This document shows positions 1 through 37,347 of a stretch of DNA of 37,347 nucleotides, one piece after another. The position numbers and the translations under genes were made by a program. The stretch spans positions 1 through 37,347 of the IMG/VR virus record IMGVR_UViG_3300024054_000033. One strand, given 5' to 3'. Source of the DNA: a virus. The number at the start of each line of letters is the position of its first letter. The first letter of the stretch is position 1. The notes under the pieces were generated by a model. It did no database searches, was not told the origin of the DNA, and worked only from the letters and a program-made list of their open reading frames with translations.

Positions 1-55
1 ATGCTAATAATATTAACAATGCTAAAATAACTCCCCATATTAATAATTTAGCCAT
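1..55 (-). CDS. N-terminus of a small membrane protein (partial)
   Basis: An open frame reads leftward off the window edge, so only the first 18 residues are visible: MAKLLIWGVILALLILLA. This is a short polar start followed by a continuous hydrophobic helix, as in a signal anchor or a small single-span membrane protein. An AGG-containing purine stretch lies upstream but not at ideal spacing. It is the last leftward gene seen in the block. A holin, spanin or other phage membrane protein is possible, but nothing here distinguishes them. Confidence 0.4.
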   Translation of the reverse strand, partial: MAKLLIWGVILALLILLA

Positions 56-88
56 ATCTTGATATTTTATCACCTTTACTCCTTTTAT

Positions 89-108
89 TAGGGGGATTTC
101 TCCCCCTA
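89..108. terminator. G/C-rich hairpin between two leftward genes
   Basis: A perfect 8-bp inverted repeat (TAGGGGGA, loop TTTC, TCCCCCTA) lies 14 bases past the stop of the gene at 123-488. On the plus strand it is followed by ACAGTTTTT; on the minus strand there is no T-run. It may end rightward transcription, or be a processing or attenuation hairpin for the leftward operon. It is strong for such AT-rich DNA. Confidence 0.4.
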
Positions 109-122
109 ACAGTTTTTAAATG

Positions 123-488
123 CTACTCAGTTTTTGTTTCTTCAGTAGGCTGAGTATTTTCATCTTCAATAGCTTTCTTTTCAGCCTCTTCTTTTTCTAA
201 TTGCTTTATTATAATTTCATCTAATCTTTCTTGTAAAGACATAAATCTTACACATTTTAAAAAGTCTTCAACATCCTCAAATAATTGTATTGTTTTCCAA
301 TCACCAGATCTAATCACATAGATTATTTCTTCATCAACTTTGAATACTAACAACCCTTGATCATCAATTTCAAATTCATCAGCATAAACCAGAACTGTTT
401 TTCCTTTATGTACTGATTCTACTACAGACACAATATAAAGGTTTACCCCAAGTGGATTGTCTTTTACTTTTAAACTTTGTTTTGCCAT
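123..488 (-). CDS. Hypothetical phage protein, 121 aa
   Basis: Unknown function. The frame is open further upstream, but the start chosen is MAKQSLK at 488 because AAGGAG sits directly before it; the longer start has no ribosome site. The first two thirds look like a small beta-rich domain (alternating hydrophobic residues, e.g. GLLVFKVDEEIIYVIRSGDW). The last ~35 residues are a charged helix rich in Glu and Lys ending in a Thr/Glu tail. It is the second-to-last visible gene of the leftward block. No catalytic or metal-binding motif is visible. Confidence 0.6.
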   Translation of the reverse strand: MAKQSLKVKDNPLGVNLYIVSVVESVHKGKTVLVYADEFEIDDQGLLVFKVDEEIIYVIRSGDWKTIQLFEDVEDFLKCVRFMSLQERLDEIIIKQLEKEEAEKKAIEDENTQPTEETKTE

Positions 489-498
489 TTTTTTCTCC

Positions 499-780
499 TT
501 AGATATTAACATATTTAACAAATTCATTTAGACACTCTTCATTATAACCAGACATAAATTTAGAAAACAATTTGTTTCTTATATCTTTATGTTCCTCCTC
601 CTTTAAAAAAGTGTATAAGAATTCTATAAGTAGTGTTTCATCAAAATTTATACTGTATGGAAAAGAAATCATATCTTTAACTTCAGATAGTGCTACTAAA
701 ACAAGATATTGATTAAATCCAAATTTTTGAATTTCACTACCTATAACATTTAAAAATTTATGGGCATTTTCTTCGTTCAA
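499..780 (-). CDS. Hypothetical helical protein, 93 aa, TTG start
   Basis: Unknown function. The start is TTG at 780, preceded by AGGAG at five-base spacing and overlapping the upstream stop as TTGA, so translation is probably coupled to the gene before it. The composition (Leu, Phe, Glu, Lys; no Trp) suggests a compact all-helical protein. There is no signal peptide or recognisable motif. It lies 10 bases from the next gene's start, consistent with one leftward operon. Confidence 0.55.
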   Translation of the reverse strand: MNEENAHKFLNVIGSEIQKFGFNQYLVLVALSEVKDMISFPYSINFDETLLIEFLYTFLKEEEHKDIRNKLFSKFMSGYNEECLNEFVKYVNI

Positions 781-1061
781 TTTTTCTCCTTTATTTTCAA
801 TTTATATTTAGGAACCTTTTCGTATCTTATTTTTAGAATGTGTTTTTTTGGTCTGTACTGTTTTTCCATCATTATTTTTCTAATATCTTTATCTAAAATA
901 ATGATGTTAGGATGTTTTGATACTTTTTTTCCAATACTACATTTAAAACATTTACTAAATGTAGTTAAATTTTCTCCCTCTCTTTTTTTTCTCAATGCAA
1001 TTTCTTGTCTGAGAATACACTGTTTTGCTGATAGAGTACAGTTATTTTTTCTACAAAACAC
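777..1061 (-). CDS. Small cysteine-rich, zinc-finger-like protein, 94 aa
   Basis: Starts at GTG 1061 with AAGGTGAT upstream. The N-terminal half carries Cys3, Cys8, Cys15, Cys38 and Cys41, an arrangement ending in CFKC that suggests a treble-clef or ribbon zinc site. Similar short proteins with an N-terminal CRxxNCxLSxxQC-type run occur in phage genomes and are usually unassigned. The C-terminal half is strongly basic (repeated Lys/Arg), as in a nucleic-acid-binding tail. A regulatory or host-takeover role is plausible but unproven. The stop overlaps the next gene's TTG. Confidence 0.55.
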   Translation of the reverse strand: MFCRKNNCTLSAKQCILRQEIALRKKREGENLTTFSKCFKCSIGKKVSKHPNIIILDKDIRKIMMEKQYRPKKHILKIRYEKVPKYKLKIKEKN

Positions 1062-1074
1062 ATGCTATCACCTT

Positions 1075-1584
1075 TCATTCTTTAACTGTTAGTTTTTGCT
1101 TTCCTCCTAATGTTTTTTTCATATTTTCTTTTGCTTTTTCAATCTCCTTTTCTGTTGTGATGTATCCTGTTAGTCTAGTTAGATCTGTTCTTAAAGAAGT
1201 AATATCCATTGCAGATATTAATTCTCCATTAGTAGGTGTTATATCATCAAAAGACAATATTATTTTTTTTAAATACCAAGCAATTGATATTTCAAATATT
1301 GTCTCTCTTATAAATTGTTCACTTCTAGTGTTTATAATCAAAACTACATTGTTATTTTCCATGTTTCTTGTTAATAATTCCATTATTGTTCTTTTTAATT
1401 CCATGATATATGGATTATTTGGATTTCTTTTTCTTAACTGATCAAAGGCATTTACATTTATTTGTCTTCCTTGAAATTCAATTGTTTCATTTGGTCTATA
1501 ATATGGTATTTTCATTTCATCTAATTGAGCACATATTTCTAATGTTAATTTTTCATTAGTTGAAACATTAGTTAGATATATCAT
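1075..1584 (-). CDS. Possible nucleoside deoxyribosyltransferase-fold protein, 169 aa
   Basis: Function uncertain. The middle of the protein (about residues 78-115) reads NNVVLIINTRSEQF, then a TIFEISIAWYLKKIILSFDD stretch. This resembles the nucleoside 2-deoxyribosyltransferase / TIR-like Rossmann core, where a strand ending in Asp or Asn is followed by a (T/A)xxEIxxAxxxxK helix and another strand. In true deoxyribosyltransferases the Glu of that helix is the nucleophile; Glu is present here. The N-terminal MIYLTN strand fits the first beta strand of that fold. The N-terminal substrate motifs are not clear, so it could be a divergent or non-enzymatic relative. The start ATG lies one base after the stop of the 56-residue gene upstream. 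Confidence 0.5.
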   Translation of the reverse strand: MIYLTNVSTNEKLTLEICAQLDEMKIPYYRPNETIEFQGRQINVNAFDQLRKRNPNNPYIMELKRTIMELLTRNMENNNVVLIINTRSEQFIRETIFEISIAWYLKKIILSFDDITPTNGELISAMDITSLRTDLTRLTGYITTEKEIEKAKENMKKTLGGKQKLTVKE

Positions 1585-1585
1585 A

Positions 1586-1756
1586 TCATTTATTCCTATA
1601 GAAATGTGTTCCCCATTTATCTCTAAATTCCAGTTCTTTTTCTGCCTCTTCTACTAATTCATCATCTGTTTTAACATCTTTAACAATCCATTTTAAATAA
1701 TCACTAGGTATATCTTCTAAATCTTTTCCTATATATGTTCCAAATTGTATTATCAA
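1586..1756 (-). CDS. DUF3820-like small protein, 56 aa, TTG start
   Basis: A short gene starting at TTG 1756 with AAGGAG six bases upstream; the TTG overlaps the stop of the preceding gene as TTGA. The protein opens LIIQFGTYIGKDLEDIPSDY and continues LKWIV, matching the FGKYKGKxLxxIPxxYLxWL signature of the DUF3820 family found in phages and bacteria. A charged helix with an AEKELEFR segment follows, as in that family. The molecular function is unknown; members are often linked to replication or nuclease genes. Identification rests on the motif and full-length fit to the 50-70 residue family. Confidence 0.6.
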   Translation of the reverse strand: MIIQFGTYIGKDLEDIPSDYLKWIVKDVKTDDELVEEAEKELEFRDKWGTHFYRNK

Positions 1757-1986
1757 TCTAATCTCCTTTTAAGTAAGAATTTTCTTATTTTCCCTGTAGA
1801 TACATATTTTTTTTCCTTAATTGGATTTTCTTCTAAATCTTTATTAATTAAAAATTCAATATAACTTGTCATAGTACAATTATGTTCTTCTGATTTTCTT
1901 TTTACGTTTTCTTTTAGACTTGGGTTTATTCTGAACATTATGTAATCTTGTTTTTTCCTTCTTGGTTTCGGACTTTTCAATAGCAT
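1753..1986 (-). CDS. Ribbon-helix-helix DNA-binding protein, 77 aa
   Basis: Residues 9-53 have the ribbon-helix-helix pattern: a basic lead (RRKKQDY), the beta strand IMFRINPSLKENVKRK, a turn (EEHNCTM) and the helix TSYIEFLINKDLEE. Such proteins (Arc/MetJ/CopG type) dimerise and insert the paired strands into the major groove, usually as repressors. The basic C-terminal tail may add DNA contacts. AAAAGGAG sits seven bases before the ATG, inside the 3' part of the upstream gene, which overlaps it by 107 bases. It is a candidate repressor for the operator-like palindromes near 3875 and 5574. Confidence 0.75.
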   Translation of the reverse strand: MLLKSPKPRRKKQDYIMFRINPSLKENVKRKSEEHNCTMTSYIEFLINKDLEENPIKEKKYVSTGKIRKFLLKRRLD

Positions 1987-2383
1987 CTAATTCTCCTTTT
2001 GTTTTATCATAAAAAGTCATGTATCTTTTATTATATATCCCATTATTATTGGATGTTATGTTCTTTAAGATTAAAACTACATAGTTTCCTTTCATTTTTA
2101 TTTTTAATATTCTTTCATCACCAGATAAAATATAATTTATCCATTCATCCTTTTGTTCCCTACACATTCTATATGTAAGATCTTCTGTTTTAATTCCTTT
2201 TTTAAAAGGGTCTTCAAAATCAGAATTATATCTTTCTGAATTAGAAATTATGCTTAAAATATTGGGGTTAATTAACTTAAATTTTTGTGGTTTTTCTTTG
2301 TTTATTTGTGATAAATTGTATTTTTTTACATTTTTTTTAATTAAATTGTGTTTTTTTGAGATGGTTATAAGCTCATGCTTCAT
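1880..2383 (-). CDS. Hypothetical basic protein, 167 aa
   Basis: Unknown function. The start MKHELIT (2383) is preferred because it overlaps the stop of a 12-codon open frame with a good ribosome site, as ATGA; an in-frame ATG two codons earlier is the alternative. The N-terminal 50 residues are polar and basic. The centre (about 75-135) looks folded (MCREQKDEWINYILSGDERI, then KGNYVVLILKNI). The last ~30 residues are almost all Lys/Arg and lie in the 107-base out-of-frame overlap with the ribbon-helix-helix gene. Nucleic-acid binding is possible from composition only. Confidence 0.5.
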   Translation of the reverse strand: MKHELITISKKHNLIKKNVKKYNLSQINKEKPQKFKLINPNILSIISNSERYNSDFEDPFKKGIKTEDLTYRMCREQKDEWINYILSGDERILKIKMKGNYVVLILKNITSNNNGIYNKRYMTFYDKTKGELDAIEKSETKKEKTRLHNVQNKPKSKRKRKKKIRRT

Positions 2384-2418
2384 AACCATTTCCTAGCAAA
2401 TAAAGTTGTAATATGCAT
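2380..2418 (-). CDS. Possible 12-residue leader peptide
   Basis: ATG at 2418 follows AGGAG with seven-base spacing, the best ribosome site upstream of the next gene, but opens only a 12-codon frame (MHITTLFARKWL). Its TGA overlaps the ATG of the 167-residue gene as ATGA, the arrangement expected for translational coupling. It may simply position ribosomes for the downstream start. The peptide need have no function. Confidence 0.35.
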   Translation of the reverse strand: MHITTLFARKWL

Positions 2419-2441
2419 ATCAATTCTCCTTAATTTCCAAC

Positions 2442-2480
2442 AAAACAAGGTATAAAGTTTATTACCTTATACCTTGTTTT
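2442..2480. terminator. 14-bp perfect inverted repeat: terminator and/or operator
   Basis: AAAACAAGGTATAA pairs perfectly with TTATACCTTGTTTT across an 11-base loop, 47 bases past the stop of the gene at 2527-2925. As RNA it could terminate in either direction (T-rich flank on the plus strand). The repeat also covers the predicted -10 box and start point of a leftward promoter, so it may serve as an operator. Confidence 0.55.
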
Positions 2481-2495
2481 ATTTCTCTTTGTCAA
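2466..2495 (-). promoter_or_regulatory. Predicted sigma-70-like leftward promoter
   Basis: On the minus strand a perfect TTGACA (2490-2495) is followed after 18 bases by TATAAG (2466-2471). Transcription would start near 2459 and read the leader peptide, the 167-residue gene and the ribbon-helix-helix gene onward. The -10 box is inside the inverted repeat at 2442-2480. Confidence 0.5.
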
Positions 2496-2526
2496 TAGAA
2501 ATGTAAAGCTATATAACCTATTGATT

Positions 2527-2925
2527 TTATTTAGGTTCTTGTTTTAATCCAGTCTGCTTTGCATCTTGAATTGCTTTCCTAAACTCTTTGACTTGCTTCT
2601 GCATGTCCATGATAAATTCTCTAGCTTTCTTAGCCTGAGACTTATTACCTTTTTCAATAAAAGCTTCAAGTGCTTCAGTAAATGCTTCATAAGATTCTTG
2701 AAATTTAGCAAATCTTTTTTCAAGATCTTCTTGAACCTTCTCTTTTAAAACATATCTAACACCAGAAGGTCTGCCTTTTCCTGTAGGCTTTTTCTTTTCA
2801 GTCTTTTCAGTTTTCTTTTCAGTCTTTTCAGTTTTCTTTTCAGTCTTTTTTGCTGCTAGTTTTTCTTTTAGAGACATTTTCTTTTCTTCCTTCTTTTCCT
2901 CTTTTTTCTTCGATTTGATTGCCAT
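2527..2925 (-). CDS. Lysine-rich coiled-coil protein, 132 aa
   Basis: Starts at ATG 2925 with AAGGAG upstream. Residues 1-50 are almost entirely Lys, Glu, Thr and Ser with the seven-residue repeat KTEKTEK, encoded by a 21-bp DNA repeat; this resembles histone H1-like tails. A GRPSG turn, recalling an AT-hook-like core, follows near residue 52. Residues 60-125 form a long amphipathic helix with regular hydrophobic spacing, probably a coiled coil. A nucleoid-associated or DNA-binding role is an inference from composition. The first 86 bases overlap the end of the upstream gene in another frame. Confidence 0.6.
   Translation of the reverse strand: MAIKSKKKEEKKEEKKMSLKEKLAAKKTEKKTEKTEKKTEKTEKKKPTGKGRPSGVRYVLKEKVQEDLEKRFAKFQESYEAFTEALEAFIEKGNKSQAKKAREFIMDMQKQVKEFRKAIQDAKQTGLKQEPK
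2799..2851. repeat. 21-bp tandem repeat, 2.5 copies
   Basis: The 21-base unit CAGTCTTTTCAGTTTTCTTT(T) occurs twice in perfect tandem and then partly. It encodes the KTEKTEK heptad of the lysine-rich protein on the minus strand. Such repeats change copy number by slippage, so tail length may vary between relatives. Confidence 0.8.
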
Positions 2926-3319
2926 TTTCGGTTCTCCTTTTTTTAGTTTTTAACAGCCCTATCAGTTTTCCATCCTTTACAATTGCAATTAAACCAGCTC
3001 TTTTTTGACCCATCCATCTATTTAACCAGTAAAACTGCATTTCTTTATACTTGGCTATAAAATAATGGTAAAAAATCTTATTGTCAAGTATAAAATCGTC
3101 AAAAAATACACTTTTTTTCTGTTCTTCAGCTTTAACTTGACCACCTAGTTCAAAACTGAGTGTATTTTCATTGAACACAAACTCTTTAAATTCTTGATTT
3201 AGCTTAGGAAATTTCTTCACATAGAACTCTATAAAGTTAGAGTTATCTGTAAGAGCAAATCCAGAATAAAACAGTGGTTTAATGATATCACAGATGTTCA
3301 ATCGTTCAGTTGTTTTCAT
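2840..3319 (-). CDS. Hypothetical protein, 159 aa
   Basis: Unknown function. The start MKTTERLN (3319) is chosen because its ATG overlaps the upstream stop as ATGA; a start four codons earlier is possible. The protein is rich in Phe, Tyr and Lys, with an aromatic centre (FFDDFILDNKIFYHYF, then YWLNRWMGQKRAGLIA). It ends in a basic, low-complexity tail of about 45 residues that lies partly in the 86-base out-of-frame overlap with the lysine-rich gene. No known motif is seen. Confidence 0.5.
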   Translation of the reverse strand: MKTTERLNICDIIKPLFYSGFALTDNSNFIEFYVKKFPKLNQEFKEFVFNENTLSFELGGQVKAEEQKKSVFFDDFILDNKIFYHYFIAKYKEMQFYWLNRWMGQKRAGLIAIVKDGKLIGLLKTKKRRTENGNQIEEKRGKEGRKENVSKRKTSSKKD

Positions 3320-3807
3320 TGATATTCCCATAGTTCTGGTATCCTTGTATGAGTTTTCTTATATTTATTTATAGGTTCATCTAATCCTAATGTAATCATC
3401 ATATGTGATGGTGGAAAGTTATATTCACCTAATTGATTTGCTTTATGCTCTAATATTTGTTTCCATAAAGGTTGAAACTCAATAGAGTTACATACAAATG
3501 TGGGAGATACTTTACCATAGTGTTTCTCACAATAAGCATTTAGAACAGAAATATTATATATCTTTCTTTTTATAGGGTTTGGTCCTACATAGTAAGAACA
3601 ACATTCACACTTAGCATATTTTAAGATGTGTTTAAGACCACCCAATAATAAAAAGTCCTTAGTTAAAAAATTATCTAACCATTTTGATTCAAGTATACTA
3701 CTGTTAAAGTGATCTCTTATCTGTTCTTTGATATTTTCAAGTTCTTCATTTATTCTTTCTATTTCTAATTGATTCTTTTCATATTTAGTCCAAGGCCAAG
3801 TATTCAT
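3316..3807 (-). CDS. Hypothetical zinc-finger-like protein, 163 aa
   Basis: Unknown function. Residues 10-40 are a charged coiled-coil-like helix (EKNQLEIERINEELENIKEQ). The centre has CECC followed after about 22 residues by YCEKH and then a further Cys, a spacing that suggests a zinc-stabilised knuckle. The C-terminal third contains FPPSHMMITLGLDEP. The start is ATG 3807, with a weak AAGGA purine stretch upstream. It is the first gene after the leftward promoter at 3850-3878, so it probably heads the transcript that runs left. Confidence 0.5.
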   Translation of the reverse strand: MNTWPWTKYEKNQLEIERINEELENIKEQIRDHFNSSILESKWLDNFLTKDFLLLGGLKHILKYAKCECCSYYVGPNPIKRKIYNISVLNAYCEKHYGKVSPTFVCNSIEFQPLWKQILEHKANQLGEYNFPPSHMMITLGLDEPINKYKKTHTRIPELWEYQ

Positions 3808-3849
3808 GGTTTTATTCCTTATTCATATTAATTATTGTATTTGCAAATG

Positions 3850-3878
3850 ATAATAATATTTGAAAATACACTTGTCAA
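3850..3878 (-). promoter_or_regulatory. Leftward sigma-70 promoter with palindrome over the -35
   Basis: On the minus strand TTGACA (3873-3878) is followed after 17 bases by TATTAT (3850-3855), one mismatch from consensus. Transcription would start near 3843 and read the gene at 3316-3807. The -35 box is the centre of the perfect palindrome ACACTTGTCAAGTGT at 3868-3882. Confidence 0.6.
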
Positions 3879-3882
3879 GTGT
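3868..3882. promoter_or_regulatory. Operator-like 15-bp palindrome
   Basis: ACACTTGTCAAGTGT is a perfect 7-1-7 palindrome overlapping the -35 box of the promoter at 3850-3878. The same CTTGTCAAG core recurs over the -35 of the replication-gene promoter near 5574. A shared repressor site is inferred. Confidence 0.5.
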
Positions 3883-5482
3883 TTTTTATTTCCAATCTGT
3901 ATTTTTTTGGTTTTTCGTTTATATCACTCACTTTTTTGTCTTTCATAAAGTCTTTCCATCCTGCCTGATGGCTTAACCACAATACAAATTGACTATGAAG
4001 ATCCAGTATAAATGATGGAGTCCAAACAAAAGTGCTATTAGAATTCTTAATACTTTGAAAACAATAAGAAAAATATGTATTTATATAATCTGAAAAACCA
4101 TCAATAGGATCATCATATTCATCAAATCTTCCCATTTCTTTTGTCCTATGATTTTCAATCATTTTATTTGTAAAGTCTATAAACTTTTTATAATTTCTTT
4201 TAAATACCAATTTTCCTTCTTCTTGTCTATCTTTATAGAAAATAAAACCAAATAATTTTCTTACAATCTCAAAAGATTTTTTAGGTGGTAATTCTTTACA
4301 ATAATATTCTGTCAATACAATTTGTTCATCAAGAATACAAAGTTTAAAATAATCTTTTTGTCCATATGTTTTTGAGTTCCATAAAAAGTGTATAAGACAA
4401 TCAAGCTTTTTTGTATGGAGTAGTTTACCTTGACTATTTGATAATGTATTAAAATTATCAATAGCTTTTTCAATAGTTTCAAAGTTAATATTTTCTGACC
4501 ACATTCTATAAGTTAGGGCCAAACATATCATTTTAAATGTTATTGATTTTAGATTTATTCTATGTCTTTTAAATCTTTTATTACCAAGATTATTCCAATA
4601 ATTTAAAAACATTTTAGTTTGTTCTACTTTAGGAACAACATTATTTTCTATCAATATTTCAATCCATTTGTATAATTCTCTATGTACCTCAACATGATCT
4701 ACAAATTGGTATGGTTTTAAGCCAAATGATTTATAACTTACAATCAATCTAGGTTTTACTTTTAGTTTATACTTCATTGGTTTCCTTTCAATAAAAAGAG
4801 TAGTTGCACATGATTTTGAGGCAAAATCATTAGTAACATTTTTTCTCTTTCCGAAGGAAGAGAAATAAATGTTACATATTAGGGTATTATATAGGGTAGT
4901 ATATAGGGTATATATATTAGGTACGGTTTTTTTAATGTTGAAATCATTAGGTTTTTTTACCATTCTACCACCAACTACCCCCCTTTCTACCACCAGCTTC
5001 CCCTCATCTACCACCAGCTTATTACCATCTACCACCAACTTGTTTTGGTCATCTACCACCAGCTTATATAAACCTGGAGGTATTAATATTTGTCTAAACG
5101 GACTTGTTGTTTTTTTCTTGTAATTATTAATTATACTCATTGGAATATTAATAAATTTAGTTTGTAATTTTTCTTCAATTAAGGTTAAAGATTGATGTAC
5201 TGTTTTTTTATTAACTTTAAATTGTTTAGCAAAATCTCTTTCAGTGTAATAACATTTACCTTTTTCCATTACAGATAATTTTATTGATTTTAATATCTTT
5301 AATGTTGTACCTCCTGATTTTGGACAGACTTTTTTGAATTCTTTTTCAATACTTTTTGGATAATAAAATATTGAATCTGGATTGTTTAATTCTTTATTTT
5401 TCCAATATTTAATTATACCATAGTAAATAGTATTTAATTTTTCTTGACTTATTATTTCTTCTTTGTTATCTTCTTTATGCAT
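3875..5482 (-). CDS. Replication initiator protein with embedded origin (lambda O-like)
   Basis: Probable origin-binding initiator, 535 aa. Residues 79-106 form a winged helix-turn-helix (YYTERDFAKQFKVNKKTVHQ). Residues 139-175 are a low-complexity linker with repeats of KLVVD, the translation of DNA iterons on the plus strand. Next comes a linker coded by AT-rich DNA, and then a ~310-residue helical C-terminal region of unknown homology, which in this layout would recruit the helicase or its loader. In lambda, O binds iterons inside its own gene in the same way. ATG 5482 has AAAGGAG upstream and the promoter at 5548-5577 faces it. The length exceeds lambda O (about 300), so an extra C-terminal domain is likely. 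No primase or helicase motif is visible. Confidence 0.7.
   Translation of the reverse strand: MHKEDNKEEIISQEKLNTIYYGIIKYWKNKELNNPDSIFYYPKSIEKEFKKVCPKSGGTTLKILKSIKLSVMEKGKCYYTERDFAKQFKVNKKTVHQSLTLIEEKLQTKFINIPMSIINNYKKKTTSPFRQILIPPGLYKLVVDDQNKLVVDGNKLVVDEGKLVVERGVVGGRMVKKPNDFNIKKTVPNIYTLYTTLYNTLICNIYFSSFGKRKNVTNDFASKSCATTLFIERKPMKYKLKVKPRLIVSYKSFGLKPYQFVDHVEVHRELYKWIEILIENNVVPKVEQTKMFLNYWNNLGNKRFKRHRINLKSITFKMICLALTYRMWSENINFETIEKAIDNFNTLSNSQGKLLHTKKLDCLIHFLWNSKTYGQKDYFKLCILDEQIVLTEYYCKELPPKKSFEIVRKLFGFIFYKDRQEEGKLVFKRNYKKFIDFTNKMIENHRTKEMGRFDEYDDPIDGFSDYINTYFSYCFQSIKNSNSTFVWTPSFILDLHSQFVLWLSHQAGWKDFMKDKKVSDINEKPKKYRLEIKNT
4811..4829. repeat. Perfect 8-bp inverted repeat in the origin
   Basis: TGATTTTG, loop AGG, CAAAATCA. 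It lies beyond the AT-rich tract, on the side away from the iterons, where lambda ori also has a palindrome. It is inside the initiator coding sequence. Confidence 0.6.
4833..4875. repeat. Long imperfect inverted repeat in the origin
   Basis: Two arms of about 20 bases around the loop GAA, starting GTAACATTT and ending AAATGTTAC, with a perfect outer 9 bp and single-base bulges inside. It borders the AT-rich repeats at 4879-4910 and may form a cruciform or bind a protein during initiation. Confidence 0.6.
4879..4960. other. AT-rich tract with three AGGGTA repeats, likely unwinding element
   Basis: Three copies of (T)ATAGGGTA-like sequence lie about 12 bases apart at 4879-4910 (TTAGGGTAT, TATAGGGTA, TATAGGGTA), followed by TATATATTAGG and T-runs. 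Low melting stability directly beside iterons is the usual layout of a duplex unwinding element. It is still translated as part of the initiator. Confidence 0.6.
4964..5065. repeat. Replication iterons: five copies of TCTACCACCA(G/A)CTT
   Basis: Copies start at 4964, 4986, 5007, 5028 and 5052, so spacings are 22, 21, 21 and 24 bases, about two helical turns. Four copies are read in the same frame on the minus strand and give KLVV. The copy at 4964 is read in another frame and gives VVGGRM, yet keeps 13 of 14 bases, so the DNA sequence itself seems to be selected. Together with the AT-rich tract and palindromes this forms a predicted origin spanning 4811-5065. Confidence 0.8.
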
Positions 5483-5504
5483 CGTACAATTCTCCTTTGT
5501 TCAT

Positions 5505-5529
5505 GGGCATGGTCATTGTGATCATGCCC
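5505..5529. repeat. Inverted repeat upstream of the initiator gene
   Basis: GGGCATG and CATGCCC form a perfect 7-bp inverted repeat with an 11-base loop, between the promoter at 5548-5577 and the ribosome site of the initiator gene. In the initiator mRNA it would be a hairpin in the 5' leader; it could instead be an operator. Confidence 0.45.
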
Positions 5530-5547
5530 TTCTTTATTGTGTCGGTA

Positions 5548-5577
5548 AGAGTAGGCTGTATGTATGGTGCTTGTCAA
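5548..5577 (-). promoter_or_regulatory. Leftward promoter for the initiator gene
   Basis: On the minus strand TTGACA (5572-5577) is followed after 18 bases by TACTCT (5548-5553), a weak -10. The -35 is the centre of the near-palindrome GTGCTTGTCAAGTAC (5567-5581; 6 of 7 arm positions pair), which shares CTTGTCAAG with the site at 3868-3882. Transcription would begin near 5541, about 60 bases before the initiator ATG. Confidence 0.5.
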
Positions 5578-5593
5578 GTACAAAAGATATTTG

Positions 5594-5621
5594 TTGACAT
5601 TCTTTTTTATATCTGTATAAT
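5594..5621 (+). promoter_or_regulatory. Perfect-consensus sigma-70 promoter
   Basis: TTGACA (5594-5599), a 16-base spacer, and TATAAT (5616-5621): both boxes match the E. coli consensus exactly. It faces right, away from the initiator gene, and only about 65 bases separate the expected start from a strong terminator. Confidence 0.75.
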
Positions 5622-5627
5622 GGATAG

Positions 5628-5692
5628 TGTTAGTTGTTCCCTACCTCCTAATTAGCCCCTTGGAAGACCGGCATACTTCCAAGGGGTTTTTT
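5628..5692 (+). ncRNA. Predicted ~65-nt small RNA, OOP-like position
   Basis: A perfect promoter at 5594-5621 and an intrinsic terminator at 5656-5692 bracket a transcript too short for a gene. No other rightward transcript exists nearby that would need this terminator. The first ~28 nt are unstructured and include UACCUCC (5642-5648) within ACCUCCUAA, similar to the ACCUCCUUA 3' end of 16S rRNA. It can pair seven bases with the GGAGGUA ribosome sites of the major capsid gene (12709-12715), the gene at 14014 (14000-14006) and the tail tube gene (22919-22925). In lambda, the OOP RNA is likewise transcribed away from O from a promoter just upstream of it. Transcription itself is predicted, not observed. 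Confidence 0.55.
5656..5692 (+). terminator. Strong intrinsic terminator
   Basis: CCCCTTGGAAG pairs perfectly over 11 bp with CTTCCAAGGGG across a nine-base loop, followed by six T on the plus strand. Read leftward there is no T-run, so it acts on the rightward small RNA. Its T-run reaches the stop codon of the convergent gene at 5691-6113. Confidence 0.85.
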
Positions 5693-6113
5693 AGTCCTTC
5701 CAACTATGCATTATATTCTTGTAATATTTCTTAAACATACTTTCAAATTTTTCTAAATTTGTTTTATCTTCCACTAATGGTTTTTCATCATATTCATCTA
5801 TATATTTCTTGATAAGCATCAATATTACTTTATCAAGTTCCCATATTTTTCCTGTTCTTTCTTCCAATATATCTATTATTTTGACATAATCCTTTGGATC
5901 AATTAAGCAGGTTGCTCTTATTAGTTGGAATGGATTGTATTTCCAGTTACTTTGAGGAAATATCTTTTTTAAGTCTTCTTTAGTTACTTTTTGTTTTTGT
6001 GCTAATAGGTGTGCTTCTCTAATAACTTCTCTAACATTTTTTAAAAAAGCTCCTGGTTTATTGAATCTTTCTAATCTTCCCTTTGGAATATAGGTCGTAA
6101 AACTTATTTTCAT
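5691..6113 (-). CDS. Hypothetical protein, 140 aa
   Basis: Unknown function. ATG 6113 is preceded by AAAAAAGGAG. The protein is basic and mostly helical, with no Cys cluster. Visible stretches are an N-terminal strand (MKISFTTYIPKGRLERF), a helix (VREVIREAHLLAQKQK) and a C-terminal helix rich in Lys and Tyr. It is the first leftward gene, divergent from the late operon, and its 3' end meets the terminator of the predicted small RNA. Its place next to the terminase genes hints at an early or regulatory role, without further support. Confidence 0.55.
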   Translation of the reverse strand: MKISFTTYIPKGRLERFNKPGAFLKNVREVIREAHLLAQKQKVTKEDLKKIFPQSNWKYNPFQLIRATCLIDPKDYVKIIDILEERTGKIWELDKVILMLIKKYIDEYDEKPLVEDKTNLEKFESMFKKYYKNIMHSWKD

Positions 6114-6161
6114 TACATCTCCTTTTTTTACTTGATTTTGTTTCTTTTTTATATTATGTAT

Positions 6162-6190
6162 ATTAGACTATACTTAAAGATAGGAGTCAA
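6162..6190 (-). promoter_or_regulatory. Predicted leftward promoter in the divergent region
   Basis: On the minus strand TTGACT (6185-6190) is followed after 17 bases by TCTAAT (6162-6167). It would drive the gene at 5691-6113. Its -35 overlaps the ribosome site of the small terminase gene. No convincing rightward promoter for the late operon was found between 6114 and 6191. Confidence 0.4.
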
Positions 6191-6191
6191 T

Positions 6192-6704
6192 ATGCCAATA
6201 AAGTATAATTTAAAGAGTGGAAATGGTAAAGCAAAAAGTGCAAGTGATTCTTTAAAAGCTAAATTAGCTCATTATTTATGTTTAGGTTTAAGCATTGATG
6301 ATTCAAGAAAATTATGTAATTGTAATAAAGATAAATTTGAAGAATTAAGACTTGATCCTGAATTTGAGGATTTTATTCAAGAGTGTTCTTTAAAAAATAA
6401 AGAAGAATATCTTGAAGCAATTAAGGGTGCTGCTAAAGGTGGTTATTGGCAAGCAGCAGCATGGTATTTAGAAAGAAAACATTCAGATGAATTTGGTAAA
6501 AAAGATTTAGTACGACATGAGTATGAAATAAAAATAAAAACCTTCCAAAAAATCCTCATTGATGTAATTAATCAAGAATCCCCTGAAATTAGAGCAAGAA
6601 TAATGAAAAGATTAAGAGATTATAAATATACTGGTGAAGGTATTGCTGATAATTCTTTTCAACCAAAACAAATACAACATTTAGAGGTTGATTTTGAGGA
6701 ATAG
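6192..6704 (+). CDS. terS: Terminase small subunit
   Basis: Recognises phage DNA and recruits the large subunit for packaging. The start MPIKYNLK (6192) follows AGGAG at five-base spacing; the frame is open 20 codons further but without a ribosome site. Residues ~20-60 form a helix-turn-helix (LKAKLAHYLCLGLSIDDSRK, then CNCNKDKFEELR). Residues ~85-105 carry KGGYWQAAAWYLERKHSDEF followed by GKKD, the segment typical of many small terminases (AAxWxLERxxPxxWGRR). The C-terminal ~60 residues are helical and could mediate oligomerisation or large-subunit contact. Identification rests on this motif, the length of 170 and the adjacent large subunit. Confidence 0.75.
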   Translation: MPIKYNLKSGNGKAKSASDSLKAKLAHYLCLGLSIDDSRKLCNCNKDKFEELRLDPEFEDFIQECSLKNKEEYLEAIKGAAKGGYWQAAAWYLERKHSDEFGKKDLVRHEYEIKIKTFQKILIDVINQESPEIRARIMKRLRDYKYTGEGIADNSFQPKQIQHLEVDFEE

Positions 6705-6707
6705 CTT

Positions 6708-7190
6708 ATGAGAATAATTCATAATATGGTTTATACTAAGTTTTATAGACATTGGTGTTTAATGAAAAATAGATGTAAATATCCTACTAATGATTCTTAT
6801 TATAGATATGGGGGTAGAGGAATAAAATATGATCCAAGATGGGAAAAATTCATAAATTTTTATAATGATATGTATTTTAAATATGTTTATGCTAAAAAGA
6901 AATATGGAGAGAAATGTTTATCAATAGAAAGATTTGATGTTAATGGTAATTATTGTTTTGAGAATTGTGATTTTATTCCATTAAAAGAACAATATAGTAA
7001 TATGGGAAGACAAAAATGGTTTAGGGCTATTTCTCCTATAGGAATAGAGTATATAGAAAAGAATTTAAAGAAATTTTGTGATAAACATAAATTACATAGA
7101 GGGAATATGATTAAGTGTTTAAATAGAGAAAAATATAGACATAAAATTAGTGGTTGGAAAGTTGAATATATAATGGAGGGGGGTGATTAA
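6708..7190 (+). CDS. HNH-like homing endonuclease
   Basis: A selfish-type endonuclease gene between the terminase subunits. Residues 8-98 match the phage family with the pattern (Y)xxWxxMKxRC, YxxYGGRGI (34-39), W45, F48xxFxxDM (54-55), SIERFDVNGNY and CDFIPLKEQYSN, a treble-clef/HNH-type nuclease. The C-terminal 50 residues (YIEKNLKKFCDKHKLHRGNM and SGWK) look like a NUMOD-type DNA-binding helix found in homing enzymes. It starts three bases after the small subunit stop and overlaps the large subunit GTG, so it is well integrated in the operon. A role in packaging has been shown for HNH proteins beside terminases in HK97-like phages, an alternative to a purely selfish role. Confidence 0.75.
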   Translation: MRIIHNMVYTKFYRHWCLMKNRCKYPTNDSYYRYGGRGIKYDPRWEKFINFYNDMYFKYVYAKKKYGEKCLSIERFDVNGNYCFENCDFIPLKEQYSNMGRQKWFRAISPIGIEYIEKNLKKFCDKHKLHRGNMIKCLNREKYRHKISGWKVEYIMEGGD

Positions 7191-8727
7191 AATACGTCAT
7201 CTTGAATCTGATGTAAAAACATTTGTTAATGTGGAAATATCTGCTGTAGCAGATCAAATTGAGTATGATCCTGCTGAATTAATGTCTAAAAAGTCTGAAA
7301 TTAATATTCAGAAGTTTTTAAAAGATGATCAAGGTAAAATAGTAATAAATGAAGCTGTTCATGATGTAATGCATCAATTTAGAAGAATTGCTCATAAAAA
7401 GGGTAAAAGGAAAATACTGATACTTGGTGCATTTGGTCATGGGAAGACAGAACAAGTATGTATTGGTTTTGTTTTAGAGCAGATAGCTAAAAATCCCAAT
7501 ATATTTTGTAAAATTGTTCATGTTGCAGAAAAAGAAGCAATAAATAGAGTAAGAGCAATTGCAGAATATATTAAAACAGATAAGGATTATCAACAATTTG
7601 CTCCTAATGTAAAACCTACCTCTATTTGGGGTCAAGAAAAATTTATAGTTAAAAGAAAAACCATTTCTCAAAATCCTACTGTAGCTGCATATGGTGTTTT
7701 AGCATCTGGTTTAGGTGGTAGAGCACATTTAATAATATTTGATGATATTAATGATTTAAAATCTGCTGTTATTGAACCTACCACTAGAGAAAACATTGAA
7801 GCAATGATTAAAACTACCTGGAATACAAGATTAATCCCAGGACACTCAGAATGTATTGTTTTGATGAATAGATGGCATGAGAATGACTTTGCTGCTTATG
7901 CAATGAATAATCCAATGTGGGCATGGATGTCAATAGAGGTATCAGAAAATAAAAATCATCTTATTTATAAAGATTGTTTTGATAAAAAGAAAGAATTACC
8001 ACTTTGGACTAAATACACAAAAGAAGATTTAGTTGGTAAACACATTGAAATGGGTGATAGAGATTATAAAAGAGGTTTTGAATTAAAACCTTACTCTGAT
8101 GCTGATAAAACTTTCCCAAATTTTGAAAATTGTTGTAGGTATGGTATAAATCCAGAATTAATACTTGGTGATTTTAGGGATTGGATTTTTGGGGCAGGGA
8201 TAGACTTTGCAGGAACAAAAAGACCAGGAACTATTCTTTTTGTAGGTGCTATGAATAAGAATACTGGTATTAAAATTCCAATAAGACTTTATGCTCTATC
8301 TAATCCATCAGAATTACCAGATAAAATAGTTGAAGTTTGGAAGGATTATGGTTGTTTTTTTAATGCTGAAAATAATGCTGTTCAAGAAGCTTTAATTGAA
8401 ATGTTACAAACCACACTTGATAAATCTGTTTATAGTAGATACAATATTAAACTTGATGCATTTAATACTGGTAAAAATAAGGCTGATCCAATACAAGGTT
8501 TACCTTCTATTCAAAAAGAATTTGAAAAGGGAGAGTGGATATTTTGTTTCCCAAAGAAATATGGATCAGAAGATAATGTTGATGAAAGGGATTTATGGCA
8601 TAGGTTGTATCAGGAATTTAAACATCATCCATTTTACAAAACTACAGATTTTGTAATGTCTGGATGGTTTATGAGGGAGGGATTTAAAACTTATCAAAGA
8701 AATGAACAAAATAGATGGATACATTAA
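7183..8727 (+). CDS. terL: Terminase large subunit
   Basis: ATPase-nuclease motor that pumps DNA into the prohead and cuts it. It starts at GTG 7183 with GGAGGGG upstream, overlapping the preceding stop. Of 514 residues, 82-89 (GAFGHGKT) are the Walker A loop and 183-188 (LIIFDD) the Walker B with catalytic acid; the segment GVLASGLGGRAH (171-182) precedes it as in other terminases. The C-terminal RNase-H-like nuclease begins near residue 337 (GAGIDFAGTK, with Asp341 as a metal ligand). Length is normal for the family. The distant LNRWHxxD-like segment (229-235: NRWHEND) is also typical. Confidence 0.92.
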   Translation: MIKIRHLESDVKTFVNVEISAVADQIEYDPAELMSKKSEINIQKFLKDDQGKIVINEAVHDVMHQFRRIAHKKGKRKILILGAFGHGKTEQVCIGFVLEQIAKNPNIFCKIVHVAEKEAINRVRAIAEYIKTDKDYQQFAPNVKPTSIWGQEKFIVKRKTISQNPTVAAYGVLASGLGGRAHLIIFDDINDLKSAVIEPTTRENIEAMIKTTWNTRLIPGHSECIVLMNRWHENDFAAYAMNNPMWAWMSIEVSENKNHLIYKDCFDKKKELPLWTKYTKEDLVGKHIEMGDRDYKRGFELKPYSDADKTFPNFENCCRYGINPELILGDFRDWIFGAGIDFAGTKRPGTILFVGAMNKNTGIKIPIRLYALSNPSELPDKIVEVWKDYGCFFNAENNAVQEALIEMLQTTLDKSVYSRYNIKLDAFNTGKNKADPIQGLPSIQKEFEKGEWIFCFPKKYGSEDNVDERDLWHRLYQEFKHHPFYKTTDFVMSGWFMREGFKTYQRNEQNRWIH

Positions 8728-8782
8728 CTTGTAGATAATTGCAAAAAACTTCTCTATGAGATGAATTGCAAAAGGAGAATTT

Positions 8783-10759
8783 ATGAGAATTGGACCGTTT
8801 GAATTAAACTTTATTCCAGATAAAAGAAAAGGATATAATCAATTAGTTCAGATAATGGAAAGAGAAAAGAAATCTTCTGCTGAAGATCCTAAAATAAGTC
8901 CTAAAAAACAATTAAATGAATATAGATCTTGGGTTTCTAGCTCTATTAGTTTAATTTCAGATAGAGTATCTACTCTTCCTTATAAATTTTATAGAAAAGA
9001 TACTGAAGAAGAGATTAAGCCAAATATACATTCTTATAAAACCTTTAGTAAACCTTTTTTACAACCAAATCCATTAATGTCATTTAGATTTATTAAAGCA
9101 TGGTGTCAAGTTCAATTAGATTTATGTGGTATGGCTTGTATTTATAAGGCTAAAAATATGTTAGGACAAATATGGGAACTTTGGCCTTTAAATATGAATG
9201 ATTTTATGGGAATAGTAGATAAAAAAGGAATGCCTATAGAATTTATTACAGATGTTTTACCAAAAGATGTTTTTTATGTGTTTCAAATTGGAGGGAAGCA
9301 ATATACTTTTTCTAATTTTGAATTAGTTATTTTAAATTATCCACATCCTTATAGATCATATTATGGTGCTTCTCCTATTCAATCTCAAGCATATTCAATT
9401 GATACACAGAAATATATTGAAATATATGAAAGAGATTTTTTCTATAATTCTGCAAGAGTTGATATGGTTTTAGTTACAGATCAAGAAGTTAATGTAGATA
9501 AAGCAGATGAAATTAAACAAAGATGGAGAGAAAAGTATAGTTGGGGTGCTGGTGGTAAATTTCATGATATAACTGTTTTAGGTTCTGGATTAAAACCAGA
9601 ACCTTTAAAGTTTACTAATAAAGATTTTGAATTTATGAATTTGGCAGGATGGACAAAAGATATGGTTCTTTCTGCTTATAGGATTAATCCTGCTAAATTA
9701 GGAAATACAGAAAAAGTTAATAGATCTACTTCAGTTCAAGTTGATATTGATTTTAATAGGGATTGTATTCAACCAAGAATTCTTCAATGGGATGAAGAGT
9801 TAAATAAAGAAATATTATCTACTTTTGATCCTAGAGTTGAAATAAGACATGATAATCCTATTCCAAGAGATAGATTAATTGAGGTTCAAGAAACAAGGGT
9901 GTTTTTAGCTGGTGTTCCTGCTTTAACACCAGATGAAATGAGAAAGCAGAAGTTTAAATTAGGATCAGTTGAAGGTGGAGATGATCTAATTGTTTCTTCT
10001 ACTATGATTCCATTATCAATGTTAAAGAAATATTGGAATGCTAAAATAAAACAAATGTCACAGCAACAAAATAGACCTAATATGCAATCTCCTACTGATC
10101 CTAGTAGGGGAGAGAATGATAAACCAAATTTAAATCCTGATGGATCTGATGATAGGGATGATAATCCTACTCCTGGTAGAAGTTTTGAGGGTTTTCTAAA
10201 GAAATTTTGGTTAGATTCTTTTGAGAGAAATGAATTGGTATTTTTTGATAAAAAAACTACTATTTTATTTTTTAAATCTTTAATTAAATCAGCAATGTTT
10301 ACTATGAATAAATATTGTGGGATAGAATTAGATAGTGATAATTGGATTGATTCATATTCTGAAAAAGCAGGAATGGAATATTACTTAACTTTATGGAAAC
10401 AATCTGAAAAAGATAATTTTAAATTAAATAGTGATGAATTAAAAATACAGTACATAAAAGATCAAAGAAATAGTAATCCAAGACTTGCAAAAATTTGCAA
10501 TTCATCTTTGAAATCGTGTATAAACTATATGAGGTTTAAATATTTAGATAAGTATAATTTAAGCAAATTTTGGATTATTGACTCAAACAATTGTGGTCAT
10601 AAAGGAAGAATTAAAGAATTTAAAACAGAAACTAATTTTAAAATTGGTGATTCAGACATAAGATTTCCTGGTGAAACTTTTAATTTAAATTGTGACTGTA
10701 TGATAGGGATAGAAAATCAAAAACAACCTTTGTATCAGATTGGGGGAGAAAATGGATGA
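8783..10759 (+). CDS. Portal protein with C-terminal MuF-like domain
   Basis: Forms the dodecameric DNA entry ring of the capsid. ATG 8783 follows AAAAGGAG. Residues 1-430 are an HK97-type portal: SWVSSSISLISDRVSTLPYK near the N-terminus, then YYGASPIQSQ and GWTKDMVLSAYRINPAKLGN, the usual sequence around the stem. A Pro/Asp/Asn-rich linker (about 435-470) follows. Residues ~475-650 are additional, with FWIIDSNNCG and FPGETFNLNCDC, matching the end of SPP1 gp7/MuF head morphogenesis proteins. At 658 residues it is longer than most portals (400-520), which supports a portal-MuF fusion. No separate MuF gene is seen. Confidence 0.85.
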   Translation: MRIGPFELNFIPDKRKGYNQLVQIMEREKKSSAEDPKISPKKQLNEYRSWVSSSISLISDRVSTLPYKFYRKDTEEEIKPNIHSYKTFSKPFLQPNPLMSFRFIKAWCQVQLDLCGMACIYKAKNMLGQIWELWPLNMNDFMGIVDKKGMPIEFITDVLPKDVFYVFQIGGKQYTFSNFELVILNYPHPYRSYYGASPIQSQAYSIDTQKYIEIYERDFFYNSARVDMVLVTDQEVNVDKADEIKQRWREKYSWGAGGKFHDITVLGSGLKPEPLKFTNKDFEFMNLAGWTKDMVLSAYRINPAKLGNTEKVNRSTSVQVDIDFNRDCIQPRILQWDEELNKEILSTFDPRVEIRHDNPIPRDRLIEVQETRVFLAGVPALTPDEMRKQKFKLGSVEGGDDLIVSSTMIPLSMLKKYWNAKIKQMSQQQNRPNMQSPTDPSRGENDKPNLNPDGSDDRDDNPTPGRSFEGFLKKFWLDSFERNELVFFDKKTTILFFKSLIKSAMFTMNKYCGIELDSDNWIDSYSEKAGMEYYLTLWKQSEKDNFKLNSDELKIQYIKDQRNSNPRLAKICNSSLKSCINYMRFKYLDKYNLSKFWIIDSNNCGHKGRIKEFKTETNFKIGDSDIRFPGETFNLNCDCMIGIENQKQPLYQIGGENG

Positions 10760-11145
10760 TGGGGAATGCTTTAACTTTAAGAACTACTCAAGTAAATGTA
10801 TTTGATTGTTTTCATTTTCTTATGAATGATATTTTTGAAATGGAAATATTTTTATCTAAACTTGTTAATATTATTGATATGACATTAATAAGTGAGGGAT
10901 TAGTTAAACATAAAAATCCTCATGCTTTTTTATATGACCCCACTGATAAAGATGACATTGATCATGGTGTTTCTGGAATAGCTATTTTGGTTGAATCACA
11001 TATTGCTGCTCATGCTTGGCCTAAAAGAAAGTTATTAAATGTTGTTATTACAAGTTGTAAAGATTATGATCCATCATATACTGCATTTTGGATTGTTAAT
11101 TATTGTGGTTCTAATAATTTTAAATTTGAATCAATAAAATTTTAA
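10756..11145 (+). CDS. speD: S-adenosylmethionine decarboxylase-like pyruvoyl enzyme
   Basis: Small (129 aa) proenzyme of the SpeD family, which self-cleaves at a serine to make a pyruvoyl cofactor and decarboxylates S-adenosylmethionine for spermidine synthesis. Residues 71-92 read GVSGIAILVESHIAAHAWPK and align with GVSGxxxxxESHxxxHTWPE of bacterial class 1b enzymes. The Glu80-Ser81 cleavage site, His86 (Ser+5) and Cys101 (Ser+20) keep the family spacing. The N-terminal segment VNVFDCFHFL fits the first strand and helix. Length equals that of the enzymes. ATG overlaps the portal stop as ATGA. No spermidine synthase or arginine decarboxylase gene is in the window. Related phage enzymes may use arginine or ornithine, so the substrate is open. 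Confidence 0.8.
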   Translation: MMGNALTLRTTQVNVFDCFHFLMNDIFEMEIFLSKLVNIIDMTLISEGLVKHKNPHAFLYDPTDKDDIDHGVSGIAILVESHIAAHAWPKRKLLNVVITSCKDYDPSYTAFWIVNYCGSNNFKFESIKF

Positions 11146-11156
11146 GGAGATTATCA

Positions 11157-12692
11157 ATGGCTTATAAGATTGAAGTAAATGGATTAGAACTTAAAAATGC
11201 AGATGGAATTAATGTAATTGGTTCTGATTTTAAAGTACAAATAAAAGAACTTGATACATTTAAAAGAACCTTTTGGGCTGTAGGTTCTGAAGAATCTCCT
11301 GATAGAGATAAGGATATTATTAGGGTAGCAGGATGGAATTTAAAAAATTATAAAAAGGCTCCTAGAGGTTTATGGATGCACAACTATTTTGAGCATCCTC
11401 ATTTTAAAACAATTGATATTAAGAAGAAAGATAATCAACTTATTTTTCAACCTCAATTTGATACCCATGATAGAGCTACTTTAACTTTTAATCAATATGT
11501 TAATGGTTTTCTTGATGATTTTTCTGTTGGTTTTATTCCTGGTAAATTTGAATATCTTGATGAGGATAATAAGTGGGGTGGTGGTAGGGATTTTACAAAA
11601 GGACATGAGCTTTTAGAAATATCTTCTGTTACTGTTCCTGCACATCCAAATGCACAGATGTTTAGAAGTAATGGTTTAATTCCTGAAGACATGATTAGTT
11701 TAATGACTTTAGGATATAAATCTGAATTTCATTATGATTTAGCTAAAAATCATTATTGGTATCCAGTTCTTTTAAATATGGATGCTTATAGAATTCCTAA
11801 AACTATTAAACTTGGTAATGGTATTTCAGTGGTTAAAGCACTTTCAAGATTTGATGAAGAAGAAAAAGAAGTCATTGTTGGTTATTCTTTTGACTATGAT
11901 GTTTTTAAAAATGAAAATCTTGTTTCTAAATGGATTGAAGATCAATTAACTAATAAACCAGTTTCTAAATATTATAAAATTGAATTTAATAAAGAGAAGT
12001 CTGAATTAGATATTAGCATTGTTACTGAAGAAAAAGATATTCCTATTGTCTTCTTTGAATTTGAGGGTGATGAAGAGGAAAAAGGCAATCTTCCTGATGA
12101 TGAACCAAATGATGATCAAGAAAAAGATTGTGATTGTGAAACTTTTGAAGCATCTGAAGAAGATTCAGGAAAATGTAAGGGTTGTGGTGGAAAGAAGCCT
12201 AAAAAAGCTGATGATGCTGATGAAGATGACTCTGATGAAGATGATAATGATAAAAACATTGATACAGCTAATCTTGAATCAATGGATAATGATCCTAACA
12301 TTGAAAAAGATATTGCTGAAAAAATTGTAGAAATTTTATTTCAGAAATTTGACAAGTTTTATGAAGATAGGGTAAAGAGTATAGTAACAGAGTTTGAAAT
12401 TGTTAAAGCTAGTTTTGGGGAGATTAAGGAATTGTTGTTGAAGTTAGTTGAGTTTAATGAAGGTTTGGAAAATAAATCTGATGATCAATTAATTGATTTA
12501 AGTGAGTTGTCTGAAAAAGATTTGGTTCTCCCTGTTTCCAATTCTTTAGAAGATGATTCCAATAAAATTGAAATTGATCCAGATAGTTTCAAACAAATGT
12601 CTAAGGATGCTGTTTTAGAGCAATTAAGCAGTATATTTGAGTCAATCCTTATTACAGAAAAAAATAACTTTAGTGGTGGATTAGATAATTAG
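11157..12692 (+). CDS. HK97-type prohead protease with long acidic C-terminal extension
   Basis: Cleaves scaffold and capsid delta domains during head maturation. ATG 11157 follows AAGGAG. Residues 30-170 are the U35-type protease: His75 (WMHNY) and Ser156 (EISSVTVPAHPNA) are the probable catalytic pair. The usual family length is about 200; here 511. Residues ~180-300 are a second folded region. Residues ~302-366 are extremely acidic with CDC and CKGC pairs that could hold a metal. Residues ~370-510 are helical. The tail is probably a fused scaffold, cut off after assembly. It directly precedes the capsid gene. Confidence 0.8.
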   Translation: MAYKIEVNGLELKNADGINVIGSDFKVQIKELDTFKRTFWAVGSEESPDRDKDIIRVAGWNLKNYKKAPRGLWMHNYFEHPHFKTIDIKKKDNQLIFQPQFDTHDRATLTFNQYVNGFLDDFSVGFIPGKFEYLDEDNKWGGGRDFTKGHELLEISSVTVPAHPNAQMFRSNGLIPEDMISLMTLGYKSEFHYDLAKNHYWYPVLLNMDAYRIPKTIKLGNGISVVKALSRFDEEEKEVIVGYSFDYDVFKNENLVSKWIEDQLTNKPVSKYYKIEFNKEKSELDISIVTEEKDIPIVFFEFEGDEEEKGNLPDDEPNDDQEKDCDCETFEASEEDSGKCKGCGGKKPKKADDADEDDSDEDDNDKNIDTANLESMDNDPNIEKDIAEKIVEILFQKFDKFYEDRVKSIVTEFEIVKASFGEIKELLLKLVEFNEGLENKSDDQLIDLSELSEKDLVLPVSNSLEDDSNKIEIDPDSFKQMSKDAVLEQLSSIFESILITEKNNFSGGLDN

Positions 12693-12720
12693 TTATTTTA
12701 ACTTAATCGGAGGTAAATAA

Positions 12721-13968
12721 ATGAAACTTACACCTGAAGAACTTACCAAAATGCTGCATAATCAAATTAAGCAGATCTTAGCATCTGATGAAGTTACTTC
12801 CCAATTTAAAGAAATTGCACAAAGTATTATCCAAACTATGCAGAGTACCTTGGTGAAACCTGGAGATTCTTTTAAGCTTAATTCAGAGGAAATTCGTTCT
12901 CTTTATCCTTTTGCAAAAGTTGAAGGTGGTTACATGACTACTGCAAAAGGTTCTGTTCTAAATCTCAAAAACAAATCAAAACCTTGGGTTGTTATTTCAC
13001 CAGAATTAGAATCATGGGCAAAAGATTTTGCTTATTATCTTAAAACTGGTAATGTAACTAAATTGCTTTCTGAGAATGTTGATACTGCTGGTGGTTATTT
13101 AGTTCCTGAAGAATTTAATGCTGTAATGATTATGTATGATACAGAACCCACTGGTGTATGGCCTAGAGCAACTGTTTGGCCTATGAAGGGTGAAAAAATT
13201 AGCTTTCCTAAACTTCTTCAAAATCCTGATGTAGATGATGGTAATTTTGATCATTTTGCAGGAGTTACTTTTGCATGGACTGAAGAAGGTGGAGAGAAAC
13301 AAGCTACTCAGCCTGAATTTGGTTTGGTTGAAATGATTGTTCATGAATTGTCAGGTTATACTGAAATTACCAATATTCTTTTGGATGATTCAGTAATTAA
13401 CTTGATTAATTACCTTACCAATATTTTTAGAGCAGCATGGTATTGGATTACTGATAAGTCCTTTATTGATGGTACTGGTGGAAAGAAACCTCTTGGTATT
13501 ATCAATGATCCACAAGTATTAACTGTTCAAAGACAAACTGCTTCTACTGTAACTGTTGATGATCTTTTAAATATGGATGCTAAACTTCCTGCTGTTTTTG
13601 ACCAAAGTGCTGTTTGGTTTTATTCTAAGAAAATTAGAGCAGCAGTTAGAGGTCAAAAAGTTTCTAATGCTTCTAATGAACTTGTTCTTCAGGAAACCTA
13701 TAGTAGTTTTGCAGATGGTTATATTACAAGTATGCTTGGTAGACCAGCTATTCTGATGGATGGTAAAATTCCTGCTATTGGTACTCATGGTGATTTAATT
13801 CTTGGTGATTGGAAATGGTATTATATTGGTTTTAGGCAGGATTTTGTAATGGATTCTTCAAGGCATTATGCTTTCCGTAATAACAGAACTGCTTTGAGAT
13901 GTTCTGGTAGAGTTGATGGACAGGCTGCTATGCCTCAAGCATTTGTAGTTTTGACTGATCCTAGCTAA
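12721..13968 (+). CDS. Major capsid protein, HK97 fold
   Basis: Shell subunit of the head, 415 aa. The ribosome site GGAGGTAA at 12709 is among the strongest in the window. Residues 1-~110 are a helical delta domain, probably removed by the protease upstream. The body begins near residue 122 with TAGGYLVPEEF, a signature of HK97-type capsids, followed by GVWPRATVWPMKGEKISFPK (E-loop side), WTEEGGEKQATQPEFG, and FIDGTGGKKPLGIIND in the P-domain region. The C-terminus (RVDGQAAMPQAFVVLT) matches the family end. No obvious crosslinking pair can be assigned from the sequence. Confidence 0.93.
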   Translation: MKLTPEELTKMLHNQIKQILASDEVTSQFKEIAQSIIQTMQSTLVKPGDSFKLNSEEIRSLYPFAKVEGGYMTTAKGSVLNLKNKSKPWVVISPELESWAKDFAYYLKTGNVTKLLSENVDTAGGYLVPEEFNAVMIMYDTEPTGVWPRATVWPMKGEKISFPKLLQNPDVDDGNFDHFAGVTFAWTEEGGEKQATQPEFGLVEMIVHELSGYTEITNILLDDSVINLINYLTNIFRAAWYWITDKSFIDGTGGKKPLGIINDPQVLTVQRQTASTVTVDDLLNMDAKLPAVFDQSAVWFYSKKIRAAVRGQKVSNASNELVLQETYSSFADGYITSMLGRPAILMDGKIPAIGTHGDLILGDWKWYYIGFRQDFVMDSSRHYAFRNNRTALRCSGRVDGQAAMPQAFVVLTDPS

Positions 13969-14013
13969 TAAAGGTTTTGGATATAAACATTTAACCTGTG
14001 GAGGTAATAACAA

Positions 14014-14460
14014 ATGTATGATATTCTGTCAAATCATAAAGTAGTAAATGTTAAAACACATGCTACTCAAACTGTAGGTACTGCTGCTACTTCTGCTAAG
14101 GATTTAATGGCAGTAGCAGATAAGGGTTTGAGGGAAAGAAACACCAGAGGTTTGTTACTTATTTTTGTTACTGCTGTTAATACTACTGGTGATATTACCA
14201 TTACTATACAAACTTCTAAGGATAATTCAACTTGGGATAATGATTTTGCAGTATTGACTAATATTGCTGCTATTGGTGTTTATATAGCAGATGTTAAATA
14301 TCTTAGTCGATATGTAAGATTAAGTTCAGTATGTGCAGATGCCAATGTTGATTGGGGTGCTTTGTTTGTAACTTTTGATGCTGAACGTAGACCAGTAAAA
14401 CAGGCTGATGCTACTGCACTAACTGTTGATTATGCAGCTAATATTGATTTAATGCCATAA
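14014..14460 (+). CDS. Probable head decoration or capsid-associated protein, 148 aa
   Basis: Virion protein of unknown exact role. It lies between the capsid gene and the terminator at 14503, and shares the strong GGAGGTAA ribosome site with the capsid gene, so high expression is expected. The sequence is a small all-beta domain (RGLLLIFVTAVNTTGDITIT, QTSKDNSTWDNDF, SRYVRLSSVCADANVDWGAL), resembling a jelly-roll often found in phage decoration proteins. No signal peptide or catalytic motif. Assignment rests on position and beta-sandwich pattern. Confidence 0.6.
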   Translation: MYDILSNHKVVNVKTHATQTVGTAATSAKDLMAVADKGLRERNTRGLLLIFVTAVNTTGDITITIQTSKDNSTWDNDFAVLTNIAAIGVYIADVKYLSRYVRLSSVCADANVDWGALFVTFDAERRPVKQADATALTVDYAANIDLMP

Positions 14461-14502
14461 TGTTTATGAGGTAACTAATGTTAAATAATTGTTAAATAAA
14501 AG

Positions 14503-14535
14503 GGGAATCCTCTTATATGTGGATTCCCTTTTTCT
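14503..14535 (+). terminator. Intrinsic terminator after the capsid genes
   Basis: GGGAATCC pairs perfectly with GGATTCCC across a ten-base loop, followed by a T-rich run (TTTTTC TTTTT). It follows the decoration gene by about 40 bases and would separate the capsid transcripts from the genes after it, or lower their level by partial readthrough. No promoter was seen between it and the next gene. Confidence 0.8.
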
Positions 14536-14548
14536 TTTTGGAGTAGTT

Positions 14549-14770
14549 ATGAATATTTCTGTTAAAGGTGTTAAAATAAAATTATTGGATTTATCCATGA
14601 TAAGGAGATATGGAAATCCAACACCATTATTAGATCCTTCTGTAGCTAAAATATTGGTTAATAAAGGTTTAGCTATTTATGTCGATAAAATAGATTCAAA
14701 TATTTCTGAAATTAAGAAGATTGATGATGAAGATCTACCTTTGTTTTCTAAAGAGATAATAGGAGATTAA
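14549..14770 (+). CDS. Hypothetical protein, 73 aa
   Basis: Unknown function. The frame is open from 14489, but that would translate through the terminator hairpin; the start MNISVKG at 14549 has GGAG at suitable spacing and is preferred. The protein is mixed, with a VKIKLLDLSMIRRYG strand-helix start and DPSVAKILVNKGLAIYV in the middle. The region AxxLVxxGxAxxV resembles small phage proteins found after capsid genes. No motif allows a role to be named. It opens the segment of genes between capsid and connectors. Confidence 0.55.
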   Translation: MNISVKGVKIKLLDLSMIRRYGNPTPLLDPSVAKILVNKGLAIYVDKIDSNISEIKKIDDEDLPLFSKEIIGD

Positions 14771-14774
14771 TAAA

Positions 14775-15221
14775 ATGCCTAAATCTACCGAAGTTTGTAA
14801 TTATCTTTTAGCTCTTATTTTTAATGCAACTACTTGGCCTAATATGGCTCAAAATGCTACTGTTTCTCCATTAACTAATTTATATGTTGCATTATATACT
14901 GCTGATCCTGGTATTGGTGGTGATCCTAGAACTAATGAAGTTACTACAGGTGCTTATACTGGTTATGCAAGACAAGCTGTAGCTAGAACTGACGTTGGTT
15001 GGGATACTCCTTCTGGTGGTTCTACTAAAAATAATTCATTAATACAATTTCCTGAATGTTCTGGTGGTACTGGTGCTACTATTTCTCATGTTGCTATAGT
15101 TACTACTGCTTCTGGTGATGGTGATGTTTTATATGCAGGTGAATTATCTTCACCAAGAGCAGTTTCTGCTGGTATTCAACCACAATTTGCTGCTGAAGCA
15201 TTAGTTGTTACGGAGACATAA
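14775..15221 (+). CDS. Phage structural protein, 148 aa
   Basis: Belongs by eye to a widespread phage family with the pattern LYVALYTADPG, TNEVTTGAYTGYARQAVART, then GW and a Gly/Ser-rich segment followed by THVAIxxxxxGxGxxLYxGxL. Here: NLYVALYTADPG (about residue 35), YTGYARQAVARTDVGW and SHVAIVTTASGDGDVLYAGE. Members occur in the head-tail region of siphoviruses and are virion components, sometimes called head fibre or tail proteins. The all-beta composition fits an exposed domain. ATG is four bases past the preceding stop. Confidence 0.6.
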   Translation: MPKSTEVCNYLLALIFNATTWPNMAQNATVSPLTNLYVALYTADPGIGGDPRTNEVTTGAYTGYARQAVARTDVGWDTPSGGSTKNNSLIQFPECSGGTGATISHVAIVTTASGDGDVLYAGELSSPRAVSAGIQPQFAAEALVVTET

Positions 15222-15222
15222 T

Positions 15223-15363
15223 ATGAGCTTTTATTATTGTAAAGAATGTAAATCTCCTGTTAAGATTAGTAAAGATGGTAAATTTATTAAATCTTGTAAT
15301 CATAAAAGTCCTATAATAGCTGAAATGAGAGCAATAGCAAAAGGACTAGGTAAGGCTCAATAA
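15223..15363 (+). CDS. Very small zinc-ribbon-like protein, 46 aa
   Basis: A 46-residue gene wedged between two structural genes with ATG one base after the upstream stop and its TAA overlapping the next ATG. CKEC (residues 6-9) and SCNH (24-27) make a CxxC...CxH pattern that could bind zinc. The rest is basic with a short C-terminal helix (IIAEMRAIAKGLGK). The GGAG at 15212 provides a ribosome site. Such ribbons occur in small phage regulators, but the function is unknown. Confidence 0.55.
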   Translation: MSFYYCKECKSPVKISKDGKFIKSCNHKSPIIAEMRAIAKGLGKAQ

Positions 15364-16226
15364 TGGCTAGAAGATTAAGAGATTTAATTACTAATGCTTA
15401 TGAAAATGGAAAATATACCTATACTTCTTATCGTAAAGTTCCAGGTGTAGCTTCTACAGCTACTTTTTGGGCTGATTTGTCTACTATGCCTGGAAATCCT
15501 GTTCCTAATTATTATTTGGGTGATGCTCTTGTAGGGACTTATCCTACTGATTGGTATAAAAAAAGTATATGGGATGGTGGTCCAGTTTCCCCAAATAAGA
15601 AATTTATTCATAAAATTTGTTTATTAGGTACTGGTGCTTCTGTTGCTCCTGCTCCATTTATTTTATGTGATTATTTATTATATTATCCAGTTATTGATAT
15701 GGATAGTATGGATGAACAGATTTTTGATAATACTGTACGTTCTTTACCAAGATATACCACTGGTTTTGGAGTAATGGCATTTTTAGTTGCAACAAATCCT
15801 TATACTGGTGGACAATATTTTTATATTAATTATACAAATCATTTGGGTGTTTCTGGTAGAGTAAGTCAATTAGTTCAAACTAATACTGGAACTAATATTT
15901 CAACATTGGTAAATTCTAATACAGGAGCATCAAATAGATTTAATGCTTTTATTCCCCTTCAATATGGTGATATGGGAATTAGGAGTGTTCAATCAATTAC
16001 ATTTCTTGGTCCTAATGGTGGATTAGCAGCATTAGTTTTAGTTAGACCTATTTTAACTATGATGACTAGAGAAACAACAGCATGGGCTGAATTTGATTTT
16101 GTAAAAGATAAACCTAGTTTACCTTTAGTATATGATGGTGCTTATTTAAATTTTTTAGTTTTACCTAGTGCATCATTTTTAAGTGTTCCCATAATAGGTG
16201 AATTTACTTTCATATGGGGGGATTAA
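15363..16226 (+). CDS. Virion decoration/fibre-like protein, short paralogue
   Basis: 287 residues, homologous over the whole length to the ends of the 693-residue protein that follows. Shared markers are NPVPNYYLGDAL near the N-terminus (partner VPCQYLHGN), GPVSPNKKFIHKI (partner DVSPDTKHLV), LPLQYGDMGIRSVQSITFLG near residue 200, and a C-terminal KPSLPLVYDGAYLNFLVLPS. The composition is beta-rich. It lacks the inserted beta-sandwich domains of its neighbour, so it looks like the base or anchor module. Position between capsid and connector genes suggests attachment to the head, but a neck whisker is also possible. Confidence 0.55.
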   Translation: MARRLRDLITNAYENGKYTYTSYRKVPGVASTATFWADLSTMPGNPVPNYYLGDALVGTYPTDWYKKSIWDGGPVSPNKKFIHKICLLGTGASVAPAPFILCDYLLYYPVIDMDSMDEQIFDNTVRSLPRYTTGFGVMAFLVATNPYTGGQYFYINYTNHLGVSGRVSQLVQTNTGTNISTLVNSNTGASNRFNAFIPLQYGDMGIRSVQSITFLGPNGGLAALVLVRPILTMMTRETTAWAEFDFVKDKPSLPLVYDGAYLNFLVLPSASFLSVPIIGEFTFIWGD

Positions 16227-18308
16227 ATGGGATTTTCTAGTTTTGATGACTTTTTAAATGAAGTATCTTCAAATGGAAAATTTTGGAGACAAGATTTTTT
16301 TAAATTATATGCTGGTGGTACAGCAGTAGCAGGTAATTGGTATGATTTGACACAAGGAAATGGTGTTCCATGTCAATATTTACATGGAAATATGGTACAA
16401 AATTATGATTTTGTTACTTCTCAATATCCTTGGGTAGTAGGTTCTGCTAATTGGGCATATACTTCTGCTACTCATTTAATGACTAGAACTGCAAGTGCTG
16501 ATGTTAGTACATTATCTCAAACATTGAGATTAAAACGTGGTGCTTATTATTATTTGACATATGTATTAACAAGATCAGCAGGATCTATTACACCTTCTTT
16601 GGGAGGGACGAATGGTACTACTAGAAGTTCTTCTGCTACTTTTCGTGAAATGATTCAATGTGGTTCATCTAATAAAGATATTATATTTACACCAGATGCA
16701 ACTTTTGCAGGTACAGTAGATTTAGTTTCTGTTCAACAAATAATGGATTTTGTTCCTTATAATGATTTAAATGAAGGTGCTTTATATCATGGTCCTGATG
16801 TTTCTCCAGATACAAAACATTTAGTTAATTTTGGTGCTTGGGCTAACTTTTCTACAGGTCTTCCTGCTGTTTTATTACTTGCTGATGTTTTAGGTGTTTA
16901 TCCAAGAATACCTACTAATAGTGCATTACAACAAGAATTAGCTTGTGCTGGTCCTTATCAAGCAGAAGGAACTAAATATTTTGGTACAACTGTTTTTAAT
17001 TGTCAAAGTGCTTTAAATGAAGAAGTAATTACAAACGTAACATCTACATTAGTTGTAAAATCTACTGAAGGTGTTACTGGTGCTAGTGCTAATGGAAGTT
17101 GTTGTAAATTAGCTATGGCTGCTGGTTTTACTACAGGGAAAATGGCAGATAAAGTTGTAGCTATTGATATTAGAAGATCACAATTTGTTTATATATGGCT
17201 TAGATCTTCTATTAATATGAATTCTGGTGATTTAGCTTTCTGTACTGATGAACATGCAGCTTTAGCTTCATCACAAGATACTAATATTAATACTGCATTA
17301 ACAGCAAATACATGGACTAGAGTTAAGATTGATGTTTCTAGTGTAGCTAGAACAGATTTAGATACAGTTATCTCTATTGGTTTTAAAGCTATAAATAATA
17401 AAGCTCAAGCTTATAATTTGTATATTGATGATATTATTTCAGTTAGAGATGATCCATGTATTTATAATGGATCTTTTACTGGTGCTGCAACTGGATGGAC
17501 TTTAGGTAGTAATTGGGCATATAGATCTAATGATATTGAAAGAACTGCAAGTGCTGATGGTGCTCAAGCATATCAAGATTTATTACCTGTAGTTCAAAAA
17601 TGTCCTTATTCTGTTACATACACTATTTCAAATAGAAGTGCTGGTGGTGTTACTGTTTCTTTAGGTGGTACTAGTGGAACACAAAGAACTGCTGATGGAA
17701 CATATACAGAAACAATTGTTTGTGGAACAACTAATTATACTTTAGCATTTACACCAGATTCTACATTTAATGGAAGAATTGATGATGTTTATTGTTTTCC
17801 ATTAACTCCTAGATGTGATGATACTGGTGTTGGAGTAAGAATGATGTATGTATTAGATAATGCATTAGGTAATGGTGCTAATGCTGCTAATACTACTATA
17901 CAATATACTAATCAATCTGGTGTAGAAAGAAGACAATTAGGTGGTACTGTTGTTAATACAGCAAGTGATGTAGTTGCTCATGTAATGCATTCTGGTGTTG
18001 CTGCTGGTAAATATGCTCCTTTTCTACCATTGCAAGCTGGTGATAGTGGAATTAGAAGTGTTCAATCATTTCAATTTAGTGCTGCTCAAGCTACTGCTGA
18101 TGCTGCATGTAATTTATTAGTAATGAAACCTATTGCTTCAATACCAATTACTACTGCCTATGTTGCTGCTGAAAGAGATTTATTAAATCAATTACCAAGT
18201 TTACCTAAAATTAGAGATGGTGCTTGTTTAATGCTTTTTATATTTGTTGGTGGTGTTATTGCTGGTGGTTCACAATTTCAAGGGTATATTGACGTAGCAT
18301 GGGGATAA
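16227..18308 (+). CDS. Large decoration/fibre-like protein with duplicated beta-sandwich domains
   Basis: 693 residues. The N- and C-terminal parts match the 287-residue neighbour. Between them are two similar domains: residues ~52-170 (NYDFVTSQYPWVVGSANWAY to FTPDATFAGTVDLVSV) and ~412-525 (GSFTGAATGWTLGSNWAY to FTPDSTFNGRIDDVYC). Each has TASAD, SLGGTxGTxR and a Cys-Gly before FTPD, and resembles carbohydrate-binding-type jelly rolls. Residues ~270-410 form a third beta-sandwich (TNVTSTLVVKSTEGV to YIDDIISVRD). Surface adhesion or glycan binding is inferred. The gene begins at the stop of its paralogue without a gap, so coupled translation is likely. Confidence 0.6.
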   Translation: MGFSSFDDFLNEVSSNGKFWRQDFFKLYAGGTAVAGNWYDLTQGNGVPCQYLHGNMVQNYDFVTSQYPWVVGSANWAYTSATHLMTRTASADVSTLSQTLRLKRGAYYYLTYVLTRSAGSITPSLGGTNGTTRSSSATFREMIQCGSSNKDIIFTPDATFAGTVDLVSVQQIMDFVPYNDLNEGALYHGPDVSPDTKHLVNFGAWANFSTGLPAVLLLADVLGVYPRIPTNSALQQELACAGPYQAEGTKYFGTTVFNCQSALNEEVITNVTSTLVVKSTEGVTGASANGSCCKLAMAAGFTTGKMADKVVAIDIRRSQFVYIWLRSSINMNSGDLAFCTDEHAALASSQDTNINTALTANTWTRVKIDVSSVARTDLDTVISIGFKAINNKAQAYNLYIDDIISVRDDPCIYNGSFTGAATGWTLGSNWAYRSNDIERTASADGAQAYQDLLPVVQKCPYSVTYTISNRSAGGVTVSLGGTSGTQRTADGTYTETIVCGTTNYTLAFTPDSTFNGRIDDVYCFPLTPRCDDTGVGVRMMYVLDNALGNGANAANTTIQYTNQSGVERRQLGGTVVNTASDVVAHVMHSGVAAGKYAPFLPLQAGDSGIRSVQSFQFSAAQATADAACNLLVMKPIASIPITTAYVAAERDLLNQLPSLPKIRDGACLMLFIFVGGVIAGGSQFQGYIDVAWG

Positions 18309-18309
18309 T

Positions 18310-19734
18310 ATGGGATTATTACAAAATATATCCGTATTAAGTGCTGAACCTATAAAAAATATGGGTGGTGCTGCTGTTCAATGTATTATACGTTCTAGTT
18401 ATAATCGTTCTGAACAGCAATTTAATAGATATATAGGATATGCCGATTTTAGTAAAAAAAGTGGTGTTCCTAATGGTTATGCACCACCTTATTCTATTGT
18501 TATTCCCTTAAAAGGTGGGGGAATGTCTTGTTATGGTGGTATAGTTAGTTCTGGTAGTTTAACAATTACTTCTTTAGCTTTAGGAAAAGCTTTAAGTTCT
18601 ATTTCAGCTATAGTGGGTACAGGAAGCATTTCTTCTAATTTAAAAGGAATTTCTCATTTATTATCCGATCTTTCTGCTAGTGGTGAAATATCTTCTGCAA
18701 ATATAGTTGGATTAGCTATATTAAATGCAAGTTTAGATGGTTCTGGAACTATTGATATTAGTTCTATTATTAAATTACTTTATTGGTGTCTTGCTAATTT
18801 AGAAGCATCCGGTACAATTACTTCTTCTGAATTAAAATTATTAGCAGGATTATCTACTGATTTAATAATTGGTTCTGGTACTATTGATGATGCAAGTTTG
18901 GGAATGTTGTCATTTTTAAATTCTCAATTGTCTGGTGATTCTTTAGTAGAAGCTGATTTGAAAGGTTTAGTGGAATATGTTTCTAGTTTAATTGGAACTG
19001 GTAGTCTTGAAGCAGATGCAAGTTTATTAATTGGAATGACTTCAGAATTATTAGGCTATGGTTTTTTAGATTCTTATTTAATGTCAGTAACATCTTTAAT
19101 TTCTTCTATTTTGGGAGAAGGTGAATTAAATAATGTAAGTGTTAATTTTCTTTCTAATTATTTATCTTCTTTATCTGGTGATGGTGATATTACTTCTGCT
19201 GATCTTAGATCATATGCACAAATGATTTCCAATCTTGAAGGTGTTGGTGCAATAGGTGCTTTAGTTACTTTAACAGGTTTATTATGGTTATTATCAGAAG
19301 CAGTTGGAGAAGGTATTGTAACTTCTGATATTAGAGGTAAAAGTGATTTAAGTGCTAATATATCTTTAACTGGTGCAGTTTTAACTGCTGCTGATTGTGC
19401 AAGAGCAGTTTGGGATTCTTTAGCAGCAGATTCTAATGATCCTGGTACTATGGGTGAAAAATTAAATGCTGCTGGTACTGCTGGTGATCCTTGGACAGCA
19501 GAATTACCAGGAACATATGTAGAAGGTACTGCTGGTTATATAATTGGAAATAAATTTGAAGATATTTTAGAAAAAGTTGATATTTTATTAGATGTTGAAC
19601 AAGGTGATTGGGAAATAAAAGATAATCAAATGATTTTTTATGATAGAGATGGTGATGAATTAATGAGATTTGATTTATTGGATTCTTCTGGTGATCCAAC
19701 AGAAACCTCTGTATATAAAAGAGAAAAAGTGTGA
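18310..19734 (+). CDS. Tandem-repeat virion fibre protein with conserved phage C-terminal domain
   Basis: 474 residues. Residues ~75-360 are about 13 imperfect repeats of 21-22 residues with the pattern G(S/T)(L/I)xSxxLxxLxxLxSxLxGxG, for example LSASGEISSANIVGLAILNA and LSGDGDITSADLRSYAQMIS. This predicts a regular solenoid or elongated rod. The segment AADCARAVWDSLAADSNDPG then TMGEKLNAAG, and a final DRDGDELMRFDLLDSSGDPT, are two C-terminal modules very common in phage head-tail-region proteins. The first ~60 residues look globular. A head or neck fibre is the best reading. The stop overlaps the next GTG as GTGA. Confidence 0.65.
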   Translation: MGLLQNISVLSAEPIKNMGGAAVQCIIRSSYNRSEQQFNRYIGYADFSKKSGVPNGYAPPYSIVIPLKGGGMSCYGGIVSSGSLTITSLALGKALSSISAIVGTGSISSNLKGISHLLSDLSASGEISSANIVGLAILNASLDGSGTIDISSIIKLLYWCLANLEASGTITSSELKLLAGLSTDLIIGSGTIDDASLGMLSFLNSQLSGDSLVEADLKGLVEYVSSLIGTGSLEADASLLIGMTSELLGYGFLDSYLMSVTSLISSILGEGELNNVSVNFLSNYLSSLSGDGDITSADLRSYAQMISNLEGVGAIGALVTLTGLLWLLSEAVGEGIVTSDIRGKSDLSANISLTGAVLTAADCARAVWDSLAADSNDPGTMGEKLNAAGTAGDPWTAELPGTYVEGTAGYIIGNKFEDILEKVDILLDVEQGDWEIKDNQMIFYDRDGDELMRFDLLDSSGDPTETSVYKREKV

Positions 19735-20018
19735 ACAGATTAATTACTAGGGGCTTTGGTGGTCTTTCTAGTTCTATAATAGTTAGGGGTTTTTTAGAAC
19801 TAGGTATAACACCAGAAGAAGTAATAATAAGTTTTCCTTTTTTTAATTATAATAGTGTTAGTGTATCAATAAGTAGTAACACTATTGATTTTTTAATTAA
19901 TAAAAGAACACAAGAAATTAGTATATCCAAAGATTATATTGAGTTTGGATTTTCTAGTAATAAAATTGTTTTTTCAATTGTAAAAAGATTAATAGAGTTT
20001 TTATTTAGGAGTTCATAA
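19731..20018 (+). CDS. Small phage head-tail region protein, 95 aa
   Basis: Starts at GTG 19731, overlapping the previous stop (GTGA), with the N-terminal pattern LITRGFGGLSSSIIVRGF. Short proteins beginning (L/I)ITRGxGG..IITRGxG are common beside head-tail connector genes in siphoviruses; their role is not established. The rest is alternating hydrophobic and polar, suggesting a small beta structure. Its stop overlaps the next ATG by one base. Confidence 0.5.
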   Translation: MNRLITRGFGGLSSSIIVRGFLELGITPEEVIISFPFFNYNSVSVSISSNTIDFLINKRTQEISISKDYIEFGFSSNKIVFSIVKRLIEFLFRSS

Positions 20019-20350
20019 TGGCTTTAGATGTTATAAATGAAAGAACTACTGCATATTTAACTGTAGACTTTAGAGATAAAGCTGGTGAACTTACCATTCC
20101 TACTTCTTCTCAATATTGTTTAGATTGTTTAGCTACTGGAACAGTTATTAGAGAATTTGATGATTTACCTGTAGATTCTTCAGTAGAAATAACATTAACT
20201 CCTGATGATAATTCTATTTTAGATGATACTAATGATTATGAGACTAAAAGAGTTACTGTTAAAGCTACATATGGAATAGATGATGAAGTTACTAATGAAT
20301 TTTTATATAATGTTAAAAATTTAGAAGCAATTTTACCACCTACACCATAG
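20018..20350 (+). CDS. Small virion protein, Ig-like, 110 aa
   Basis: Unknown role. The protein is acidic and beta-rich: TTAYLTVDFRDKAGELTIPT, then SVEITLTPDDNSILDD and KRVTVKATYG. The order of strands suggests an Ig-like or fibronectin-like domain, as seen in small structural proteins next to connectors. The Pro-rich C-terminus is short. It begins at the stop of the preceding gene and is nine bases from the connector gene. Confidence 0.45.
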   Translation: MALDVINERTTAYLTVDFRDKAGELTIPTSSQYCLDCLATGTVIREFDDLPVDSSVEITLTPDDNSILDDTNDYETKRVTVKATYGIDDEVTNEFLYNVKNLEAILPPTP

Positions 20351-20359
20351 GAGATTATT

Positions 20360-21037
20360 ATGCCTGTTGCTATATCAGATATTTCTTTTATAAATTTATC
20401 ATATTATAACATGTTGAATTTATCAGATATTGCTAGTGGTTCTGATGAGGGTGATAGATTATCAAGTATAATAAATTCTAATATATTAATTATGGAAAAA
20501 TTTTGTAATAGACCATTAAAAGCTAGAAATTTTTATTATGAAGCACCTGTAGAAGAGTTAGAGGGTGAAATTTATAATTATGATGAAAAATATAGTACAT
20601 TTAATCCACCAGAAGGTACAAGTTTTTGGTTTCCAACTTATCCTGTTAATAGTATTACAGAGTTTTTAATAACTGGAACTGCTATTTCCCCTTCTACTGA
20701 TTATACTGGTGATGATGGTTATATTTTATATAAATCTAAAGGGAATTTATATTATTCTGGTGGATTTGATTATGGTTATTTTAATAATGTAAAGATTAAA
20801 TGGAATGGTGGTTATTCTTCTTCTCATATTGAAGATTATAATCAATTACAATATATACAATTTTTATTTACTAAGTTTCTTTATGATAATGATCCTATAA
20901 ATGATTCTATTATTAAGGAGACATTATCTAATTATAGTTATACTAGAGCAAATCCAAAAGATTTAGCAGATTTTATGGGTATTCCTATATTAGTTTTTAA
21001 TCTTCTAAATTCTTATAGAAGGATGTACTTTCCATGA
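20360..21037 (+). CDS. Head-tail connector (adaptor), HK97 gp6-like
   Basis: Adaptor ring that binds the portal after packaging. The N-terminal half shows the family pattern of short helices: LSSIINSNILIMEKFCNRPL (about 36-55), equivalent to LI..A...IE.YC.RxF in gp6/gp15-type adaptors. A beta region follows (SITEFLITGTAISPSTDY), with FWFPTYPVNSI as the usual hydrophobic ridge, then a helix. Length of 225 is larger than the ~110-150 of the smallest family members but common in phages that keep the insertion. The GGAG before ATG 20360 is the ribosome site. Function is inferred from motif and position. Confidence 0.65.
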   Translation: MPVAISDISFINLSYYNMLNLSDIASGSDEGDRLSSIINSNILIMEKFCNRPLKARNFYYEAPVEELEGEIYNYDEKYSTFNPPEGTSFWFPTYPVNSITEFLITGTAISPSTDYTGDDGYILYKSKGNLYYSGGFDYGYFNNVKIKWNGGYSSSHIEDYNQLQYIQFLFTKFLYDNDPINDSIIKETLSNYSYTRANPKDLADFMGIPILVFNLLNSYRRMYFP

Positions 21038-21411
21038 GTTTATTAATTAATAATTTAAAAATGAGATGTTCTGTATCTAGAATACCAACATCTCCTGAAG
21101 GTGATTTAGATGAATATGGTATGTACAAACCAGAATTTTCTGTAGTTTATACAGGTGTTAAATGTTATTTTCAATATTTGAGAATGGCAGGTGGTAAATT
21201 AAAATTTAATGAATCAGGACAACAACCTGAAAATGTAATTATTGGTCTTATTGATAAAAATATTAATTTAATAGAGGGAGATTTAATAAACTGTCCTGAT
21301 TTTTATCCAGAAAATTTTTATGTTGCTTCTATAAATCCAATTATAAATGGTAGAACTGGAATTTTGAGCCATTTTGAAATTACTGTCGATTTAGAAAAGG
21401 CTTCTACATAA
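21034..21411 (+). CDS. Probable head completion/stopper protein, 125 aa
   Basis: Position directly after the adaptor and beta-rich sequence (CSVSRIPTSPEGDLDEYGMY, VVYTGVKCYFQYL, SHFEITVDLEKA) fit the stopper ring protein family (SPP1 gp16 / HK97 gp7 type), which closes the channel after packaging. The pattern of N-terminal strand, loop and C-terminal strand is typical, but no diagnostic motif is present. ATG overlaps the previous stop (ATGA). Function is by synteny. Confidence 0.5.
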   Translation: MSLLINNLKMRCSVSRIPTSPEGDLDEYGMYKPEFSVVYTGVKCYFQYLRMAGGKLKFNESGQQPENVIIGLIDKNINLIEGDLINCPDFYPENFYVASINPIINGRTGILSHFEITVDLEKAST

Positions 21412-22142
21412 TGGCAAAAAGAACTTTAGGTGATGATCAAACAGCATTAATGAGGGCATCTATAGGTTCTGTATTCTATAGAAAAACTGCTTTTGATAAG
21501 TGGGGTGAGAAGAGAGTTACAAGACTTTTAAATAATGTTACTAAAGTTATTGATCATTATTTAGATGAAGTAGGTCAATCTGTTTCTGAAAGAGCAAGAA
21601 CATTATTAGAAGAATATAGTTCTGGTTCTGGTAAACATTATTTGATTGTGGATGAATTAGGAGATATTTTGCATGAATGGGATGCTTCATCTCCTGGTGA
21701 TCCACCTGCAACTGTTACTGGATTATTACAGAGAAGTATTGAATATAGAATTGGTTCTGGTAAAGATAGAGCAGATTTTGTTGAAATAGGTGTTTGGTCT
21801 GAAGAAGAATGGATGTTTGAAACAATTGCATTTGAACCACCAAAACCAGTAGAAAAGAGAAAAAAATATTCTGATCAATTTGGTAAAATTATAGTTGGTG
21901 AAGGTGGTCATACTTATCCTGTTAAATTATATGCTTTTAATATGGAAAATGGTTTTCATAATAAGAAATATGGTTGGGTTGAACCTAGACCATTTTTAAA
22001 ACCAGCATTTATAGAAGTGGTAATGGAACAGAGAAGAGAATATCAAAAGGAAATGAAAAATGCTTTTATAGATGCTTTTCGTGAAAAAGTTCCAATATCA
22101 TTTAGAATATATGTTAGTAAAGAGTTTCAAGAAAAAGGATAA
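21411..22142 (+). CDS. Probable tail completion/neck protein, HK97 gp10-like
   Basis: 243 residues, with an N-terminal basic helix, a helix with SVSERARTLLEEYSSGSGKH (about 60-80), a middle segment (GLLQRSIEYRIGSGKDRADF, VEIGVW) and a C-terminal helix after WVEPRPFLKPAFIE. The PRPFLKPAF..  turn is a typical end of HK97-gp10-like neck proteins, which bridge the head to the tail terminator. The length exceeds the usual ~130-150 because of an insertion in the middle. Order after adaptor and stopper supports the call. Confidence 0.65.
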   Translation: MAKRTLGDDQTALMRASIGSVFYRKTAFDKWGEKRVTRLLNNVTKVIDHYLDEVGQSVSERARTLLEEYSSGSGKHYLIVDELGDILHEWDASSPGDPPATVTGLLQRSIEYRIGSGKDRADFVEIGVWSEEEWMFETIAFEPPKPVEKRKKYSDQFGKIIVGEGGHTYPVKLYAFNMENGFHNKKYGWVEPRPFLKPAFIEVVMEQRREYQKEMKNAFIDAFREKVPISFRIYVSKEFQEKG

Positions 22143-22147
22143 TAATT

Positions 22148-22588
22148 ATGTTAGAAATATCCAAATATTTTCTTGATGAATTGAAAGATGATGGTAATTT
22201 ATCTAATTTACTTGGTTCTGATGCTAATGATTCAAGAATTTATTCTTGGAATCCTCCATTTGATATAGTTTTTTCTAATTCAAAAAAAGCAATTATACTT
22301 TATAGATATAATCAAAATCCAAGACCTACAGAATATTCCTATCCATCTCAAAGAGGAAATATTTACTTTTATTTTTCTATTGAATCTCCTGATAAATATT
22401 TAACTAAACAAATTGGAGAATATGTTATTTCTATGTTTGAAAATAGTGGATTCTCTACTACAAATTGGAAAATAGGTAATGTAGTTATGAATGGTAGTTC
22501 TGAAGGTACAATTGGTGGTACTGGTTCTATTCCAATCTATAAACATAATATTTCTCTTTTATTAAAAGAAGTATTTAAAAGAAATTAA
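22148..22588 (+). CDS. Probable tail terminator protein, 146 aa
   Basis: Position between neck protein and tail tube fits the tail terminator (lambda gpU / HK97 gp11 role), which caps the finished tail and joins it to the head. The sequence alternates helix (LEISKYFLDELKDDGNLSNL) and strands (KKAIILYRYNQNPRPTEY, RGNIYFYFSIESPDKYL, YKHNISLLLKEV), in line with the alpha/beta terminator fold. No specific motif; based on order and pattern. Confidence 0.5.
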   Translation: MLEISKYFLDELKDDGNLSNLLGSDANDSRIYSWNPPFDIVFSNSKKAIILYRYNQNPRPTEYSYPSQRGNIYFYFSIESPDKYLTKQIGEYVISMFENSGFSTTNWKIGNVVMNGSSEGTIGGTGSIPIYKHNISLLLKEVFKRN

Positions 22589-22605
22589 ATATTTCTTTAC
22601 AAAAC

Positions 22606-22634
22606 TTGTTATTATAAAAAATATTTGTTATACT
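22606..22634 (+). promoter_or_regulatory. Possible internal promoter
   Basis: TTGTTA (22606-22611), 17-base spacer, TATACT (22629-22634), in an 82-base gap that is strongly AT-rich. It would drive the small zinc protein and tail tube gene. Matches are four of six and five of six, so chance occurrence in this DNA is not excluded. Confidence 0.4.
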
Positions 22635-22670
22635 TACGTTTACTTTTTATGGACTGTTGAGGTTGTTAAA

Positions 22671-22907
22671 ATGGTGCAATATAAATATCAAAAGGTTAGA
22701 TTAGTTTGTAAGGGGATTATAAAAGGTTGTGACCAATGTTCAGATGTTGATTTTTCTGAAGGATACTGCAAATTTTGTGGAAGACCCCTTTGGAAAAAAA
22801 TAAATGAACAATGTAGTTTTGTGCTTGGTTACATGGATAGTACAATAAGAAAACAGGGAAAATTGGATATTATTTGTAGAAATTGTAAAACTATATTAAC
22901 TATCTAA
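22671..22907 (+). CDS. Two-zinc-finger protein with Com-like C-terminus, 78 aa
   Basis: Cysteines occur as CDQC, CKFC and CRNC with additional single Cys residues. The C-terminal segment KLDIICRNCKTILTI resembles the end of the phage Mu Com family (IxCxxC-type zinc knuckle), a translational regulator that binds mRNA. The N-terminal half adds a second Cys pair set, so the protein is not a plain Com orthologue. It lies immediately before the tail tube gene, and no mom-like gene is seen in the window. The ribosome site is weak (TGAGG). Confidence 0.5.
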   Translation: MVQYKYQKVRLVCKGIIKGCDQCSDVDFSEGYCKFCGRPLWKKINEQCSFVLGYMDSTIRKQGKLDIICRNCKTILTI

Positions 22908-22929
22908 TATCTTTTTTTGGAGGTAAAAA

Positions 22930-23442
22930 ATGACAGTATATCCTCTTGCTAGTAATGCTGACAATATTAGTATTGGTCCTTGCCATGTTTATTTTAAAGG
23001 AGCACACATTGGACATACTTATGGTGGTGTTACTGTAAGTATTACTCAAGGTGTTTATGAATTGAAAACAGACCAATATGGTGAAACTCCTGTTCGTACT
23101 TTGGAAGGTGGTTTAAAATTAGAAGTAACAGTTAATATGACAGAAAGTACATTTGCTAACTTGAAAGTTCTTTTTGCATCTGCTACTGATAAAACAACCT
23201 ATCTTACTTTTGGTAAACCTGTAGGTACTGAAATCAGTACAGGTGAACTTGTTCTTGAACCTACTGATGGTAGTTCTATTATTCAAATTTATAAAGCTGC
23301 TCCTAATATTGGTGGTGCAGTTGAAATTGCTTATACTACTGATAAACAGAGAGTTTATGCTTGTAAGTTTAGTGGATTAATTGATGACCAAAGATCTTCT
23401 GGTGATCAGTTGTTCCGAATTGGTGGATTTTCATCCAGTTAA
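22930..23442 (+). CDS. Major tail tube protein
   Basis: Polymerises into the tail tube; 170 aa. A strong GGAGGTAA site at 22919 precedes the ATG, consistent with high expression. The sequence is a single beta-sandwich with the pattern IGPCHVYFKGAHIGHTYGGV, then YELKTDQYGETPVRTLEGG, then LEVTVNMTESTFANLKVLF, seen in phage tail tube proteins that carry KVDQ(F/Y)GESP. No C-terminal Ig domain is present. Position before the tail chaperone and tape measure genes agrees. Confidence 0.85.
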   Translation: MTVYPLASNADNISIGPCHVYFKGAHIGHTYGGVTVSITQGVYELKTDQYGETPVRTLEGGLKLEVTVNMTESTFANLKVLFASATDKTTYLTFGKPVGTEISTGELVLEPTDGSSIIQIYKAAPNIGGAVEIAYTTDKQRVYACKFSGLIDDQRSSGDQLFRIGGFSSS

Positions 23443-23464
23443 TAGTGGTTTAATACTTAACTTT

Positions 23465-23530
23465 CCATTAAAGGTGTTATATACTAATAGATGATTAATA
23501 CTTTCTATTTTTATATACACCTTTTAATGG
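23465..23530. repeat. Long inverted repeat between tail tube and chaperone genes
   Basis: CCATTAAAGGTGT (23465-23477) pairs with ACACCTTTTAATGG (23517-23530) with one bulged A, and a further few bases can pair inside. The loop is about 39 bases. It lies about 20 bases past the tail tube stop. There is no T-run after the second arm, so it is not a standard terminator; it may protect or process the tube mRNA, or hide the GGGGAG ribosome site directly behind it. Confidence 0.5.
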
Positions 23531-23614
23531 GGAGTGTATTTTATGAGTGGTATTTACATTTTATGGCCTGTTTCAATTGTTATAATCATTTATTGTATTT
23601 GGAGGTTAATTCTC

Positions 23615-24058
23615 ATGGCTACTTTGAATCAAAATCAAATTGAAGATTTTTCTGAATTAGGTCAAAGTTTTTCTTTTAAGTATAATGATAAAATATATTC
23701 TATCCCACCTATTCCACCTATAACAGCTAGAAAATTATTAAAAAATGCTAGAGAATTTTCTATTAGAAGTTCTGAAAGAGAAAAGAAATTAAAACTATTT
23801 GAAGAAGAAAATAGTCTTTTACCTGAAGATCAAAAGAGAAGTATTCCAGTTGATTTAATGGATGAATCAGAAAACTTTTTTGATTTTCAGGTTAGTTTTA
23901 TTTTAACTTCTGGAATTGTTGAAATTAAACAAGATGGTACTGAATCTATAGAAATTACTAATAATGACATTGAGAATAATTGGTCTACTCAGCTTGTAAT
24001 GAGAATATTTAGAAAGATTAATGAGATTATTTCAGTTGAACAGGAAAAAAAATCCTAA
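23615..24058 (+). CDS. Tail assembly chaperone (lambda gpG role)
   Basis: Binds the tape measure protein during tail assembly. The start MATLNQNQ at 23615 has GGAGG at 23601. A longer in-frame start at 23543 also has GGGGAG and would add 24 hydrophobic residues. The 147-residue protein has FKYNDKIYSIPPIPPITARK near the N-terminus and an acidic helical end, as for gpG-like chaperones. It ends four codons past a poly-A run that is the slippery site for the longer product. Confidence 0.7.
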   Translation: MATLNQNQIEDFSELGQSFSFKYNDKIYSIPPIPPITARKLLKNAREFSIRSSEREKKLKLFEEENSLLPEDQKRSIPVDLMDESENFFDFQVSFILTSGIVEIKQDGTESIEITNNDIENNWSTQLVMRIFRKINEIISVEQEKKS

Positions 24059-24354
24059 ATCAAGTTAGAGAATATGTACAGATATGTAGAGTTACAAAAG
24101 GAGGGGTAAAGCTTAAAGAATTAGAGGAAATGCCTATTGATAAATATCTATATTTAAGAAAGGCAGCAGAGGTTGAAGAAATTGTATCTAGAATACAGAT
24201 AATTTCTGATATTAATGCTGCCTTTTCTGGTAATAATGATAGATTAGTTGATCTTCAAAAAATTTATACTGAAATAATTGGATATGATGTAAATTGGAAG
24301 TCAGATTATAATTGGGAAGATAAATTAAAACATTATGCTTCAGTTCAAAAGTAG
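23615..24354 (+). CDS. Frameshifted tail assembly chaperone (gpG-T role)
   Basis: A -1 shift at 24046-24052 would join the chaperone to the following frame, giving about 246 residues. After the shift the reading begins ILNQVREYVQICRVTKGGVK and continues without a stop through MPIDKYLYLRKAAE to 24354. The second part has no ribosome site of its own and its first ATG is 78 bases past the junction, which supports frameshifting over separate translation. In lambda, the gpG and gpGT proteins are made this way and both are needed to assemble the tail. The product ends just before the tape measure gene. Confidence 0.75.
24046..24052 (+). other. Programmed -1 ribosomal frameshift site A AAA AAA
   Basis: The zero frame reads GAA AAA AAA TCC TAA, so positions 24046-24052 form a perfect X XXY YYZ heptamer, with a stop four bases downstream of the last A. 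Slippage by -1 leads straight into the second part of the chaperone. The phasing was counted from the ATG at 23615. Confidence 0.75.
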
Positions 24355-24364
24355 GTAAGAGAAA

Positions 24365-27300
24365 ATGAATGAAAATGTTCTAGTTGAACGATTAGAATTT
24401 AAACTTGGATATGAAGATTTTATATCTGGTTTAAGAAAAATTACTAATGAATATCATGATGTAGTAACTAGAATAAGTAATTTAGGTGGTGGTGTTGGAA
24501 AATCATTTAGTCAATTATCAAAGTCAGTAAATGATGTTGTTATTACATTAGGAAAAAATACTGAAAGTGCTATTAGAAATAATTTTAAAGTTGTTCAATC
24601 AAATTTTGCAACTACACATGATAATGTTAGAAAACTTGGTTCTCAAATTCAATCTGATTTAAATACTATTGATCAATTAATTAAAAAAAGAGGTCAACTA
24701 CTTAAAGAACAAGCATATGCTAAAGAAACTCTCAGAATAGCTAAAGAAGATTTTATAACAAAAGGTGGTGATCTTAGTCCTGATGCAGCACAAAAGACTA
24801 AAGTATTTACTACAATAGAAGATATGGCTAAAAAAACAACAGAAGAAATAGGTAAATTAGATGCAAGAATATCTGTTCTTCAAAGTAAACTTTATTCTAA
24901 TGTATCAAAACTTGGTGCTGATACAGCAGAATCTTTTAAAGTTACTGCTAATTCTGTAGCATCTAGTTTATTAGGTATATCTAAAGAATCTGAGAAATCT
25001 TTAAAGACTGTATTTACTACTACTGGTGATTTAAGAAAAGATATAGGATCTGTTGTTTCTGGAAAAGAAGAAATAGATAAAATATTAAAGCAGAGAAAAT
25101 TATTAGGTGATCAATTAAATACCATTGAACAGAATAGAATTAAATCACAACAGAGTTTAGATTTAGCAAGATTAGCTTTACTTAAACAAAATGATGCTTC
25201 TGAAGCAACTTTATATGCTTCAAGAGTAGCAAAACTTGATAAAATTAATAAATCTATTGAAAGTTTAGAAATTGCTCATAATGAAAAAATAAGAAAAACT
25301 GTTGAAAGACAAGCACAAATACCTTTGGAAGAAGTTAAATTAAAAAAACCAAAGAAGAAAGATGTTGAAGATCTTAAAGAATATGAAAATAAAGTTAAAC
25401 TTTTAGCCAAAGAAAAAGCTGCAAATGAAAAATTTTTAGCTAAAGAAAAAGCTGATTATGAAGAAAAAATGGCTAAACTTACTTCAAGTAGGATTAAACA
25501 AGAAGAAAAAGTAAGTGAAGCTTATTATGTTATGGAAAAATCTAGAAGTTCTAGTTTATATAAAGAAGCTTTTGATAATTATAGAAAAGCACAACAACAA
25601 TTAAATGAATATTTGAGAGAACAAAGAGTAGCAATTGAAGCACATGATAAGATTGGAAATGCTTTAGCTCATGCATATAGTAAATTACAACCTGCATTAG
25701 ATTCTGTTAAACAAAGAGCTACTGGTGTATGGAATTCTATTCTTCAAAGTTCTAAAGTAAGTTATGATGATTATCAGAGTAATTTTAATAGAATGATTTC
25801 TGATACTGTTAAATTTGGGTCTTTAGGACCAGAGCAGGTAGCTAAATACTATAATAGTTTTGCAAAAAATAAGGAGATGTTGGTTCAAAATGTTAAAGAA
25901 ATAGATTCAATGATTGATGCTTTAATGAGACTTAGGAAGATTGATCCTGGTGTTAATGTTCTAATATCTAATTTTTCTACACTTAAAAAGAATATTCAAG
26001 AACAATTAAAATCTTTGAGTTCTATTAAATCATCTTCTTTAGGTGGATTTGAAGGAATAGTTACTCCTGTTACAGATGCTTTTTCTGGATTTCAAAAAAT
26101 ATTTTCTGAAATGACAAGAGATGTTGCTGCTTTTGGAACATTAAGTAAGGATGATATTGTAAAGTATTTTAGTCAGTTTACTATTTCTAAACAAAGAATA
26201 AAAGAAAATATTGAACAATTAGATGCTCTTATTGCAGAATTAAAAACATTTAAAAATCTTGATCCAGGTGTAACTAAACTTATTCAGCATTTTACTAATT
26301 TAAGAAATTCTTTAAAAGAACAAGCTAAATTAATGGATGAATCTACTAAATCTGCTGAAAAGTTAAATTTTTCAGGTCCATTAGCTAAATCACAAGAAAA
26401 GATAGAACAATTTCATCAAAAGATTACAGAATTATTTGCTAGAATTAATAAAGAAAAGCAATTATTTAAAGCACAAGATTTTGCAAGTCCTTTAGGTATT
26501 CAGCAAGGATTACAACACTGGAGACAAGTTGTTTCTATATCTGAACAGGTTAGAACACAATTTATTAATATGAGAAAAGAAATTTCTAATGCTGAAAGAA
26601 TGCAATCAGCATATGAAGTAGAAATAGTAAAAACAACCAATAAACAAAAGCAGGAAGAATATAGAGCATATGTTGAACAAATAAAAGTATATATAAATGA
26701 ATTAAGAGCAAGATTGGGGGCATATTCTGAACAGTTTACTATGGGTAGGAATTTGAGAGATACTCTTGTTAAAAATGCTACTGCATTTAAACAAAGTATT
26801 AAAGAACAAACAGCAGATTGGGCAACAGCTTTTAACAATTTGAATTTAATGAGAGAGAAATATGAAGAAACTAGAAAATATGCTAGTAGGTGGGGTGCTG
26901 AAAATAGAGAAGCAGCACAAAAAGGTAGTAAAGATGTTCATGAATATGGAAGAGCATTTACAGAAGCAAGACAAAGAATACAAGATGCTATTAATTCTTT
27001 AAAAAGATTACAATCTGAAAAATCTCTAGGTTTTGATGCTACAAAGCTAATAAATAGTTTAGGAGAAATGAAAAAAGCTTTTGATTCATATTCAAAAGAA
27101 GTTGGTTTAATGATGGCTGGATCTACAAAAGCTGTAGATGCTCAAGCAAGACAAGCTTCAAAAGCATGGTATACATTAGTATGGGAATCTTTAAGAAATT
27201 TAAGATGGCAAATTGCAGGAATGTTATATTTAACAACACAAGCAGTACAGGGTGTTAGAAGTATATTATTGGGTACTTTCAAAGAAATAGATGACTATAG

Positions 27301-30300
27301 AAAACAAACATATGCTTTAACTGCAACTATTGGAATGAATATTGATGCTGAAACTTTTAAATCTCAATTTAATGAGATATTTTTATATTCCAGAAATTTA
27401 ATGAATCAATTACAGGCTGAATCTGGAAAAACATATGCAAGTTTTGAAGATTTAGTAATGGTAACTAGAAGTTTTGCTCAAGCTGGTATTTTTCCTAGAA
27501 CTGATGAGGATATTGCAAAAATTGGTACATTAGCTACTGCTGTTAAAGTTATGACTGAAGGTATGGCTAATGCTGGTGTACAAATGAGACAAGAAATAAT
27601 GGCCTTAATTGAAGGAAGATCAAGAGTTACAGATACATTAGCTAGAATGTTAAAAATGCATGGAATTGATATTCAGAAAGCTATGAGAGAATGGGAAGTT
27701 ATAGGTAAAGATAGATTAACTGGTTTTTCTGAATTATTCTCTTCTTTTGCAGAAATTAATAAACATATTGCTGGTGAATATAGTGTTCAAATTAGAAGAT
27801 TGGAAGTTACCTGGGGTTGGATTAAAAGAGTAGCAGCAGAATCACTTACTTTACAGGTTGCAAAAGATGTAGACAAATTAGTAAGTGCAATGGGTGATTT
27901 ATCTAAAGGAACATTAACTGATTTTGGAAAAGAATTAGTTGGTAATGTTAGAACTGGTTTAACTTTTATATATGAAACTCTTAAAAGTGTTGGATCTGTT
28001 TTACTTGAAATATATAATACTTTTATGAGGCTATTTTCTACTATTGGTAGATTAATGGAAGTAACTGATGAAGGATATGCAGGTTTATCTAGGTGGGGAA
28101 AAGAAATTAGTGACTTTTTAAAGGCATTATATACTGTAGAATATATTTTAAGGAGAGTTGTATTAGCTTTTGAATATATTGCAAGTGCCATTGCTGGTGC
28201 AGCATTAGATTTTAGAGCTATGTATTTATTTTTCTCTGGTGATACTAAAGGATATAAAAAAGCATGGCTTGAACGTCAAAGAGTAATGGCAGAAGTTAAG
28301 GAAAAAATAGCTTTAATAGAAGTTGAATATCAAGAAGTTCTAGCTGGTACTTCTAAAAAAGCAAAAGAATTAGAAACTTCTTTAAAGGGATTAGATAATC
28401 AAACAAAAAAGAATATAGATAATGCTTTGGATTATGGTGGTGCTATAACAAATGCTAATAAAGCACTTATTGAATTGGATGAAATAGGAAAGAAATATAA
28501 ACCTAAAGAAGAAAAAGCATCAGATGATCTTAAAAAGGTTAAAGACATTGTTGAAGGTCAAATGGCTTCATTGACTAAGGAATTGGAACAGTTGTCTAAA
28601 ACTTCAGGTGATCAAACTGAAAAAATAATTGAAGATGCAAGGGTTAAGTTTGAAAAACAATATGATAAATCTGCTGAAAATGTTCAAAAAATATATGCAT
28701 TAGCATCAGAGAATGTTAAGAAAACAATTGATGAAAGTAATAAAAAAGCTGAACTTAGTACAGATAATATGGGGAATTATTTAATTAATGTATGGGATAG
28801 GGTAGTTAATTATTTTAGAGGGAATCCATTACCAATTGGTACAGAATTTCGTGGAGATAAAGTTTCTGGTACAATTGCATCTATATTATCTCCTGAATCT
28901 AGATCACAATTAGAAAAGCAAGAACAAGAAAAACAAAATGTTATTATTGAAAGTACCACAAGATCACTTAGAGTACAGGATTATAAAAGAAGAAAAAGTG
29001 AAAATGAGATTGCACAATTACAAAAAGATATAGCTAAAAAACGTGAAGAAATAGAAAAAAATATTGCAGATAAGTTAGCAGGTAAATCTAAAAAAACAGC
29101 CATTGATATGTGGGATGAATATATAACTTTATGGGATAGATTTGGTTCAATTGATCCCTATAGAAAACTTACTTATGATTATTGGAAATATTTAGCAGAT
29201 ATTGAAAAAGCTGCACAAGAAAACAGATATGTAGAAGAGAATAGATTACAATTACAAGAAGCTGCATGGAATACTTATTTAGAAAAAGTAGGTTTAGTTC
29301 AAAGAGAAGTTGCACATCAAGTTTCTGAATGGGAAAGGGAGATGCATGGTTTTGATATGTCTCCTTTACAGAAAATTGATTATACTTTTGAAAATATTGC
29401 TACTAAAATTATGGAGAATAAAAAGCTTGTTGGTGAATTAGGTGAAGAATTAAAGAAATCTTTATTAGGTAAAATGGATTCATTAAAACAAAAAGCAAAA
29501 GAACTTGAATATACTAAACAATTATTTGAATTAGAAAAAGATAGATTAGAAATTGTTGAAAAGTATTCTAATTTGTTAAGTCTTTCTGTATCATTTTCTG
29601 ATAAAAGATTAGCTGCATCTTTAAGATTAGATTCTGAATATAAAAAATGGTATATGGATCAACAAATAAGATTAAATGAATTACAGAAGAAGTTTGGTAA
29701 TGATGAGAATATGAAACAGTTTCTTCAAGATTATAAAACTAATTTTGAAGAAATGGATAAATATGCACGAATGTCTTTAATGGAACAACAAAAAGAAGTT
29801 TGGGAACCTTTTTATAAAGCTTTAAAAGATATGCAAGAGCAATGGGCTGAATCCATTTCTCAAACATTAACTGATATATTGTTTGATGCAAGTGATTGGA
29901 CTACTAAAATAACTGATTTATTTAGAACGATTTCTAAAGAGATTGTTAATGCATTTATAAGGACAAATATTGTTCAACCTTTTATGGATCAGATAAATAA
30001 CATAGGTGGTGGAGGAATTTTTGGTAGTTTATTTGGTAAAACAGGTACTAGTGAAAAAGGTATTTTAGGATTTTTAGGTTTAGGTGGTGGTGGAACTTCT
30101 AAAAAGAGTGATATGACATTATCATATAGTATGGCTAGTCCACTTCCTGTAATTGTTACAAATCCTGGTGAATTAGGTTATTCACAAATGCCACAATTTG
30201 TTCCTGAAAGTAGTTTATTTACTAAAATGTGGCAAGGTTTAAAAGATTTTGCTGGATTTTCTTATGGTGGTTCTATTCCTGGTTATGGTGGTGGTGATTC

Positions 30301-33169
30301 AGTACCAGCAATGTTAGAACCTGGAGAATATGTAATAAATAAATTTAGTGTTAAGAAATTAGGAAAGAAATTTTTTGATAGTATTAATAAAAAACAAGAA
30401 GGTGGTTTAATTGAAGGATTAGGAATTCCTGAGTTTAATATTGATGAAATACTTAGGTTTATGAACTATGAGGTAACAGAGGATGACTTTTTAGAGCTTT
30501 TGTCTGCTTATCAGAAGGGTGCTGTTTGGACTAAAGATTTAATATATGAAATTATAAAATCACCTTATGTATCAACAAAAGACATGTTAGAATCCATAGG
30601 TAGAGGTGATAGGTTTTCTCCTACTTATTCTTTATTAGAAACCTTATTTAATATTCCTGGTGGTGATACAGTATTATTAAGTAAATTCAAACCGTTACTT
30701 TCTAATTTAGTAGAACAAGGAAAGTCATTATCTCCTTTAATGGGAATATTAGCTCCACTTCCTGATGTTTTAAAATCTAAAAAGTATTCAGAAATATATC
30801 CTGGGATTGTTGAAGGATCATTTAGTTCTTTATATGATAAAAAAACATATGTTGAATTATCAGATAATATTGCAGGATTTGCTGAAGGTTTTGGGGATTC
30901 ATTAGAAGATAATATTTTTCATCCTAAATTTTTTAGTATTTTTAGAGATAAAGTTAAAGACTTTAAATATTCTCTTAAAGAGTTGGAAGATGGTATTCGT
31001 GGTCAAATTAGTCAATCAGATAAAACTTTTGAGATATCTAGAAAATTATTTGAAGAGGATGTAGATGATGCATTTAGTGTTGCTATTCATGAATTAAGTC
31101 ATACTGTTGAAATATCTTCTGGTGGTAATGAGATTGCTGCTATTCTTGCATTGAGGAATGATATTAAAGCTAAATTTGTAGAGATGAGTAGTGAATTTAG
31201 AGAAATGGTAACGAGTACCCCTATAAAATATGGTTTTCCAGAAAAGGGATCACTTTCTTGGAAATTTAAATATGGTGAATATGCTAGAGAAAAATTAGAT
31301 GAAACTATTCCAATAGTAAAACTTGATAAAGAGGCAGATGATGAAAGAAATAAATTAATAAAAGAGATGATTGATGCTTCTTATAATTCAATGGAAGCAA
31401 ACTGGAAGGCACAACCAGAAAATAAGTTTAGAACTTTTTCATATTACTTATATCAAAATCTGATTGGTGAAACTTATGCTAGAGATGCAGCATTACGAAG
31501 AGAATTAACTCTTAAAGAAAGATTGTTTAATTTATTACCACATCCTAAAGCTGGTTTTGAATCTATGGGTGGTGAAGGTCTTTCTGGTTTAGCTCCTGAT
31601 GCTAGATGGAGTGTATTGTCTACAGAATTAATGCCATTAGAAGAAAGTTTAGAATTTAAATGGTCTTTTGATGAATGGCCTGATTATGATAAATTTATGA
31701 AATGGTATAAGGAAGCACAAGGTAAATGGATTAAACCTGCTTATGGTTTTACAACAGATTTAGAATTTTTTAATACTAGTTTTAAAAATTTATTAGAGTC
31801 TATGTCTGAAGGAAAGTCTACTGTTTTTGAATCTTCACTTGATATTAGGAAAATACTTGATCCTGAAGGTCTTGATTTTTATTCTTTTTCTGAGTTGTTT
31901 AGAGAAAGGTATTTACGAGGTATAGAAGAAATTTCTCTTAGAGATACTATGAATGATTATTATTATACTTTAGATCTTTATAGAAATCTTAAAGAATCTA
32001 GTTCAAATATTGATTTTTTTAAGAGTGATCCAAGGATAAAAGAATTATTGGGTAATTTAGGTTATACTGGTATAATATTAAAAAAAGATGGAGAGAAAGT
32101 TTATTCTATATTTGATAGTTCAGCAATTAGAAGTATAGAAGAATTTGCTACTACACTTCCTGATATTTTTGAAGATATTAAGATATCTACTGGTGGTCAT
32201 TTATCTGGTTATGGTGGTGGTGATATAATACCTGCTATGCTTGAACCAGGAGAATATGTTATTAATAAAGATAGTGTTAAACAATATGGTGTAGACTTTT
32301 TTGAAAGACTAAATAAAGGAGAAGTATTAAAAAGAGCAAAAGGTGGTGGTGTTGATTTAAGTGCTACACTTAGTATTGCTAATTTAGGTATGCAGCTTGT
32401 AGATAAATTATTTAGTGGAAAAGGTGCTGGTGGGATTTTGGGTAATTTATTTGGTTATATTTTTGGTGGTAGTAAAGGTGCTGGTGGAGGAAAGGGAATG
32501 GGTATGGGTTCTCCTATCCCTGTTTATGTAACCAATTTTGGTTCTATGTTATCTGGTGGTAGTAAAGGTGCTGGTGGAGATATTAATTCTTTTGTTGGTA
32601 GTGCTAAAGATTTATATAGTGGATTACTTGGTGATAAAACAGATATAGTTAATCAAACAACATCTGGTTTAATTAATTTATCTAAAACTGCTACTGATAC
32701 TGTTTCTACTTTTGTGAACTTACAAAATTCAGGTAGTGATTTAACAAATTCTTTTTTAAATAATGCATCTTCATTAGCACAATCATTTGGAAATATTGGT
32801 AGTGGATTTTTTTCTGGTGGTGGTGGAAATAGTATATTAACTACATTATTTAGTGGTGCTAGTGAATCTTTTGGTGAAGGTGGTGTAATTAGTGAACCTG
32901 TTTTTGGTGTTGGTTTAAATTCTGGTAGAAATTATGCTTTTGGTGAAAAAGGACAACCAGAATTAGTTTCTCCTATGACTTCTGTTAAAACAAAAGGGGG
33001 AAGTGTAGATAGTCAAAGTAATGTTTATGTTAATTTTCATATTAATGCAATTGATTCTAAATCTGGTACTGAATTTTTATTAAAACATTCACCTATAATT
33101 GAAGGTACAGTTTCCAAAGCATTAAAAAATAATAGACAAATTAGAAAAGATATGTTTAATAGTAGATAA
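24365..33169 (+). CDS. Tape measure protein with enzymatic-domain insertion
   Basis: Sets tail length and leaves through the tail tube; 2934 residues. Residues 1-930 are mostly coiled coil, with a duplication of about 80 residues (472-552 and 575-656). A hydrophobic stretch (WQIAGMLYLTTQAV) lies near 950, followed by the conserved core DYRKQTYALTATIG, GRSRVTDTLARMLKMHGIDI and KHIAGEYSVQIRRLEVTWGW. GGSIPGYGGGDSVPAMLEPG begins at 1968 and a second copy, GGHLSGYGGGDIIPAMLEPG, at 2610. Between them is a foreign-looking region with HELSH (2242-2246), GETYAR (Glu2369), and GYTGII (2566) with YSIFDSSAIRSI (2580-2591). The Gly-rich C-terminus is usual for the family. Tail length from the part outside the insertion would be of the order of 340 nm. 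Confidence 0.9.
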   Translation: MNENVLVERLEFKLGYEDFISGLRKITNEYHDVVTRISNLGGGVGKSFSQLSKSVNDVVITLGKNTESAIRNNFKVVQSNFATTHDNVRKLGSQIQSDLNTIDQLIKKRGQLLKEQAYAKETLRIAKEDFITKGGDLSPDAAQKTKVFTTIEDMAKKTTEEIGKLDARISVLQSKLYSNVSKLGADTAESFKVTANSVASSLLGISKESEKSLKTVFTTTGDLRKDIGSVVSGKEEIDKILKQRKLLGDQLNTIEQNRIKSQQSLDLARLALLKQNDASEATLYASRVAKLDKINKSIESLEIAHNEKIRKTVERQAQIPLEEVKLKKPKKKDVEDLKEYENKVKLLAKEKAANEKFLAKEKADYEEKMAKLTSSRIKQEEKVSEAYYVMEKSRSSSLYKEAFDNYRKAQQQLNEYLREQRVAIEAHDKIGNALAHAYSKLQPALDSVKQRATGVWNSILQSSKVSYDDYQSNFNRMISDTVKFGSLGPEQVAKYYNSFAKNKEMLVQNVKEIDSMIDALMRLRKIDPGVNVLISNFSTLKKNIQEQLKSLSSIKSSSLGGFEGIVTPVTDAFSGFQKIFSEMTRDVAAFGTLSKDDIVKYFSQFTISKQRIKENIEQLDALIAELKTFKNLDPGVTKLIQHFTNLRNSLKEQAKLMDESTKSAEKLNFSGPLAKSQEKIEQFHQKITELFARINKEKQLFKAQDFASPLGIQQGLQHWRQVVSISEQVRTQFINMRKEISNAERMQSAYEVEIVKTTNKQKQEEYRAYVEQIKVYINELRARLGAYSEQFTMGRNLRDTLVKNATAFKQSIKEQTADWATAFNNLNLMREKYEETRKYASRWGAENREAAQKGSKDVHEYGRAFTEARQRIQDAINSLKRLQSEKSLGFDATKLINSLGEMKKAFDSYSKEVGLMMAGSTKAVDAQARQASKAWYTLVWESLRNLRWQIAGMLYLTTQAVQGVRSILLGTFKEIDDYRKQTYALTATIGMNIDAETFKSQFNEIFLYSRNLMNQLQAESGKTYASFEDLVMVTRSFAQAGIFPRTDEDIAKIGTLATAVKVMTEGMANAGVQMRQEIMALIEGRSRVTDTLARMLKMHGIDIQKAMREWEVIGKDRLTGFSELFSSFAEINKHIAGEYSVQIRRLEVTWGWIKRVAAESLTLQVAKDVDKLVSAMGDLSKGTLTDFGKELVGNVRTGLTFIYETLKSVGSVLLEIYNTFMRLFSTIGRLMEVTDEGYAGLSRWGKEISDFLKALYTVEYILRRVVLAFEYIASAIAGAALDFRAMYLFFSGDTKGYKKAWLERQRVMAEVKEKIALIEVEYQEVLAGTSKKAKELETSLKGLDNQTKKNIDNALDYGGAITNANKALIELDEIGKKYKPKEEKASDDLKKVKDIVEGQMASLTKELEQLSKTSGDQTEKIIEDARVKFEKQYDKSAENVQKIYALASENVKKTIDESNKKAELSTDNMGNYLINVWDRVVNYFRGNPLPIGTEFRGDKVSGTIASILSPESRSQLEKQEQEKQNVIIESTTRSLRVQDYKRRKSENEIAQLQKDIAKKREEIEKNIADKLAGKSKKTAIDMWDEYITLWDRFGSIDPYRKLTYDYWKYLADIEKAAQENRYVEENRLQLQEAAWNTYLEKVGLVQREVAHQVSEWEREMHGFDMSPLQKIDYTFENIATKIMENKKLVGELGEELKKSLLGKMDSLKQKAKELEYTKQLFELEKDRLEIVEKYSNLLSLSVSFSDKRLAASLRLDSEYKKWYMDQQIRLNELQKKFGNDENMKQFLQDYKTNFEEMDKYARMSLMEQQKEVWEPFYKALKDMQEQWAESISQTLTDILFDASDWTTKITDLFRTISKEIVNAFIRTNIVQPFMDQINNIGGGGIFGSLFGKTGTSEKGILGFLGLGGGGTSKKSDMTLSYSMASPLPVIVTNPGELGYSQMPQFVPESSLFTKMWQGLKDFAGFSYGGSIPGYGGGDSVPAMLEPGEYVINKFSVKKLGKKFFDSINKKQEGGLIEGLGIPEFNIDEILRFMNYEVTEDDFLELLSAYQKGAVWTKDLIYEIIKSPYVSTKDMLESIGRGDRFSPTYSLLETLFNIPGGDTVLLSKFKPLLSNLVEQGKSLSPLMGILAPLPDVLKSKKYSEIYPGIVEGSFSSLYDKKTYVELSDNIAGFAEGFGDSLEDNIFHPKFFSIFRDKVKDFKYSLKELEDGIRGQISQSDKTFEISRKLFEEDVDDAFSVAIHELSHTVEISSGGNEIAAILALRNDIKAKFVEMSSEFREMVTSTPIKYGFPEKGSLSWKFKYGEYAREKLDETIPIVKLDKEADDERNKLIKEMIDASYNSMEANWKAQPENKFRTFSYYLYQNLIGETYARDAALRRELTLKERLFNLLPHPKAGFESMGGEGLSGLAPDARWSVLSTELMPLEESLEFKWSFDEWPDYDKFMKWYKEAQGKWIKPAYGFTTDLEFFNTSFKNLLESMSEGKSTVFESSLDIRKILDPEGLDFYSFSELFRERYLRGIEEISLRDTMNDYYYTLDLYRNLKESSSNIDFFKSDPRIKELLGNLGYTGIILKKDGEKVYSIFDSSAIRSIEEFATTLPDIFEDIKISTGGHLSGYGGGDIIPAMLEPGEYVINKDSVKQYGVDFFERLNKGEVLKRAKGGGVDLSATLSIANLGMQLVDKLFSGKGAGGILGNLFGYIFGGSKGAGGGKGMGMGSPIPVYVTNFGSMLSGGSKGAGGDINSFVGSAKDLYSGLLGDKTDIVNQTTSGLINLSKTATDTVSTFVNLQNSGSDLTNSFLNNASSLAQSFGNIGSGFFSGGGGNSILTTLFSGASESFGEGGVISEPVFGVGLNSGRNYAFGEKGQPELVSPMTSVKTKGGSVDSQSNVYVNFHINAIDSKSGTEFLLKHSPIIEGTVSKALKNNRQIRKDMFNSR
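25778..26332 (+). repeat. Protein-level tandem duplication in the tape measure gene
   Basis: Residues ~472-552 and ~575-656 are clearly similar: KFGSLGPEQVAKYYNSF versus AFGTLSKDDIVKYFSQF, and LRKIDPGVNVLI versus FKNLDPGVTKLI, with the same helix pattern. Unit duplications such as this change tape length and so tail length. Confidence 0.75.
30266..30405 (+). repeat. First copy of the tape-measure C-terminal motif
   Basis: Codes for GGSIPGYGGGDSVPAMLEPG, EYVINKFSVKKLGKKFFDSI and NKKQEGG. Compare the second copy at 32192. The same motif closes many tape measure proteins once; here it brackets the inserted region. Confidence 0.85.
30406..32191 (+). other. Inserted polyvalent-type domains (metallopeptidase-like and ART-like)
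   Basis: About 600 residues (2014-2609) unlike the rest of the tape measure. FSVAIHELSHTVE with a nearby GG and, 127 residues after the first His, the Glu of GETYAR matches the HExxH...E pattern of zinc metallopeptidase domains found in large phage polyvalent proteins, including the AGExEAR-like third ligand. The later GYTGIILKKDGEKVYSIFDS plus SAIRSI fits the closing GYDGI(I/V)...YxxFxxxQI(K/R)S signature of ADP-ribosyltransferase-like domains in the same proteins. Both calls are by motif only. Confidence 0.6.
32192..32330 (+). repeat. Second copy of the tape-measure C-terminal motif
   Basis: Codes for GGHLSGYGGGDIIPAMLEPG, EYVINKDSVKQYGVDFFERL and NKGE. It differs from the first copy by codon choice and several residues, so it is an old duplication or was brought in with the insert. 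Confidence 0.85.
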
Positions 33170-33180
33170 GGGAAATTATT

Positions 33181-33522
33181 ATGCCAGATTTTAATTTTTC
33201 AATACACCATATAGAACCTGGACCTCCTATATTTAATGTGTTATCTACAGATATGGAGGGATATAAAAAGAAGACTAGATTAATAACTACTCTTCCAAAA
33301 AGAACTTGGAAAGTATTTATGTATTTATTAACTAAAGCTGAAAGGGATTTAGTATTAGCTCATTATAATTCCTGTTATGGTGGTTTAACTTCATTTCATT
33401 GGACAAGTGTTCCAACTTATATTGATACAGTTAGTTATTATAATGTTATTTATACTGGTTATAAAGAAACATTAACTGCTACATTGTTCAATATTGAAAT
33501 TGATTTTGAAGAATTTTTATAG
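33181..33522 (+). CDS. Minor tail protein, lambda gpM-like
   Basis: Tail-tip protein of 113 residues directly after the tape measure gene, as gpM in lambda. The pattern TRLITTLPKRTWKVFMYLLT followed by AERDLVLAHYNSCYGGLTSF and HWTS resembles gpM-type proteins, in which a strand pair is followed by a helix with (L/A)xxFxxxxxGxxxxFxW. ATG has a weak GGGAAA ribosome site. Order and motif agree. Confidence 0.6.
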   Translation: MPDFNFSIHHIEPGPPIFNVLSTDMEGYKKKTRLITTLPKRTWKVFMYLLTKAERDLVLAHYNSCYGGLTSFHWTSVPTYIDTVSYYNVIYTGYKETLTATLFNIEIDFEEFL

Positions 33523-33533
33523 GAGTTGTTACT

Positions 33534-34376
33534 ATGCCTAATGTTCCATCAGGATTAATTCCAGCTTTATATAGACTATATAGTAAACCTATTCAGTTAG
33601 TAGAATTATATTTGGAATCTCCTTATACTAATCCTTCACATTTTTATTGTGGTAATAATGAGGATATTACTTTTAATAGTCAGGTTTATACAGCTATTGC
33701 TGCTAAAAGGAGTTCTATAAGATCTGAAGAGGGTACTATTTTACAAGAGTTAAATATACAATTAGACAATATTGATTTAGAATTTAGAACATTGATTTCT
33801 TCTGGAATGTTGGATAGAAAAAAATGTGTTATAAAATTAGTTTTTTATGATTTTTTAAGTGATCCAGCAAATTATGTTACATTATATTCTGGATATTTAG
33901 ATGCTCCTAGTGGTGATAATAGGTGGTGTACATTATTATTAAAACCATTTTCTATATTTGAAAGAGAATTTCCTAGAAGAATTTATCAAACTGGTTGTAA
34001 TTGGACATTTGGTGATGCTCAGTGTGGTATAACATTATCAGACTATCAATTAACAACATATATTGGTGCTAGTGGTAGTGGTACTCCTGTTACTTCTACT
34101 TTTTTACCTTATGTTGGTTCTGGTTGGATTCCTGATTATTTTGTTCCTGGTTATGTTTTAATGACTTCTGGATCTTGTGATGGTCAAGTACGACCTATTT
34201 TGTATCATAGTGATATAAGTATAACATTAAGGGTAGCTTTAGATGGTGTTCCTGCATATGATGATACATTGTTAGTACAAAAATTATGTGCTAAAACCCC
34301 TGCCTTTTGTCAAGCATATAGTAATTATCTTAATTATGGTGGATTCCCACAAACACCATTAAAACCTACATTATAA
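33534..34376 (+). CDS. Minor tail protein, lambda gpL-like, with Fe-S cysteines
   Basis: 280 residues. Cys155, Cys164, Cys252 and Cys259 are spaced 9 and 7 within pairs, the same within-pair spacing as I recall for the iron-sulfur ligands of lambda gpL. Typical segments are ESPYTNPSHFYCGNNEDITF (N-terminal), RRIYQTGCNWTFGDAQCG and CAKTPAFCQAYSNYLNYGGF. In lambda the C-terminal part sits in the tail tip and holds a [4Fe-4S] cluster. The gap between the pairs (88) is larger than in lambda, meaning an inserted beta domain. It follows gpM in order. Confidence 0.85.
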   Translation: MPNVPSGLIPALYRLYSKPIQLVELYLESPYTNPSHFYCGNNEDITFNSQVYTAIAAKRSSIRSEEGTILQELNIQLDNIDLEFRTLISSGMLDRKKCVIKLVFYDFLSDPANYVTLYSGYLDAPSGDNRWCTLLLKPFSIFEREFPRRIYQTGCNWTFGDAQCGITLSDYQLTTYIGASGSGTPVTSTFLPYVGSGWIPDYFVPGYVLMTSGSCDGQVRPILYHSDISITLRVALDGVPAYDDTLLVQKLCAKTPAFCQAYSNYLNYGGFPQTPLKPTL

Positions 34377-34390
34377 TTGGAAATTATAAA

Positions 34391-34882
34391 ATGTGGAATT
34401 TTACTTCTGAAGAAATTCAAGAGAAAAGAGAATTAATTGTAATAGAAGCAAAAAAGTTATTGAATATACCATTTAGACATAATGGAAGAACTAGATTTGG
34501 TTTAGATTGTTTAGGTTTATTGTACGTTCCATATAAAAGAGCAGGAATAGATTTACCATCTAATGATGGAAGATCCTATATCCCTGATTGGTATAAATTT
34601 TGTGATAATGAAAGATATTTAGATAAAATATTAGAGTTTTCTCATTTTATTGATAATCCATTAAAAGCAGATGTATTAACATTTAAATGTTTTAAACCTA
34701 AAGTAACACATGTTGGTATTTATTTAGGTGATAATTTGTTTATTCATTGTCCATCTTTACCTAATCCTACTAATAGTAAGGTTAAAATTGATTCATTAGA
34801 TGATAAGGTTTGGAATAGGATGTTTTATAAGTTTGTTAGATTTAATGGTTTTAAAATAGAAGAGAATAATCATGTCAACTAG
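34391..34882 (+). CDS. Tail-tip NlpC/P60 peptidase, lambda gpK-like
   Basis: 163 residues. Cysteine peptidase with the catalytic residues Cys40 (GLDCLGLL), His107 (THVGIYLG) and a third polar residue, probably His119 (LFIHC). Lambda K and relatives may degrade peptidoglycan cross-bridges or take part in tip assembly. The Mov34-like first half of lambda K is absent, so only the NlpC/P60 half is present. The start ATG 34391 lacks a strong ribosome site. The end overlaps the next gene start by 11 bases. Confidence 0.8.
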   Translation: MWNFTSEEIQEKRELIVIEAKKLLNIPFRHNGRTRFGLDCLGLLYVPYKRAGIDLPSNDGRSYIPDWYKFCDNERYLDKILEFSHFIDNPLKADVLTFKCFKPKVTHVGIYLGDNLFIHCPSLPNPTNSKVKIDSLDDKVWNRMFYKFVRFNGFKIEENNHVN

Positions 34883-37347
34883 AGGTCAATTAATAGGAAG
34901 TTTAATTGGTGGTATTGGTGGTGCTTTATTTGGTTTTGGTGTAGGTGGAATGGCTTTAGGTGGTATGATTGGATTATGGTTAGATCCACCAGATCCACCA
35001 GATCCACCACCATTAGGTGATTTAGGTATTAATTCTTTTGTAAGAAATATGCCAGTACCAATTGCTTATGGACATAATAAAATTTATGGTGGTTGTATTT
35101 GGATTGGTAGTAATGGTGTTCATACAGTAAATGAAGGAAGTAATAAAACTCCAAAATATAGTATTTATTATACTGCTGATTTTGCTATAGCTTGGTGTGA
35201 AGGTCCAGTTTATTCCTTTATTCAGCCTTTATTTAATGATAAGGATTTTTCTGAACTATCTAGTGAAGATCATGTCTATATTGAATTAACAAATTATGCT
35301 GGTACAAGTGATCAATCATTAGATAGTTTAATTTCTTCATTTTCTGGTTCTGAAGCTGTTCCTTTTAGATATACAGCATATTCTGTAGCATCTGGTTCAA
35401 TTGGTGGTTCTAATTCATTACCTACATTATCAATGATATTATATGCAAAAAATATTGAAGGAGATGGTGAATCTAATACTGTAAAAGCTTTATATGATTT
35501 TTTAACTGATACTCATTATGGGTGTTGTATTCCTACAGCTTTAATAGATGGTAGTCCTACTACTTCTGGATCATGGAAAGTTGCAGCAGATTATTGTGAT
35601 GTTTCAGTAGATGGTGAGCCTAGATTTAGATATTCTAATTATTTTAATGGTAAGGTTAAAGGTTATGACATAATTAAAGACATGTTACAAACTTGTAGGG
35701 GGTTTATATACTATTCTGGTGGTTTGATTAAAATACAAATTGCTCATAATGATGAAATACCTGTTTTTTATTTTTCTGAGTATCATGAAGAAACATTTGT
35801 TACTAGTGGATCTTGTACTACACTTAAATTGTATGCAGACTTTTCAGATTATCCAGTTCATAGTGATGTTACTGGTGCTGCTGGTTATTGGGATGGTGAT
35901 ACTGGTATTGTTACTTATGGTGGAAATTCTTATACATTTATAGTTTTAAAACAATATTCTACTTATATTGATTTAGTAGATTCAATAGGAATATCTTTGG
36001 GAGCTGGTGTAAGTTTTACATTAGTTAAATCCAATATTAAAAAAGATACTTTTAGTTACTCTAGAAAAGCTAAAGCAGATAGATATAATAGACATAGAGT
36101 TGAATTTATTAATAAAGATGATAAATTTAGAACAGATTTTGTTGAAGTTGATAATACTTATGATATTAATTTAACAGGAGAAATAAGAGAACAGACATTT
36201 CAATGTAATGGCATTAAAAGAAAATCTCAAGCTATGAGAATGTGTACATTTTTTTCTGATTTTAATAGTTATGTGGATTATACATGCTCTTTTGATACAG
36301 ATATTGTAGGATTTTTATTATCTGTTGGAAGTATAATAGGAGTTACTAATTATGTTCCTGCTTGGAGTGCTAAATTATTTAGAATAATTGCTTTGGAAGA
36401 AATGGATAATTATGAAGTAAAAGTATCTTGTATTGAATATGTCCCAAGTGTATTTTCTGATAGTGCTGATCCTTGGGAATCTACCACTACTTATGAAATA
36501 CCAAATCCATATACACCACCAGAAAATTCTACAATTCTAGAATTGTATGAGGATTCAACAGAAAATAAGATAAATATTTGTTTTAATAAACAAGCATCAT
36601 ATTCTTATTGGTTAGGTAATGATGTTTATTATTCTTATGATGGTGTAAATTATTATTTTAAGGAAATGTATGGTGTAACTTCTCCTAGTGTAGAATTAGA
36701 TTCTTCTATAGATGAAACAGATGATATAATACCATATGATGCAGCTACTATGTTTGATAGTTTTCCTGAATCTGGTTCTTTTTGGGTAGGTAATGAAGAA
36801 ATCTATTATGGTTCTATTAATGATCTTAGTGATCAATTTGAAGAATGTATAAGGGGTTATAATAATACTGAACCTGAGAGTCATTCTGCTGGTGATATTT
36901 GTTCATTGAGAAAAACAACTACTCCACAATTTATTTTTACAGATAGTGATATAGCAAAAACTATTTATTTTAAAGCTATAGCTTCAAATGTTTATGGAAT
37001 AAAGGCAAAAGATACTTTTCCTGAAAATAGTATAACAATTGGTGGAAAATATTTAAAACCAAGAAAAGTATCTTCTTTAGAACTTAATGGACAAGGAAAT
37101 GATCATACATTAGTTGCTAGTAATGATGCTGAATTAACATGGTCTGTTGTAGCAGATGGTGTAACATATGGTTATGGTTATTCTTATGGTGATTATGCTG
37201 GTTATGGTGAAGGATCATATGGTAATTTGATTAAACTTGTACTTTATGTGTATAAGACATCTGGAATGGTATTTTTAAGAAGTTATGAAGAAACTGATTT
37301 AACATTAGGAACTTATAATTATACTTCTGCTTATAACATTGCTGATA
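34872..37347 (+). CDS. Tail tip attachment/host specificity protein, lambda gpJ-like (partial)
   Basis: Open to the window end (825 codons seen). ATG 34872 overlaps the end of the peptidase gene in another frame. The N-terminus is Gly-rich and hydrophobic (SLIGGIGGALFGFGVGGMAL), followed by PPDPPDPPPLGDLGINSFVR and MPVPIAYGHNKIYGG, the normal opening of gpJ-type proteins. Later parts (AIAWCEGPVYSF, LYDFLTDTHYGCCIP, YDIIKDMLQTCRGFIYYSGG) match the central hub region. The gene order L-K-J agrees; no gpI-like gene lies between. The C-terminal receptor-binding part is outside the window, so host range cannot be judged. Confidence 0.85.
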   Translation, partial: MSTRGQLIGSLIGGIGGALFGFGVGGMALGGMIGLWLDPPDPPDPPPLGDLGINSFVRNMPVPIAYGHNKIYGGCIWIGSNGVHTVNEGSNKTPKYSIYYTADFAIAWCEGPVYSFIQPLFNDKDFSELSSEDHVYIELTNYAGTSDQSLDSLISSFSGSEAVPFRYTAYSVASGSIGGSNSLPTLSMILYAKNIEGDGESNTVKALYDFLTDTHYGCCIPTALIDGSPTTSGSWKVAADYCDVSVDGEPRFRYSNYFNGKVKGYDIIKDMLQTCRGFIYYSGGLIKIQIAHNDEIPVFYFSEYHEETFVTSGSCTTLKLYADFSDYPVHSDVTGAAGYWDGDTGIVTYGGNSYTFIVLKQYSTYIDLVDSIGISLGAGVSFTLVKSNIKKDTFSYSRKAKADRYNRHRVEFINKDDKFRTDFVEVDNTYDINLTGEIREQTFQCNGIKRKSQAMRMCTFFSDFNSYVDYTCSFDTDIVGFLLSVGSIIGVTNYVPAWSAKLFRIIALEEMDNYEVKVSCIEYVPSVFSDSADPWESTTTYEIPNPYTPPENSTILELYEDSTENKINICFNKQASYSYWLGNDVYYSYDGVNYYFKEMYGVTSPSVELDSSIDETDDIIPYDAATMFDSFPESGSFWVGNEEIYYGSINDLSDQFEECIRGYNNTEPESHSAGDICSLRKTTTPQFIFTDSDIAKTIYFKAIASNVYGIKAKDTFPENSITIGGKYLKPRKVSSLELNGQGNDHTLVASNDAELTWSVVADGVTYGYGYSYGDYAGYGEGSYGNLIKLVLYVYKTSGMVFLRSYEETDLTLGTYNYTSAYNIAD

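Follow-up and report, generated by a model that had tools for sequence, protein, structure and literature searches.

The OOP RNA of phage lambda begins upstream of O and reads away from it, and the lambda origin lies inside O. The LhrC-type sRNAs of Listeria are CU-rich and bind SD sequences. OOP has been described as overlapping cII by 52 bases (PMC5869508), and a lambda study holds, in the account given there, that pO acts by convergent transcription and not by the OOP RNA (PMC3985674). Bipartite pairing has been reported for RNAII of plasmid pMV158, and the same source places YUNR-type loops in plasmid antisense RNAs (PMC4485353). The predicted short RNA that we describe here combines an OOP-like layout with an RNAII-like anatomy in an uncharacterised phage family. 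A literature search found no report of such a short RNA in this family, and a scan of the window with the Rfam covariance models gave no match at the gathering score.

The window, as we call the whole 37-kb stretch of IMG/VR DNA that was analysed (37,347 nucleotides), comes from a tailed phage with rightward portal, protease, HK97-type capsid, terminase and tail genes; leftward early genes occupy its left part. TerL and portal searches yielded about 60 loci (given L numbers here), and the gene order common to the relatives is a leftward initiator-like gene, an intergenic region, the leftward gene m140 and then rightward TerS, TerL and portal. For the intergenic comparison, 24 non-redundant phages, the window among them, were compared left of the m140 stop. 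Searches by alignment of TerL, portal and m140 yielded as closer relatives only L002/L003/L049, which are the same phage, L050, whose terminase is 73% identical to that of the window, and L043; the promoter region of the window can be aligned with that of L004 though the proteins are only about 50% identical. Against annotated phages, blastn with the region gave no match and tblastn with the portal returned remote portals only, and a further scan for the L035/L036 branch found no additional member containing the region. A TerL scan of genome contigs found no relative, so that neither a host nor a host 16S sequence was at hand for comparison.

Elsewhere in the window, an HNH endonuclease gene at 6713-7197, between TerS and TerL, is missing from L002 and L003, which otherwise share more than 99.6% DNA identity with the window and have a clean empty site; the alignment marks the gene as a recent homing-type insertion. 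The leftward gene at 1753-1986 encodes a small Arc-like repressor (PHROG 582, E 7e-6), a possible regulator of early promoters. Adjacent structural genes at 15363-18308 have a sequence stretch in common, 18019-18077 matching at 78% the part of L002 equivalent to window positions 15946-16004, and this stretch reads as a duplicated tail or fibre segment.

The features of the locus are collected in Table 1. The perfect TTGACA-16-TATAAT promoter claimed in the preliminary description was found, with the -35 box at 5594-5599, a 16-nt spacer and the -10 box at 5616-5621, and its agreement with the consensus at 12 of 12 positions is the sole perfect match within the first 12 kb. Its score of 13.1 is the maximum of the window on both strands; the next plus-strand promoter scores 10.4, and the aligned promoter of L004/L036 and L035 scores 9.8-10.9. 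About 35 bases lie between the likely RNA start and the terminator, which has the 11-bp stem (CCCCTTGGAAG / CTTCCAAGGGG at 5656-5666 / 5676-5686) and the six T (5687-5692) ascribed to it, the T-run overlapping the stop codon of m140 by two bases only. The positions of promoter and terminator predict an RNA of about 65-69 nt, in line with the earlier estimate of about 65 bases, which would fold with -22.5 kcal/mol and have a single-stranded 5' tail. Within this tail the expected ACCUCC segment was located, with a mean unpaired probability of 0.75 by RNA folding, and ACCTCCTAA, beginning at 5643, occurs in a single copy in the window. The promoter and the terminator are far beyond chance and are conserved.

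Table 1. Coordinates of the features at the initiator-m140 locus of the window.
Feature	Position	Strand	Basis or remark
Replication-initiator-like gene, 535 aa, N-terminal winged helix	3875..5482	-	family matches, model
Iteron-like repeats TCTACCACCARCTT, ~21-24 bp apart, inside the initiator gene	4960..5067	.	repeat search
Second short rightward unit, predicted RNA from ~5479	5444..5536	+	promoter and hairpin; layout that of the wider family
Leftward promoter TTGACA-18-TACTCT, weak -10, reading into the initiator gene	5548..5577	-	same arrangement in L035, L036, L004
Sigma-70-type promoter of the short RNA, TTGACA-16-TATAAT	5594..5621	+	sequence match; alignable with L004/L036 and L035
Predicted short RNA, ~65-69 nt, start inferred at ~5626-5629	5628..5695	+	promoter and terminator positions
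Unpaired ACCUCC motif; ACCUCCUAA at 5643-5651	5643..5648	+	folding; recurrence in relatives
Intrinsic terminator, 11-bp stem, 9-nt loop, six T	5656..5692	+	equivalent hairpin in all 24 phages
m140, conserved 140-aa gene, upstream of and co-oriented with the initiator gene	5691..6113	-	homologues in all relatives compared

A terminator-type hairpin stands at the equivalent spot in 24 of the 24 phages. When both strands were searched symmetrically, the rightward reading gave the more stable hairpin in 23 of 24 loci, and the stems of many relatives hold G-U pairs that would be A-C on the opposite strand; judged from these sequences, the hairpin is selected on the rightward strand. Where enough sequence was available, a rightward promoter scoring at least 9.8 is present in 17 of 20 loci, while dinucleotide shuffles predict 1.1. 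Of 22 phages, 12 (0.5 expected) have CCTCC, whose complementary strand reads as an SD, no more than 20 nt from the 5' side of the hairpin; the counts of promoter, hairpin and CCTCC are not independent, the phages being related, though the stems around the motif are completely changed. An apical loop UUGGUC is kept in the rightward hairpins of L011, L014, L017, L020, L026, L029, L034, L037 and L056, with varying stems, and is a candidate kissing loop; it is absent from the window hairpin, whose loop is ACCGGCAUA.

To the right of the hairpin a strong leftward promoter, often TTGACA-16-TATAAT, is found in 18 of 24 loci (0.3 expected), so the two predicted transcripts overlap in most relatives. 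The start of the rightward RNA falls between -26 and +6 nt of the initiator start codon in the nine loci measured outside the window's clade, L043 included. So placed, the RNA would in most relatives run antisense to the entire initiator leader and ribosome site, as a counter-transcribed RNA. In L043 its tail is complementary to the translation start of the initiator in cis.

The leftward gene is an O-like replication initiator, as indicated by the family matches of the relatives, the iteron-like repeats and the winged helix. The protein of the window by itself gave weak matches only. Within the family, 8 of 13 members match HTH_36 and 7 of 13 match DnaD_N, with values of 1e-7 for HTH_36, 9e-6 for DnaD_N and 0.013 for Phage_rep_O, and several members match PHROGs of replication initiation or O-like proteins. 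The N terminus of the structure model forms a winged helix, with winged-helix neighbours at weak E-values. The gene is preceded by the SD AAAGGAG at 5492-5498. Repeats of about 20-22 bp, each phage having its own repeat sequence, occupy the same place in the initiator linker of the window, L035, L036 and L043; two or three repeat copies were seen in the initiator genes of some other relatives, and none in those of L011 and L038. An A+T-rich stretch (~4870-4950) adjoins the repeats in the window, and the two together are the probable replication origin, about 530 bp from the short-RNA promoter. For m140 there was no Pfam match of weight and no fold match, the model being of low confidence; its identification as a CopG-type ribbon-helix-helix protein was not confirmed by the Pfam, PDB sequence or fold searches.

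The window, L035, L036 and L004 have a divergent layout, in which the leftward promoter pairs a perfect TTGACA with a poor -10. In the window its -35 box is 16 bp from the rightward -35 box, and this back-to-back pair is kept in L035, L036 and L004. The predicted RNA of this clade, 66-76 nt long, does not overlap the initiator start, and that of the window begins 146 nt from the start codon. In L035 and L036, the two relatives nearest to the window in the promoter, the tail fits the ribosome site of the initiator better than that of any other gene. The tail of L036, CCUUUCCCACAA, is complementary to this site without a mismatch over 12 nt (rank 1 of 21 genes, 0 of 2000 shuffles), and the L035 tail matches it over 10 bp (rank 1 of 23 genes, 21 of 2000 shuffles), two matches that amount to nearly one case given how closely related L035 and L036 are (TerL 83% identical). 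Beside the shared core, the two phages would differ by a compensatory base pair, C-G in the one (L036) and A-U in the other (L035). Further, the terminator loop CUUAUCC of L036/L004 matches GGAUAAG adjoining the ribosome site (127 of 5000 shuffles). By these matches, no other target of the homologous RNA in L035/L036 is as well supported as the initiator ribosome site. The L036 initiator mRNA itself (6703-6754) has an 8-bp stem, CACUUAGC/GCUAAGUG, with the start codon in the 3' arm and the ribosome site in the loop; the stem is also present in L035, where an A-U pair has become G-U.

In the window, the tail forms only 5 bp with the initiator RBS (rank 22 of 39, 770 of 2000 shuffles), and the RNA as a whole shows only weak or gapped pairing with the initiator leader. 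The window has a second short rightward unit, with the promoter TTGACT-17-TGTTATCTT at 5444-5472 (score 9.6, weaker than the promoter at 5594-5621) and an 11-bp terminator-like hairpin at 5505-5529 followed by TTCTTTATT, with a value of -16.8 read as the plus strand and -12.7 read as the minus strand. Its predicted RNA of about 57 nt would be antisense to the initiator start codon and SD. The theme of the family, a rightward RNA against the initiator start, is thus represented in the window by this predicted unit. The RNA at 5628, for its part, has no such match to the initiator, whose site the second unit covers, and no particular pairing partner emerged for it.

The preliminary description had proposed a mimic of the 16S 3' end, in which UACCUCC pairs with the SDs of the capsid, decoration and tail-tube genes and restrains late translation early in infection or in lysogeny. 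As it stated, the capsid (12709), decoration (14000) and tail tube (22919) genes have GGAGGTA in their ribosome sites, and these make up three of its four plus-strand copies; the tail matches exactly these late start regions over 7 bp (-10 kcal/mol each), its ACCUCC is predicted to be unpaired, and CCTCC beside the hairpin recurs in the relatives. However, when the tail was compared with 38 start regions, a 9-bp match at another gene beat the three late genes. Of the composition-matched shuffles of the tail, 44% reached the best helix observed, 26% the mean of the top five and 5% the mean over all regions. The tail is thus complementary to start regions to a degree near chance, in keeping with the caution given with the proposal, that a CU-rich run may match strong ribosome sites by chance. 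Nor do the relatives keep the pairing: their capsid, decoration and tube ribosome sites are mostly GGAGGA, not GGAGGTA. In the RNA segment, L004/L036 carry CUACCUCG and L050 has AACCTCC instead of TACCTCC; since L050 has kept the capsid GGAGGTA, RNA segment and capsid site do not co-vary. A generic anti-SD of 6-7 bp is moreover not selective, and abundant virion proteins are expected to have strong SDs anyway. A restraint of the late structural genes is in our judgement very unlikely: what chiefly speaks for it is the recurrent ACCUCC, which may just as well be the complement of SD-like sequences in the leftward leader. Likewise, we would give little credence to the idea that the unpaired ACCUCC imitates the 16S rRNA 3' end as a general brake on strong SDs, of phage or host, during replication.

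It is also highly doubtful that the unit is a late leader like pR'-tR' of lambda or that of phage 21, with constitutive transcription halted nearby until an antiterminator lets it into the late operon from TerS onward. A perfect promoter with its terminator does lie upstream of the terminase and virion genes in the correct orientation, but the opposite-strand 140-aa gene intervenes, no Q-like protein was found among the proteins scanned, and a strong promoter stands directly before TerS in most, indeed nearly all, relatives. With a promoter of its own, TerS does not need read-through from the short-RNA promoter, and the sole-promoter arrangement of a pR'-tR' leader is contradicted by the conservation of that promoter. 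The purine motif AAGGAGGU, close to where the leftward mRNA begins, could instead be a leader-peptide SD or a STAB-SD-type stabiliser, with ACCUCC merely its complement. In most relatives the leftward mRNA would start just right of the hairpin with AAGGAGGU next, and in a few a start codon comes 5-12 nt after it. Such a role is improbable all the same: in about two thirds a start codon at a suitable place is missing, so that a leader-peptide SD on the leftward strand was rejected; the hairpin is selected on the opposite strand; and the leftward promoter of the window lies left of the motif, so that its mRNA would not contain it. By analogy with lambda pO, a serious rival, though still an unlikely one, is that the promoter is what counts and the terminated RNA is a by-product: transcription next to the initiator promoter and origin, or directed toward them, would tune leftward transcription or the activation of the origin. 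The spacing of the two -35 boxes, the retention of the pair in L035/L036/L004, the proximity of the iteron-like origin and the role that PMC3985674, in its account of pO, ascribes to convergent transcription are all consistent with this. It would leave unexplained the selection of the hairpin on the rightward strand, the recurrence of CCTCC and the 10-12-bp matches of L035/L036, and divergent promoters do not collide.

The explanation that we favour, and hold to be somewhat better than an even bet, is that the short RNA, constitutively promoted and of the antisense type, controls the initiator by base-pairing to its mRNA, either in cis or in trans. It draws on what can be read from the DNA itself: promoter, terminator, synteny, rightward-strand hairpin, L035/L036 complementarity and the identity of the initiator. 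The position next to the initiator gene and the cis overlap in relatives argue for a dedicated target. We infer that the RNA is produced, that it pairs and that initiator synthesis is lowered as a result: a rightward RNA from the interval between m140 and the O-like initiator gene would limit initiator expression by base-pairing with the leader or the ribosome site of the initiator mRNA. In most relatives it would act in cis, being transcribed across the initiator leader. In the window's clade the promoter would have moved, leaving the RNA divergent from the initiator, and in L035/L036/L004 the 5' tail would let the RNA act in trans. In the window it would be perfectly complementary in cis to any read-through mRNA from m140 into the initiator gene, an mRNA that we assume, and its ACCUCC tail could cover SDs. 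Against this control role stand, in the window, the 5-bp initiator match, the 146-nt distance, the second unit already lying over that RBS and the lack of a UUGGUC loop.

Should the control of the initiator by short RNAs be confirmed, an uncultured family of tailed phages would control its replication initiator by counter-transcribed RNAs, as plasmids do. One branch would have shifted from a cis-antisense to a divergent RNA, with L035/L036 keeping a 10-12-bp match to the initiator site. The family would then offer a natural series for how cis-antisense RNAs become trans-acting, and would suggest wider roles for OOP-like RNAs.

With respect to the known systems, the short RNA resembles the LhrC type in having a predicted unpaired C-rich segment able to cover SD sequences; it differs in that no selective target was found in the window. 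The RNA of the wider family shares with the plasmid copy-number RNAs of the CopA and RNAI type its antisense relation to the initiator leader and the YUNR-type loop UUGGUC, whereas the loop of the window is without this motif. The likeness to RNAII of pMV158 (copG-repB) extends further. In both cases a short RNA lies between the initiator gene and a co-oriented upstream gene; the RNA of the window would consist of a single-stranded, pyrimidine-rich 5' tail and a terminator hairpin, at about 50-70 nt; the tail is complementary to the initiator translation start in L035/L036/L004/L043; and L036/L004, whose terminator loop matches as well, parallel the bipartite pairing that has been reported for RNAII (PMC4485353). 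Unlike pMV158, however, this is a phage and not a plasmid, m140 is without a CopG-like Pfam or fold match, the RNA of the window's clade is divergent and does not overlap the initiator start, and the tail of the window itself, as the ranking above showed, hardly matches that start.

The OOP-like layout claimed at the outset was borne out, as the predicted RNA has its start upstream of the O-like initiator, points away from that gene and stops at the 3' end of m140. It departs from lambda OOP in that only the T-run touches the m140 stop codon, that m140 is without a match to CII, and that the L035/L036 RNAs match the initiator ribosome site, whereas OOP is not reported to match that of O. As in pO-oop-tO of lambda, the start lies between the initiator gene and a co-oriented upstream gene with the terminator at the 3' end of the latter, the length is similar, and the origin iterons are within the initiator gene. 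Given an O-like initiator, iterons inside its gene and this start position, the comparison with OOP is apt.
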